DNA of 43,605 nucleotides. Source: a virus. The translations under genes were made by a program, and so were the position numbers. How positions within the stretch are numbered: position 1 is the first letter of the stretch; each line of letters opens with the position of its first letter. This document shows, one piece after another, positions 1-43,605 of this stretch. Below the pieces are notes generated by a model that ran no database searches, was not told where the DNA came from, and worked only from the letters and a program-made list of their open reading frames with translations. The stretch covers positions 1 to 43,605 of the IMG/VR virus record IMGVR_UViG_3300008450_008428. One strand, written 5' to 3'.

Positions 1-731
1 GCAAACTCGACGTAAACAAACCGAGAACGTTTGCAGGAGCACGGCTACGAGGACAGAAGCTAAACCCTCGTGTGCTATATCGCCACCGTCTCGACGACCA
101 AAAGCTATTTGCTCGCCGTGAAATAGAGGCAGTGAAATCTCACGCCTACGCCGTCGCCGTGGACGTTTCAGGCTCTACAGTGTCTCGCTACTCACGTACA
201 AGTGTTAGGGCACTCACGGATGAACTACTCGCAGGAGTATTTATCACGGGAGAGATACTCTCGCAAGTGGACGGCACGATAGAAAGCACCTTGTATACAT
301 TCGATAGCAACGTGTACAAGCTCAAAGGAGCAGGTGAACCCTACGACAGAGCACACGCCGTGAAAGTGGCAGGCGACAGCATAGGGGGAGGAACTTGTAC
401 GAGCTATGCACTCGAGAAAGTGATACAGGAACTCACACCAACCAAGGCAGAGGAACGCCACGCAATTATTATGACCGACGGCGGAGACTCACCTCACGGA
501 CTTATAGAGCAGGCACGACACCTTAGAGAGCAACGTATCGCACTAACAATCGTGTATATAGGCGGAACTACGTTTCTGAAAAATATACTCGACGCACATA
601 GCAGAGCGTGGAAGCAAGGAGCACCAGACCTATACTCGACAGGACGTGTACGCCTTGTTGGAGTGGACACGAAAAAAGCAGACACGCTCGCACCATTACT
701 CGCCGAAGCAATCACTAACACGTACAAGTAA
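1..731 (+). CDS. VWA-domain protein, C-terminal part (CobT-like; continues from 42276-43605)
   Basis: This frame is open from base 3 with no start needed. Base 43605 plus bases 1-2 form one codon, so it continues the gene that begins at 42276; together they encode 686 residues. The C-terminal part is a von Willebrand A domain. A complete MIDAS metal site is visible: D-V-S-G-S (about residues 498-502), a Thr in GGGT (about 575) and an Asp in MTDGGD (about 603). VWA proteins of this kind partner with MoxR/CobS AAA+ ATPases to remodel targets or insert metal; the ATPase is the gene directly upstream. A rho-independent terminator follows 18 nt after the TAA. The substrate is unknown. The family call is firm; calling it a cobaltochelatase subunit would be over-reading, since no cobalamin genes are present. 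Confidence 0.88.
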   Translation, partial: KLDVNKPRTFAGARLRGQKLNPRVLYRHRLDDQKLFARREIEAVKSHAYAVAVDVSGSTVSRYSRTSVRALTDELLAGVFITGEILSQVDGTIESTLYTFDSNVYKLKGAGEPYDRAHAVKVAGDSIGGGTCTSYALEKVIQELTPTKAEERHAIIMTDGGDSPHGLIEQARHLREQRIALTIVYIGGTTFLKNILDAHSRAWKQGAPDLYSTGRVRLVGVDTKKADTLAPLLAEAITNTYK

Positions 732-748
732 AAACACACACCAAACGA

Positions 749-784
749 AAAAACACACGCCTCTATATAGAGGCGTGTGTTTTT
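749..784 (+). terminator. Rho-independent terminator after the VWA gene
   Basis: A perfect 16-bp stem (749-764 with 769-784) has a 4-nt ATAT loop. The right arm ends in five T and the left arm begins with five A, so it should work in both directions. It closes the AAA+/VWA operon 18 nt past its stop codon. Confidence 0.92.
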
Positions 785-811
785 CATATCGTGATACCTA
801 GTATGCAAAGC

Positions 812-839
812 TTGACGGCACCCAGCACGGGTATATACT
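812..839 (+). promoter_or_regulatory. Sigma70-type promoter
   Basis: TTGACG at 812-817, 16-bp spacer, TATACT at 834-839; each hexamer matches consensus at 5 of 6. It lies just after the VWA operon terminator and points rightward into the A/C-rich stretch. A transcript would meet the terminator at 1324-1346, so it may make a short RNA or small peptide. Confidence 0.55.
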
Positions 840-1224
840 ACCCCCAGACCGTGCGTGACGCAAGTGTAGCGTCTTGAACTTTGACACACGCTAGAACTTT
901 TATACCGTGCACCCTTGTTTTATTTTTCGTACTCACGCCGTGCACTAACCCTTTTACAGCACGGCAACCACCGCACACACGACACACAGCACCCTATAAT
1001 GCCCTACAGCACACGAAGCACGCACAACGTACTACCGCCACAGAGTACACCACCGCCACCACGAGGACGCACTACGGCAACCCCGAAGCCAGAGACGCAC
1101 GACGACACAACCGAGCACACCCTCGAAACTTGCGGAGACTTTACGGTATAGAGCTTGACGACATACGGAAAGTGTGTTCTTGACAGACTATAAAAAGTAT
1201 TGCCAAGTACACTTGACGTATGCA

Positions 1225-1257
1225 CGTTTTGTGTTCTAAATTACACCACACAAAACG
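1225..1257. repeat. 10-bp perfect inverted repeat
   Basis: CGTTTTGTGT at 1225-1234 and ACACAAAACG at 1248-1257, separated by 13 bases. No T-run follows, so an operator is more likely than a terminator. Confidence 0.6.
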
Positions 1258-1323
1258 CTCGTTGTCAAATCTAACAAAGGCGAGGTCCGTCCGTCCATTA
1301 AAAGAGCACGAGATAATTTTCAG

Positions 1324-1346
1324 CCTGTCCCTTGACAGGTTTTTTT
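1324..1346 (+). terminator. Rho-independent terminator before the RHH gene
   Basis: A 6-bp stem (CCTGTC 1324-1329 with GACAGG 1334-1339), 4-nt loop, then seven T. It directly abuts the -35 of the next promoter, insulating the RHH operon from upstream transcription. A CTTGAC motif sits in the loop and right arm. Confidence 0.8.
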
Positions 1347-1347
1347 C

Positions 1348-1376
1348 TTGACATACAATGTACATATATCAGTATT
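1348..1376 (+). promoter_or_regulatory. Promoter of the RHH operon
   Basis: A perfect -35, TTGACA, at 1348-1353. The -10 is poor: about AGTATT at 1371-1376 with a 17-bp spacer. The expected start of transcription is within about 3-5 nt of the ATG at 1387, so the message would have almost no leader. The weak -10 may mean that activation is needed. Confidence 0.45.
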
Positions 1377-1386
1377 TAGCCACGAT

Positions 1387-1884
1387 ATGAACGACCCAAA
1401 GAAGAAAAATAAGGTGCGTGTTGATGTGCCTCGGGCGGTTTCTGCTTCTGTAGATTACTTAGTACAGAACGCAGGATACGCAAACAGGGCAGACGTCATA
1501 CGTACTGCGGTTCGTATGCTCATGAACAAAGAGTTCCCACGCTACGTAGCACGCAGAATAGACAGTGCCTTTGCACTTGAACAAGCGCCAGACGAGCTAC
1601 CAGAATCAACAGGGCTTCCACGTAAAATGCCTCGCAACAAAGAGCAGGTGAAACGCGAAGTGGACATCAGCCGAGGCACAATGATTTGTGAGCAGCTTGG
1701 TGGCACTATCGAAAGCCCCAACGGTATTCCTGTGTGTCGATGGACAACGTACGAATACATGAATCCGCACTACGTCGCAGAACAAGAGACGGTATTGAGT
1801 GTAGAAAACTTAACAGAAGACCTCATTGCACATCAGTACATTCCTGATTACGAGACAGTCTCTAAGGTGATAAACAACATATGA
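1387..1884 (+). CDS. Ribbon-helix-helix DNA-binding regulator
   Basis: 165 residues. Residues 9-47 fit a CopG/Arc-type ribbon-helix-helix: a short basic beta strand (KVRVDVP), then two helices joined by the typical G-Y-x-x-R-x-x-x-I-R-x-A turn. The remaining 120 residues are an unknown C-terminal domain, perhaps for effector binding or oligomerisation. The ATG at 1387 is preferred to the upstream in-frame TTG at 1348, because that TTG is the -35 hexamer and the RHH strand begins just after the ATG. It heads the small-gene operon; the next gene overlaps it by 4 nt. Repeated CTTGAC motifs upstream are plausible binding sites, so it may regulate itself and the adjacent operons. Confidence 0.8.
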   Translation: MNDPKKKNKVRVDVPRAVSASVDYLVQNAGYANRADVIRTAVRMLMNKEFPRYVARRIDSAFALEQAPDELPESTGLPRKMPRNKEQVKREVDISRGTMICEQLGGTIESPNGIPVCRWTTYEYMNPHYVAEQETVLSVENLTEDLIAHQYIPDYETVSKVINNI

Positions 1885-2051
1885 TTCGCACAGTAAACAC
1901 AGCGTTTTTGATTATTGTCTCTATAGCAAACTTGGTTCTTATTTGTTTTGGGCTAAACGCGTTAAGTGACTTCGTGGTTTTTGCGTTTTTGCTTCCTTCT
2001 CTAATATTACAACTTATGCTTATTGCTTTTGATTATTATGGAAACAACTAA
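1881..2051 (+). CDS. Small two-helix membrane protein
   Basis: 56 residues, starting in an ATGA overlap with the RHH gene and overlapping the next gene by 14 nt. Two hydrophobic segments (about residues 8-23 and 31-50) fill nearly the whole protein, and it ends in YYGNN. Tight coupling supports real translation. Function not recognised; small phage membrane peptides like this can be holin-like, superinfection-exclusion or host-takeover factors. Confidence 0.7.
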   Translation: MIRTVNTAFLIIVSIANLVLICFGLNALSDFVVFAFLLPSLILQLMLIAFDYYGNN

Positions 2052-2487
2052 AAGACAAGAACGTATTGACCGTATTGTTAAAAAGTTTAAGGGAGGCATG
2101 TCTATGCACGCAATTGGAGTGGAAGAAACACCGACACTTTCTCGTGAGAGGGTACGACAGATTCTTTTGTCTCAAGGCATAACAGCGCTAAACACACCAC
2201 GTCCTGTACTAGCAAAGAAAAAGAAATGGAATATAGACCTAGTGTGCCAACTTGAAGGGTGTACTAACGAATTTACTGTAGATTCACTTGAAAAGATTAG
2301 AAAGTATTGTTCAACACTGTGTCGTGTGCGTTCGTATCGTCCAGCAGAATATCGTCACATGTCAAAAAAGGAGTGGCAGACGTTCATGCGTTCTACAAAA
2401 TACGAAAAAACAAAGAATCTTAATAAGATTCACACAAAGCGTCGCAGTGAATTTGTGGAGTCAGTAATGAAAAAAATAAAGAAATAG
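2038..2487 (+). CDS. Sigma-region-4-like HTH protein with a four-Cys zinc site
   Basis: 149 residues. Residues 10-46 resemble the DNA-recognition part of sigma70 region 4: the stretch LSRERVRQIL (34-43) is nearly the canonical recognition helix. A zinc finger follows, with Cys70, Cys75, Cys91 and Cys95. The C-terminus is strongly basic. The ATG at 2038 is favoured over a TTG 15 nt upstream because it lies in the usual short overlap. It could be a phage transcription factor that binds -35-like DNA or contacts RNA polymerase; too much is missing for a full sigma factor. Similar HTH/zinc proteins also occur with homing endonucleases, but no catalytic motif is visible. Confidence 0.72.
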   Translation: METTKRQERIDRIVKKFKGGMSMHAIGVEETPTLSRERVRQILLSQGITALNTPRPVLAKKKKWNIDLVCQLEGCTNEFTVDSLEKIRKYCSTLCRVRSYRPAEYRHMSKKEWQTFMRSTKYEKTKNLNKIHTKRRSEFVESVMKKIKK

Positions 2488-2490
2488 AAT

Positions 2491-2670
2491 ATGGACAAAT
2501 TTCTCTATTTCTTCTTGGGTCTTCTGTCTGTTGTTGTTGTAATGCTATTTATGTTTTTTGCAGTAGCACTTTTAAGAATCACACTCTACGAACTTGGTAT
2601 TACTGACTGCTACAGTCGTAGTTCGTGTGAAACACTTAAGACACTTCACATTCTTTATGGAAACTCTTAA
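2491..2670 (+). CDS. Small membrane protein
   Basis: 59 residues, 3 nt after the previous stop codon and overlapping the next gene by 14 nt. One long hydrophobic segment (about residues 4-30) is followed by a polar tail with two cysteines (CYSRSSC). Not recognised. The tight overlap and membrane topology resemble its neighbours at 1881 and 2657. Confidence 0.68.
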   Translation: MDKFLYFFLGLLSVVVVMLFMFFAVALLRITLYELGITDCYSRSSCETLKTLHILYGNS

Positions 2671-2863
2671 AACTATTGCATTTTTTGTCTTTAGCCTTGG
2701 GTTCGCGTTTGGCATATCACTTTACTTTGTGGCGTGGCTTGACAAGACACGATGTCTTGAGTCTTACAGCAACTACAACGTAGAGTGGGGTTTCTTCTCA
2801 GGCTGTCGTATTGAATGGGACGGGAAAATGACTCCTATAGAAATCATTCGTGAAATCAACTAA
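2657..2863 (+). CDS. Small membrane protein with Cys-containing tail
   Basis: 68 residues from the ATG at 2657, which lies in the end of the preceding gene. A hydrophobic segment (about 6-28) is followed by a soluble tail with two cysteines (TRCLES and SGCRIE) and a tryptophan, perhaps disulphide-bonded outside the cell. Layout like the previous gene: one membrane helix plus a two-Cys tail. Function unknown. Confidence 0.65.
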   Translation: METLKTIAFFVFSLGFAFGISLYFVAWLDKTRCLESYSNYNVEWGFFSGCRIEWDGKMTPIEIIREIN

Positions 2864-2867
2864 CCCT

Positions 2868-3116
2868 ATGACCACCCCTGAAACAATGGAAGAAAGGTTT
2901 GAGCAGAAGTTTGGCGTACCTCTACCAGTAAAGGTGGTTCTCTCAAAAGCAGAACTAAAAGACTTCATTCGCCAAGAAATCACCCTAGCTGTACAGAAAC
3001 GTGAAGAGGAGATACGGGAAAAGATTGAGAATCTTATTGACTCAAATGATGACGGCATGTGGTCTGGAAGAGAAACAGCATACACAATTCTAAACTTACT
3101 CACTAAAGACTCTTAA
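2868..3116 (+). CDS. Small acidic protein, paralog of the 4108 gene
   Basis: 82 residues, predicted mostly helical. The N-terminal motif EERFEQKFG, a central KDFIRQE and the charged helix KREEEIREKIE match, in the same order, EEEFDERFG, KDFIRTL and KEREEGEEE in the gene at 4108. This points to duplication inside the operon. No Shine-Dalgarno site; the ATG follows CTAACCCT. Function unknown. Confidence 0.7.
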   Translation: MTTPETMEERFEQKFGVPLPVKVVLSKAELKDFIRQEITLAVQKREEEIREKIENLIDSNDDGMWSGRETAYTILNLLTKDS

Positions 3117-3123
3117 ATAGCGT

Positions 3124-3264
3124 ATGGAACAAAAATTAAGAGAAATGAATATTCACGAAGAAATCAAAATAGAAAACCACTATATTCTACGGGTTGTTGG
3201 TGGTTGGATATATACCGATAGACGCGGAGCAAACGCATTTGGAACATTTGTAAAAGACCGCTAA
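3124..3264 (+). CDS. Hypothetical 46-residue protein
   Basis: An ATG 7 nt after the previous stop opens a 46-residue frame ending TAA. It is a charged helix followed by a beta-rich part (YILRVVGGWIYTD). It fills the gap between two genes exactly. No family recognised. Confidence 0.58.
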   Translation: MEQKLREMNIHEEIKIENHYILRVVGGWIYTDRRGANAFGTFVKDR

Positions 3265-3282
3265 CCACCCAACTAAACAACC

Positions 3283-3507
3283 ATGACAACACTTGAAAAA
3301 ATGGTTCTTCTATCAGTAGCGTGCCTAGTTCTGTTGAGTTCTTTTTTAGTTCATAAGCTGAACAAAAAAGTCTCTGCTATAGAAGAATGGCGTTGTGTGT
3401 CTTCAGTAGTAAATGAATACGGACTTGAGACGTGTGTGCAGTTTGTAAAAGCAAAAGGCGTCACTCTCACAGGTAAAGAGTTGAAAAGTTTAGCAGAGAA
3501 ACACTAA
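3283..3507 (+). CDS. Small membrane-anchored protein
   Basis: 74 residues. One transmembrane segment (about 7-25, VLLSVACLVLLSSFLV) is followed by a basic patch (HKLNKK) and a soluble tail with two cysteines. The positive charges after the helix predict the tail on the cytoplasmic side. The start is preceded by AACAACC with no ribosome-binding site, as for most genes here. Function unknown. Confidence 0.68.
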   Translation: MTTLEKMVLLSVACLVLLSSFLVHKLNKKVSAIEEWRCVSSVVNEYGLETCVQFVKAKGVTLTGKELKSLAEKH

Positions 3508-3519
3508 ACAACCATTACT

Positions 3520-3645
3520 ATGACACCCTACATTGAAAAAATCCAAAACTCGGAGACAAATCTAGATTGTATTTGTCCTTCCCCTACACCGCGTGACTGG
3601 TATCACAGATGGAATTGTCCAAAAGGATACAAATCAAATCCTTAA
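3520..3645 (+). CDS. Hypothetical 41-residue Cys-containing protein
   Basis: 41 residues with a C-I-C pair, a third cysteine near the C-terminus (WNCPKGYK) and several Trp/Tyr/Pro; possibly a tiny metal-binding peptide. The first 19 bases of the gene, with 2 bases upstream, are repeated at 3658. Function unknown. Confidence 0.5.
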   Translation: MTPYIEKIQNSETNLDCICPSPTPRDWYHRWNCPKGYKSNP

Positions 3646-3657
3646 CTCTTACTGACC

Positions 3658-3704
3658 CTATGACACCCTACATTGAAACTAAGAAGGCAGACATTACCAG
3701 CTAG
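3658..3704 (+). pseudogene. Truncated duplicate of the 3520 gene start
   Basis: The 21 bases at 3658-3678 repeat 3518-3538 exactly, including the start codon. The copied frame then diverges and stops at 3702-3704 after 14 codons. This looks like a decayed tandem duplication, or a repeated translation-start cassette for a tiny peptide. Confidence 0.5.
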
Positions 3705-3719
3705 AAGGATATAGAGGAT

Positions 3720-3950
3720 ATGAGAACTATCGCCGTAATCGCTCCGAATAGTAGGCAGTATAAGTATTTTCTCCGAGAAATCAGGGAGGAAGACCGAGAG
3801 AAGTTCACCTTTGTGCGCGAGCCAAGAAACGCCATGGGTCGGGAGTTCTCACAGGTCATTGTCATTGGTGAGTACTGGACGATAGAAGACCTGTGGGAGC
3901 TTGAACAATTTACCAAAACACGAATAACCCCTCACACAGAGGAGAACTAG
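3720..3950 (+). CDS. Conserved-type small phage protein with alpha/beta fold
   Basis: 76 residues. It starts with a hydrophobic beta strand and loop (RTIAVIAPNSRQ) and has a second strand (SQVIVIGEYW) after a GREFS stretch, an alternating pattern like half a Rossmann or P-loop fold. I have the impression of a widespread phage hypothetical family with the same IAVIAP...GxEF..VIVIG layout, but cannot name it. There is no GKT/S motif, so ATPase activity is not supported. Confidence 0.68.
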   Translation: MRTIAVIAPNSRQYKYFLREIREEDREKFTFVREPRNAMGREFSQVIVIGEYWTIEDLWELEQFTKTRITPHTEEN

Positions 3951-3953
3951 CGT

Positions 3954-4085
3954 ATGAACTGGACGCGAATAAAACACTTATTCTTTGGACACCCTAAAAA
4001 GGATTGTGTACCAAGCGAATTCCACGGAAGCTTGTATGTTCAATGCAAGTGCGGTTCCGTGTTCGGATTACCAGACTTTTATTAA
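3954..4085 (+). CDS. Hypothetical 43-residue Cys protein
   Basis: 43 residues, ATG 3 nt after the preceding stop. One early cysteine (KKDC) and a C-K-C pair near the C-terminus (YVQCKCGSVFG) suggest a small zinc-binding knuckle. Similar one-domain Cys proteins occur at 4108, 5724, 5939 and 6096. Function unknown. Confidence 0.6.
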   Translation: MNWTRIKHLFFGHPKKDCVPSEFHGSLYVQCKCGSVFGLPDFY

Positions 4086-4107
4086 CCACCTAAACGATAC
4101 CTACTGT

Positions 4108-4455
4108 ATGGAGAAATGTTGCAATCTAACACTAGCTACATGGGGCGTAAAAACAGAAGACGGGTTTATTCGCTGTCCTGAATGTAAAGAATCCTACCCA
4201 CCAAACACACAGGGGGCTTCTTGGGAGGAGGAGTTTGATGAACGCTTTGGGGTAATTTGTGACGGCCTTATTCCTTTCTCCGAGCAATACAGCGCGAACG
4301 ATTACAAAGACTTCATCCGTACCCTTCTCTCTAAAGAGAGGGAAGAGGGAGAGGAGGAGGGAAGAAGAGACATGTACAAACAATTAAAGCCATTCCTAGA
4401 CCCTTTTGCCACCCTCCCCACAGACACCACAGAAGAAATTACTAATAAAGATTGA
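4108..4455 (+). CDS. Zinc-ribbon plus acidic helical protein, paralog of the 2868 gene
   Basis: 115 residues. The N-terminus has a Cys pair (KCC) and, about 18 residues later, C-P-E-C: a plausible zinc ribbon. The C-terminal two thirds (EEEFDERFG, KDFIRTL, KEREEGEEE) parallel the protein at 2868. So this is the shared helical module with a metal-binding domain added. The ATG at 4108 is preferred over an upstream in-frame start that would overlap the 3954 gene. Function unknown; the module may mediate protein-protein contacts. Confidence 0.68.
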   Translation: MEKCCNLTLATWGVKTEDGFIRCPECKESYPPNTQGASWEEEFDERFGVICDGLIPFSEQYSANDYKDFIRTLLSKEREEGEEEGRRDMYKQLKPFLDPFATLPTDTTEEITNKD

Positions 4456-4458
4456 TGT

Positions 4459-4770
4459 ATGACCACACATGAAAACACACCAGAAGTAGTAGAGAGTTGG
4501 GAAATCCCAGAAGAAGCGAAAATAGTTCTAAACTACCCACTTTCTGCGGAAGATGCTGGAGAGCTTTTGAAAGATATTTACACTTTGATAGCCTCCCAAA
4601 AACAGAAACAGATAGAGGAGATTATGGGGATTGCGGAGGGTATGAAACAAGAAGAACACAGCCACAAAGTTTGCGAAAACTTTAGTGATTGCAAAATGTT
4701 TACGAGACACACGAGAAGTCACAACCAAGCCCTAGACGACCTCATCACCAAGATACAAGCTAAACAATAA
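4459..4770 (+). CDS. Helical protein related to the 2868/4108 family
   Basis: 103 residues, ATG 3 nt after the preceding stop. Strongly helical and Gln/Glu/Lys-rich, with a C/H-containing patch in the middle (HSHKVCENFSDCKMFTRH) that could bind metal. The helix (SQKQKQIEEIMG) and the C-terminal LDDLITKIQ resemble neighbouring small genes in character. Function unknown. Confidence 0.65.
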   Translation: MTTHENTPEVVESWEIPEEAKIVLNYPLSAEDAGELLKDIYTLIASQKQKQIEEIMGIAEGMKQEEHSHKVCENFSDCKMFTRHTRSHNQALDDLITKIQAKQ

Positions 4771-4775
4771 ACACC

Positions 4776-5039
4776 ATGCAAACACATAACATAGTATCAA
4801 CACCAGAAATTACAGGAAATATCGGCACGTGCACCACTCAAACAGTCAAAGTAGACACAGCCTACAACGTACTTACAAGAGAGTACCGCACCATCGCCAC
4901 AAACTCATGCACAGGTGAGGTGACCACATACGATTCGTGGACATTGGGGCTGTTCCCTTGGGCATTTATCTTTCTTGGAATATTAGTCTTTTGGGCAATC
5001 GTAGGAATGAACGCAGAAAAGAATACGCTAGGCTACTAA
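4776..5039 (+). CDS. Small protein with C-terminal membrane anchor
   Basis: 87 residues. The first 55 are beta-rich and polar, with two cysteines; a single hydrophobic segment (about 57-77, LFPWAFIFLGILVFWAIVG) sits near the C-terminus. It has the shape of a tail-anchored protein or of a small two-domain envelope protein. Function unknown. Confidence 0.65.
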   Translation: MQTHNIVSTPEITGNIGTCTTQTVKVDTAYNVLTREYRTIATNSCTGEVTTYDSWTLGLFPWAFIFLGILVFWAIVGMNAEKNTLGY

Positions 5040-5054
5040 CCCCAAACAATACCT

Positions 5055-5177
5055 ATGAGAACTAGAGAAGAACTTGAAGAAGATTGGACAGAAAGATTAA
5101 AAAGAGGTTTGAGTCTGGACAGCTTGCTACTTGAAACTTTACTGGATATACGTGATTTACTCACTAAAGACAAATAA
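5055..5177 (+). CDS. Hypothetical 40-residue helical protein
   Basis: 40 residues, highly charged N-terminal half and amphipathic C-terminal helix ending DIRDLLTKDK. That ending resembles the NLLTKDS end of the 2868 gene product, another hint of small-gene duplication. ATG preceded by AATACCT, no ribosome-binding site. Confidence 0.55.
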   Translation: MRTREELEEDWTERLKRGLSLDSLLLETLLDIRDLLTKDK

Positions 5178-5180
5178 ACT

Positions 5181-5429
5181 ATGAAGTACGAACTAGCGGT
5201 GAGGTTGAAGGAGGCAGGGTTTCCTTTCAGAGATGAGAAGCACTTTGAGTATAGGCCAACTCTCTCAGAACTTATTCAGGCAGTAGGTGAAGACTTTGAC
5301 AAGGTAGGACAAGACCCAACAACAAAAGGAAAGTGGCTTGCACGTGTGTTTTCTATAGACAAACTTGCAAGTGGTAGCTCACCAGAAGAAGCAGTAGCAA
5401 ATCTTTGGCTCGCCCTTAATGAGAAGTAG
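5181..5429 (+). CDS. Conserved-type phage hypothetical protein
   Basis: 82 residues, ATG 3 nt after the preceding stop. The sequence starts MKYELAVRLKEAGFP, continues with PTLSELIQAVG and ends GSSPEEAVANLWLALNEK. This layout matches a family common in phage and prophage genomes as I recall it, of unknown function. It reads as a complete single small domain. Confidence 0.75.
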   Translation: MKYELAVRLKEAGFPFRDEKHFEYRPTLSELIQAVGEDFDKVGQDPTTKGKWLARVFSIDKLASGSSPEEAVANLWLALNEK

Positions 5430-5432
5430 GAT

Positions 5433-5582
5433 ATGCACCCTAAAACAATGCAAGAGATTGCCACAGCAATAAAAAATGTTTCAAAGAGACACCAGATAAG
5501 TGAAACAAACCAAAGTTTGCACCCAGTATTAAGAGACTTGTGGGTTGAACTTGGGGGAGAATACAAACAAGAGATTTTCTAA
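5433..5582 (+). CDS. Hypothetical 49-residue protein
   Basis: 49 residues between two close neighbours (3 nt after the preceding stop). Helical, with a conserved-looking VLRDLWVELGGEY stretch. No family recognised. Confidence 0.55.
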   Translation: MHPKTMQEIATAIKNVSKRHQISETNQSLHPVLRDLWVELGGEYKQEIF

Positions 5583-5593
5583 CTACAAGTAAC

Positions 5594-5722
5594 ATGTCAG
5601 CATCTTGGAACACACTCAAAGACCACAAAAGTATGAAGCGTTCGTACAGCATGGGCGAAACAAAAAAGAAAGTGAAACCCACAAGAGGAGGTAATGAGAA
5701 GTGGAAAGCACTTCAAGACTAA
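5594..5722 (+). CDS. Hypothetical 42-residue basic protein
   Basis: 42 residues, rich in Lys/Arg and Ser, with two tryptophans. Its 3' part contains an AGAGGAGG stretch followed by an ATG in another frame, but the longer frame here is contiguous with the neighbours. Function unknown; possibly nucleic-acid binding from charge alone. Confidence 0.5.
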   Translation: MSASWNTLKDHKSMKRSYSMGETKKKVKPTRGGNEKWKALQD

Positions 5723-5723
5723 T

Positions 5724-5909
5724 ATGTTTTACATCGGAGATTCTGTCCCTTCAAACAAAAAAGGAACAACAATAAAGACACCTTGCCAGCACTGTGGCAC
5801 CATAGTCGAAAGAGCATATACTAAACGTCCTGCGACATGCCATTCCTGTAAGGAAGAGAGTCAGCGAATTCGAGACAAGGCGAGATACGAAAGGAAAAAA
5901 ATGGTATAA
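5724..5909 (+). CDS. Zinc-ribbon protein
   Basis: 61 residues with two knuckles, C-Q-H-C and C-H-S-C, about 20 residues apart, then a basic Arg/Lys-rich C-terminal helix (ESQRIRDKARYERKK). Likely a small zinc ribbon that binds nucleic acid. The ATG at 5724 follows the preceding stop. An in-frame ATG at 5694 behind a strong AGGAGG is possible and would add ten residues overlapping the 5594 gene. The stop codon lies inside the next promoter's -10. Confidence 0.68.
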   Translation: MFYIGDSVPSNKKGTTIKTPCQHCGTIVERAYTKRPATCHSCKEESQRIRDKARYERKKMV

Positions 5910-5910
5910 T
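5901..5910 (+). promoter_or_regulatory. Extended -10 promoter
   Basis: TGGTATAAT at 5902-5910 has the TGn extension and a perfect -10; no good -35 is seen. The next gene starts 29 nt downstream and, unusually for this genome, has a strong Shine-Dalgarno. The core matches the TGTGGTATAAT motif seen elsewhere in the genome. Confidence 0.55.
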
Positions 5911-5938
5911 ACACGCAGAACAACAGGAGGTCTTTCAA

Positions 5939-6112
5939 ATGCGTTGTGTTCAGTGTGAAAAGCTGGTGGACGAAGACTCGACTCTCACCGTCTTCGGTCG
6001 CCCCGTCTGCTGTCTCTCTTGCTACTCTGCCGAAATGCAGGTAGTCAGGAACGAACAGTGGGAACTTCCACTCGTCTACGATTTCGGAGGTGGTCATGTA
6101 CTGCCCCCGTGA
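5939..6112 (+). CDS. Small Cys-rich (zinc-finger) protein with strong RBS
   Basis: 57 residues with C-V-Q-C at the N-terminus and a later CC-x2-C (VCCLSCY), about right for one zinc ribbon. The ribosome-binding site AGGAGGT lies 7 nt before the ATG. Its G+C-richer codon style and good RBS differ from the preceding small genes, hinting at a separate origin. Its end overlaps the next gene by 17 nt. Confidence 0.68.
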   Translation: MRCVQCEKLVDEDSTLTVFGRPVCCLSCYSAEMQVVRNEQWELPLVYDFGGGHVLPP

Positions 6113-6266
6113 CGGTGTTCGTATGATTGCTTCTACTCACAGAGAGAAAGAAGTAATCGGACAATTCACAGCCGAGAATATTGTCTCCACAAGAGACTGC
6201 CCTCGGTGCGGAATAATCATCAAGGCGGTGATACCCGTCTTACGTAAAGAAAAGGAGAAACATTGA
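6096..6266 (+). CDS. Small zinc-ribbon protein
   Basis: 56 residues. One half-knuckle at the N-terminus (MYCPRDG) and C-P-R-C about 33 residues later; the first half-site has a single Cys, so metal binding may need His or a partner. Overlaps the previous gene by 17 nt in another frame. A Lys/Glu-rich tail ends in KEKH. Confidence 0.58.
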   Translation: MYCPRDGVRMIASTHREKEVIGQFTAENIVSTRDCPRCGIIIKAVIPVLRKEKEKH

Positions 6267-6446
6267 CCTACTTCTTCTGCGTTTGGGGCTAGCTAGGAAC
6301 GGGGTTAGCTCCTCCACTCATACCGTTCAAGAAAGGTAAGGTGATTCCTATCTCTTGCGAGAGCATAGACTCTCCAAGCCAAACTTATTAGACCGCCCCT
6401 TGTGGACGGTCTACCCTTTGAGTTATGTAAGTGATATTATTTTCTT
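6267..6446 (+). other. Gene-free structured segment
   Basis: 180 bases without an open frame. Visible foldings on the plus strand: a 9-bp stem with two G-U pairs (6285-6293 with 6304-6312), a CTCT/AGAG mini-hairpin near 6351-6362, and a 6-bp AGACCG/CGGTCT stem (about 6390-6412). No long T-run follows, so this is not a clear terminator. It could be a small structured RNA or the 3' end of the small-gene operon's transcript. Confidence 0.5.
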
Positions 6447-6626
6447 ATGAAGAAACGTCCTACCCAAAACAAAATGTTTATAGTAAGAAAGTACGTACTG
6501 GCTATTAGCGCTTCTGATGCCATAAAAAAAGAAAAACAAGTTCCAGTTCACGATGTCTTTATAGATGACGACTGGAGAAAACTAAATGAAGACCAACTCT
6601 CTAAGTCTTTAGGTTTCGCTAAATAA
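6447..6626 (+). CDS. Hypothetical 59-residue protein, last rightward gene
   Basis: 59 residues: a basic N-terminus (KKRPTQNK), a predicted strand (MFIVRKYVLAIS), then acidic helices (FIDDDWRKLNEDQLSKSLGF). Its 3' end overlaps the convergent nuclease gene by 8 nt, so the two transcription units meet tail to tail. No ribosome-binding site. Function unknown. Confidence 0.58.
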   Translation: MKKRPTQNKMFIVRKYVLAISASDAIKKEKQVPVHDVFIDDDWRKLNEDQLSKSLGFAK

Positions 6627-7008
6627 CATCTTGAAAGTCAGCAAGTTCTCCTGCTCTCTCTTCAGTAATACTCGCACGACCACAATAGCGTATCTCTTTA
6701 CGCCATTTTTTTATGTCTATACAGTAGAAACGAGTCTTGTATCTCGGAGTATAAAAAGCAACCACGACATAGGCCATGGTTCTATAAAGATGAACCCCAT
6801 CGCAGGGATTTTGATACCCCGCGTCAGGTATTTTGTACGCTAAATGCCCCTGACGTGCGATGCCAAGCGCCCTGTCTTGGTGTTCAGCCAAACTTGCGAA
6901 AGGTAGGCTCTTTGTCTTACTCAACTTTACTTCAAAGGCACACGTGGGGAAATCGTCACGTTTACGCATCCATGCAATTAACTTGGAGGTGAAAGTGGCT
7001 TCTGACAC
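6619..7008 (-). CDS. RecU-like Holliday-junction resolvase / PD-(D/E)XK nuclease
   Basis: 129 residues. The core (AFEVKLSKTKSLPFASLAEHQ, residues 24-44) carries the E-x-K pair (Glu26, Lys28) and, after a Pro-Phe loop, the H-Q motif (Gln44). This is the same order and spacing as in the RecU resolvase family, where these residues hold catalytic metal. A beta strand follows (MAYVVVAFY). It would cut branched DNA during late replication or packaging. It is the last gene of the leftward replication block. Another small PD-(D/E)XK endonuclease role cannot be excluded; an upstream acidic motif is less clear. Confidence 0.68.
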   Translation of the reverse strand: MSEATFTSKLIAWMRKRDDFPTCAFEVKLSKTKSLPFASLAEHQDRALGIARQGHLAYKIPDAGYQNPCDGVHLYRTMAYVVVAFYTPRYKTRFYCIDIKKWRKEIRYCGRASITEERAGELADFQDVI

Positions 7009-7015
7009 TCAACAC

Positions 7016-7255
7016 TTATACCACGTTTTTGGGTTTGTGTCTACACTCACCTATTAAGTCCTGACAGTCGTGGTCTAAGTTTACATAGTATGCATCGCGT
7101 TCTTTCTGCTCTGGTGTACGACGCTCTAACTCTTCTAAGTACCACACTGGTGGGCTAAACCAGTCTGTATCGCATCCTGTATGTATTTTTGTCATAGTGA
7201 GAACTACAAGGTAAAGGAAGCTAGCCCCTAGTAAATAAATCACTAATGCTAACAC
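7016..7255 (-). CDS. Small membrane-anchored protein
   Basis: 79 residues from a GTG start: an N-terminal hydrophobic helix (about 2-20, ending LYLVVLTM) and a polar tail with Trp, acidic residues and two or three cysteines. An internal ATG would remove the helix. It lies between the nuclease and the structured gene-free region. Function unknown; it may be an envelope protein. Confidence 0.52.
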   Translation of the reverse strand: MLALVIYLLGASFLYLVVLTMTKIHTGCDTDWFSPPVWYLEELERRTPEQKERDAYYVNLDHDCQDLIGECRHKPKNVV

Positions 7256-7815
7256 TTATAGTCCTCACCATGACAACAATTTGATTTAAGAAGTGCTTGG
7301 TGGAATGGTCATGAACGAGTTCCTACATTCAAAGTAGCTCTCACAACATCACTCCACAAAACACTCCTCTAGTTATGAATAGGTGGGGAGAGTGGCAACC
7401 TAGCTACCACACGAGGGGTAGCGCCCGAAGAGTTCTAGTCTACTCAACCGTGATGTCTGCCCTAAGCCCTGACTTGGGACTCTGCGTTGATTCGGCAACT
7501 TCCCCCATCTATTCACAACTATTAAACAAGTGCTGACGGGAGGGTGTGGGTAGCTAATCCACCGCAGAATCGAACTGCCTTTACACGCCAGTGACAACCC
7601 TCCAGCCAACACTCGTTTTACTTACCCACTCTACCCCCAACACAAGTATTACGGGCCTTAATCTGGATTGATTTCGAGTCGATTCAAAATCAGCCCTGAG
7701 TTCTTACGAATACCCAGAAACCCACAATACTTATGTCAGGCGGTTCTTTCAACCCAACCCTAAAGTTGGGGGTAGAACGGATAAGTGTTGTCAAGGAACT
7801 ACCGCAACTATACAC
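7256..7815 (-). ncRNA. Candidate large structured non-coding RNA
   Basis: 560 bases with no supportable gene in a genome that is otherwise tightly packed. Many pairings are visible (given on the plus strand): GGAGGGT 7539-7545 with ACCCTCC 7597-7603, extended by GCTG/CAGC after a bulge; inside it GCAG/CTGC closing a 7-nt loop and GTGG/CCAC; GCTACC 7403-7408 with GGTAGC 7417-7422; a long-range 7385-7393 with 7498-7506 pairing; a CCCAAC/GTTGGG hairpin near 7750-7770; and an 8-bp hairpin near 7670-7691. Transcription is probably leftward, by read-through from the helicase gene. It might be one of the large ornate phage RNAs, but I cannot match a known family. Confidence 0.5.
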
Positions 7816-8985
7816 CTATGGTGTGTAGATTGCAATATGAAAGTCTTCTTTCTTCATCATGCTGTCGTACACACCTTCATCAACCGAGTCAGCGATAATG
7901 AGTGAGTGGTACACATTCTTCTTCAGGTGGCCCATACGCTGTATGCGTCCCATCATTTGTATGTAGTTCTTTAGCTCAAAATCATAGCTGTAGAAGACCA
8001 TAAGGGGACACCATGGTACTTCCCACCCTTCTGAACATTTCGCGTTAACTAGAAGCACCCACGGGTCTTCTTTAGATAGGTTTTGAATGACCTCGTCTTT
8101 GTTTTTCACATCACCACGGATAACAAACACCTTTCGTTCACTAGACAATTCTTCTTCTAACATGTCAAGCTCTTCGTTGTACCTACAAACAACAATGACA
8201 TGCTTGTTCTCGGCAACCAACTCCTTCACACGCTCAACCTTTGGCGTGTCATATCTCTTACCCGAATCCTTCAACGTGCCACCACAAATCTGATGCTCCT
8301 TACTGTAGCGTCCGATAGGGGTGATGTCTTCCAGTTCGCTGATGGCTTTCTTCTGTTCCTTGGTAAGCGTCAAATACTCTTCACTGTACGTCTGTTCAGG
8401 TACGTCAGCGCAGTCACTCATCAACACAATAGAACCGACCTCTTTAACAATCGCGTTCAGCTCTTCTTCTATACCTTCTTTGATAACAGGCACTACACGT
8501 GGGCCAAAGCGTCTTTCATAAAAGAACTGATTACGGAACACAGGGTAGAGTATTTGTTTACCCAAAAGAATGCACATGACGTAGATGTCCCATGGTGTGC
8601 TCCTGTACGCCGTGCCTGTAAGGAACCACACATACTCTGGCTTGTGGGTATGCAGATACCACTTCAAACTTTTATTCAACTGGCTCTTCATTCCAAAGAA
8701 CCAGTGCGCCTCATCTACAATAACAGTCTCAAACTTTTCGATATCTTTAACATGCTTCTTGAATTCCTCCTTGCTGTACACTGACACGTCTACCTTGTAC
8801 TGTCTTGCCTTCCTTACCCAGTGCTCTTTGAGAGCCTTCGGGCATATGACAAGGGTCCTGTACCCTGCCTTATGAGCCATGGCGAGTGACGTAGTGGTCT
8901 TGCCCGTTCCAACTTCGTGAGCGAGGACGTGGCGCCTAGGCATTTCATCGACGAGTTTCTGCTGGTGGTCATAGAGTTTTTCCAT
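7816..8985 (-). CDS. SNF2-type superfamily 2 helicase
   Basis: 389 residues. Conserved SF2 motifs appear in order: a Q-like start (DHQ, residue 8), Walker A (VGTGKTT, about 25-31), motif Ia (LVICPKAL), DEAH (91-94), motif III (LTGTAYRS, 122-129) and motif VI (QMMGRIQRMG, 343-352). The protein is compact, like phage SNF2/DEAD-box helicases that support replication or recombination by moving on dsDNA or remodelling forks. It starts 1 nt after the upstream ATPase stop, so translation is coupled. The duplex or protein it acts on is unknown. Confidence 0.9.
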   Translation of the reverse strand: MEKLYDHQQKLVDEMPRRHVLAHEVGTGKTTTSLAMAHKAGYRTLVICPKALKEHWVRKARQYKVDVSVYSKEEFKKHVKDIEKFETVIVDEAHWFFGMKSQLNKSLKWYLHTHKPEYVWFLTGTAYRSTPWDIYVMCILLGKQILYPVFRNQFFYERRFGPRVVPVIKEGIEEELNAIVKEVGSIVLMSDCADVPEQTYSEEYLTLTKEQKKAISELEDITPIGRYSKEHQICGGTLKDSGKRYDTPKVERVKELVAENKHVIVVCRYNEELDMLEEELSSERKVFVIRGDVKNKDEVIQNLSKEDPWVLLVNAKCSEGWEVPWCPLMVFYSYDFELKNYIQMMGRIQRMGHLKKNVYHSLIIADSVDEGVYDSMMKKEDFHIAIYTP

Positions 8986-8986
8986 A

Positions 8987-10294
8987 CTATCCTTCCTTTG
9001 TAATTTCTTCCCATAACTTATCGGCGTCCATTTGTCTTTGTTCTATATACTCCTTGTTGTCTTCCTCAAAGCCACTCTGTGTGATATCTTCGTACACTCC
9101 ATCACTTTGGCGAATTTCGTATTCTGCGTCTTCACTCACAAGATTATCAGTGCCTTCGTTAACACCTGCATATTTGCTTATGAGGCGTCGTGTTTTCGCT
9201 GTTGCGCGCCACGAATCTCCCGCGCCAACAAACCGTCCTCTACTTTTGGCGCACAGACCACGCACAGACAGGTCTTCAAGCCATGTTCGTATCGTTGTTG
9301 CTGGATACCCAAGCACTGATGAGAGACTTCCTACTGTAGCAGACGCGTGCTCTGTAAGCTTTTCAAGAATCATGTAGCGACCTTTGGGAACACAATCAAC
9401 CAAAAGCTTGTACAGGATTTTCTCGTGGTCAGGACGCAATACACCTCCTGACATATACGCAAACACACTACCAAGAGTAATGATTTGAGACGCCATACGC
9501 ATAGGCATCTCAGAAGAGATAGCCATGGTCATTTCTCCTCGGTAGTTTCTTTCTGTAGAAGAGCGCGACAGCGCCGCAAAGTCAGCCAACTCAATGATGT
9601 TTGTGATAACGTCCTCACTTATCTGTGGCATTTGGTCTGACGGTGGCAGTCCAGCAACCATGGCATCAATGTATTCCTGAAACTTCTCTCGTACCACCGT
9701 TCTTTTAGCGGTAATATCTACGATATTTTCAATGGCGCGACGTGTTGTTTTGAGTCGGTCTTGTGGCTTGAGAACGTATGTAATCCAGCGTGTACCCATT
9801 TGTGCGAATGTCTGCTCGGCTGAATAAATCTTCTCTGTCACACCAGCAATAAGACTTATCTTTCCTTTCCATTCGAGCCTCTTACCTGTTCCTGTTTCTT
9901 TCACTAGATGTCCGTCGTATATCTCACGCATCTGACCCATGATTTCTATCTGCGCATCATGACCCATTGAAAGAATTGTGGTGAAGTCTTTCATTGTGAT
10001 GATGCCATTCTTGATACGCAACAAAAGTGAAGATTGGTTTCCATTTGCGTTATTGAAACCAGACAAGAACGTGTTGGTAGTGAGCATTGAAATCTGGTGC
10101 ACGAACGGTACGCTAAGCGTCATGTTGATAATCTCTGATTTACCACCAGAAGAAGGACCGACAATCATAAGCCATACAGGGTCGCCCTTTAGTCTATTTG
10201 CGATTACAGTCGCTGCGACAAGGGGAATGATGCCCTCGTCTTCAAGGTAATACACAGAACGGTATGTGTTGACGAGGTCATCAATATTAGGCAT
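8987..10294 (-). CDS. P-loop ATPase, probable replicative helicase or loader
   Basis: 435 residues. Walker A is GPSSGGKS (46-53); a Walker-B-like strand ends in MKDF (about 101-104). The middle contains a sensor-like ITLIAG-type stretch (SLIAGVTEK) and Arg-rich helices. The C-terminal part (about 315-375) reads as a winged helix, and the tail is acidic. Such ATPase-plus-winged-helix proteins in phages sit beside primase zinc-finger proteins and act at the fork. It overlaps the primase-like gene by 8 nt. It lacks the usual DnaB layout, so helicase versus loader is open. Confidence 0.75.
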   Translation of the reverse strand: MPNIDDLVNTYRSVYYLEDEGIIPLVAATVIANRLKGDPVWLMIVGPSSGGKSEIINMTLSVPFVHQISMLTTNTFLSGFNNANGNQSSLLLRIKNGIITMKDFTTILSMGHDAQIEIMGQMREIYDGHLVKETGTGKRLEWKGKISLIAGVTEKIYSAEQTFAQMGTRWITYVLKPQDRLKTTRRAIENIVDITAKRTVVREKFQEYIDAMVAGLPPSDQMPQISEDVITNIIELADFAALSRSSTERNYRGEMTMAISSEMPMRMASQIITLGSVFAYMSGGVLRPDHEKILYKLLVDCVPKGRYMILEKLTEHASATVGSLSSVLGYPATTIRTWLEDLSVRGLCAKSRGRFVGAGDSWRATAKTRRLISKYAGVNEGTDNLVSEDAEYEIRQSDGVYEDITQSGFEEDNKEYIEQRQMDADKLWEEITKEG

Positions 10295-10853
10295 ATGTGG
10301 CGAGTTTATGAACTGCTTGTTTAAAATCTACCTTCCATAAGCACATTGCTACATCTATCGTGTCAGCTGACTTGCTACACCCAAAACAAAAGACACTGTT
10401 GCTTTTGGGATAGTAGTGCAGACTTGCTGTCTTGTCAGTGTGAAAAATGCAGTTAACCATTCTTCCTCTCTTAAATTCAAGAAGAGAAGTTACTGGCACT
10501 AACTTTGCTCTACGTATTTCTTCTTCAAAGTTCTGCTTTCCTGCTAACGCTTTAGGACTTTTTGCCCTGTCCATCTCTTTAAGAATCTTCTTGTAGTTCT
10601 CTATTCTGTCTGTCGCTCTCAACTCTCTTCCTGTGAGGTCGTGTGCAACTCTAAATTGAAAGATGAATATTTCAGCTGCCCTGCCCTCAAGATGCTGGAA
10701 GGCAAAAGAGTCTGCGTAATACTCAAGCTCCATCACCTCCTGAATTTCTTGTCGTGCCTCTTTCAAAAGCTCACGAACTCTTCCTCGTGCTACAGCATGG
10801 TACGTTACTGACGCTTCTCTAGCTCGGTTCATCTCCATAAGCTTCGAAGACAA
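10287..10853 (-). CDS. DnaG-type primase zinc-binding protein (CHC2-like)
   Basis: 188 residues. The C-terminal region has C-x2-H (Cys135, His138) and C-x2-C (Cys156, Cys159) with 17 residues between, followed by the D-x-I-D-V-A pattern of the DnaG N-terminal zinc ribbon that reads template DNA. The first 120 residues are helical and unrelated. No TOPRIM polymerase domain is present here or nearby. So this is either a primase-recognition subunit working with a host or unseen catalytic partner, or a repurposed DNA-binding protein. It overlaps both neighbours, showing tight translational coupling. Confidence 0.82.
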   Translation of the reverse strand: MSSKLMEMNRAREASVTYHAVARGRVRELLKEARQEIQEVMELEYYADSFAFQHLEGRAAEIFIFQFRVAHDLTGRELRATDRIENYKKILKEMDRAKSPKALAGKQNFEEEIRRAKLVPVTSLLEFKRGRMVNCIFHTDKTASLHYYPKSNSVFCFGCSKSADTIDVAMCLWKVDFKQAVHKLATYA

Positions 10854-11130
10854 TCACTGGGGTGATGGTGTACTTAGCTACACCAACTTGCTCCTCCTCC
10901 TTCTTTTTCTTCTTTAATTCTTTTTCAAGCCTCTCAACGTCATCTGAGAATGTGTAGGAGCGTCGCTTGCGAAGAGAAAGAGTGCCTAGACCAGAGACTT
11001 CAAGCATATCAACACCCTCCCTGTCCATAGAATTGGATAGCTCCTGTGTTAGCGTTTTTAGCTCCTCACTGTCTTTCGCAACAGAAAGTTTTAATTCTAT
11101 TATTCTCTTTACTTTTTTTAGGTCTATCAT
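10819..11130 (-). CDS. Coiled-coil protein, possibly Gp157/Gam-like
   Basis: 103 residues. An amphipathic N-terminal helix, a short beta hairpin (VSGLGTLSLRKRRSYTFS) and a Lys/Glu-rich coiled coil (EKELKKKKKEEEQVG) before a final strand. This order resembles phage siphovirus Gp157 or host-nuclease-inhibitor (Gam-like) proteins, which protect phage DNA ends. The neighbouring RecB-like nuclease (4-nt overlap) fits a recombination role. The assignment is tentative because coiled coils look alike. Confidence 0.55.
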   Translation of the reverse strand: MIDLKKVKRIIELKLSVAKDSEELKTLTQELSNSMDREGVDMLEVSGLGTLSLRKRRSYTFSDDVERLEKELKKKKKEEEQVGVAKYTITPVIVFEAYGDEPS

Positions 11131-11966
11131 AGTGAAAGCGTTACTTTAGGAGTAATCATCTTTGGATTCCCGTCGTACATGAAGTCATACACCTTACTCA
11201 AGAACAGGTAAGCAGACCACAATTCTCCCAAAGAAGGAAACGCGTGATAGACCGTGTACTGAGGACGCTTCTTTGACAGTTGAACAATCACCCCGTCTTC
11301 GACAGGAAGTGCTGTCATCTCAGCAAAACACTGAGCGTAAGCTGCAATCTGTAGTCCGTAGGTGTCGTCCACTGCGTATGAGGTCTTCCAATCAATGACT
11401 GTGAGCTTCCCCTTGAAGAAGCACAAGAAATCCAAGGTTCCTGCCACCTTGTGTGTTTCGCTTCCGACAACAAGCTCAACAGCAACAGGAATAATGTCAT
11501 CCTTGTGCTCCCTTAGGAAAAGTTCAGCAGACAAAAGACCTGCGACGACCTCAAACTTTGCGTCTTTCGGAGCAAACGTAAGAATATCTTTTGGTCTTTT
11601 GGAGTTCCTTATCCATACGCGAATGTACTTTTCAACACCTTCGTGCACTTGAGTCCCTATGTCAGCAGCAGCACGCATGTTGTCGCCACTAGAACCAATC
11701 GCCATTTTAATTGCATCTTCAGGCTCATGTCCCTCGGCAATCAACTCAGCTGTTTTCTTGGCGGCTTCACGTACTGCCGCATCCTTGTATCCATCATTCT
11801 TTAGAATGACCTTAGTGGATACAGAATCAACCGTCACACCAGATGGTAGCGTGTAGTGATGTCCAAATGCGTCGTGGGCGGGCTTCACCTTATTGGTGAC
11901 TGTTTTCTCTATTAACGCACGGACATTCTCTGCTTCTGCCCAAGTTCGTGTGGCGGTCTTTTTCAT
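11127..11966 (-). CDS. RecB-like PD-(D/E)XK exonuclease
   Basis: 279 residues. The RecB-family nuclease motifs are all visible: G-x-x-x-H (Gly104, His108), a Glu before the core (Glu164), Asp179 in GTLDF, D-W-K (Asp192, Lys194) and Q-x3-Y (Gln206, Tyr210). These bind metal and cut or degrade dsDNA from ends. In phages this is the recombination exonuclease, usually beside an annealing or ssDNA-binding protein; the OB-like gene is 3 nt upstream. No iron-sulphur cysteines are present, so it is not Cas4-type. Confidence 0.87.
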   Translation of the reverse strand: MKKTATRTWAEAENVRALIEKTVTNKVKPAHDAFGHHYTLPSGVTVDSVSTKVILKNDGYKDAAVREAAKKTAELIAEGHEPEDAIKMAIGSSGDNMRAAADIGTQVHEGVEKYIRVWIRNSKRPKDILTFAPKDAKFEVVAGLLSAELFLREHKDDIIPVAVELVVGSETHKVAGTLDFLCFFKGKLTVIDWKTSYAVDDTYGLQIAAYAQCFAEMTALPVEDGVIVQLSKKRPQYTVYHAFPSLGELWSAYLFLSKVYDFMYDGNPKMITPKVTLSL

Positions 11967-11969
11967 AGG

Positions 11970-12305
11970 TTAGGGCTTCTTAACGAACACTTGGATAGAC
12001 TTTGCTGGGTGATGTCCTTTAACCGCAGGAGGAATTTCTTTCTCAAAGCGGAAACCAAGGATGTCACCTACCTCTGCCTTACTTGCTCGTGTGATTACAT
12101 ACTCCTTGCGCAAGTCGATACCAACCTTAACGTCAGTACCGTCTGGCTGCTTAAGCACGAAGACGCGGCGTGCACCGAAGCCATCTTTTTCTGGCTGGTC
12201 AAATATTTCCACTACTTCACCAGCAATCTTGTCTCCGACGTTGGTGAAAGAAAACCAGTTAGACTGTGGAATATTAGATTCGTTGAATAGTTCATCGTCG
12301 TTCAT
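11970..12305 (-). CDS. OB-fold-like protein, possible ssDNA-binding protein
   Basis: 111 residues, beta-rich. The order (VGDKIAGEVVEIFD strand-turn-strand, ARRVFVLKQPDG, then a G-x-x-L-G-F-x-F strand late) fits an OB barrel. It is translated just before the RecB-like nuclease. A single-strand-binding or annealing-cofactor role is likely, but it lacks the acidic tail typical of SSB. Upstream, TTGTCA (12332-12337 on the minus strand) and TATACA at 12311-12316 may give a promoter only 5 nt before the ATG. Confidence 0.55.
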   Translation of the reverse strand: MNDDELFNESNIPQSNWFSFTNVGDKIAGEVVEIFDQPEKDGFGARRVFVLKQPDGTDVKVGIDLRKEYVITRASKAEVGDILGFRFEKEIPPAVKGHHPAKSIQVFVKKP

Positions 12306-12323
12306 ATGTGTGTATATATGTAT

Positions 12324-12524
12324 TTATTTTTTGACAATGTGTTCAATAAGTTGTCGAGTGATATTGAACACAAATGCTAACTCCGCCTTGGTAAGTTTAG
12401 GATGTTCGTAGCTTCCGTTAAACAGTTCACAAATCAACTCGTCTCGCACTTTTAAAAGATGAGCTGCTTGTGCGCTGGTTGGACTTGCATTCGTTCGGCG
12501 TCTCGGCTGTGGCGGTGTTTGCAT
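12324..12524 (-). CDS. Small HTH DNA-binding protein
   Basis: 66 residues from the ATG at 12524. A basic Pro/Arg/Thr-rich N-terminus is followed by helices ending in a helix-turn-helix (LTKAELAFVFNITRQLIEHI). It is the first gene of the leftward replication block. Its promoter (TTGCAA, 16 bp, TACAAT) ends 8 nt before the ATG, so the message should be leaderless. The promoter's -35 lies in a palindrome shared with a divergent promoter, an arrangement typical of autoregulation. An upstream in-frame GTG at 12569 is rejected because it lies inside that palindrome. Confidence 0.68.
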   Translation of the reverse strand: MQTPPQPRRRTNASPTSAQAAHLLKVRDELICELFNGSYEHPKLTKAELAFVFNITRQLIEHIVKK

Positions 12525-12532
12525 AGAAGTGC

Positions 12533-12560
12533 ATTGTACATAATGTAAAATGCATTGCAA
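12533..12560 (-). promoter_or_regulatory. Leftward promoter of the HTH gene
   Basis: On the minus strand: TTGCAA (12560-12555), 16-bp spacer, TACAAT (12538-12533), then 8 nt to the ATG at 12524. A start about 7 nt past the -10 gives a leaderless message. Confidence 0.6.
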
Positions 12561-12568
12561 GTCTTGCA
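12556..12568. promoter_or_regulatory. Shared operator palindrome
   Basis: TGCAAG-T-CTTGCA is a perfect palindrome that overlaps the -35 hexamers of both divergent promoters. A dimeric HTH repressor bound here would block both; the adjacent HTH gene is the obvious candidate. Binding is inferred. Confidence 0.6.
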
Positions 12569-12591
12569 CTCTCTTTTAAGTGTGTGATAAT
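12564..12591 (+). promoter_or_regulatory. Rightward promoter of the candidate small RNA
   Basis: TTGCAC (12564-12569), 16-bp spacer, GATAAT (12586-12591; 5 of 6). Transcription would begin about 12596-12599, at the base of the structured segment. Confidence 0.55.
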
Positions 12592-12595
12592 TATT

Positions 12596-12727
12596 CCGCT
12601 GGGGATTACGCCAGCTGAGGAAATACGTGCCCAGAAAGTGCACCTCCTCGAAGACAGCGGATTTCTGGTAACTGGTTAGCCACAGCACAGACCGTCCCAC
12701 AACCACATGGCGGTCTTGTGCTTTTTT
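12596..12727 (+). ncRNA. Candidate small RNA or attenuated leader
   Basis: About 130 nt with its own promoter and terminator and no open frame. Pairings: CCGCTG 12596-12601 with CAGCGG 12655-12660 closing a junction; inside, GAGG/CCTC and GTGC/GCAC stack as a hairpin (12617-12649). GCTGG 12598-12602 could instead pair with CCAGC 12611-12615, so two mutually exclusive folds exist. It ends in a strong terminator. As the next rightward gene starts 44 nt later, this may be a switchable leader rather than a free RNA. Confidence 0.55.
12685..12727 (+). terminator. Rho-independent terminator
   Basis: GCACA/TGTGC plus GACCG/CGGTC form a 10-bp stem with one bulged T (12685-12694 with 12711-12721), then six T. 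It ends the candidate RNA before the 12771 gene. Confidence 0.85.
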
Positions 12728-12729
12728 CT

Positions 12730-12755
12730 TTTTGTACTACAATAATTTTGTACTA
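12730..12755 (+). repeat. Direct repeat of TTTTGTACTA
   Basis: Two exact 10-bp copies, 12730-12739 and 12746-12755, with a 16-bp period. They fill the gap between the terminator and the ATG at 12771. They may be an operator or part of a second promoter (TTGTAC spaced 16 bp from TAATAA). Confidence 0.55.
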
Positions 12756-12770
12756 ATAACCGTCACGTTT

Positions 12771-13208
12771 ATGCAAATTACAGCACGAGAACTCATACAG
12801 CTTTGGGCATGGTTCTCAGGTCCAGTTCATGGTGTAGAAGCAAGACAGCGCAATGTTTTTGTAAGGGAGTATAAGGCTTCATACGAACAAGCTGTGCAAG
12901 GCCGTAAGGATGTTCTAGCTTCTTTGGCAGACAAAGATGAAAACGGAAAGGCCATTGTAGAACAGGGCAAGTATAAAATTCCTGATGAGAAGCTTGATGA
13001 GGCGAAAGACCTCGTTAACAAGTATCTCGACGAGACAACATACGAAATTCTCCCAGAAACCAAAGGACAAAAAGAGTCTCTAAGGTCTGTCTACACAATT
13101 CTTAAAGACAAGCCAATGGTTGCTGGAGGAATAACACTTGAAGACGGAGAAGTGTACGACTCTCTTCTAACAAAGATTGAGGAAGCACTTAAAGTTGTTA
13201 AGGGGTAA
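12771..13208 (+). CDS. Isolated rightward gene of unknown function
   Basis: 145 residues, helical, highly charged, no membrane segment or known motif. The start (MQITARELIQLWAWFSGPVHG) is followed by long helices rich in Lys/Glu/Asp. It is the only rightward gene among the leftward block from 6.6 to 38.3 kb. It lies behind a regulated divergent region and its own terminator-like leader, and it ends at a strong bidirectional hairpin. This moron-like isolation suggests expression on a different schedule, for example a host-modifying or decision protein. No ribosome-binding site precedes the ATG. Confidence 0.7.
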   Translation: MQITARELIQLWAWFSGPVHGVEARQRNVFVREYKASYEQAVQGRKDVLASLADKDENGKAIVEQGKYKIPDEKLDEAKDLVNKYLDETTYEILPETKGQKESLRSVYTILKDKPMVAGGITLEDGEVYDSLLTKIEEALKVVKG

Positions 13209-13213
13209 CTCCC

Positions 13214-13251
13214 CTTAAACCTCACATGACATCAGTCGTGTGGGGTTTAAG
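13214..13251. terminator. Bidirectional hairpin between convergent genes
   Basis: A 17-bp stem (13214-13230 with 13235-13251, two G-U pairs, 4-nt ATCA loop) lies just past the 12771 gene and includes the last codons of the HNH gene. Only three T flank the stem's GG, so intrinsic strength may be moderate, but the placement between converging transcripts is typical. Confidence 0.7.
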
Positions 13252-13620
13252 CGGAGTTAAGTACCAGATACGACGTCCTTTGCTACTGTTACAAGGCCCA
13301 CATAATGGTTGTATGTTGTCTATCGTGTTGAATCCTCCACGACACAAAGGAACAATGTGGTCTACGGTCAGCTTTATGTCTGGCTCATTACGGCTACACG
13401 ACGGGCAGGTAAAGTTATAAATACTCTTAAGTATTTCCCACTCACGTAAAGAAAAAGAGCCGCACTTCATTGAAGCGCGCCTCTTATGTTCCGACACAAT
13501 CTTAGACTGGTTGTACCTCTTCCTGTTGCGTAATTTCCATTTATTAAATTGCAAGCGAATCCTTTCTCTGTTTGTTTTTCTATACTCACTCATGTAGCCC
13601 TTAGCTCTTTTTTTGTCCAT
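13222..13620 (-). CDS. HNH endonuclease
   Basis: 132 residues from the ATG at 13620. The C-terminal half is a classic HNH module: C-P-S-C (72-75), D-H (87-88), Asn102 and C-G-P-C-N (107-111), that is, a beta-beta-alpha metal finger with a structural zinc. The N-terminal half is strongly basic and likely holds DNA. Free-standing HNH genes in phages are often homing endonucleases. This one is wedged at the end of the lysis cassette, overlapping the transglycosylase gene by 20 nt, which suits an inserted mobile gene. A packaging-linked role is less likely because the terminase is far away. Confidence 0.87.
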   Translation of the reverse strand: MDKKRAKGYMSEYRKTNRERIRLQFNKWKLRNRKRYNQSKIVSEHKRRASMKCGSFSLREWEILKSIYNFTCPSCSRNEPDIKLTVDHIVPLCRGGFNTIDNIQPLCGPCNSSKGRRIWYLTPLKPHTTDVM

Positions 13621-14044
13621 AAAGGAATGTGTATCCTGACCACATAGCCATTCTGCCCTCACTCCATTTCTCTGCCATAAAACGAAGGGCGAACTCAGGG
13701 TTTGTCGCCTGCTCTTTTGTGACGTTTGGGTGGTCTGGTAAGTGAATCTGAGCAAGGCCGAAGCTCTTCTCTCGTTCCCCTATAACAATTCCTCTCTTTG
13801 GGTCTGCGAACTTGTACTTAATATAACTCTGTATCTTAGGGTCCCACGTGTTTGCTGTTTCATGTGCAACTACCGCAACAAACTTTTCTTCATCTAGGTT
13901 ATATTCACGAGCAATGGACCGTGCGAGCTGCTTTAGCTCCTCGGTCGTATATGTTTTTTCTTCCTGTTCCATAGGTATATGGTTGAAGGTATGTAAGTCT
14001 TGTTGGGGTGTAATAGAACCCGCTAACAAGGCTGATAAAAGCAA
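13601..14044 (-). CDS. Lytic transglycosylase-type lysozyme (SLT-like)
   Basis: 147 residues as called from a TTG at 14044; an internal ATG at 13972 would give 123. The Glu in VVAHET (Glu62 in the longer form) and the S-F-G-L-A-Q-I motif (94-100) match the SLT/goose-lysozyme catalytic layout, which cleaves the glycan strand of peptidoglycan. The sequence before the ATG (WLILPLLLSALLAGS, partly upstream of the TTG) is hydrophobic like a signal sequence, so the true start may be further upstream at an unusual codon. It lies between holin and HNH in the lysis cassette. Confidence 0.72.
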   Translation of the reverse strand: MLLSALLAGSITPQQDLHTFNHIPMEQEEKTYTTEELKQLARSIAREYNLDEEKFVAVVAHETANTWDPKIQSYIKYKFADPKRGIVIGEREKSFGLAQIHLPDHPNVTKEQATNPEFALRFMAEKWSEGRMAMWSGYTFLYGQKKS

Positions 14045-14091
14045 AGGTAAAATAAGCCAAACACGTCCCGTGACAGACGTATTAGAGCACG

Positions 14092-14280
14092 CTACATTCT
14101 CTTTCCGAACGCGTCGATTCCTCCTGCACGGTATCGTCCAATGAACACGAAGATACCCGTGACTACTGCGGCAATTGTGGTAATGGTTGTAACGAGAGGG
14201 TCAACACCTACTTGTACACCGATTATTGTAAGTACCCAAGACAAAATCTGAGCGAAGTTTGCTATATATGTTTGTGACAT
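14092..14280 (-). CDS. Holin, two transmembrane segments
   Basis: 62 residues from the ATG at 14280. Two hydrophobic helices (about 8-22 and 30-48), a short loop, and a basic C-terminus with GGIDAFGKR, typical of class II phage holins. It forms the membrane lesion that times lysis and lets the peptidoglycan enzymes out. A TATAAT (minus strand, 14295-14290) stands 9 nt before the ATG, giving an almost leaderless message of its own. It is followed by the transglycosylase gene. Confidence 0.78.
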   Translation of the reverse strand: MSQTYIANFAQILSWVLTIIGVQVGVDPLVTTITTIAAVVTGIFVFIGRYRAGGIDAFGKRM

Positions 14281-14289
14281 GGCTCTTGT

Positions 14290-14317
14290 ATTATACACTA
14301 CTATTTAATTTTGGCTA
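14290..14317 (-). promoter_or_regulatory. Promoter before the holin
   Basis: Minus strand: TAGCCA (14317-14312), 16-bp spacer, perfect TATAAT (14295-14290), 9 nt to the ATG at 14280. It lies at the end of the M23 gene and would let lysis genes be expressed apart from the virion operon. Confidence 0.6.
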
Positions 14318-15083
14318 GTATTTCTACAAGGATAGAACGCACCGCGTCCCAAAGACTTGGCTGTTGGTGAGGTTCTAGCTTGGCGATTTCTACTGTTGCC
14401 TTCTCTGTCTCCTTTACAAGCACGGCGAGACGCTCTCGCTCTTCGCGTGCCTTTATCTCATCAAGAATAAACTTGTTTTCAAACCAATAAGACATGTCTA
14501 TCGCACCTGTATATCCATTATTTCGGTCCAATGTCCTTCCTTTTGAATCAACAAACTTCATAGCAAAGTGACAGTGGTTACCTGACGAAGCTCCTGTTGA
14601 ATTACCAAGCTGTATGAGGTCACCCATCTTCACCTCAAGACCAGACACATTGCGTTGTGCGTGCCAGAATCTGAACATAACACGAATCCTGTTGCCGTTA
14701 GCCTTGTACATTGCCTTGGCTTCTGGTCCTGCCTGTGGTGGTAAGTACCCTATATCTATAGGTCTGCTAGACATCACATTAAAGCCGATACCACCATCAG
14801 CGTCTATCTCGCCTGTGCCTATCCATTTAACTTCAGGGTCTTCTGCATCTACAGGAAAGAATATCTTTTCTTTGTAGTAGATTACCCAGTCCTCTCCATT
14901 GTGACCTTTCATACCAAGTGCGCCACTATAAAAGTCTATGTATCCAGAAGGACACACATTTCCTCTCTTGTCTACAATCTTGAATGGACGCTGAATGACA
15001 CCGCCAGGGGCATATGCACAAGCCTTAGCCTCACCAAAAGGCTGGCTACGACTATTTGTTTGCATTGGTCTGTATATTTTCAT
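14301..15083 (-). CDS. M23-family metallopeptidase, probable endolysin or virion hydrolase
   Basis: 260 residues. The M23 (LytM-type) zinc signature is visible: H-x3-D (His61, Asp65, in GHNGEDW), a middle His141 and the H-x-H pair (His170, His172, in GNHCHF), preceded by the typical MGDLIQLGNSTG stretch. It would cut peptide cross-links in peptidoglycan. The C-terminal 60 residues form a charged helix and a hydrophobic end (SLWDAVRSILVEILAKI). No signal peptide is seen, so release by the holin is expected. It lies directly between the lysis genes and the large virion protein. Confidence 0.87.
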   Translation of the reverse strand: MKIYRPMQTNSRSQPFGEAKACAYAPGGVIQRPFKIVDKRGNVCPSGYIDFYSGALGMKGHNGEDWVIYYKEKIFFPVDAEDPEVKWIGTGEIDADGGIGFNVMSSRPIDIGYLPPQAGPEAKAMYKANGNRIRVMFRFWHAQRNVSGLEVKMGDLIQLGNSTGASSGNHCHFAMKFVDSKGRTLDRNNGYTGAIDMSYWFENKFILDEIKAREERERLAVLVKETEKATVEIAKLEPHQQPSLWDAVRSILVEILAKIK

Positions 15084-15085
15084 GG

Positions 15086-18000
15086 CTAGATATTAGCTTC
15101 AATAAGTTCTTTGATAATCTTGTCCTGCTCATCACGAGACGCTGACTTGAACTTTGGGTCTTCACTCATTGTCGCATATGCTTTAGTTATTGTCTTCCTT
15201 GAAACACCTTCAGGAAGGTCCAGACTACGAATAATAATCTGTGGAACCAGCTCGTTGTTTGCCTCTCTGCGTAGTTCAGCAACTGTGTTCTTTATTAGGT
15301 TTGCTTTCTCTTCGTCGTCTGAACGTCTGTACTTGCCTGAACTCATGAGCTTGGTGAGAGCCTCTTCAGTCATTGGCCCTACTACCTGCATATAAAGGTC
15401 ATACTCCTTGTTGTTCATTTCAAAGTTCTTCACCGATTGCTCGGGCATACCAATGAACTGACCTACACGACGCGCCTCGTTAAGGACTGGGTTGTCAGCG
15501 TCTTTAGTCGCAGAGAATGGGTCGATGTATCCCAAAGGTCCTGCTGTTGTTGCTTTTACTGGGTTTCCAAAGACATCACGTCGTACTGGTTGTGTTCTTG
15601 AGGCACCTGGAATGCGGGTCGCAAGTTGCCCGAGCAAATCACCTTTTTCAGGATTTCTAAGATTAGGGTCAAGAAGACCTGTCGCACGAGCAATCGCGTT
15701 AGGTACTGTTGATTTAACAACACTGTCTATTAGCGTTTGAGCTTCTCTTTCTGGGTCGGTGAGTGCCTCAACAGCACCTGACAGACCTTTCAAGAAAGTC
15801 TGTTCTGTAAGACTCTTAACTGCAGCACCAGCTGATGACGACAAAAGCTCAAGACCGCCTTTCTCTTTTGAGAGTTCAGCAAATTCTGCACCAAGTCCAA
15901 GAAGGTTGCCAAGAGGAGAGAAACCACTTAACTGCATCCATGTGTCTCCGACCTTAACAGCAAGCGCACGTTTACCTTCTGCATAAAATTGAGCACGCTC
16001 ATTGATGTTTGTTGGTGTATTGCCTGTCATTACGCCTTGCTCTGCGAGATATGCACCCACAGCGATTACAGTAGTACCCGTGATGGCACGCCCAATTTTC
16101 TTAGACATCCGTGCCTGCAGGTGTTGTGTGTACGCAGAAGGTTTGCCAGTTTTGGCTGCTTCAGCCATACGACCAAGGTCATACAGTGCCCCAACAAATC
16201 CTACAGGAGAGTAGTCTATAAGGCGTGCCGCAACGTTTGTTGGTGTGTTCCTAAATGGGAACACCCACTGCATAATTGCTTTAAATGTTTCAGCAGTTGC
16301 TGTTGTCTCCACCTCTTCGAGTCCTTTAGAGACACGCATTTCATTTGTTTTCCTAACAATAGCAGATGCCCCGCCGCGCTCCATTGCGGCGATGGATTTT
16401 GCAATAACGTTTTCTGAAGTGAATGTCACATATTCAGCTGCATCAATTGCGTTTGTCTGCATAACAACAGTAGGAGATGCAAGCAATTCTCCCACACGCG
16501 CCTTGAATGCTTTGCCAGTAAGTTTCTCGTTTTTTGCTATTACTCGTGCCTGTTGCTCGAGTGAATAGGCAATTGCAGTTTGTTTGAATACAACATCAGG
16601 CGTGCCCAAAGAACGAAACACAATCGTTGTATACCCATTTAGGATTTTTCCCATTCTTGAGTCTCCAAAGTTAATTTGCTTTAGGTCATACTTCTTAAGA
16701 ACATCGCTCTCGTAAAATCCTGTGCGGATGTAATCTTTTACTTCTTTTCCTTTAATGGCTTTTGCAAATGCCATTGCTTTTTTTGCAGGACCTGCAGCAT
16801 CGTAAGTAATGGTTCTTTTGCTTGTAACAAGAGAAGCTAACATATCAGCAGGAACAGCGGCTACATCACTTACAGATTCGAGCACGTGCATAAGAAGAGA
16901 ACCACCGATGTTTTTTAGATGTGTTGGTATACCTGAAAGAAGTCCTGCCTTCCAGAGCGTTGAGATTTGTTCTCCAAGAGTTGACTTACCAAGACTTGCA
17001 ATTAGCTCAGCAAGGTCGACAACAGCACGCTTGTCCACCATTTCAATAATGGTCTGTGCCATGTCTGAGGTAAGCACCTTACCCTGTTTCTCAAGAATAC
17101 GTGTAGCCTTAAGAACCCAGAAGGCTGGGTCGTCAATGTTTTTTGCAAGCATCTTGTTAGCATTCAAAGAGCGTCCTGCTTCTGTTGAAGACTTAAACAA
17201 TCTATTTGCTGCAACAGAAAAACGTTCTGTTGCTTCATCTATTTCTCGTGTAAGACGTGCGACGTCTTCAGTCCTTCCCTCTAAGTTAGCCTTCTTAAGG
17301 TCACGCGCTAAATCTACAATAGTGTTATTTTCTTTTTGTACGACACGACCGACAGCTGCGACTTCAGAGTCCTTAAGGATAGAACCATTGTTGTGGAGAG
17401 TTTTTGCCAATGTCTTTGGGTCGCTACCAATCTCACGAGCAAGCATTTCAAGGTCTTTAAATGTACGCACTGTCTTTGTTTCAAGACCGAGAGCGTCAAT
17501 TATTTTCGCAAAGTTCTGTTCTTGAACGGCATCAAACTGGAAGCGGGTAGTAGACATTTGACGTGGAGACATTCCTCCTGTTCCCTTCTTTGCGTACTCT
17601 AGATTCTTTTCTAGAATTTGAGATTCACGTGACATTGCAGACGCGAGGTCAGCACCTTGGTTAAAGCCAAGCGTCCGAGTTACAGGTGTGCTTTGGTGTG
17701 AGGCATTGATACGTTCATACAATTTATCAATCTCAACTTGAGCAACCTTTGGGTCAGTGATAGTCGAGTTGACACGCATTGTTTCTTGAATGTCTTTTAC
17801 TTGTGCAGGAGAAAGCTTTGCGCCAGCAGCAGTCGCGTCATTTATTATTGTTTCGGCAGCAGCTTCTGGTGTTTTGTTTTTAAAAATCTTGCTCCAGATT
17901 ACGTTGTCTGTGAGGTCTTTTGGTTGGTACGTAAATGAAAGCGATGGCTTTACTGACGCAGCCTGTGCTGTCTGCTTTGTTCCTTTTTGCAAGTCGATAG

Positions 18001-18622
18001 CAGACTCAAGACCTTTCTCAATCTTTTTAGTGTTTGTTGTCTTTGCAAAAATAGCTCCATAATCCATTGCGATATCATCAGCAAAGCCAGCAGCCTTCAT
18101 AAGACCTGCTGCTTCTTCAAGAGTTTTAGCTGCTTTAAGTGACTTGGCGAGACTCTTCACCCCTCCTCCACCAAGAAGGTCAGCAGCAACCATACCAACA
18201 GAAACGAAACCGCCAGTCTTATTACTCCACTCTTCTCCAATAAATGCGACGTCTTCACCTTTCATTGAGATGTCTCCTTCGCCAAACAAAGTACGCGAAA
18301 GAGTCCCCAGCTTTGTTCCAGCAGCTGGTTGTATAAAAGGAGTAGTCGTATCACCAGAAGTAATAGCCTGTCCTGCTGCAAGCCATGAACGGGCGGTACC
18401 TTGCAGTATTGCACCTGCAAGTTCTTTAGTTCCTGTCCCTTTTGGGTTTGCTGTGGGTGTAGTGGAAGTTGGTGTACTGACACCAACAGAAGGCATTGTC
18501 TGACCAAGATTTGGGATACCTGCAGTTCCCTCTTCAATACTCTTTTTAAAGATATCTTGCTGCTCCTTGGCTTTCAGTGCCTTCCTTATTTCTTCCCACC
18601 TACTTGAGATGTCTTCTGCCAT
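15086..18622 (-). CDS. Very large internal/ejection-type virion protein (LPD38-like)
   Basis: 1178 residues, the largest protein in the genome. The N-terminus is Pro/Thr/Gly-rich, then long helical stretches with Ala-rich segments and a possible hydrophobic segment (TVIAVGAYLAEQGVMTG). The middle and C-terminal parts resemble large polyvalent protein-associated domains of podovirus internal proteins (LPD38 type; inference from the FPFRNTPTNVAAR and PLGNLLGLG stretches). Such proteins are packed in the capsid and enter the cell with the DNA. Position next to the nozzle-side genes fits. No lytic enzyme motif was found in it. Confidence 0.62.
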   Translation of the reverse strand: MAEDISSRWEEIRKALKAKEQQDIFKKSIEEGTAGIPNLGQTMPSVGVSTPTSTTPTANPKGTGTKELAGAILQGTARSWLAAGQAITSGDTTTPFIQPAAGTKLGTLSRTLFGEGDISMKGEDVAFIGEEWSNKTGGFVSVGMVAADLLGGGGVKSLAKSLKAAKTLEEAAGLMKAAGFADDIAMDYGAIFAKTTNTKKIEKGLESAIDLQKGTKQTAQAASVKPSLSFTYQPKDLTDNVIWSKIFKNKTPEAAAETIINDATAAGAKLSPAQVKDIQETMRVNSTITDPKVAQVEIDKLYERINASHQSTPVTRTLGFNQGADLASAMSRESQILEKNLEYAKKGTGGMSPRQMSTTRFQFDAVQEQNFAKIIDALGLETKTVRTFKDLEMLAREIGSDPKTLAKTLHNNGSILKDSEVAAVGRVVQKENNTIVDLARDLKKANLEGRTEDVARLTREIDEATERFSVAANRLFKSSTEAGRSLNANKMLAKNIDDPAFWVLKATRILEKQGKVLTSDMAQTIIEMVDKRAVVDLAELIASLGKSTLGEQISTLWKAGLLSGIPTHLKNIGGSLLMHVLESVSDVAAVPADMLASLVTSKRTITYDAAGPAKKAMAFAKAIKGKEVKDYIRTGFYESDVLKKYDLKQINFGDSRMGKILNGYTTIVFRSLGTPDVVFKQTAIAYSLEQQARVIAKNEKLTGKAFKARVGELLASPTVVMQTNAIDAAEYVTFTSENVIAKSIAAMERGGASAIVRKTNEMRVSKGLEEVETTATAETFKAIMQWVFPFRNTPTNVAARLIDYSPVGFVGALYDLGRMAEAAKTGKPSAYTQHLQARMSKKIGRAITGTTVIAVGAYLAEQGVMTGNTPTNINERAQFYAEGKRALAVKVGDTWMQLSGFSPLGNLLGLGAEFAELSKEKGGLELLSSSAGAAVKSLTEQTFLKGLSGAVEALTDPEREAQTLIDSVVKSTVPNAIARATGLLDPNLRNPEKGDLLGQLATRIPGASRTQPVRRDVFGNPVKATTAGPLGYIDPFSATKDADNPVLNEARRVGQFIGMPEQSVKNFEMNNKEYDLYMQVVGPMTEEALTKLMSSGKYRRSDDEEKANLIKNTVAELRREANNELVPQIIIRSLDLPEGVSRKTITKAYATMSEDPKFKSASRDEQDKIIKELIEANI

Positions 18623-18628
18623 ATCATT

Positions 18629-20269
18629 TTATTTTTGCTCCCATGGCCATTTCCAACCCGTATCTTCTTCTTCGGGTGGAAGAGTCATGCCTGTTCCTCC
18701 GATACTAAGATACGCTTCAGCATGCGATGTTATGAGTTCTGCATTTGCTGAATCGGAAAGGTCGATACCATGCAACTTTCCTCCTGGCTTAGAGTCCTCT
18801 ATCACTTCTGCGACGTAATCCGTAATCTGTTCTTTGCTCATAGATGCTAGGAGCTGTGTTCTAATTTCTGGTGAAAACCTTTGTAGCAGAATGTTGTTGT
18901 TTTTTTCACTTCCACCAGAATCGCTCTTACCAAACTTTCCTAACCCCTGAAGCTGAACTTCGTTAGTAAGCTTGTTCACTTTCACAAGTGTAACATTTCC
19001 AGCGTCGTCTGTTTGTGTAGACATGTAGTAGTCGCCTGAGCTACCCATACCCTTGTATGTGGTACCGTCTGGCATTTGAATGTCCATTCCAGCAGGCACT
19101 GACTTGAGAAGGTCAACCATCTTAGACTGTGCATCGGCCATATCACCAAGCGTCTGTGCTCGGAAGAGTCCTGCCTTTGCGTTGTAGATGTTTGCTGCAG
19201 CCTGTGGCGCAACGCCAAGTGTCTTACCAAGGACAATGAAGTCATTTGCACTTGGTTCCATTCCTGACAATGCCCACTGACTCATTACAGTGTCAGCAGC
19301 CTTTACAGTGTTCTCGGCAAGCTGTGCCTGCTTAATCTTCTTGTCTAATGCCCACTTCTCGTTATCCATTGTCTGCTGGTACAACTCTTTCACGGCCTTG
19401 ACCTTTGCATCTTGTGCAGACTTAAAGTCGTCCATTGCCTCTCGTGCAAGTTTGTACTTCTTATCAGCCATCAAACTTTCAACTTCAAGAATCTTTGTTT
19501 GTTCCTGTACGTCAAGTTCTGCAAGGCGAGCAATACCAGAACGCTCTTCGCTAGTGAGAAGTGACTCTTGTATTTCAGGTGCGTACTGTGCCCTGTTTGA
19601 GCGATAACCCATAACAGTAAGACCTGCGAGAGACTCCGCATTTATCTGCTTCATTTGTTCTTTGCGTACTGCAAATTGCTCTTGGATATTAGCAATCATA
19701 GGACCGGCAAGTCCGGTGACACTTGCTGTCGCTGCGGTAAGTTGAGACTGCAGCTTCTTATAGCCTGCCTCGTCCCACAAGTCGTCTAGCGATGTCTGAG
19801 AGGTGAGAAGGTCAGTTCCAGTCTTCTCTTTACCAGTAGCTGTACCACCAAGAACCGACGTTGAGAAATCGGTTATTCCTTGATTCTTTTTTGCAGCCGC
19901 AGCCTCTTCTTTTTTTGCTGCCTCCTCAGCCATTCGCATGAGCTTAAGTTGCTCTGCTGCTTGAGAGAGCTGCCCATACATAGTGTCTAGTCGCTGCTGC
20001 GTGTCAGTCTTAAACGTCTCTCCTTGGTCACTTGTAACAACACTCACAGGCTTAGAGCCTGCTGGTTTTGCAGGTGTAGAGCTTGAGCTGATTGTCCCCT
20101 GAAGAGAACCTGTCTGAGCAACGGTGTTTGGTTGAACTGTTGTGTTTGGTTGTCCTGCAGGACGTACAGTGTCTAGCTTAGCACCTGCTTTCCCTCCAGC
20201 AGCAATAGCCGCATTAGCGGCCTTGCTTCCTTCCTTATAGTTCTTACCTCCAATAGAGATGGTCGCCAT
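18629..20269 (-). CDS. Probable internal virion protein
   Basis: 546 residues from the ATG at 20269 (an upstream in-frame start would overlap the previous gene). The first 120 residues are low-complexity (Gly/Ala/Pro/Thr/Gln with VQPNT repeats), then a long Ala/Lys/Glu/Gln helical region typical of coiled coils, then a smaller domain, ending in a Trp-rich tail (WKWPWEQK). Located between the large internal protein and the pseudopilin-like fibre. Likely a core or ejection protein, but no family is recognised. Confidence 0.55.
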   Translation of the reverse strand: MATISIGGKNYKEGSKAANAAIAAGGKAGAKLDTVRPAGQPNTTVQPNTVAQTGSLQGTISSSSTPAKPAGSKPVSVVTSDQGETFKTDTQQRLDTMYGQLSQAAEQLKLMRMAEEAAKKEEAAAAKKNQGITDFSTSVLGGTATGKEKTGTDLLTSQTSLDDLWDEAGYKKLQSQLTAATASVTGLAGPMIANIQEQFAVRKEQMKQINAESLAGLTVMGYRSNRAQYAPEIQESLLTSEERSGIARLAELDVQEQTKILEVESLMADKKYKLAREAMDDFKSAQDAKVKAVKELYQQTMDNEKWALDKKIKQAQLAENTVKAADTVMSQWALSGMEPSANDFIVLGKTLGVAPQAAANIYNAKAGLFRAQTLGDMADAQSKMVDLLKSVPAGMDIQMPDGTTYKGMGSSGDYYMSTQTDDAGNVTLVKVNKLTNEVQLQGLGKFGKSDSGGSEKNNNILLQRFSPEIRTQLLASMSKEQITDYVAEVIEDSKPGGKLHGIDLSDSANAELITSHAEAYLSIGGTGMTLPPEEEDTGWKWPWEQK

Positions 20270-20270
20270 G

Positions 20271-21533
20271 TTATTGAGGTATTTTAATTGCAGTAATTGA
20301 GTTGTATACCGCACCACCTCCAGCGTTTTGTGATGCTACGTTTAGACCTATATGCAGGTCAATAGTTGTTGTCGCTGTGTGCACAAACTGTACTGAGCCG
20401 TTTGCTGCTGCGATATTTGTATATGATGCAAGTGTTGTTGTCGCAGCGTCTGTGCTCTGCCTGAATGTAAACGATGGGTCTGGGTTTCCAGAGCCGGTGT
20501 CTCCAAAGATAGAGTAATTAACGACCAGCTTGTTTCCAGCAACCATTGGCACAATAAGATACGGACTCGTGTTTGTAGTCGAAGTGGCGCTATAAAATGC
20601 AGTTGTAGACGACGCAAAGTTTGACACTGCAAAAGATGCAGGAGTCATAAAGAGTTTCGCTCCTGTTCCTCCTGTTGTAGCGCTTGAATTAATTTCGGCT
20701 ACTGTAGCCTCTTCCACTATACCCTTAGTCGTAGTGTCTGCGTTAGAAGCACCAGAAATAGCTACACCGTCCACATATGCTTTGTTACAAAGGTCTGTTG
20801 AAGCCGAACAGTTTTGTGACCACACGGCGCCTCCTGCTGCTGCGAAGGTAGTTGTTCCGTTAAACGTTTGTGCTCCTGTCCATGTGTTACCGTTAAACAG
20901 GTCACCAAAGTTTCGGTTTATCCACGCGGCGTGAGCAAAGGCATTTGAGGTTGTGCCGACATTCCAATCTGCATCATACACAGGTGCGCTTGTTGAGGCA
21001 TAGGTATATACACCCGTGATACTCTCTGTGCCTCCTTTACGTGCAAGCTGGTTATAGAGTTGGGGTGAGTTTGAGACAATAAGGATAGAAGCACCTGTGT
21101 GAGCCTTACGAAGTGACGTGTCCTGAGTGTAAGGAGAGACGAATCGCAAACCGCGCGTTACTCCTGTAAGTGTAGCACGTGATGAGTCAGACGCCTGTGT
21201 AATTCCAGTGAAAGAGATGAATTCTTGTCGTGACGTGCCTGGCTCAAGTGTGGCGTAACCAATATCACCAAAGTCAGTCATCGTAAGCTCAGTACCATTT
21301 GGGTCTGTGAAGCTCACAAGCGCAATGGAAGTGTCTGTTGCTGTGACTCCTGAGCCGGATAGGTAGTATGCCTGACCTCCTACGAAGTTAATGCTGGTTC
21401 CTACAGCCATAGAAGTCTTATCCTCTATGTAGTTTTTGGCGTAGTCCAATCCGAAAAAGCCACCGATGCTAGCTATAGCGACGATTCCTAGTGTAATAAG
21501 TGTTGGGATGAGTGCAAAACCTTTTTGTTTCAT
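20271..21533 (-). CDS. Fibre-like protein with type IV pseudopilin-like N-terminus
   Basis: 420 residues. The N-terminus KQKGFALIPTLITLG looks like a class III (type IV pilin) signal: short basic leader, a Gly before Phe at the cleavage point, then a hydrophobic helix; the usual Glu at +5 is Pro. The rest is Ser/Thr/Gly-rich beta structure (WTGAQTFNGTTTF; CNKAYVDG), as in phage fibres. It lies between virion genes. If a host prepilin peptidase processes it, the protein would be membrane- or surface-placed, which is odd for a tail protein. The N-terminus might instead be a plain membrane anchor. Confidence 0.62.
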   Translation of the reverse strand: MKQKGFALIPTLITLGIVAIASIGGFFGLDYAKNYIEDKTSMAVGTSINFVGGQAYYLSGSGVTATDTSIALVSFTDPNGTELTMTDFGDIGYATLEPGTSRQEFISFTGITQASDSSRATLTGVTRGLRFVSPYTQDTSLRKAHTGASILIVSNSPQLYNQLARKGGTESITGVYTYASTSAPVYDADWNVGTTSNAFAHAAWINRNFGDLFNGNTWTGAQTFNGTTTFAAAGGAVWSQNCSASTDLCNKAYVDGVAISGASNADTTTKGIVEEATVAEINSSATTGGTGAKLFMTPASFAVSNFASSTTAFYSATSTTNTSPYLIVPMVAGNKLVVNYSIFGDTGSGNPDPSFTFRQSTDAATTTLASYTNIAAANGSVQFVHTATTTIDLHIGLNVASQNAGGGAVYNSITAIKIPQ

Positions 21534-21535
21534 AT

Positions 21536-23608
21536 CTATTCTCTAGTTGATACTGGTTGATTTGGTGACATTCTTACGTTTGGACCATGTGCAAGAATTT
21601 GAAAGGCAACGTCTATGTCTACTACCGAGAAGACTGTTTGCATTTCAAAGAAGTCTAGGTCACCTGGTGATTTAAACATTCTGACCTTCAAGAATTCGTC
21701 TTGGTTTGCGTCAGAGGTAACACCTCCAAGTGGTTCTGCTCCCAACACTGCACCACCCAATTGGTTGGTCGCCTGAGGCGAGAACGTGGTGTCAGCGTCA
21801 AGTGGGATTATAGCATAGTTTTTGACACCTGTCACCCCTCGATAGTCGTATTTGATTGTCTCTGTGAGGTTACAGTTGGCTGTCATGTATAGTTCAACGT
21901 AATATTCAGAGAACGTCTTGAGTGCTGCTCTGTCTCCAAAGTTTCTGTAAGCGAATGCCGCAGTGTATGCAATAGGTTTGTTATTGTCATTACGCCCTGT
22001 GAACAATTTGTATGTCTCTGGGTTATCACTTGAATGACCATAAAGTTCACCCCCAATCACAGCAAATCGTCGAATTGGTAACTGTTGTGGTGGTTGCCAG
22101 AAGCCTTTCTCAAGGTCGTAGATGAATACTTTTCCTTCTACAGGACGAGAAATGAGTAGCCAGTTGCGCCAGTATATAGCGTGACCGTTAGTGAAATCTG
22201 CCTCATCAAAATCTGGCTTAATAGGGTCTGAGATAGGTTTAGACTGTGGTGTCTCAACATTCTCAATACGCCCAAGCTCATCAAGTGTCGGTTGCCCTGT
22301 AACAAACAAGACGCTGTTCTTGGCTTGAGCCACAAGGTCTTGGCTCAGTGGGGACTGTCGTGCTCCTGTTTTGAGTTTCTTTATTGTTAGAGCCTCTTTG
22401 GTATTGTCTGAAGAAAGAGTAAAGCTTGTTTTGAAAATACCACCGTTCTTAATACCAATGTACATGTCTTCTTCTTGTGTGAAGAACGCCGTGGGTGTTC
22501 CGTCTAAAGTAAGAAGCGCTCCTTCTCCTGGAAGGCGTGTCGCAGTGTATGTAAAGTCCGTGAAGTCTGTGTTTTTGGAAACATACACAGTGTTTCTTGT
22601 GAGTGAGCCTATATATATTTGGTTGTTTAGAACTCCAATAAGGTCGTTCACTACACCTGAAGCGGGTTTGTTTGTGTTTGTTCGTACGGCTTGAAACACC
22701 AAATCACCTGCCGTATGACCTCCTGCGGCTGGGTCAGGAGTGACTCCTGTGATGGTTGTGGTTCCTTCACCTCCTGTGTAGGTGTATGTAATTCCTCCAA
22801 TAACAATTTGACGTGTTCCGTTTAACAGGAATCGTTCTGCAGCCCACGAGGTAGAACCCTGCTTCGTAATTGTATAAGAAAGTGTCAGGGTATTTGCTGC
22901 TGTTGTCGTGTCGTCTATGGTGTATGCAACAGTTACTGAACCGCTAAGGCCAGAACCTCCTGAAGCAGAAAGAGTTATCACACCATCGCCGACCCGAGAA
23001 CCTGTTGCAACAAGGTTAGAGCCTGCTGAATCTTTATATATGTTTACTGTACGAGTTCCAGCGACATCGGCCAGTGTGTAGTAGAGAACAAAGGCGTTTG
23101 TGTTCGATGTCGTCGCCCCTGTAAATGCCCAAGCAGAAAGTTGGTTAGCAGCGTCCCCCGCTTCTGTTACAGAAGCAACAGATGAAGAAGAGTAGGTTGT
23201 GATGCCGCCAGACCATTCATAAATATTTGCATCACCATTCACAAACAACAGCAAGTCTATAGATTCTGTTGAAGACCACCACTTAGTAAATTGGAAATCT
23301 ACAGCAGACCAGCCGTCCTTTAAGCGCCTCCACGAACCGCTGTAATAAATTTCCAACTCGTCGTCATATGACCTTAATGGAATTTCGACACCAGATGAGT
23401 TTAGCCATTCGTAAGAACCTTCAATTGGTAAATCAGCTGTCGTGTTTGCTGCGCCAAACAATTCGTACCCTCCACGAGACTCAACCTTTTCTCCATCGTT
23501 AATGATGACATTCAAAGAACCAGAAACAAGAGTCCTGGCCATTGAGTTGGTAACGTCTGGCTTAGTCACGTACCCTGTAAACTTGTCGATGAGGTTGTAT
23601 TTTGTCAT
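21536..23608 (-). CDS. Tail nozzle-like beta-propeller protein
   Basis: 690 residues of beta-rich repeats without signal peptide. It begins MTKYNLIDKFTGYVTKPDVTN and has blades with G-x-x-Y/W endings (GGYELFG; NIYEWSGG; QIYIGSLT; ELYGHSSD; YKLFTGRND). This is the style of podovirus nozzle proteins (T7 gp12/P22 gp10 class), which close the tail tube. It overlaps the adaptor gene by 1 nt, as nozzle and adaptor genes often sit together. An inserted immunoglobulin-like stretch around residues 140-260 is plausible. Function by position and fold pattern. Confidence 0.68.
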   Translation of the reverse strand: MTKYNLIDKFTGYVTKPDVTNSMARTLVSGSLNVIINDGEKVESRGGYELFGAANTTADLPIEGSYEWLNSSGVEIPLRSYDDELEIYYSGSWRRLKDGWSAVDFQFTKWWSSTESIDLLLFVNGDANIYEWSGGITTYSSSSVASVTEAGDAANQLSAWAFTGATTSNTNAFVLYYTLADVAGTRTVNIYKDSAGSNLVATGSRVGDGVITLSASGGSGLSGSVTVAYTIDDTTTAANTLTLSYTITKQGSTSWAAERFLLNGTRQIVIGGITYTYTGGEGTTTITGVTPDPAAGGHTAGDLVFQAVRTNTNKPASGVVNDLIGVLNNQIYIGSLTRNTVYVSKNTDFTDFTYTATRLPGEGALLTLDGTPTAFFTQEEDMYIGIKNGGIFKTSFTLSSDNTKEALTIKKLKTGARQSPLSQDLVAQAKNSVLFVTGQPTLDELGRIENVETPQSKPISDPIKPDFDEADFTNGHAIYWRNWLLISRPVEGKVFIYDLEKGFWQPPQQLPIRRFAVIGGELYGHSSDNPETYKLFTGRNDNNKPIAYTAAFAYRNFGDRAALKTFSEYYVELYMTANCNLTETIKYDYRGVTGVKNYAIIPLDADTTFSPQATNQLGGAVLGAEPLGGVTSDANQDEFLKVRMFKSPGDLDFFEMQTVFSVVDIDVAFQILAHGPNVRMSPNQPVSTRE

Positions 23609-24783
23609 TAGCGTCGTGTGTAGCGAGCGCCACGGTTTGCGTAGCGTGATTGCTTCGGAACGATGTCACTCTTGTAGCGCATCATATAAGCCTTTAGCTC
23701 TTCATCTCTCTTGTTCTTAAAGTAATTTACGTCAAACGACCCGTTGTCTCCTTGTAATTCTTGAGAAATGATGTGACCAAGTTCGTAGATAAAAAGGTTT
23801 TCTGCACCAGCATGTTCAAGGTTGATGAGGTCAGTATCTTCAGTTGGAGTCTCAAGCCATGTACCTGAAGAGTCTCTGAACATATATCTTGAGTAATATA
23901 CAAGAGAGTAGATACTTGGTAGTCGCACTATGATTGAGTCTACTCTTACCGTAGACACGGCAGTGCCGTTGTAAGCAAGAGTAAAACGAAGATAATCTAC
24001 GCCAGATGCAACTGGTGTTCCTGTCTCTGTAGCCCCAGACCAATCGAATCTAAGAAGATTCCAACCAGCCGCAAAAGCAGTGGCATCATGTGTCGCTGTT
24101 ACACTTGCCGACCAATAGTTTGCCGAACTTGAACCCCAACGAAGACTTGCGCTTGTTATCGGTGTCGCAGAAGAAAAATATACCCACACAAATACAGAAC
24201 CAACATCTTCGTATGTAGAAAGGTCTGTTGCGGTGAATGTGCTGTTTTCTATATAGCCAGAAGAACCAGCGGCAGCAAGGTCAAACTTAAGAGATGCGCT
24301 TCCTGTAATTTTATACAGTGTGTCAACTTCCAAATTTTGTGCTGACGCAGTTGCCGCCCATGTGCCTACAGCAGTAAGAGATTCGCAATCGTTGATTGTG
24401 ACTCCTGGAGTGAGAGACTTTGAAATCTTCAACTTTTTAACCATTGAGTTGAAATCAACAGTGTAGTCTTGGTCCTGTTTTAGTCGGTCAAATGTTCGTG
24501 TGTCTATCGCTGTTGGCATGTCTCCGCTATCCCTGTTTACTTGAGCGCGTATATCAATAATACGGTCCATGTTCATGTCGGAAGGAGCGACATACGAATA
24601 TACCTCGTCATAGAGAGCGTTAGAAATCTGCTGTTCTCGTATAAGCTCTTTTGGGTCTACCAACAAGAGAATGTTGCCGGCTGCCTCATGGGCCAAGCCG
24701 TAGAAGTCTCTAACCTTGTCAATATTTGAACCATGAATTTTAGAAGCGATTCTGGTTTTAACTTGTGTGAGTGTGAGTGACAT
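23608..24783 (-). CDS. Head-tail adaptor with an inserted carbohydrate-binding-like domain
   Basis: 391 residues. The N-terminal 125 and C-terminal 100 residues are helical, like podovirus adaptor (gp11/gp4-type) proteins that bind the portal ring. Between them lies a beta-sandwich (about 127-290) with the look of a jelly-roll carbohydrate-binding module: ITGSASLKFDL, a VFVWVYFSS strand, GWNLLRFDWS and a VRVDSIIVR closing strand. The insert may decorate the neck and bind glycans. The gene has its own TGTGGTATAAT promoter 8 nt before the ATG, giving a leaderless message. Confidence 0.68.
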   Translation of the reverse strand: MSLTLTQVKTRIASKIHGSNIDKVRDFYGLAHEAAGNILLLVDPKELIREQQISNALYDEVYSYVAPSDMNMDRIIDIRAQVNRDSGDMPTAIDTRTFDRLKQDQDYTVDFNSMVKKLKISKSLTPGVTINDCESLTAVGTWAATASAQNLEVDTLYKITGSASLKFDLAAAGSSGYIENSTFTATDLSTYEDVGSVFVWVYFSSATPITSASLRWGSSSANYWSASVTATHDATAFAAGWNLLRFDWSGATETGTPVASGVDYLRFTLAYNGTAVSTVRVDSIIVRLPSIYSLVYYSRYMFRDSSGTWLETPTEDTDLINLEHAGAENLFIYELGHIISQELQGDNGSFDVNYFKNKRDEELKAYMMRYKSDIVPKQSRYANRGARYTRR

Positions 24784-24791
24784 TGTATTGA

Positions 24792-24820
24792 ATTATACCA
24801 CAAAACGTGCTTATTGTCTG
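24792..24820 (-). promoter_or_regulatory. Promoter before the adaptor gene
   Basis: Minus strand: CAGACA (24820-24815), 17-bp spacer, extended TGTGGTATAAT ending at 24792, then 8 nt to the ATG at 24783. The upstream TTTTGTGG is shared with the 38333 and 30326 sites. Confidence 0.72.
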
Positions 24821-25260
24821 TCCCGCAATTCCTCTATTTTGTTCAGTAATTTCTTAGGGACGGGCATTCCTGCCTTGCCAAGATTCTCTGCGATAGAGAT
24901 GAATTCTGTTGTTGCAAGGAAAATTACGACAACGTTTTCAATGTACATTTCAAATGGAATGACAGACTGCAGCAGATGTCCTGCGACAATGAAAATTAAA
25001 TACCGCAACAGTTTAGGCACTGACAAAATAAACCTTTTTGAAGAAATTACTTCGCCAGATATCTTAGCCCCCCAGACTCCGGTAAAAGAATCAAGTACCA
25101 CCAAAACAACAATGACCCAAATATAATTGTAGAATTCAACACCAAACAAAAAACCTGTGGCGATGCCAAGGTAAGCCAAGATAGTTTTAAGAATTAAGTG
25201 GTCTGCGAACGGTTCTAATGCGGTTTTGCAGGCCTGTGCGACGGGGCTGATAATGCTCAT
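24811..25260 (-). CDS. Phage holin, holin_4_1 (TcdE/UtxA) type
   Basis: 149 residues. Hydrophobic helices at about 25-42, 44-62, 84-105 and 107-125. The hallmark sequence D-S-F-T-G-V-W-x-A-K-x-S-G-E (after VVLVVLD), the basic KRFILSVPK stretch and the C-terminal SIAENLGKAGMPVPKKL are all typical of the phage holin_4 family. This makes a second holin in addition to the two-helix one in the lysis cassette. It sits among fibre genes, far from the lysins, perhaps an antiholin or a pinholin for another membrane step. Confidence 0.87.
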   Translation of the reverse strand: MSIISPVAQACKTALEPFADHLILKTILAYLGIATGFLFGVEFYNYIWVIVVLVVLDSFTGVWGAKISGEVISSKRFILSVPKLLRYLIFIVAGHLLQSVIPFEMYIENVVVIFLATTEFISIAENLGKAGMPVPKKLLNKIEELRDRQ

Positions 25261-25269
25261 GTTAGTAAT

Positions 25270-26349
25270 TTAATCAAAAGGTATAAATAGTTCTGGTACT
25301 ACTACCGCACTTGGTTCTGCTATTGAGATAGCCACTCCAGCGTGTCCTGCATTTACGCCAAAGGTATACGAATAACTTGCCGAACCTGCTGGTGTTTTAG
25401 GAAACGTGGTAGAACGCATAACAATAGAACAGTCGTTTGGTGTTCCCGTTGCTCCCAATACCTGCGTAGCGTTGGTAGAAGCCGCGATATTGCAGTTGTC
25501 AGCCACAGCTCCAATAAGAACTGCGGTGTTGTCTGCTACGGTGGTGATTGAGAGCGTGTCTGAGGACTGTGAGGCTGAGCCTGGCTCTGTCGCCGTAGCG
25601 TCTACAGGTGAGGTAGTGGTGTTGGTTCCCGAAAGAGACACACTACCTACAGAAATCCATGCGGTAGTACCCGAGCGACTACATACCACGTTAGCGGTAG
25701 TGATTGCTGGTGCGCCTAGTCCGTAGAAGTAAATCTCCAAAGAGCCAGAGTCGGGTGTACGGGTCTCTTTCACAAGCTGAGTCATAGACGTACCATTGAA
25801 CGTACAGCCTGTTGCCGTGTCTCCTGTCCAGTCAATCATTTGAGTGACGAGGTAGGTGTCTCCTGAAGCGGTTGTGTGGGAGAGGGTGTATGAAGTTGCT
25901 CCACTGGCTGATGAGGTGATGCCTGAAGTATTAGTTATGGCTACCGCTGCCTTTGCTTTAGGCGTTATTGCGTCTATTACACTTATTAGTTCAGTCTTTT
26001 TAGGGTTGGAGTATATTCCCTTTCCTTCTTCATTAGACTTCTTACCGTCCTCATACTGGCTATCAGGGAAGGTCTGGTACACTACCTCACCCTTCTTATT
26101 TAGAAATACTCCAACAGAAATAACTCCGTTTCCGTCTTCATCTTTGAATACAGGCGGTGCTTCCATTCGCTTGTATGCCTCTGGTACGTCTGCTGTTTTG
26201 TAGTATTCAACCTGCTCTATAGCTATCTGTATCGCTTCGGGGGTGGTTTGATATGAGTAAAGCCACTGCATCTCTTCTGGGATAGCAGGTGTAGTCGCTC
26301 CTAGAATGACTGCACCAACCCCTCCGATAATTTGAGCGACTTTTTTCAT
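25270..26349 (-). CDS. Exported or anchored fibre protein
   Basis: 359 residues from the ATG at 26349. The start KKVAQIIGGVGAVILGATTPA is a basic plus hydrophobic segment like a signal peptide or anchor. Residues about 40-130 are helical/mixed (VFLNKKGEVVYQTFPD). The remaining 230 form a Ser/Thr-rich beta-sandwich (SYTLSHTTASGDTYLV; GCTFNGTSMTQL; SLEIYFYGLGAPA), as in lectin- or concanavalin-like domains. It starts 1 nt after the big fibre's stop. A receptor-binding or surface role is inferred. Confidence 0.6.
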   Translation of the reverse strand: MKKVAQIIGGVGAVILGATTPAIPEEMQWLYSYQTTPEAIQIAIEQVEYYKTADVPEAYKRMEAPPVFKDEDGNGVISVGVFLNKKGEVVYQTFPDSQYEDGKKSNEEGKGIYSNPKKTELISVIDAITPKAKAAVAITNTSGITSSASGATSYTLSHTTASGDTYLVTQMIDWTGDTATGCTFNGTSMTQLVKETRTPDSGSLEIYFYGLGAPAITTANVVCSRSGTTAWISVGSVSLSGTNTTTSPVDATATEPGSASQSSDTLSITTVADNTAVLIGAVADNCNIAASTNATQVLGATGTPNDCSIVMRSTTFPKTPAGSASYSYTFGVNAGHAGVAISIAEPSAVVVPELFIPFD

Positions 26350-26350
26350 A

Positions 26351-29300
26351 CTAGGTTCCATCAGTTGTTCGTCCGTACGAACAAGTAGGATTTGCTACTG
26401 CACCGCTTACTGAACCGATGTCGTACATGATTGTCTCTCCTGCTGTAAAGGAGTTATTACTTGAAAGAGTGGTGAATGTTGTTGTGAGACCTGTCGCTGA
26501 AACTACGGCTGTAGAGGTTGCTGTACCGTCTCCAACTCGCGCTACGAATGTACCTCCTCCTGTTCCCTTACAACCAAACTGCGTGAACGTAGTCGCGCGT
26601 GGGAAACCTGACACTTGTAGTGTGGTTGTACCTGTACCAAGTGAAGAAGTTGCGTATAGAAACGCTGAAGAAATCAACGGGTCAATTACTTGTGTGGCAC
26701 TTCCAGACTGGTATTTAAGCTGATTGTTTGTTGAGTCAATTCCAATGTCTCCGTTTGTTGCGAGGGCAAGTGCTGCTGAATATGGAATACGGAGAAGGTC
26801 AGTAAATACACCCTTCACAAACGTCACGATACCTGACGTTGCGATTGAGATAGCTGAGACTGATGAGGTGGCGTAGGTAGAAGGTGAGGCAGTCGCAATC
26901 ATCAAGTTGCCTACGTTGTTTCTGAATACCCAGTGGTCAGATGTAAGCGTTGCGTCAGAAAGTGAAAGTTGAGCTGATGTTCCTGCAACTTGCAATTTCC
27001 AGTTTGGCGTAGTTGTGCCAACACCTGTATTTCCACCGTTCAAAATGGTCACATACGCCGTGTCGTTTGTACCGAGGTCTAGCGCGCCTGTAGTTTTTCC
27101 AAACACTTCGTGTCTACTGCCTGAGCTCACGCCTAGTTGAAGACCGCTAGTGCTAGATTGCGAGGAACGATGAATGTTGATATAGCTTGCGTTGCTTCCT
27201 TGGAATGAGGCTGAGTTGGGGCTGGCTGACGCTTGTACAGAGAATATGCGTGGAGGGGTGGTAGTACCCACACCCACGTTTCCTGCGTTGTTTACAACCA
27301 ACAGTGTAGTTGATGCACTATTCACAAGTTCGAAGGCGCGTGTAGCTGCAGTTGCGCCAGCTCCCCAGACTGAAAGACGTGCGTATGGTGAGGTGGTGCC
27401 GATACCGACATTACCAGTACTGTCTATTCTCATTTGCTCACTTCCTGATGTGACGAATCCAAGTGTATTTGCTCCTGCTCTGTAGATACCCGTATCGGTG
27501 TCATTAGCCCACGACCAATCAGGAGTCGCCACAGATGTCAAAGCACGAGCAAGAATCTGACCACCGTTTGAGATTGTTAGGTTTGTGTTGTTTGTACCTG
27601 TACTATCCATATTCGTGAACAAAATGTCTGAAGGAATGATGCCGTCAGATACGGTACCGTTCACACGACCTTGGATTCGTGCAGATTCAACGAACTGTGT
27701 ACCGTCCGCACCCTGAAATGATATGTTGCCGAGTTGATGGTTTGTAGATACTGCTGTGTATGAGCCAACAGTTGCTCCACCTGACTTACCAAGGTACAAG
27801 CCTGGACCTGTCTGAGCAGACGTGTATCTTGCAACAGCCTGAATACCAGACGCTGCTGCGGTTCCAATGTTTTGAAGAATAGGAGTCACGCGAGTAGTAG
27901 ATGCCTGTTGTGCTGTAGTGAACGTCTGAAAATCAGTAGCTCCTATTATAGCTCCAGTTGAGACTGATAGGTTTGTCGTTGATGCGTTTGCAATTGTCTG
28001 AGTACCTGCCCAAGTGTTAGAGGTTGTAGTTCCAAAAGCTAGTCCTATTGCATTTACTGTGCGTGTCACGGGATAAGTGAATGTGAGAGGAACTTGGTAG
28101 TCGGTATCGGCTACGGCTGTACCTATCATAGAAGTACCGTTGCCCTTGAGTATTCCAGTGAGTGTTGTTGAGCCTGTACCTCCGTTAGCTACTGGAAGTG
28201 TTCCTGTAACTTCGGCTGAGGCAAGGTCTACTGAAGTTCCAAGTGTAGTTTGTAGTGCGCCTGCGACAATTTGAAGCCCTGTTCCTGTAATGTCTGATAT
28301 AAAGTCAGAACCCATTTGGAAGGCTGTAGTTGCGTAGAGTTTAGGAAACGTTGAAGTAGCACTTGTTGAAGTGCCTACAAAATAGGGTGCGCCTATTTTA
28401 CTTGACTCAATACCTCCAGCGAATGTTGTAGTTCCTGAGTTAGAGAATGAGTTTAGCCCACTCCACTGGTTTGCGGTGGTTGTACCAAATGCAAGCGATA
28501 CTGTGTTGGCTGAAAATTGTACCGGGTAGGTAGCTGAGATAGGTGCTTGGTAGTCTGTTCCTGCTGAGGCAACTGACACAGCACCTGAAGAAGACTTTAA
28601 AAGACCTGTGAGAGACGTAGCAAGGCGTGTAGCTCCGTCAATGTTTACTCCTCCGTAGAATGTAGCTCCAGCACCACCTCCTGCTCCAAACAAAGCAACG
28701 TTAGTGTAGTTGTTTGATACTACATACACACCGTCAGAAGCATCTCCACGAATACCGTGAGTGGTAAGAAACTTTAGATGAGGCATTGTAATATCACCTG
28801 CAAAGGTAGAAGTAGCTGTTGAGGAGGTCGCCACAAAATAGGGCGCACCTATAAGTGTTCCTGTTTCTACACCACCTGCAAAAGTGGTTGTTCCTGTGTT
28901 TGAGAATGAATTAAGACCTGACCATGCATTGTTAGTTGTAGTACCAAAAGCTAATCCAATAGTTCCAGTAGTAGTGATAGAGCCACCTGTGACTGGGTAG
29001 GTGGTGTCTATTTGGGTGACAGTTCCTGAGCCTCCACCCGTGGTTGAAAGAGTAGTACCATCATAGGTAAGTCCTGAACCTACTACGAGAGAGCCTATCT
29101 GTGAGGTACCGTTGCCTTTGAGAATACCTGTAAGGGTAGTGGAGCCTGTGCCTCCGTTTGCTACGGGTAGAGCACCGGTGACGTCTGACGTTAGGTTTAC
29201 GGATTCACACGTTGCAACGCCAAGAGCTGACAGCGCACGAATGAATTGGTTGGTGCATGTAGTTCCTGCGTATTCTTGCACTGAGCCAGCGCCTGTGACT

Positions 29301-29557
29301 TGCAAAAGAGCAGACGTTAAACCTGTAATGCCGAAATTGGTAGTTGTACCATTACCTGCAAAGAAGTTAGCAAAGAATGGAGTGGATGTCGCGGATAGTT
29401 TTGAGTTTGCCGCCGAAGATGTTGCAACAATAAAACCTCCGTACGGAGAAAGAACCTGTTGGTTTTGTGCAGGTACAATCTGTGCGTGAGCCACAGTTCC
29501 AAATAGCAATGCCGAAATAAGTGCTGCTGCTGCGAGAATGTAAATGAATGTCTTCAT
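26351..29557 (-). CDS. Large exported fibre protein
   Basis: 1068 residues. A Sec signal peptide is clear: MKTFIYILAAAALISALLFG, then VAHA and a polar start. The rest is Ser/Thr/Gly/Asn-rich beta-helix-like sequence. Two copies of a block containing LPVANGGTGSTTLTGILKGN occur, with repeated GLNSFSN-type blocks. Motifs GNVGIGTTSP, GNVGVGTTTP and GNTGVGTTTP, typical of long fibres, appear later, and the C-terminus has a two-Cys domain (FGCKGTGG; NPTCSYG). Signal peptides are unusual for virion fibres. The protein may be exported and displayed, or follow a host-style surface route. Confidence 0.68.
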   Translation of the reverse strand: MKTFIYILAAAALISALLFGTVAHAQIVPAQNQQVLSPYGGFIVATSSAANSKLSATSTPFFANFFAGNGTTTNFGITGLTSALLQVTGAGSVQEYAGTTCTNQFIRALSALGVATCESVNLTSDVTGALPVANGGTGSTTLTGILKGNGTSQIGSLVVGSGLTYDGTTLSTTGGGSGTVTQIDTTYPVTGGSITTTGTIGLAFGTTTNNAWSGLNSFSNTGTTTFAGGVETGTLIGAPYFVATSSTATSTFAGDITMPHLKFLTTHGIRGDASDGVYVVSNNYTNVALFGAGGGAGATFYGGVNIDGATRLATSLTGLLKSSSGAVSVASAGTDYQAPISATYPVQFSANTVSLAFGTTTANQWSGLNSFSNSGTTTFAGGIESSKIGAPYFVGTSTSATSTFPKLYATTAFQMGSDFISDITGTGLQIVAGALQTTLGTSVDLASAEVTGTLPVANGGTGSTTLTGILKGNGTSMIGTAVADTDYQVPLTFTYPVTRTVNAIGLAFGTTTSNTWAGTQTIANASTTNLSVSTGAIIGATDFQTFTTAQQASTTRVTPILQNIGTAAASGIQAVARYTSAQTGPGLYLGKSGGATVGSYTAVSTNHQLGNISFQGADGTQFVESARIQGRVNGTVSDGIIPSDILFTNMDSTGTNNTNLTISNGGQILARALTSVATPDWSWANDTDTGIYRAGANTLGFVTSGSEQMRIDSTGNVGIGTTSPYARLSVWGAGATAATRAFELVNSASTTLLVVNNAGNVGVGTTTPPRIFSVQASASPNSASFQGSNASYINIHRSSQSSTSGLQLGVSSGSRHEVFGKTTGALDLGTNDTAYVTILNGGNTGVGTTTPNWKLQVAGTSAQLSLSDATLTSDHWVFRNNVGNLMIATASPSTYATSSVSAISIATSGIVTFVKGVFTDLLRIPYSAALALATNGDIGIDSTNNQLKYQSGSATQVIDPLISSAFLYATSSLGTGTTTLQVSGFPRATTFTQFGCKGTGGGTFVARVGDGTATSTAVVSATGLTTTFTTLSSNNSFTAGETIMYDIGSVSGAVANPTCSYGRTTDGT

Positions 29558-29558
29558 A

Positions 29559-30317
29559 CTAAGTATACGAGTAGGTCAGATTAAATATCTCGCTAGCGTC
29601 AGCATTGTATATCGTCAATGTACTGCTGGTTTTTGTGAAGTTGTAACTTGCTCCTTCTGTTTGTGGAATGTTGTTTCTGTATACACAAATTATCCGACTA
29701 AACGTAGCCCAGTTTGTGAGCTGTGTTAGGTCAATCGTAACGTCAGAGCCTGACTGAACAGCAGTAAGAATGTATTGCGTGGTCACTGTCTCCCCACTAG
29801 TCGTAGTACCCGAACCGCCACCTCTAGCATAGATTTTTCCTTTTGAGGCTGACATTCCTCCCACGGGTACACCTGGAGTATTTTTAAGCTTACCGTAATC
29901 AAGACGCGAAGCGCCTTTTGCTGCCTCAATTTTCTTAATGAAGTATTCTGGCGGAATCTTATCTATCATTGCTTGGATGTCAGGGAGTTCAGCGACATCT
30001 CCCTTCTCGCCCCTTTCACCTTGTGGTCCTTGTTCGCCCCTTTCACCTTGTGGTCCTTGTTCGCCCCTTTCACCTTGTGGTCCTTGCTCACCCTTTTCAC
30101 CCTTGTCTCCTTTTTCTCCACGAAGACCTCTTGGCCCTGTGAAACCTCTTTCACCCTTAGGTCCCTGAGACCCATCCTTACCCTTAACTGAAATAAGCTC
30201 GACACCATCAAGGTCAACACTTATTTTTTGTTTAGATTTTAGCGTAGAAGAAATTTCAGCAAGTTGTTTGCCTAAAGAAGCAAGTGCGGCGATAACAGCT
30301 TGCGCAAGGGGATTCAT
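29559..30317 (-). CDS. Collagen-like fibre protein
   Basis: 252 residues. A helical N-terminus (about 1-30) and short linker precede 21 G-X-Y triplets (about residues 46-108), including three copies of [10 protein letters not shown] helical and a Ser/Thr/beta C-terminal domain follow ([27 protein letters not shown]). Collagen-like rods with a trimerising tip are common in phage tail fibres. No signal peptide, unlike its neighbours. A promoter of the TGTGGTATAAT class (here GTGGGATAAT) lies 8 nt before the ATG. Confidence 0.82.
30007..30087 (-). repeat. 27-bp tandem repeat, three units
   Basis: Units at 30007-30033, 30034-30060 and 30061-30087 (the last with two base changes near its end) encode GEQGPQGER-type nonapeptides. 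Such repeats change number by slippage or recombination and would change fibre length. Confidence 0.85.
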
Positions 30318-30325
30318 GTCTATGT

Positions 30326-30354
30326 ATTATCCCACAAAAACGCTGTTTTGTTAA
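30326..30354 (-). promoter_or_regulatory. Promoter before the collagen-like gene
   Basis: Minus strand: TTAACA (30354-30349; 5 of 6), 17-bp spacer, GATAAT (30331-30326) preceded by TTTTGTGG. The ATG follows after 8 nt, predicting a leaderless message. Confidence 0.7.
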
Positions 30355-30905
30355 TCCCCACGCGCGTCTCGTTTCTGAGCAATTTCTGTGTATAGCGCAC
30401 CGTTCGTGCTTGATACTCCAACAGGAATGAAGAATACAATTCTCTTCCATCGGGAAGCCACTTCGGAGACTTGCACAGCCTTTAAAGAAGTTGACGCGGT
30501 AGTACTTCCTGGCAACCAACGATGTGTGACTGTTGTTGAAGCATGGTCTATACCAGAAATAGAAGAGAGTCTTGCGTCTTCGTTATACCAATCACCGTTT
30601 CCTGTTGAAGGATTGTAGTTGTTTGAATACTGGGTGTACCAATCAAGACGTGCCGCTGATGTAGAGGCAGTAAATTGAATCATTACTGTATTTGAATCAA
30701 CTTCACGAGAATCCCAAACAACAGTAGAGGTCGCTGTTCCTGGGGTCATGTATGTTGGTGATGTTGTCGCGGTTGCTGATGCTGTTACATCTACCTGACT
30801 AGGACGTGCTTTTGCTTTTTGTACAGAAAAACCAAACATTGAAACAAGGAAGATTACTGCAAGTGCAGCAACCCCCACGCCTGAGTAATACTTTTTAAGT
30901 GTCAT
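30351..30905 (-). CDS. Exported or membrane-anchored hypothetical protein
   Basis: 184 residues. The N-terminus has Lys then a hydrophobic helix (VGVAALAVIFLVSMFGFSV) and a basic patch: a signal anchor or signal peptide. The mature part is a beta-rich domain with Ser/Thr runs (ASATATTSPTYMTPGTATST) and several Trp/Tyr; it ends in charged residues. Same style as the proteins at 30978 and 26351. Possibly part of a surface or fibre complex with the collagen-like protein just downstream. No known family. Confidence 0.62.
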   Translation of the reverse strand: MTLKKYYSGVGVAALAVIFLVSMFGFSVQKAKARPSQVDVTASATATTSPTYMTPGTATSTVVWDSREVDSNTVMIQFTASTSAARLDWYTQYSNNYNPSTGNGDWYNEDARLSSISGIDHASTTVTHRWLPGSTTASTSLKAVQVSEVASRWKRIVFFIPVGVSSTNGALYTEIAQKRDARGD

Positions 30906-30942
30906 GATGATAAGAATGTTAGTTAAGGCCGCCAGGCCATTC

Positions 30943-30968
30943 CTGAACCCGACCGAAGTCAGGTTCAG
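30943..30968. other. Hairpin in the intergenic gap
   Basis: CTGAACC 30943-30949 pairs with GGTTCAG 30962-30968, with an inner GAC/GTC and CGAA loop. It lies between two exported-protein genes. There is no T-run, so it may stabilise mRNA ends or regulate translation rather than terminate. Confidence 0.55.
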
Positions 30969-30977
30969 TATATGGGC

Positions 30978-31331
30978 TTACGGACAGGTTCCGTAACTAA
31001 TGACTGGGATGACACCCGAGCCGTTAGTTGGAGCTGTTGTAGACGCAGTGAACATCAACTTAAGTGGTGTTGCAGTACTTGTGGCGTAAGACTGTGTACA
31101 ACCAACCACAATGGTTGAAGTCGCTGAGTTTGCTGTGGTTACAGTGAGAAGTCCTCCACCGATTGTTGCGTCATCAGTAACGGTCAAGTCATCTGAGGAA
31201 ATGAATCCGGCAGCTGTGATGATACTTGAAGTTGTTGATGAGCTTCCTGTTCCACCTCCTCCAAGTGCAAGCACAAGGAAAATTGCGAGACAAGACAACC
31301 CGAGAGAAATCCAAGATAGTAGGTTTTTCAT
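30978..31331 (-). CDS. Small exported or anchored Ser/Thr-rich protein
   Basis: 117 residues. Hydrophobic N-terminal helix (about 7-24, ISLGLSCLAIFLVLALGG), then GTGSSSTTSS and a beta-rich domain with two cysteines (VVGCTQSY and YGTCP at the end). The last residue pattern SYGTCP and the ATST repeats recall exported proteins of Parcubacteria-type genomes (recollection, not a match). It lies directly after the capsid gene, which is an odd place for a secreted protein. Confidence 0.62.
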   Translation of the reverse strand: MKNLLSWISLGLSCLAIFLVLALGGGGTGSSSTTSSIITAAGFISSDDLTVTDDATIGGGLLTVTTANSATSTIVVGCTQSYATSTATPLKLMFTASTTAPTNGSGVIPVISYGTCP

Positions 31332-31355
31332 AGTAGTATTACTAGAAAACTACTA

Positions 31356-32279
31356 CTACAGACCTGTTGAAGCAACCAAACCTTCAAATGAGAGTGGTCC
31401 AGTGACTTCACGGTACTCTGCTTTGTAGATGTAGTTGTTGTTACGCTGAGTTGTCCAATCAACGAGGGAGGTCTCAAGACCCTGACGTACGTAGCGCATC
31501 ATTGAGTGGTCCTTTGAAAGAAGGAACCACGCAGTGTCAGAACCACCGAACGCAGCACCGAGGAATGGTGAGTGGAACACCTGAAGTCCTGGGTAGACGC
31601 GTGAGAAGTAGTTAAGGTCATTATCCATTGAACCTGAACGTAGTTCAGATGCAGTGACTTCCATCGCAGTCTTGAAGAGCGCGGTTGGAACAAGAAGGAT
31701 TGCAGGAACATGTCCTCCAAGTACACCGTCCTGTGTCTTCTGGGTAATGAGAAGGTTGAAGGCAGTATTGAGGGTTGTTTCTGTAAGAGTACCAGAAGCA
31801 AGGTTATCAATAGTCGTACCATCAAGTGCTACGTGTGAGTCAGAGAAGAGGGCAACGCCGTCTGCTGAAGTTACAGTCGTAAAGCCAAGATTGAAAGAAT
31901 TGAACGCATTCTTGTCCTGTGAAAGACGAGCGTTGCGCGCCATATTCTTTACAATCATGTTCACGATTGAATGCTGGTCGTCATCAAAGAAGTTCTTTGA
32001 AATGTCGATTGAGTTCGCGTAATTGATTACAGAGAAGGTCTTCTGGTTTCCGATGCGTGAAAGAGAACTTGGAACGTCCTGCTGTTCAGCACGAGAAGCG
32101 AAGTAACCTGTACCCTGGAAGAGTTCAGCGATGTGTGCAGCACGGTCAATTGATTCCTCAACGAAGATGCCTGAAGTGGTTACGCGAGCGTAACCAGGGG
32201 TCATTTCTACGTCAAATTCCTGGTCGAAGACAAGGTCAAGTGCCGTCTTTACACCATTGGCTGCGAGTGAGCTGTTCAT
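31356..32279 (-). CDS. Major capsid protein, HK97-fold type
   Basis: 307 residues. Position between decoration and fibre genes, length, and sequence character fit a HK97-fold capsid subunit. There is an N-terminal helical arm, an E-loop-like basic stretch after IGNQKTFSVINYANS, a helix with many Asn/Asp/Ser, and a late P-domain pattern (LLVPTALFKTAMEV; GLQVFHSPFLG; AWFLLSKDHSMMRYVRQ). It ends with beta structure. It builds the icosahedral head with the scaffold at 32855. No maturation protease is found, so the scaffold may leave by another route. Confidence 0.82.
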   Translation of the reverse strand: MNSSLAANGVKTALDLVFDQEFDVEMTPGYARVTTSGIFVEESIDRAAHIAELFQGTGYFASRAEQQDVPSSLSRIGNQKTFSVINYANSIDISKNFFDDDQHSIVNMIVKNMARNARLSQDKNAFNSFNLGFTTVTSADGVALFSDSHVALDGTTIDNLASGTLTETTLNTAFNLLITQKTQDGVLGGHVPAILLVPTALFKTAMEVTASELRSGSMDNDLNYFSRVYPGLQVFHSPFLGAAFGGSDTAWFLLSKDHSMMRYVRQGLETSLVDWTTQRNNNYIYKAEYREVTGPLSFEGLVASTGL

Positions 32280-32299
32280 GATTTAGTGTTTAAGACTTA

Positions 32300-32803
32300 T
32301 TAAGCAATAGGACCCTGCAATGCGAAGGAACGAATCTTGAAGTAGATGAGTCCCTTTTCGTGGTCACCGCCAACACATACGATTCCGTTTGTGTTTGCGT
32401 TAGCAGCAGCAGTATCGACCGTGTACGTGCCTGATGTTAGGTCTAGAACCACCTGCTTGCCCTTAAGCGCAGCAATCTCAGATGCAGTATCTGCAGCTGT
32501 AGAAGACTTTGCCTTAGCAGCAAGAATGGTGTTTGCGTCAACGACGTATACCTCAACAGTACCGTCAGCAGAAGCAGTGTGAGTGCCATTGCTTTTTGCG
32601 ATACCGACTACTGGAGTGGCGGTTGAGGTGGTAGGGTCGCCATCGGCGAGAGGGATAACGTAAGGAGAGCCAGTAGACTTGTTCTTCACAGGTTCACCTG
32701 CGTAGATAGCTGTGGCTGCCGCCTCAGTAGCCCAGACTTCAGTTGCAACAACGTTGCGTCCCGAGACATCTTTTACGAAGATATCAACTTTGTTTGAACT
32801 CAT
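32300..32803 (-). CDS. Probable head decoration protein
   Basis: 167 residues, Ala/Thr/Asp-rich and beta-rich, with VKNKSTGSPYVIPLADGD and VVGIAKSNGTH stretches. Phage head-decoration and capsid-stabilising proteins (DUF2190-like) have the same G-x-P-V and A-V-G-I-A pattern and lie just before the capsid gene. A small hairpin (GTGCGT/ACGCAC at about 32814-32828) sits in its 5' leader. Confidence 0.6.
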   Translation of the reverse strand: MSSNKVDIFVKDVSGRNVVATEVWATEAAATAIYAGEPVKNKSTGSPYVIPLADGDPTTSTATPVVGIAKSNGTHTASADGTVEVYVVDANTILAAKAKSSTAADTASEIAALKGKQVVLDLTSGTYTVDTAAANANTNGIVCVGGDHEKGLIYFKIRSFALQGPIA

Positions 32804-32854
32804 GGTGTGTAATTGTGCGTGTAACGCACTAACACATCGTGGCTATGTCGTGCA

Positions 32855-33496
32855 CTAACCCGCTTTATTTTTTATAAATCGTGCACGCGCGTCTTCAATA
32901 GATACTTTTGCGAAACGAGCAATCTGAGCGACCTCTCTTTCTTCGTCAGCAGTAAGTTCATTCGTAGTTGCCCGAACAGGAACACTACTTATTGAACTTG
33001 CGCTTGGTACTGCTGTACGTTCAGTCGCAACTTTTGTTTCGCTGAGAGCTGCTTCGTACGCAGGCCTGTTAAGAAGAAAGTGAATGTCATCCAAATCCTT
33101 TTGAATCGCAGCCGCTGTCATTCCTGACTTTGGCATTGTTTTGTACTTCTCAAGAACAGCACGTCGTGTTGAATCATCAGGAAACATTGTGCGAGCAGTT
33201 TCCTCGACTGTTTCTTCTACAAGCGTATGCTTGTGGATTTCAATAGCCGCCTTAACCTTTTCGTCAATCAATGCTTCTGCTGGCTCATCATCGTCTTCAA
33301 TTTCACGTTGGCGCCTTAACGCATCGGCCTTGTTTTTTGCAACAACGATTGCTGCTTCTGCCTTGCGTCTAGCCTCTTCGTTTTCCGCTGCCTTGGCCTC
33401 GGCTGCGACACGAGCTGCTTTTTCTGCATCCAACTGAGCTTGAAGTTCTTCTGCACTGGCTACAGCTGGAGCTGCTGTAATTGTGGTGTCTGACAT
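32855..33496 (-). CDS. Scaffolding protein
   Basis: 213 residues, almost all predicted helix and rich in Ala/Glu/Lys. A long coiled coil (about 15-75) is followed by a shorter charged helix, then helices with Pro/Ser breaks, and a basic C-terminus (SIEDARARFIKNKAG). This composition and a position just before the capsid genes are typical of phage scaffolds, whose C-terminal basic helix touches the capsid. The call rests on position and composition. Confidence 0.72.
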   Translation of the reverse strand: MSDTTITAAPAVASAEELQAQLDAEKAARVAAEAKAAENEEARRKAEAAIVVAKNKADALRRQREIEDDDEPAEALIDEKVKAAIEIHKHTLVEETVEETARTMFPDDSTRRAVLEKYKTMPKSGMTAAAIQKDLDDIHFLLNRPAYEAALSETKVATERTAVPSASSISSVPVRATTNELTADEEREVAQIARFAKVSIEDARARFIKNKAG

Positions 33497-33571
33497 ACTC
33501 CTGAATTTTGTTCAACAAGGCTTTACTCTTTCGAGATGGTGCTTGCAACCTTTATAAAAAGCCACCTCAGC

Positions 33572-33635
33572 GGCTTTATTGGATATCCTAGTGTATGCCC
33601 GCCACGAGAACACGACTAAGATATCCGATAAAGCA
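33572..33635. repeat. Imperfect inverted repeat between portal-side and scaffold genes
   Basis: The arms 33572-33587 and 33620-33635 match at 14 of 16 positions, around a loop of 32 bases. A smaller AAAGCC/GGCTTT hairpin overlaps the left arm. On the leftward transcript this lies between the 33641 stop and the scaffold start at 33496. It may be an mRNA-processing or stability element setting capsid-gene expression; no T-run is present. Confidence 0.6.
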
Positions 33636-33640
33636 GCCGA

Positions 33641-33973
33641 CTAATTAGCTTCTGACACACGAACAATCAACTGTTCCAGTGTGTCTATCGCTAACATCTG
33701 CAATCTTCCTGCAATCATTCCATCAACTGTTGTGGCTTTCTCGATGATTTGCTGATTTGCAGCAAGACGCAATTCTGAAAACAACATACGTAACAAGTGC
33801 GAACGTCTAAGGTACTGTGCCTCTCGTATTATACCTTGTTTTTCATCGTTTGACAATGGTTTACCGTTTATGTACATCGTTGTGCCTTTGTGGACGAGAA
33901 GTTCATCAACAGTAACTGCACGATACAAGTGCTTGAGTAATATCTTGAGCAAAAGGTGGCGTAGGTATTTCAT
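33641..33973 (-). CDS. Hypothetical helical protein
   Basis: 110 residues, strongly helical and Leu/Arg-rich, starting with a basic amphipathic helix (RHLLLKILLKHLYRA). It contains a small beta unit (TTMYINGKPLS) and ends in helices (LEQLIVRVSEAN). Located between portal and scaffold; could be an assembly or connector factor. No family recognised. Confidence 0.6.
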   Translation of the reverse strand: MKYLRHLLLKILLKHLYRAVTVDELLVHKGTTMYINGKPLSNDEKQGIIREAQYLRRSHLLRMLFSELRLAANQQIIEKATTVDGMIAGRLQMLAIDTLEQLIVRVSEAN

Positions 33974-33978
33974 ATTGG

Positions 33979-34206
33979 TTACTCTAATTCTATCGAATCA
34001 CACCCTAAAAACAAGTCTCCGTCAAAGTCTTGTTCTCCTACTGTGATGCTGATTCCATCTCCTGACTCACCACGCGAGATAACAAGCGTTACTGCTTTGA
34101 ACTGTTCCTTGTCTAAGTACACTTGATTAAATACTCCCTTCTCATTGTCCTCGATGAAGACCAATACTCGTGATGTGTATAGTTCATCAAGAGGATTCTT
34201 TGGCAT
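33979..34206 (-). CDS. Hypothetical small acidic protein
   Basis: 75 residues, acidic, beta-rich (YTSRVLVFIED; GISITVGEQDFDGDLF). It starts 2 nt after the portal stop and ends 5 nt before the next gene. No motif recognised; probably a small assembly factor. Confidence 0.58.
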   Translation of the reverse strand: MPKNPLDELYTSRVLVFIEDNEKGVFNQVYLDKEQFKAVTLVISRGESGDGISITVGEQDFDGDLFLGCDSIELE

Positions 34207-34208
34207 AG

Positions 34209-36215
34209 TTAGAACTCAGACGACATCGAAGCTCCTAGACTGTCGCCTCCTGTTAGCTGTCCTACTAAGTTTCCATTAACACCTTTCTGTTGAAAGCCAG
34301 CCCCCATCCCTGCCGAAGCAGCAGCAGCTGCCTCAGTTGGATTAGCACCCATCATGGTCTGTGGTTGAGGCTGCGCCTTCTTAATGTAGTCACCACTCTT
34401 TCCTGGCTTGTACACCTCAAACAAGAAGTCACGAGTAACAGCCTCCTGATTGGCAACAGGGTTTTGGATAGCGCGGTCGTATGCCTCAAGGTTAAGCGCT
34501 TTCTCAAGAGCTTTAGAACGTGGCTCCATTTCGTCTGTTGATACAATGACACGATACTTAAGCGAGCGAACTGCGGCAGGGTTGGCACGCATGATTTTCT
34601 TATTGCCGTTTCGCTCTTCTTGCTCAAGAAGGTCGAGTGATTCATCTAGATACTCTTCCTCCGTCATGTATGGACGAGAGATGAGGGACGCGTCGAAGCG
34701 GACTTCACGCGATACCATCTTTCCGTTCATTGCTTTCGCAGGAAGGACATACGAACGGTACTTAAGTCCATCAGTGAGAGCATCTACTTCTGCAACTGTC
34801 ATGTTGTAGAGGATGTCGTCGAGCATGAGAGTTCCAATGTCCTCCACCAAGAACTTGTTCATCTTGCCAAAAAGACCAAGAGCGATTGCTGCGTTCTTCT
34901 CAAGAAGCAATGCCTCACGAGCCGTGCCTGGACCAGAGCCACTCTGCACACCTTGTCGTAGTGAGTCTTGTGATGACTCTGAGATGGAGCGCTCAACAAG
35001 ACCAATAGCCTCAAGACCTGCACGGATATCTGTGCGAGGACCAATGTTCTCAAGCTTGGTGTCTGGGTTCTCAAAGTACGTGATGAGTCCTGGTACAACG
35101 ACGTTACTTGCAAGACCTCCTTGTGAACCGTAAAGCGCCATTGGCGGTTCGTTTGAAAGTATCGCACCGTCCATGATGACGTTGTACAGCGCATCAACAA
35201 GCTCTTGGTCTGGTCCAATCTTTGCCGCTGCTGATTTGTAGTAGTAGAACTGACCGTTGTTGATGTACTCGTATCCACTCTTCGCAAATGGGTATCGCTT
35301 ATCACGACGACGCATTGGTTGATTAGGGTCAGTCACACAAATGCCGTTAAGGAACGTCACCTCAAGGTCGAGCATTCGGCAGTACCACGTTGTCTCTTTT
35401 ACAAGATTGTCTCCTTCGAGGTTTTCGTCTTGCACATCGTAAAACAGTGATGTCGACTCGTCGTATACAGCAATCTTTCCTGCCTCAACGTAGTCTATGT
35501 TTGGCGAGTTACGGTAAATAACTTTCGCCTGAAGCGCATCAATATAGCGAGAGCGAATAATAAATCGCTGCTTTTGTATGTCTGGTTCGTATAGGTTCGC
35601 AATGTAGATTTCCTGACAAGGAACAACATTGAAGAAGAATCCAGACAAGACTGAATCCTCGACATCTTCTGTCGTATATGTCCCGTCTTCTTGCTTTGTG
35701 CGTTGTACGCGCATGACTTTCTCATAGCCCATGTGCATATACGCTGCAGGTTCCACCAACGCCTGAATGACAGAACGCAAGAACACACGCTCATAGTCGC
35801 TATTGTCTATCACCCACTCAAAAAGTGTATCGAGTGCCATTGCTGCACCACGGTCTTCTTCGTCTTCTGAATTCTGAGCGAAAACAGTAGGCTTAATGAT
35901 GTTCGCTGAGACGTGTGCAGCTATCGAAATGAGTTTGTTGCGTGTTATTGGGCGTACGGTCTGCGCACGCCATGATTCATCTGGGTCGTCTGAACGTGGA
36001 GGAATGTATGTATTAAATGCCTTTTGGTTGATGTCTATTTCCTGAATTACAGAACGGCCGTTAAACTCAGGAAGAGGACGGTTCATTATGTCGTCTCCAA
36101 TATCAAAATCCCGCGCGGCCATTGACCACACGTTCTTCTCTGCATCATTTGGTTGGTACAAAGACTTTGGTGACGTTATTCGGTCTTTCTTGTCTCGGGT
36201 AAGATTGGCTCGCAT
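34209..36215 (-). CDS. Portal protein, podovirus type
   Basis: 668 residues. The N-terminal half alternates helices and strands like portal clip/stem regions; FFFNVVPCQEIYIANLYEPD and RSRYID stretches are in the style of podovirus/P22-type portals. The C-terminal region has the long helix with GTAREALLLEKNAAIALG, as in portal wing/crown domains, then a Gln/Gly/Ala-rich tail. A dodecamer of it forms the DNA channel and packaging motor base. Position directly after the terminase genes supports this. Confidence 0.82.
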   Translation of the reverse strand: MRANLTRDKKDRITSPKSLYQPNDAEKNVWSMAARDFDIGDDIMNRPLPEFNGRSVIQEIDINQKAFNTYIPPRSDDPDESWRAQTVRPITRNKLISIAAHVSANIIKPTVFAQNSEDEEDRGAAMALDTLFEWVIDNSDYERVFLRSVIQALVEPAAYMHMGYEKVMRVQRTKQEDGTYTTEDVEDSVLSGFFFNVVPCQEIYIANLYEPDIQKQRFIIRSRYIDALQAKVIYRNSPNIDYVEAGKIAVYDESTSLFYDVQDENLEGDNLVKETTWYCRMLDLEVTFLNGICVTDPNQPMRRRDKRYPFAKSGYEYINNGQFYYYKSAAAKIGPDQELVDALYNVIMDGAILSNEPPMALYGSQGGLASNVVVPGLITYFENPDTKLENIGPRTDIRAGLEAIGLVERSISESSQDSLRQGVQSGSGPGTAREALLLEKNAAIALGLFGKMNKFLVEDIGTLMLDDILYNMTVAEVDALTDGLKYRSYVLPAKAMNGKMVSREVRFDASLISRPYMTEEEYLDESLDLLEQEERNGNKKIMRANPAAVRSLKYRVIVSTDEMEPRSKALEKALNLEAYDRAIQNPVANQEAVTRDFLFEVYKPGKSGDYIKKAQPQPQTMMGANPTEAAAAASAGMGAGFQQKGVNGNLVGQLTGGDSLGASMSSEF

Positions 36216-36225
36216 GATTGTTTAG

Positions 36226-36402
36226 CTAGGCTTCATAGACGTTAATCGACACAGCGCGCGAACAGGCCTTGCAGCGGTGAGCATGTGAGTTTTTCTTTTT
36301 GCACGGAATTTTTGATTTATTGCACCAAAGCTTTTTTCCATCATCGCATGACTTACACGGGTAATCTAAATAACCAACGGCATGGACCTCTGTCATTTCC
36401 AT
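36226..36402 (-). CDS. Small zinc-finger protein between terminase and portal
   Basis: 58 residues. Cysteines at 16, 19, 27, 34, 44 and 47 and His at 40 and 42 could form one or two metal sites, and the protein is Lys-rich. The ATG at 36402 lies 7 nt after a perfect TATAAT, so the message should be leaderless. The frame fills the gap of 210 bases between the terminase stop (36426) and the portal start (36215). Small zinc proteins near terminases sometimes affect packaging, but no family is recognised. Confidence 0.72.
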   Translation of the reverse strand: MEMTEVHAVGYLDYPCKSCDDGKKLWCNKSKIPCKKKNSHAHRCKACSRAVSINVYEA

Positions 36403-36409
36403 TTGAAAT

Positions 36410-36438
36410 ATTATACCACGAAGAACTACCGACGTCCA
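36410..36438 (-). promoter_or_regulatory. Promoter before the zinc-finger and portal genes
   Basis: Minus strand: TGGACG (36438-36433; 4 of 6), 17-bp spacer, extended GTGGTATAAT ending at 36410, then 7 nt to the ATG. It overlaps the terminase gene's 3' end. Confidence 0.72.
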
Positions 36439-37892
36439 CGGCCAAGATAAGATTGCACTTTGTTTTTACGAAACTGACCTATACCTCCTCCCGCACGATT
36501 CTCTACCAACAAGAACATGCTCATGGTGTCTATTCTATCGTCGCGTCGCCCTGAAGGGAACGTAAGAAGCTCTCGCTCATACTCTACGTCACCTCGCTTG
36601 TGCCATATGACTCCTGCGTCGTAAAGAGGGATAAGTCCTCGGATACGAAGTTCCTTGTTTGTCTTTGAACGTATTTCGTTTACCGTAAAGTATGTCTGTC
36701 GTCGCTTCTGTTCCTCCAAGATTGCATACTTAAGCGCAGCTTGATACGCAATTGTTTCTAGGTTTATTTGCGAACGAAACTCTGCATGGTGTGCGAAGAC
36801 AAGGTCGAGTGTTTGTGTAGGAGTGAAGTGTCCTGCGTCTTCCCGTATGCGATAGATGTTTGGACCATTAGCCTCTTTCGCAATTGTCAGTACGACTGTG
36901 TTATCTGCTTTTTCTTTTTGCGAGATGGCTGGGTCGATGAACGTGTGGTATGTGAGATATTTCGACTCTAGCTGCTCGGGAGTGTAGTACTGAAAGTGTT
37001 CTTTCTTAAACACCTGTGCCGCTGCTGACACAGGGTCTTGCTGGTAGAGCGACGCCCAGTCATACACACCCACGTTCTCTCTGATGGACGACAGTGTGGG
37101 TAGTGGAAACTTATCTGGCCACAACGCGTCACCTTCCTTTCGCATGGGTTCGTCTTCTTCTGCTATTGCAGGCAAGCGTATTACCTCCCACTTGTCGTGT
37201 GGTCGTCCGTCTTTCTCTGCCTCTGCTTGTTGTTCAAGTAGGCGACCTACAAGGTCATCTTGGTGCCATCGCGTCATAATTACGATAATTGCCCCGTCAC
37301 CCTCAAGGCGTGTGTACAGCGTAGATGTATACCAGTCCCACACCTTGTCTCGTATTGTTTGTGATTCCGCCTCTTCTCGGTTTTTTACTGGGTCGTCGAT
37401 GATTGCGATGTGTGCACCCTTACCTGTGATAGGACCTCCAACACCAACAGCTGTGTATGAGCCATTTTTTGTCGTCGCCCAGTCCCCCTTCGCCTTCGTG
37501 TCTTTTCGGAGAGACGTTTCAGGAAAGATTACACCGTACTCCGATGAGAGCATGATGTCTTTCGTTGCTTGTCCGAACTTTTCCGCAAGGTCTGCTGCGT
37601 ATGACGTGATGATGAACTTCAGTGATGGGTATTTTCCTAGTGCCCACGCAGGAAACTTTGTTGTTGCGAGTGCTGACTTACCGTGACGAGGAGGAACTTC
37701 AATGATAAGACGTGCTTTTTCTTTGCGTTCGACCTTGGAGAGCACTTCTTCTAGCTTTTCGCCTATAAGCTCGTGATGCCAGTTCGCTACATATGACGGG
37801 TCTGTCACCTGTGCGAAGTTCAGAAGACGTCTACGCGCTGCCGTCGCCAAGAATTGCTGCCTCTCTACTGATGATTTGTCTATATTGGTCAT
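36426..37892 (-). CDS. Terminase large subunit
   Basis: 488 residues. The ATPase has Walker A P-P-R-H-G-K-S (67-73), Walker B IAIIDD (162-167) and the coupling motif MTRWH (206-210). The nuclease domain follows: Asp320 in TFIDPA, then further acidic residues near the C-terminus (RRDDRID). It pumps and cuts the DNA at the portal. It overlaps the small-subunit gene by 62 nt. Sequence type suggests headful-style packaging, which fits the absence of obvious fixed ends, but this is inference. Confidence 0.95.
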   Translation of the reverse strand: MTNIDKSSVERQQFLATAARRRLLNFAQVTDPSYVANWHHELIGEKLEEVLSKVERKEKARLIIEVPPRHGKSALATTKFPAWALGKYPSLKFIITSYAADLAEKFGQATKDIMLSSEYGVIFPETSLRKDTKAKGDWATTKNGSYTAVGVGGPITGKGAHIAIIDDPVKNREEAESQTIRDKVWDWYTSTLYTRLEGDGAIIVIMTRWHQDDLVGRLLEQQAEAEKDGRPHDKWEVIRLPAIAEEDEPMRKEGDALWPDKFPLPTLSSIRENVGVYDWASLYQQDPVSAAAQVFKKEHFQYYTPEQLESKYLTYHTFIDPAISQKEKADNTVVLTIAKEANGPNIYRIREDAGHFTPTQTLDLVFAHHAEFRSQINLETIAYQAALKYAILEEQKRRQTYFTVNEIRSKTNKELRIRGLIPLYDAGVIWHKRGDVEYERELLTFPSGRRDDRIDTMSMFLLVENRAGGGIGQFRKNKVQSYLGRGRR

Positions 37893-38316
37893 CGCTAGGG
37901 TTGATTATTAAGACATTTGTTGTCTTGTTGTCTGGCTTTCGGTTGTATTCTCTCACATATTCGAGGAATTGACGAATGTCAGGGATTGATTGGTCTTGTT
38001 TGATACGTGCATACATCGAGTGAAGGATGGCTGGTATCTTGCTTTGTGCCCATTGCACAGAGCGTTGTTCGAGTAAGTCGTAGAATCCTGCTCTTTGCAT
38101 GAATTCCTTCAAAGTTGGTTTTGTGACAGCGTACATTGTGCAGAATTCGTCTAGCGTTCGTGGTTGTCGGTCTAGCTCAGGAATTGACAGCCAGTACACG
38201 AAAGCATCGTACGCGCGTTCTATGACCTCTTGAGGGGTAATGGCCCCTTCAGAGGCAGTTTTGAGCTTCTGAGAGCGTGTTTTGCGTGGGGGTTTGGTTT
38301 TGTTTTCTTGTGGCAT
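37831..38316 (-). CDS. Terminase small subunit
   Basis: 161 residues. Basic Lys/Thr-rich N-terminus, then helices with an HTH-like unit (LDEFCTMYAVTKPTLKEFMQ, about residues 57-76) and a helical C-terminal part ending in acidic residues. Position upstream of the large subunit with overlap is the classic arrangement. It recognises the packaging site on DNA. The start is preceded by AAAACAAC without ribosome-binding site. Two leftward promoters lie within 115 bases upstream. Confidence 0.82.
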   Translation of the reverse strand: MPQENKTKPPRKTRSQKLKTASEGAITPQEVIERAYDAFVYWLSIPELDRQPRTLDEFCTMYAVTKPTLKEFMQRAGFYDLLEQRSVQWAQSKIPAILHSMYARIKQDQSIPDIRQFLEYVREYNRKPDNKTTNVLIINPSDDQYRQIISREAAILGDGSA

Positions 38317-38332
38317 GTTGTTTTGCTCGAAA

Positions 38333-38347
38333 ACTATACCACAAAAC
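38333..38347 (-). promoter_or_regulatory. Extended -10 promoter before the terminase genes
   Basis: Minus strand TTTTGTGGTATAGT ends at 38333, 16 nt before the terminase ATG; the -35 region (TTCCCT, 17-bp spacing) is poor. Same class as the 24792 and 30326 sites. Confidence 0.6.
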
Positions 38348-38402
38348 TCCTCGACAGGGAAGGTAACCTAGAGAATTGCGCGGAGATGGTACCGTTTTCG
38401 TG

Positions 38403-38431
38403 ATTATACCCCACCCTACCCCACCTGTCAA
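38403..38431 (-). promoter_or_regulatory. Perfect consensus sigma70 promoter, leftward
   Basis: Minus strand: TTGACA (38431-38426), 17-bp spacer, TATAAT (38408-38403). Both hexamers are exact. It drives the terminase/virion operon about 80 nt upstream of the first ATG. Confidence 0.88.
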
Positions 38432-38470
38432 GAACAAAAAGAAAAAACAACGTATCTAAGCCATAAAAAC

Positions 38471-38500
38471 AGCGTCGCACAATGTAAATTGTGCGACGCT
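38471..38500 (-). terminator. Perfect 13-bp hairpin, probable leftward terminator
   Basis: AGCGTCGCACAAT (38471-38483) pairs fully with ATTGTGCGACGCT (38488-38500), 4-nt loop. On the minus strand it is followed by GTTTTTA, so leftward RNA would be terminated before reaching the consensus promoter at 38403. A second palindrome, GGCTTA-CC-TAAGCC, lies at 38512-38525, and TAAGCCAT occurs on both sides of the hairpin. It may also be a replication or protein-binding site. Confidence 0.65.
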
Positions 38501-38605
38501 TACCCATACACGGCTTACCTAAGCCATATTACCACCAAGCCATTGACGCTTAGGCACAAGTCCCCCCACTTTTTTGCCTGTCAAATAGCAGTGCATTTTT
38601 CGTTT

Positions 38606-38765
38606 GCGAGAAGAGGTATATAAAAAATGAGAAAAAGACTATTATTTTCAAAAAATATTACGTTTATAGAAATAAGACCTAGACAAAAATGAAAAAATGT
38701 GGTATAATAATTTAAGAGACAAAAAACAAAAGTCTTTTTCTCATTTTTTCTATTCCCCTTCTCGC
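38606..38765. repeat. 35-bp imperfect inverted repeat flanking a promoter
   Basis: Arms 38606-38640 and 38731-38765 match at 32 of 35 positions in inverted orientation, including a perfect 19-bp core (38622-38640 with 38731-38749). The 90 bases between them are A+T-rich and contain the rightward promoter 38680-38708. No recombinase gene is recognised, so an origin, cruciform or operator is as likely as an invertible segment. Confidence 0.82.
38680..38708 (+). promoter_or_regulatory. Rightward promoter inside the inverted repeat
   Basis: TAGACA (38680-38685; 5 of 6), 17-bp spacer, perfect TATAAT (38703-38708) with the extension TGTGG. It should drive the AAA+/VWA operon, with a leader of over 350 bases. 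Confidence 0.8.
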
Positions 38766-39074
38766 ACAACGCACAACAAAACACAACAAACGCCTTACTC
38801 TCTCAGGCATAACTACCAAAAACACCCCAAAACTCGCCCACGCAAAACCACCCACGAACACACCCCAAACAGCACACGACCAAGACACCACAAGAGGAGG
38901 TTTTATAGGTAAAAAAGGTGTTTCGAAATTATGTCAATTTTTAGAGTTATTAGGTGAAATCGCAAAAGTGTGGTATAATAAGTTATCCACTTTCTACCCC
39001 AAGTCAATACCTCAATCACGTGCTAGCCTACAAATACCACTTCATATCGTGGTATTAAAAATAAAAGCAAACGT
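38709..39074 (+). other. Long leader of the rightward operon
   Basis: 366 bases without a confident gene. It includes the right arm of the inverted repeat, a T-poor A/C-rich stretch (38761-38890), a strong AGAGGAGG ribosome-binding-like site near 38892-38899 with no good ATG after it (only a 7-codon GTG frame), the second promoter and a DnaA-box-like TTATCCAC (38983-38990). From about 38890 to 39091 one frame is open without ATG/GTG/TTG at a useful place. Confidence 0.55.
38969..38979 (+). promoter_or_regulatory. Second rightward promoter, TGTGGTATAAT
   Basis: TGTGGTATAAT at 38969-38979 is identical to the site at 38698-38708, but there is no clear -35. A DnaA-box-like TTATCCAC starts 4 bases after it, so DnaA could compete with or regulate it. 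Confidence 0.62.
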
Positions 39075-39260
39075 ATGCAAAGAATAAGCACACAAACGAT
39101 TCTTTTTCGTCTATACAATGACGCAATACTCTCGTTGTATGACGCTACAGGTAAACTACAGCACCATATTTTCAAGCGTGCAATTCTCTCTCAAGGAGTA
39201 ATTGAAATAACGCTTAAAAATGGTCGCACCTTTACTATCACTTGTACAGAGAAAGTATGA
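39075..39260 (+). CDS. Small hypothetical protein, first of the AAA+/VWA operon
   Basis: 61 residues, beta-rich: repeated hydrophobic strands (TILFRLYNDAILSLYD; GVIEITLKNGRTFTITC). It ends in ATGA overlap with the next gene, so translation is coupled. Function unknown. The fold could be a small beta barrel. Confidence 0.65.
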   Translation: MQRISTQTILFRLYNDAILSLYDATGKLQHHIFKRAILSQGVIEITLKNGRTFTITCTEKV

Positions 39261-40042
39261 AAGGAGTACAAGGAGACGACAAGGCACGACTCGCAACGTG
39301 TATGCTGTTAAACATCACAGCGCACACAGACGGAGACGAAATACCTGTTTCACTTGTCGTTGGACAGTTAAAACAACAATCTTACGAGGAGTCTATTCGA
39401 GGGGACAAAGTAAACCCCGAGGACGACAAAAAGATTACTGACTTTTTTGAAAATGACGCACTAGGACAAACCTACGGATTGCCTATCACGTGCACAATCA
39501 CAAAAGACAGCAAAAAGAAATATCACTCACACGTATCAGTAGTTATACCTCTACCCGAGGAAGTGCTCGACTCTAACGGACGAGTAGACAAGAAAGCACT
39601 CGAAGCTATGCCAAAGGAGAAACTTTGCGCCGTAGGTTTCGAGCTAGGACTCTCAGAGAATATCGAGGACAGTCTCGAAGCAATCACAAGCTACAGTGCA
39701 GGCTACCTATCGACAATTGTCGCACCTAAGACAATCTCAATAAACGAACTACCCAAGGAGATTGTCTCGAACATACAAGCGCACCACGACAACCCAGAGC
39801 ACGATTGCGCTACAGCTCACCCAGACACACACACGCAAGAACCCGAGGACGACGCTATCGACCTGCTACGCCAAGAAGCAGAAAAAGCAAAGCAGTATCG
39901 AGAACTCGCCGACACCTACGGACTCGAGGAAATACGAGCAATCGCACTACGTGCAGGCGTAAAACTTCCTGATGACCTACTCGAGCAACCGCCAGTAAAG
40001 TCCAAGACCAAACTATCAACTGTTCGTAAACCTAAAAAATAA
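39257..40042 (+). CDS. Hypothetical acidic protein
   Basis: 261 residues starting in the ATGA overlap (an upstream TTG is less likely). The first 90 residues are mixed alpha/beta; a middle part has VVIPLPEEVLDSNG; the C-terminal third is His/Asp/Glu-rich (HHDNPEHDCATAHPDTHTQEPEDD) and then helical (LRQEAEKAKQYRELAD), ending in a basic tail (KTKLSTVRKPKK). The acidic His-rich segment might bind metal. No family recognised. Conserved position before the AAA+/VWA genes suggests a shared pathway. Confidence 0.7.
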   Translation: MKGVQGDDKARLATCMLLNITAHTDGDEIPVSLVVGQLKQQSYEESIRGDKVNPEDDKKITDFFENDALGQTYGLPITCTITKDSKKKYHSHVSVVIPLPEEVLDSNGRVDKKALEAMPKEKLCAVGFELGLSENIEDSLEAITSYSAGYLSTIVAPKTISINELPKEIVSNIQAHHDNPEHDCATAHPDTHTQEPEDDAIDLLRQEAEKAKQYRELADTYGLEEIRAIALRAGVKLPDDLLEQPPVKSKTKLSTVRKPKK

Positions 40043-40182
40043 TGACTACACCATTCATTCTCACCTTGCTTGCACTCACCGTGATTGCTCTCACACTCAC
40101 GCTCAAAGAACTCTTTACCGAGTGCGACCACTCAGATTATTCAAAATGTGTAAACGAACTCACGTATGACGAACTTGCATAG
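40042..40182 (+). CDS. Single-helix membrane peptide
   Basis: 46 residues; TAATG overlap with the previous gene and 17-nt overlap with the next. A transmembrane helix (about 4-21, PFILTLLALTVIALTLTL) precedes an acidic tail with two cysteines. It is hidden between larger frames but strictly coupled on both sides. It may bring the operon's complex to the membrane. Confidence 0.68.
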   Translation: MTTPFILTLLALTVIALTLTLKELFTECDHSDYSKCVNELTYDELA

Positions 40183-40447
40183 CGCAATAGACGCACTACT
40201 CACCTCAAAAGAAAAACCATCACACGAAACCCTTGAAATGCTGAAAGCAGTAGGCGCACTACTCACCACGCTTGCACACGCAACCGACGCTAAAGCGATA
40301 GAAAGAGCAGTATCAGAAGGTATCGCAACCGTAGAGGGGGCAAAACAGTCAACACTCGAAACGCACGAGCGTCTACTGTTCGAAATTGCCTTCCGTATGG
40401 GCGTACACCAAATTACTAGCGCAACAACACCGCACCTTAAGCCCTAA
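40166..40447 (+). CDS. Hypothetical helical protein
   Basis: 93 residues, four or five short helices, slightly acidic, no Cys. Overlaps the membrane-peptide gene. Sequence elements such as MLKAVGALLTTLAHATDAKAIERAVSEG suggest a small helical bundle. Function unknown. Confidence 0.65.
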   Translation: MTNLHSAIDALLTSKEKPSHETLEMLKAVGALLTTLAHATDAKAIERAVSEGIATVEGAKQSTLETHERLLFEIAFRMGVHQITSATTPHLKP

Positions 40448-40460
40448 CGCAATAACCACC

Positions 40461-40838
40461 ATGCAACACGCAACACAAACCACAATTACCCTTGAAGCAG
40501 ATACCCTTACTGTATCTTACTCAAAGGGAGTGCTCACGCTCACCACAACCGCAACGCCTACACCAAGCACACCAAAGGCAACCGCAACACCTACACCAAA
40601 GGCAACCAAGCGACGCAAGCGCATTTACTCGTTAGGAGTATCAAAGGCAGACCGCCAAGACCTCACCACGCTTGTACAAGGCGAACAACGCCCCACGAGC
40701 GTATACCTTGCACGCTATTCAACAAACCTTAAACGCCTAACCAAGTACCTCAACTCGCTTGCCTACGAGACACGCAAGGCTACAGGCGCACCGTATAAGC
40801 TACGCACACGGCACGACTACATTACTCGTATTGACTAG
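40461..40838 (+). CDS. Basic protein with Thr-Pro linker
   Basis: 125 residues from the ATG at 40461. A beta-rich N-terminus (TTITLEADTLTVSYSKGVLTL) is joined by a Thr/Pro/Ala/Lys linker (about 31-50, with repeated TPTPKAT) to a strongly basic helical C-terminus (KRRKRIYSLGVSK; RYSTNLKRLTKYLNS). The tail is likely DNA- or RNA-binding. No ribosome-binding site (AACCACC before the ATG). Family unknown. Confidence 0.68.
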   Translation: MQHATQTTITLEADTLTVSYSKGVLTLTTTATPTPSTPKATATPTPKATKRRKRIYSLGVSKADRQDLTTLVQGEQRPTSVYLARYSTNLKRLTKYLNSLAYETRKATGAPYKLRTRHDYITRID

Positions 40839-40848
40839 CGCACCGAGT

Positions 40849-41148
40849 ATGCTCACCTTACACGAAACGCTAGAGGAAAAGGGTATCGACCCTGCTACGT
40901 GGAACGAGCACGACACAATAAGGGACATAAACGCCGTGCTGTACGATTGCAGGCTACCCTTGCAACTACTTCCTTACGAGGGCTTACTGCTTGCGGTATA
41001 CAACTCAACGTATCTAGGAAAGTCAATAGTACTCACGTACACAGCGTACACGGACACGCCGACCCTATTTGCACTCGCGACACACCTCACAAACTTACTC
41101 GAGCAAGGGGAACTAATAGACGAACATCTTGCACTAAAAACACAATAA
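40849..41148 (+). CDS. Hypothetical protein upstream of the AAA+ gene
   Basis: 99 residues. Mixed alpha/beta with many Leu/Thr/Tyr; contains WNEHDTIRDINAVLYDC and a C-terminal acidic helix (LLEQGELIDEHLALK). The ATG at 40849 is chosen because it follows the previous stop; longer in-frame starts would overlap that gene. It ends 2 nt before the AAA+ start. Probably part of the same pathway. Confidence 0.68.
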   Translation: MLTLHETLEEKGIDPATWNEHDTIRDINAVLYDCRLPLQLLPYEGLLLAVYNSTYLGKSIVLTYTAYTDTPTLFALATHLTNLLEQGELIDEHLALKTQ

Positions 41149-41150
41149 CT

Positions 41151-42269
41151 ATGACCGCCACTAAACAAAAGACAACCACCGCAAAGCCAAAAGCGACACG
41201 CAAGCGCACTATTAAACTGCTTGCAGACTTGCCAATCGCAACTGAGGGAGCAGAACACGTACCGCACCACGCACAGCCCTATCACGACCACGACGGACTA
41301 CTCTCTATGCTCATGCTCGCCTTGAACGAAAATATGCCTGCACTCGTTATCGGAGACACAGGCACAGGCAAGACAAGTGCTATCAGACACCTAGCAAAGG
41401 TACACGGCGCACCGTTTAGGCGTATCAACCTAAACGGAGGGACAACCGTGGACGAACTCACAGGGCGTATAATGCTAAACAAAGACGGCACAGTGTGGAT
41501 TGACGGAGCCTTGACCGAAGCCATGCGTAAAGGGTACTGGATTGTACTCGACGAAATAAACGCTTGTGGAGCAGACGTCCTATTCCTATTGCACTCACTG
41601 CTAGACGATGACCGTATGATTGTGCTAACGGAGCATAACGGAGAAGTGGTGCGACCTCACGAAGCCTTCAGAGTATTTGCTACGGCAAACCCTACAGGCG
41701 ACTATGCAGGAACTCGTGAAATGAACAAGGCACTTCTCTCACGATTCCCTATTGTCCTCAACGCAAACTATCCGACGGTAGCACGTGAAATTGCCATTAT
41801 TGCCGAGCGTGTACCAGAACTCGCCGAAGAACTCACCACTGCACTAGTAAAGACAGCTCACGGAGCACGACAAGCGCACAAGGAGGGAAGGCTTGACTTC
41901 ATTTTCTCAACTCGAGATATTCTCAACACGGCGTATATTACCGCACGAATGGGAGGGAACGCCTTAGCAGTAAAAAGTGCTATGAAAGTATGTATTGCAG
42001 GCAAATGCTCAAAGGAGGACGCAGGCGCAATATCAGATATCCTAAACACGCACCTTAAGGGAGAAGAAACCGCACAAGTAAAGACAAGGGAGCAGTGTAT
42101 CGCCGAGTACCTAGGCAAAATAGAGTGCAATTCTTGCCACGCTAAGGGACTTGTCGACGCAGGCAACCCAGTACCAGACGGCGACACTATCCGTTATGCT
42201 TGCGCCTGCGGGTATTGCTACTGGCTCACCGTAAACAAGGACGGCACAAAAATTACTCACACCACCTAG
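41151..42269 (+). CDS. MoxR/CobS-like AAA+ ATPase with C-terminal zinc ribbon
   Basis: 372 residues. Lys/Thr-rich N-terminus (1-20), then an AAA+ core: Walker A GDTGTGKT (68-75), Walker B IVLDEIN (131-137), sensor 1 (ATANPT, 177-182) and a probable Arg finger in LLSRFP (Arg198). The pattern is that of MoxR/CbbQ/CobS ATPases, hexameric motors that remodel targets together with a VWA protein. The C-terminus adds C-x2-C and C-x-C-x2-C (about residues 325-360), a zinc ribbon not usual for MoxR proteins. The VWA partner is the next gene, 6 nt downstream. The longer in-frame start at 40899 would overlap the 40849 gene and is rejected. Confidence 0.92.
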   Translation: MTATKQKTTTAKPKATRKRTIKLLADLPIATEGAEHVPHHAQPYHDHDGLLSMLMLALNENMPALVIGDTGTGKTSAIRHLAKVHGAPFRRINLNGGTTVDELTGRIMLNKDGTVWIDGALTEAMRKGYWIVLDEINACGADVLFLLHSLLDDDRMIVLTEHNGEVVRPHEAFRVFATANPTGDYAGTREMNKALLSRFPIVLNANYPTVAREIAIIAERVPELAEELTTALVKTAHGARQAHKEGRLDFIFSTRDILNTAYITARMGGNALAVKSAMKVCIAGKCSKEDAGAISDILNTHLKGEETAQVKTREQCIAEYLGKIECNSCHAKGLVDAGNPVPDGDTIRYACACGYCYWLTVNKDGTKITHTT

Positions 42270-42275
42270 TCTTAT

Positions 42276-43605
42276 ATGTCTTTACTCGACGCATACAACC
42301 CAGACTGGTACAAGCCACGCCCTAAAAAAGCGACGGCAAGTGTGTGGAAGCGACATCACCGAACGTACAGCGCATACGATTATACGCAGTACGGCGATAT
42401 CGAGGACTACACGGACACGCTACAGGCGACAGCGCAGTGGATAGGAACCATGGCAAGCGCATTTGCAGGAGCGTATAAAATGACGCTACTACAGGGCGAC
42501 GCTTGGAACGTGGACACTGCAACACGCACGCTTACCTACCCTATCGCAGACCTTGAAACCCTAAACCGCAAGAACGCACTCGCACTGCTACTGCACCAAA
42601 TAGGAATGACACTGTACACGGACACCGTGGACACCTCAAAGCTAGACAAGGACGGAGCGCAACGCCTACGGACGACAATGCACACACTCGAGGACGCACG
42701 CATTACCGAAAAAGTACGCCAGACGTATGCAAACGGCGACAACATAGTACGCACCTTGAACCAACAGGGACTCGAAGCGTCTCGCATATTCTTAGAACGT
42801 GCAAGGGACACGGCACGCAAGGCAAAGGATATGCTCACCGCACACCAAAACGGACGACCTAACTGGCTCACTAACAAGCTTGTCGAGATAGAAAACGCAA
42901 TACAGGCAGGCAAAGCCCTAAACGTAGAGCAGAAGCAACTCGACGAACTACAAAAGACAAAAGACGACGTACTCGCTATGGTAGAGCGTCAAGCAAAAAC
43001 ACTAGACGAACCCTACGCCGAAACCGTCGCCCTACTCGCACAGCGATACTACTACAGCGACGCACTAGGCTACTACGATTACGCAAAGCCCTTGCTCAAT
43101 ACCGAAGCAGAACAACTTGGCTACCAAGTAGCACAGGTGATGAAAGCGCAAGGTATAGGCAAGTGTACGACCACCGCCGAGACAGTAGCGTTTTACGTTG
43201 TGCACCTACTTCCCTTAATAGGCTCACTTCCTGTATCGCACGAGGACACCCGAAAGCAAGACCGCAAAAGCGAACCGAACGAAAGCGACGCACCAGACGG
43301 ACGTACACGCACAGGACGAAGCGCAGGAGCCAAGGAGACAAACCGCAAGGAAAAAAAGACGGAGAGGACAGACAGCAAAGCCGAAGCACAACGTGCAAAA
43401 CGAGACGCACGCACGCTCGAGGACACGCTCGACAAGCTCAAAGAGAATAAGGCAGTGCAAAGGCACACGCCAGACAATCCGCAGTGGTCAATAGGAAACT
43501 CACCGCACACAAGCGGATTGCTTACCGCTATGGAAGCGTATGCGTGGTATATAGCACCGTACAGAGGACATATCGCCCGAGCAGTAGCCCACGTGAACCG
43601 CAAAC
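42276..43605 (+). CDS. VWA-domain protein, N-terminal part (CobT-like; continues at 1-731)
   Basis: 443 complete codons to the window end; the last base starts a codon completed by bases 1-2. The N-terminal 330 residues are mostly helical. They include H-Q-I-G-M-T-L-Y-T (107-115), a degenerate form of the HExxH-like motif seen in VWA proteins of this type (Gln for Glu, Met for the second His), so no protease activity is expected. A Lys/Arg/Glu/Asp-rich linker (about 340-420) follows, as in CobT, then the MIDAS domain encoded at 1-731. It starts 6 nt after the AAA+ stop with no ribosome-binding site, so it is translationally coupled. The full protein of 686 residues is complete. Confidence 0.88.
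   Translation, partial: MSLLDAYNPDWYKPRPKKATASVWKRHHRTYSAYDYTQYGDIEDYTDTLQATAQWIGTMASAFAGAYKMTLLQGDAWNVDTATRTLTYPIADLETLNRKNALALLLHQIGMTLYTDTVDTSKLDKDGAQRLRTTMHTLEDARITEKVRQTYANGDNIVRTLNQQGLEASRIFLERARDTARKAKDMLTAHQNGRPNWLTNKLVEIENAIQAGKALNVEQKQLDELQKTKDDVLAMVERQAKTLDEPYAETVALLAQRYYYSDALGYYDYAKPLLNTEAEQLGYQVAQVMKAQGIGKCTTTAETVAFYVVHLLPLIGSLPVSHEDTRKQDRKSEPNESDAPDGRTRTGRSAGAKETNRKEKKTERTDSKAEAQRAKRDARTLEDTLDKLKENKAVQRHTPDNPQWSIGNSPHTSGLLTAMEAYAWYIAPYRGHIARAVAHVNRK

Follow-up and report, generated by a model that had tools for sequence, protein, structure and literature searches.

The repeated occurrence of promoter-like -10 boxes directly upstream of ATG codons in the genome of this uncultured tailed phage raises the question of whether the genes behind them are expressed from leaderless messages, i.e., mRNAs that begin at or next to the AUG. 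The window, by which we mean the whole 43,605-nt stretch of DNA analyzed (IMG/VR record IMGVR_UViG_3300008450_008428), had been described in an initial annotation as carrying five such placements on the minus strand, which were attributed to deliberate leaderless expression, rare in most bacterial phages. Its observation on sequence and spacing was confirmed, and the five distances between the -10 box and ATG (7, 8, 8, 9, and 8 nt) were exact (Table 1).

Table 1. Promoter-like elements and associated genes in the window.
Feature	Position (strand)	Sequence or context	Relation to start codon
TATAAT-N7-ATG36402	36410..36438 (-)	TGGACG-17-TATAAT, TGG ahead of -10; terminase-portal junction	7 nt
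GATAAT-N8-ATG30317	30326..30354 (-)	TTAACA-17-GATAAT, TTTTTGTGG ahead of -10	8 nt
TATAAT-N8-ATG24783	24792..24820 (-)	CAGACA-17-TATAAT, TGTGG ahead of -10	8 nt
TATAAT-N9-ATG14280	14290..14317 (-)	TAGCCA-16-TATAAT, without TGn	9 nt
TACAAT-N8-ATG12524 (weak candidate)	12533..12560 (-)	TTGCAA-16-TACAAT; chance level, uncounted	8 nt
TGATATTAT	6432..6440 (+)	absent from the initial annotation	ends 6 nt 5' of ATG 6447; leaderless-spaced
Late-operon main promoter	38403..38431 (-)	perfect TTGACA-17-TATAAT, 12/12	leader of ~80 nt
TGTGGTATAGT	38333..38343 (-)	precedes a 161-aa gene located ahead of the large terminase	17 nt 5' of ATG 38316; short leader
Divergent promoter	38680..38708 (+)	TAGACA-17-TATAAT with TGTGG	with leader
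TGTGGTATAAT	38969..38979 (+)	rightward	~95 nt 5' of ATG 39075; with leader
58-aa ORF	36226..36402 (-)	located between the terminase and portal genes; two CxxC pairs	predicted leaderless
668-aa protein, family A3	34209..36215 (-)	gene after the 58-aa ORF	
252-aa collagen-like tail-fibre protein	29559..30317 (-)		predicted leaderless start
391-aa protein, family A1	23608..24783 (-)	function not assigned	predicted leaderless start
62-aa hydrophobic protein	14092..14280 (-)		predicted leaderless start

The sites read as TATAAT with TTGACA-like -35 boxes. Exact copies of TGTGGTATAAT were present in the window only at 24792, 38698, and 38969, and near matches were found at 36410 (CGTGGTATAAT), 30326 (TGTGGGATAAT), and 38333 (TGTGGTATAGT); 14290 and 12533 were outside this class. 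The sequence said to be shared by three leaderless sites, TTTTGTGG, occurred at 24792 and 30326, but its third copy was that at 38333, 17 nt from the ATG. The class is mixed rather than leaderless throughout, as the promoters at 38333, 38403, 38698, and 38969 have leaders. An extended -10 element (TGn with a -35 box at 16–18 nt) was found at 24792, 30326, and 36410, and TGn was missing at 14290.

In the window, 59 predicted genes that start with ATG were scored for a -10 box (TATAAT, or TGn with one mismatch) by its distance to ATG, and the null model was obtained by shuffling these upstream stretches with their dinucleotides kept (n = 200). The box ended 6–9 nt upstream of ATG in five genes (36402, 30317, 24783, 14280, and 6447), compared with 0.15 in shuffled sequence, and none of the 200 shuffles reached five such sites; the 60 nt ahead of the gene starts in the window contained a single other -10 box. 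This genome-wide scan had been proposed in the initial annotation, and the shuffled counts did not equal those observed. With at most one mismatch, TGNGGTATAAT occurred 10 times in the window (1.48 expected), a count reached in none of 100 shuffles. When a -35 box was required, 36410, 30326, and 24792 were among the seven best matches between 20.5 and 40 kb, each with TGn and a 17-nt spacer. The total of promoter-like matches in that region was not above that in shuffles, so the weight is carried by rank and spacer, and the -35 box at exactly 17 nt in the three best sites provides support beyond the original argument. Among the five annotated placements, 36410, 30326, 24792, and 14290 stand and 6447 is to be added, whereas 12533 was dropped as a promoter, its score of 9/12 lying within the chance range.

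The same spacing was recovered from 1771 genes in both sets of relatives, comprising about 150 viral contigs that are distantly related. Strict TGnTATAAT located 6–9 nt upstream of ATG was found 26 times, compared with 0.30 in shuffled sequence, and a relaxed profile with 2 sites at 5 nt climbed abruptly to 31 at 6 nt, the spacing that would make the A of ATG the +1 position. After similar contexts were removed, 65 independent ones were left, with modes at 6–11 and 25–32 nt. Frames of at least 60 codons opened at 6–9 nt by ATG numbered 26, and GTG and TTG were zero among the codons listed. The same rule detected no site in lambda, Pam1, or 50 kb of E. coli, and in one uncultured phage it detected a site at 11 nt, adjoining AGAGG. 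Since a permuted-hexamer control was weak in the relatives, where one AT-rich permutation exceeded TATAAT, dinucleotide shuffles and the TG rule were used instead.

Not every AT-rich signal preceding a start is a promoter (PMC5397173), and sequence upstream of ATG in this lineage is indeed AT-rich (AATTAA and similar), which partly inflates the relaxed TATAAT counts. It is nevertheless highly improbable that a chance resemblance of such bases to -10 boxes, in a genome lacking Shine-Dalgarno sites, accounts for the pattern, given that shuffles retaining dinucleotides yielded so few sites in both the window and the relatives and that the sites are accompanied by TG and -35 boxes. For the present sites, TGn, the -35 box, and the sharp onset together answer the published caveat.

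Shine-Dalgarno sites were almost absent from the minus-strand genes of the window and were lacking upstream of the leaderless-spaced starts. At loci of the 391-aa family, Shine-Dalgarno four-mers preceded 48 of 1071 genes, fewer than at the control position (115 of 1071). Phages sharing only a related terminase had them at 67 of 154 genes (control, 11); these were rejected as members of the lineage, presumably having other hosts, and were kept as controls. Three plus-strand genes of the left arm (3720, 5694, and 6096) do have Shine-Dalgarno sites, which means that such sites are not entirely absent from the phage. The sites at 5694 (GAGGAGGT) and 6096 (GGAGGTGG) were strong, and TGGTATAAT followed by AGGAGGT was observed at 5905 in the same arm. 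Overall, the above-chance spacing in the window, the 6-nt onset and ATG-only starts in the relatives, and the missing Shine-Dalgarno sites support leaderless expression, or expression with a leader of 1–4 nt that spacing does not distinguish from zero, as the best reading of these sites.

The sites need to be viewed in their operon context. The late operon on the minus strand contains genes for the large terminase, the 58-aa ORF, the 668-aa portal-like protein, the capsid, tail fibres, and the 391-aa protein, among others, mostly separated by gaps shorter than 35 nt, and four internal promoters lie in gaps of 20–33 nt. At its start, the operon has the perfect promoter at 38403 and a second box at 38333, both with leaders. 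Convincing terminators were not found ahead of the internal promoters, and it is therefore probable that longer transcripts, read through from upstream, carry the late genes as well. The perfect promoter at 38403 is preceded, at a distance of approximately 40 nt, by a 13-bp palindrome (AGCGTCGCACAATTTACATTGTGCGACGCT, 38471–38500), possibly an operator or terminator.

This context suggests a less radical explanation, in which the internal promoters are real but the 5' ends lie a few bases off the ATG, translation proceeds mainly from the long late mRNA, and the closeness is a by-product of short gaps, where any promoter would be near an ATG. The terminase-portal junction bears on this point. 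Its promoter was kept where portal proteins are only ~50% identical, as TGTGGTATAAT-N9-ATG in L122, as TGTTATAAT-N6-ATG in L123, and as TATAAT-N6-ATG in L124, where it precedes an inserted small ORF placed as in the window but encoding a protein unrelated to the 58-aa ORF. More distant relatives (L188, L191, and L193) had the junction promoter at 7–8 nt. In L120, L121, and L176, the same promoter was 16–28 nt from ATG (26 nt in L120 and 16 nt in L121), meaning that strict leaderlessness is not required, and this, together with the lack of convincing terminators, favors the by-product explanation. However, small gaps would not yield an exact 6-nt onset or a second mode at 25–32 nt, the start codon at leaderless spacing is ATG, and the same onset appears in Patescibacteria chromosomes (see below); we thus consider the by-product explanation unlikely and retain the leaderless reading.

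The 391-aa family was present in 69 viral contigs, and its homologues in L025 and L058 had TGnTATAAT 9 and 8 nt upstream of ATG, respectively. The 668-aa protein had no match in PHROGs and Pfam searches and was taken as the portal because it comes after the large terminase in gene order; homologues occurred in at least 80 viral contigs. Against 50,697 phage records, the 391-aa and portal-like proteins showed no close match, the exception being a weak match to Gordonia phages over 36% of the query, and a nucleotide search of the phage collection gave no match. The 59-aa ORF starting at 6447 on the plus strand had homologues in L195 and L062, and those of the 58-, 62-, and 66-aa ORFs were absent from the relatives' loci examined. 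From its sequence, the 62-aa protein may be holin-like. A leaderless-spaced box preceded the portal homologue in 9 of 38 cases and that of the 391-aa protein in 4 of 72, but the capsid homologue in 0 of 53, an unevenness indicating that the promoter belongs to particular genes.

Regarding the host, TATAAT combined with TTGACA is a bacterial promoter. A genome scan for the 391-aa family retrieved one Candidatus Microgenomatus bin, one unclassified bacterial bin, and one Pacearchaeota bin. The phylum of the Microgenomatus bin, taken as Patescibacteria from the bin name, was represented by 59 genomes, in which TGTGGTATAAT-N6-8-ATG occurred 20 times and the reversed pattern once. TATAAT-N6-8-ATG was also more frequent than TATAAT-N12-14-ATG (2948 and 2012, respectively), and higher in 48 of the 59 genomes. 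Sampled Patescibacteria stretches, a non-random set drawn mostly from genomes picked for holding the long motif, showed the sharp 6-nt onset as well as partial Shine-Dalgarno use (66 vs 37 of 356). In Nanoarchaeota, TATAAT-N6-8-ATG numbered 3298 against 2311 for the reversed pattern, the only control compared there, and the long TGTGGTATAAT form occurred once, and its reverse twice, across 40 genomes from the phylum of the Pacearchaeota bin. The Nanoarchaeota excess indicates that the short pattern measured against a reversed control is unspecific and that the long form alone is specific; the argument for Patescibacteria therefore rests on the spacing control (N12-14) and the long motif. A contig binned as Pacearchaeota (L026 / G001 contig C22) was observed to carry the lineage's portal and 391-aa family, and is probably a misbinned phage contig. 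Neither the window nor 17 relatives contained a tRNA.

Patescibacteria are the likeliest, though not a proven, host phylum. Independently of the other alternatives, and with the leaderless reading kept, the host might instead be a different bacterium, with TATAAT promoters and few Shine-Dalgarno sites. A clear relative was present in just one patescibacterial bin (Microgenomatus) among 379 genomes, and phage contigs are often misbinned, but the 20-to-1 ratio of the long motif in Patescibacteria, the one bacterial phylum whose genomes were sampled, argues against another host, which we regard as possible yet less likely. With Patescibacteria as the probable host, the arrangement was probably copied from a host habit. 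Compared with well-studied phages the placements are unusual, but for the probable host phylum they look ordinary, so "deliberate" is to be understood as host-like rather than phage-specific.

We consider it likely that host-type internal promoters generate leaderless late mRNAs in a probable Patescibacteria phage. Sigma-70 promoters of the host type, with an extended -10 (TGnTATAAT) and a -35 box at 17 nt, would be placed inside the late-operon gaps, and transcription would start at, or within ~3 nt of, the A of ATG. The resulting mRNA would be AUG-first and translated without a Shine-Dalgarno site. The internal promoters would boost the portal region, the tail-fibre gene, the 391-aa gene, and the small hydrophobic gene, adding to read-through from 38403, and late genes without one would rely on stop-start proximity for translation off the polycistronic mRNA, again with no Shine-Dalgarno sites involved. 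The phage represents an uncultured lineage in which such sites are missing almost throughout and which probably infects Patescibacteria, where the same arrangement is used. More tentatively, at slightly under an even chance, this may be a large tailed-phage lineage on Patescibacteria that has largely abandoned Shine-Dalgarno sites, with leaderless TGnTATAAT mRNA as a main route for structural genes, mirroring a widespread leaderless habit of the host phylum that has so far gone undescribed.

The lambda cI message from PRM is the classical leaderless message, and its -10 box, TAGATT, ends 6 nt upstream of ATG, like the present sites; it serves one regulatory gene, whereas several structural-operon genes are concerned here, together with a lineage-wide scarcity of Shine-Dalgarno sites. 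Sigma-70 extended -10 promoters are alike in TGnTATAAT and the -35 box at 17 nt but differ in position relative to the start codon. To our knowledge, phage leaderless messages are known mainly from single regulatory genes, and the leaderless-type arrangement here repeats at structural genes across a Shine-Dalgarno-poor lineage. Zheng et al. (2011, PMC3160421) called bacterial leaderless genes from a -10 signal lying ~12 bp ahead of the start codon; those genes similarly lack a Shine-Dalgarno site and have a TAtaaT box immediately before the start, in some cases with TG, but in the available text of that study lambda is the only phage and TM7 is unmentioned, whereas a phage lineage and Patescibacteria are concerned here. 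Our literature search, with subscription journals and preprints largely outside its scope, found no description of leaderless genes in Patescibacteria. If the host reading is true, TGTGGTATAAT-N6-8-ATG would mark promoters as well as start codons, both in Patescibacteria and in the phages infecting them, enabling better gene-start calls and helping to link uncultured phages with their hosts.

An AAA ATPase gene of the MoxR/CbbQ type (40899–42269) and a weak von Willebrand A-domain gene (72–731) were also observed at opposite ends of the record, and these may be neighbors if the genome is circular.

Follow-up and report, generated by a model that had tools for sequence, protein, structure and literature searches.

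What does the AAA+ ATPase/VWA protein pair at the end of a phage operon do, and does it act with the six genes that precede it? The window analyzed here is the whole of one IMG/VR virus record (IMGVR_UViG_3300008450_008428, 43,605 bases), in which the initial annotation had proposed an undescribed system composed of this pair and four or more partners. The VWA open reading frame leaves the right end of the record and continues in frame from base 3, for a total of 686 aa without a stop; 42276–43605 therefore holds only part of the gene, as had been proposed. GCAAAC is common to both contig ends (43600–43605 and 1–6) and, together with the in-frame read-through, makes it very probable that the record closes on itself, as a circularly permuted genome. 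A six-base duplication at the contig join is possible. We found no tRNA genes in the window, no nucleotide match to it in phages, and no close relatives in single-protein scans of IMG/VR with the ATPase, the VWA protein, or the portal as a query. A host search, by scanning genome contigs with the major capsid protein (MCP), also gave no match.

A promoter-like site and a terminator-like hairpin bracket a run of six small ORFs, the ATPase gene, and the VWA gene (Table 1). The promoter-like site matches 11 of 12 consensus positions but is called by consensus only, with two such sites found against 1.8 expected in shuffles. The hairpin passed the T-run test on the minus strand.

Table 1. Features of the ATPase/VWA operon and of the proteins that it encodes.
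Feature	Position	Strand	Basis or remark
Promoter-like site TAGACA-17-TATAAT, extended -10	38680..38708	+	5' of operon
ORF, 61 aa, no assigned family	39075..39260	+	Pfam, PHROGs; no homologue near other pairs
ORF, 261 aa, overlaps preceding gene by 4 bases	39257..40042	+	No match in phages, PDB, Pfam, PHROGs
ORF, 46 aa, single membrane helix by inspection	40042..40182	+	ORF call
ORF, 93 aa	40166..40447	+	ORF call
ORF, 125 aa from ATG; longest ORF from TTG 40386	40461..40838	+	ORF call
ORF, 99 aa from ATG; longest ORF from TTG 40759	40849..41148	+	ORF call
MoxR/CobS-class AAA+ ATPase, 372 aa	41151..42269	+	PF07728 5e-29; CbbQ_C 8e-6; phrog_249 1.5e-52
Walker A GDTGTGKT	41352..41375	+	ATPase alignment
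Walker B WIVLDEIN	41538..41561	+	ATPase alignment
C-terminal ribbon-like cysteine cluster CNSC-x21-CACGYC	42126..42218	+	ATPase sequence
VWA protein, N-terminal part, residues 1-443 plus one base	42276..43605	+	In-frame join; phrog_5298 6.9e-6
HQIGM in place of HExxH zinc-peptidase motif (degenerate)	42594..42608	+	Codons CAC CAA ATA GGA ATG
LEDARIT, conserved second motif (family: LEDxRIE)	42687..42707	+	Alignment of 22 sequences
VWA protein, C-terminal part with VWA domain	1..731	+	In-frame join; BLASTP to L207 VWA 1e-10
MIDAS motif DVSGS	162..176	+	Translation; D-x-S-G-S invariant in family alignment
Terminator-like hairpin, near-perfect palindrome	748..785	.	3' of VWA stop codon; 17 pairs

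The ATPase belongs to the MoxR/AAA_5 class, as initially annotated. It scored 101.5 bits against PF07728 (cut-off 22), its Walker A and B motifs are intact, and the alignment places sensor-1 at N180 and an arginine finger in SRFP. Its PDB matches are CbbQ, NorQ, and CobS, and 650 phage records contain a match to it. The extra zinc ribbon that had been noted at its C-terminus corresponds to a ribbon-like cysteine cluster. Among the other matched ATPases, only that of halovirus Hardycor1 (L028) has a comparable C-terminal arrangement of cysteine pairs; the Gordonia phage ATPase has cysteine pairs nearer to its N-terminus. In the ATPase tree, where branches are long, the window sequence grouped with Gordonia phages, but this grouping is unsure. 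A single-sequence fold model of the ATPase was poor (pLDDT 43) and unusable.

The adjoining 686-aa protein matched PF00092 below the gathering cut-off (19.2 bits versus 23.8, E = 0.0016), its match to phrog_5298 is weak, and tblastn with its C-terminal half gave no match in phages. Its translation, aligned to the family, contains the complete MIDAS set (DVSGS, GGGT, and TDG), and the MIDAS reported initially is real. The N-terminal domain was recovered by hhalign against a phage-family profile built without the window sequence (95.8%, E = 8e-9), and by BLASTP against its nearest relative, IMGVR_UViG_3300035180_000831 (hereafter L207; 3e-10). A fold model of this domain, made from 22 sequences (pLDDT about 80 over residues 45–150), gave minigluzincins as its best Foldseek matches, with selecase at the top, although all were weak (E 0.2–2, best 0.23). 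VIA returned selecase, SPRTN-type proteins, ArdC, abylysin, and jannalysin, also weakly (Z 5.3–5.9), and the fold matches were mixed with unrelated helical proteins. The N-terminal domain is probably a minigluzincin/SprT-like metallopeptidase, and its catalytic residues have been lost.

The loss is confined to the catalytic motif, which the initial annotation had recognized as a degenerate HExxH. H107, E139, D140, and R142 are invariant in 22 aligned sequences, and the window protein loses only E108 and H111. The change from HExxH to HQxxM requires E to Q plus H to M, that is, several bases, and so does not come from one miscalled base; with the rest of the domain intact, we rejected a sequencing error. 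The relatives came from two sets: the first comprises 80 ATPase loci of IMG/VR plus 80 found in bacterial and archaeal genomes, and the second 62 further IMG/VR loci retrieved with a window-tuned query. Among VWA proteins that cover the motif region, 71 in the first set and 46 of 54 in the second have an intact HExxH, hence 117 relatives over both sets. The other eight in the second set comprise three truncated or split proteins, two degenerate ones, and three without an alignable domain. The window is not the sole dead copy, since two phage copies are degenerate too (NAIAY in L208, QNAAL in L258). Three AAA+/VWA pairs (L264, L266, and L267) lack any alignable metallopeptidase domain in the VWA protein and may represent a further protease-free lineage.

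A pair of this kind is already known, since it has been described in three reports. Group 2.2 jumbo phages carry a MoxR-vWA pair with a metallopeptidase at the N-terminus of the VWA protein, and this pair was proposed to act in virion assembly (Iyer et al. 2021, PMC7824862); viral CobST was proposed to borrow the host CobN (Liu et al., PMC8651126); and the Hardycor1 paper remarks on the adjacency of the ATPase and VWA genes (PMC7911831). The idea of an undescribed system was thus not upheld. In our searches, the ATPase adjoins a CobT-like or VWA protein in Gordonia phages, ICP2, Chidiebere, cyanophages, and Hardycor1, and a VWA gene was present in 68 of 80 IMG/VR loci of the first set (where several loci are truncated) and in 54 of the 62 loci of the second.

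L207 has an ATPase 45% identical to that of the window over 277 aa and an adjoining VWA protein, in the same order, whose N-terminal and VWA domains both align with those of the window. However, its HExxH is intact (HETGH) and its ATPase has no C-terminal cysteine cluster. The cyanophage, ICP2, Gordonia, and Hardycor1 pairs likewise join a phrog_249-like AAA+ protein to a VWA protein with an N-terminal metallopeptidase-like domain, but keep HExxH. The VWA gene comes before the AAA+ gene in cyanophages, ICP2, and Hardycor1, and after it in the window and in Gordonia phages. By its textual description, the jumbo phage pair has the same architecture (PMC7824862); the window shares the adjacent genes and the N-terminal domain, but not the intact peptidase motif. 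NorQ/NorD and CbbQ/CbbO also combine a MoxR-class ATPase with a VWA partner, and differ from the window in the N-terminal domain of that partner and in genomic setting. We did not recover the MoxR-vWA-beta-propeller ternary conflict system, for which PF20030 scored 20.6 bits against a cut-off of 27 and no third component was recognized, nor MADS or other PADLOC systems, where matches were weak and generic to AAA proteins (mad8, 2e-4). The window pair is therefore a peptidase-dead variant of the known phage AAA+/VWA family, with a cysteine cluster added to the ATPase.

Next, we asked whether the six upstream ORFs belong with the pair. The six coupled genes noted initially are present, one of them a 46-aa ORF resembling a membrane helix, with starts revised to those in Table 1, and their codon scores agree with those of the phage's other genes. 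An eight-gene system with these proteins as dedicated partners would explain why the genes are so tightly coupled, in a single run between one promoter-like site and one terminator-like hairpin. The initial annotation had proposed to look for their co-occurrence with the pair in related genomes, and phmmer and BLASTP of the six against every ORF of approximately 150 pair loci found no homologue, the best E-values being at chance level (0.16 in the first set and 0.053 in the second). Neither did the L207 contig hold a counterpart of any of them. Comparison by hhalign with neighbours of the Gordonia, ICP2, Chidiebere, and Hardycor1 pairs recovered the ATPase and VWA controls and nothing for the upstream genes. 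Pfam, PHROGs, and PADLOC gave nothing significant for the six, and the 261-aa protein had no match in phages and no PDB chain. Small, fast-evolving partners could escape such searches. Nevertheless, we regard an eight-gene system as very improbable: no homologue of the upstream ORFs was detected in the approximately 150 loci or in L207, so the unit is a two-gene cassette.

The pair is likewise independent of the virion module. In the 45,554-base L207 record, only the ATPase and VWA genes are common with the window, and no other window gene was matched. Conversely, four IMG/VR contigs share the portal, decoration or MCP, and tail genes of the window at 34–60% identity, and these contigs, which may be incomplete, yielded no convincing ATPase copy and no phrog_5298 match. 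In one of them, G001, a 510-aa protein gave a short AAA match that stayed below threshold. The conserved unit is thus the pair alone, not tied to one virion type. The virion genes of G001, G002, G007, and G008 (L017–L038) resemble those of the window, while their terminases and early genes are different; these virion genes are a mosaic module in a small phage group.

What surrounds the pair in relatives is usually replication genes rather than virion genes, judged from raw counts. The commonest neighbours in the first viral set were a sliding clamp (51 loci), a clamp loader (40), and an SbcC-like protein (27), but these raw counts come mostly from T4-like cyanophages and are not independent. 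In the more varied second set, the top PHROGs among 72 neighbouring proteins were DNA primase, polymerase, DnaB helicase, helicase, ligase, and exonuclease, and by raw count no head or tail family was among the 25 most frequent. The window pair itself is on the opposite strand from the replication genes (7816–12305, minus strand) and does not adjoin them. This block encodes an SNF2-like helicase, a 435-aa P-loop protein without a family match, a PD-(D/E)XK exonuclease, and a 188-aa protein with a DnaG CHC2 zinc ribbon, apparently without the catalytic primase domain.

How might the pair work? The best explanation, which we consider probable, is that it is an AAA+ motor with a VWA adaptor, of the phage CobST-like/MoxR-vWA family, that remodels a target without cutting it. 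In NorQD, the VWA protein inserts a finger into the pore of the ATPase, and a linker is twisted at the expense of ATP (cryo-EM, PMC13036017). By analogy with NorQD and CobST, the phage pair probably remodels a bound target. We accept the class of remodelling machine named initially. The ATPase would form a ring that binds the VWA protein, and ATP use would pull or twist the latter so that the target protein complex is remodelled. In most phage relatives, the N-terminal metallopeptidase of the VWA protein would then cut the target. In the window phage, the domain is kept and its catalytic residues are lost; the target would presumably be remodelled or presented uncut. That the peptidase was lost repeatedly, while the ATPase and MIDAS stayed intact, suggests that the motor-adaptor action is the core function and that cutting is optional. 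The target might be a replication or DNA-bound protein complex. This last step is tentative, well short of an even chance, and is proposed because the pairs of relatives sit among replication genes. The literature that we searched contained no biochemistry for any phage member of the AAA+/VWA family.

A more specific reading makes the phage 'CobST' pairs a replication-linked machine for protein removal, equivalent in phages to the partnership of SPRTN and p97. The AAA+ ring would feed DNA-bound proteins to a VWA-anchored SprT-like protease, and the window phage would carry a protease-dead form capable of remodelling only; we consider this unlikely. The same replication setting counts against a chaperone for virion assembly, a role that has a reported precedent in p618/p892 of Acidianus two-tailed virus, has been suggested for jumbo phages (PMC7824862), and is in keeping with the chaperone activity of MoxR-vWA pairs in several settings. 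In the window, the proposal lacks support, since the contigs that share the virion genes, perhaps as fragments, show no pair, and the L207 contig and the window share no detectable virion gene; a virion chaperone is thus unlikely. A counter-defence or host-takeover device, which would dismantle a host complex, fits an early-type operon of uncharacterized genes on the strand opposite to the virion genes, and the domain model also resembles the ArdC antirestriction metalloprotease. This resemblance is weak, however, and no defence or counter-defence model matched beyond generic AAA similarity, which leaves such a device quite unlikely.

The remaining alternative is a cobaltochelatase helper: together with a CobN from the host, the pair would raise cobalamin, a proposal made for archaeal and other tailed viruses (PMC8651126). 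CobST is also an AAA+ plus VWA pair, the window proteins show CobS-like and CobT-like homology, and bona fide CobT proteins (G009–G012, 853–960 bits) have no HExxH, as in the window. The CobT N-terminus aligned weakly with the phage domain (E 0.0024–0.0036, score 27–29 against 16 for the best of 30 shuffles), which suggests, without proving, that the two are the same domain. However, the window ATPase scored 77.8 bits against the CobS model TIGR01650, far from the equivalog cut-off of 558.55, and the CobT models (TIGR01651, PF06213, and PF11775) did not match the VWA protein, so the pair is not an ordinary CobS/CobT duplicate. In agreement with the initial annotation, neither CobN nor any other cobalamin gene was found among the window proteins scanned with Pfam, the two longest included. 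Moreover, a peptidase motif is retained in most phage members, unlike in CobT. We therefore consider a cobaltochelatase helper improbable, and favor the motor-adaptor reading.

Relatives of this ATPase occur in hundreds of sequenced phages, where they are often annotated as cobalamin or porphyrin genes. Such annotation is misleading, to judge from the replication setting and from the peptidase motif with its repeated loss. With naturally active and dead versions of the protease at hand, the function of the pair can be tested cleanly.

Elsewhere in the window, a lone plus-strand gene (phrog_1401, 12732–13208) lies within a long minus-strand block, and 26351–29557 on the minus strand encodes a 1068-aa secreted-looking protein rich in SATSTP-like and TGTTTF repeats. 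We associate this style with Patescibacteria, and we suspected such a host from the style of the tail proteins only. Among the relatives, the ATPase relative of Microbacterium phage A3Wally (L031, 4800–8160) has as neighbours, in place of a VWA partner, an rIIB-like gene and the gene of a large GHKL/rIIA-looking protein. A Paraburkholderia chromosome (L119, 3419–6432) has a CobST-like pair followed by a DnaJ-domain-like protein, and a second, better CobT match elsewhere in the genome. Lastly, a short contig from a Poribacteria MAG (L120, 2–4085) combines an HExxH-bearing AAA+/VWA pair with a VapC-like toxin gene and an apparent Rad52-type recombination protein.
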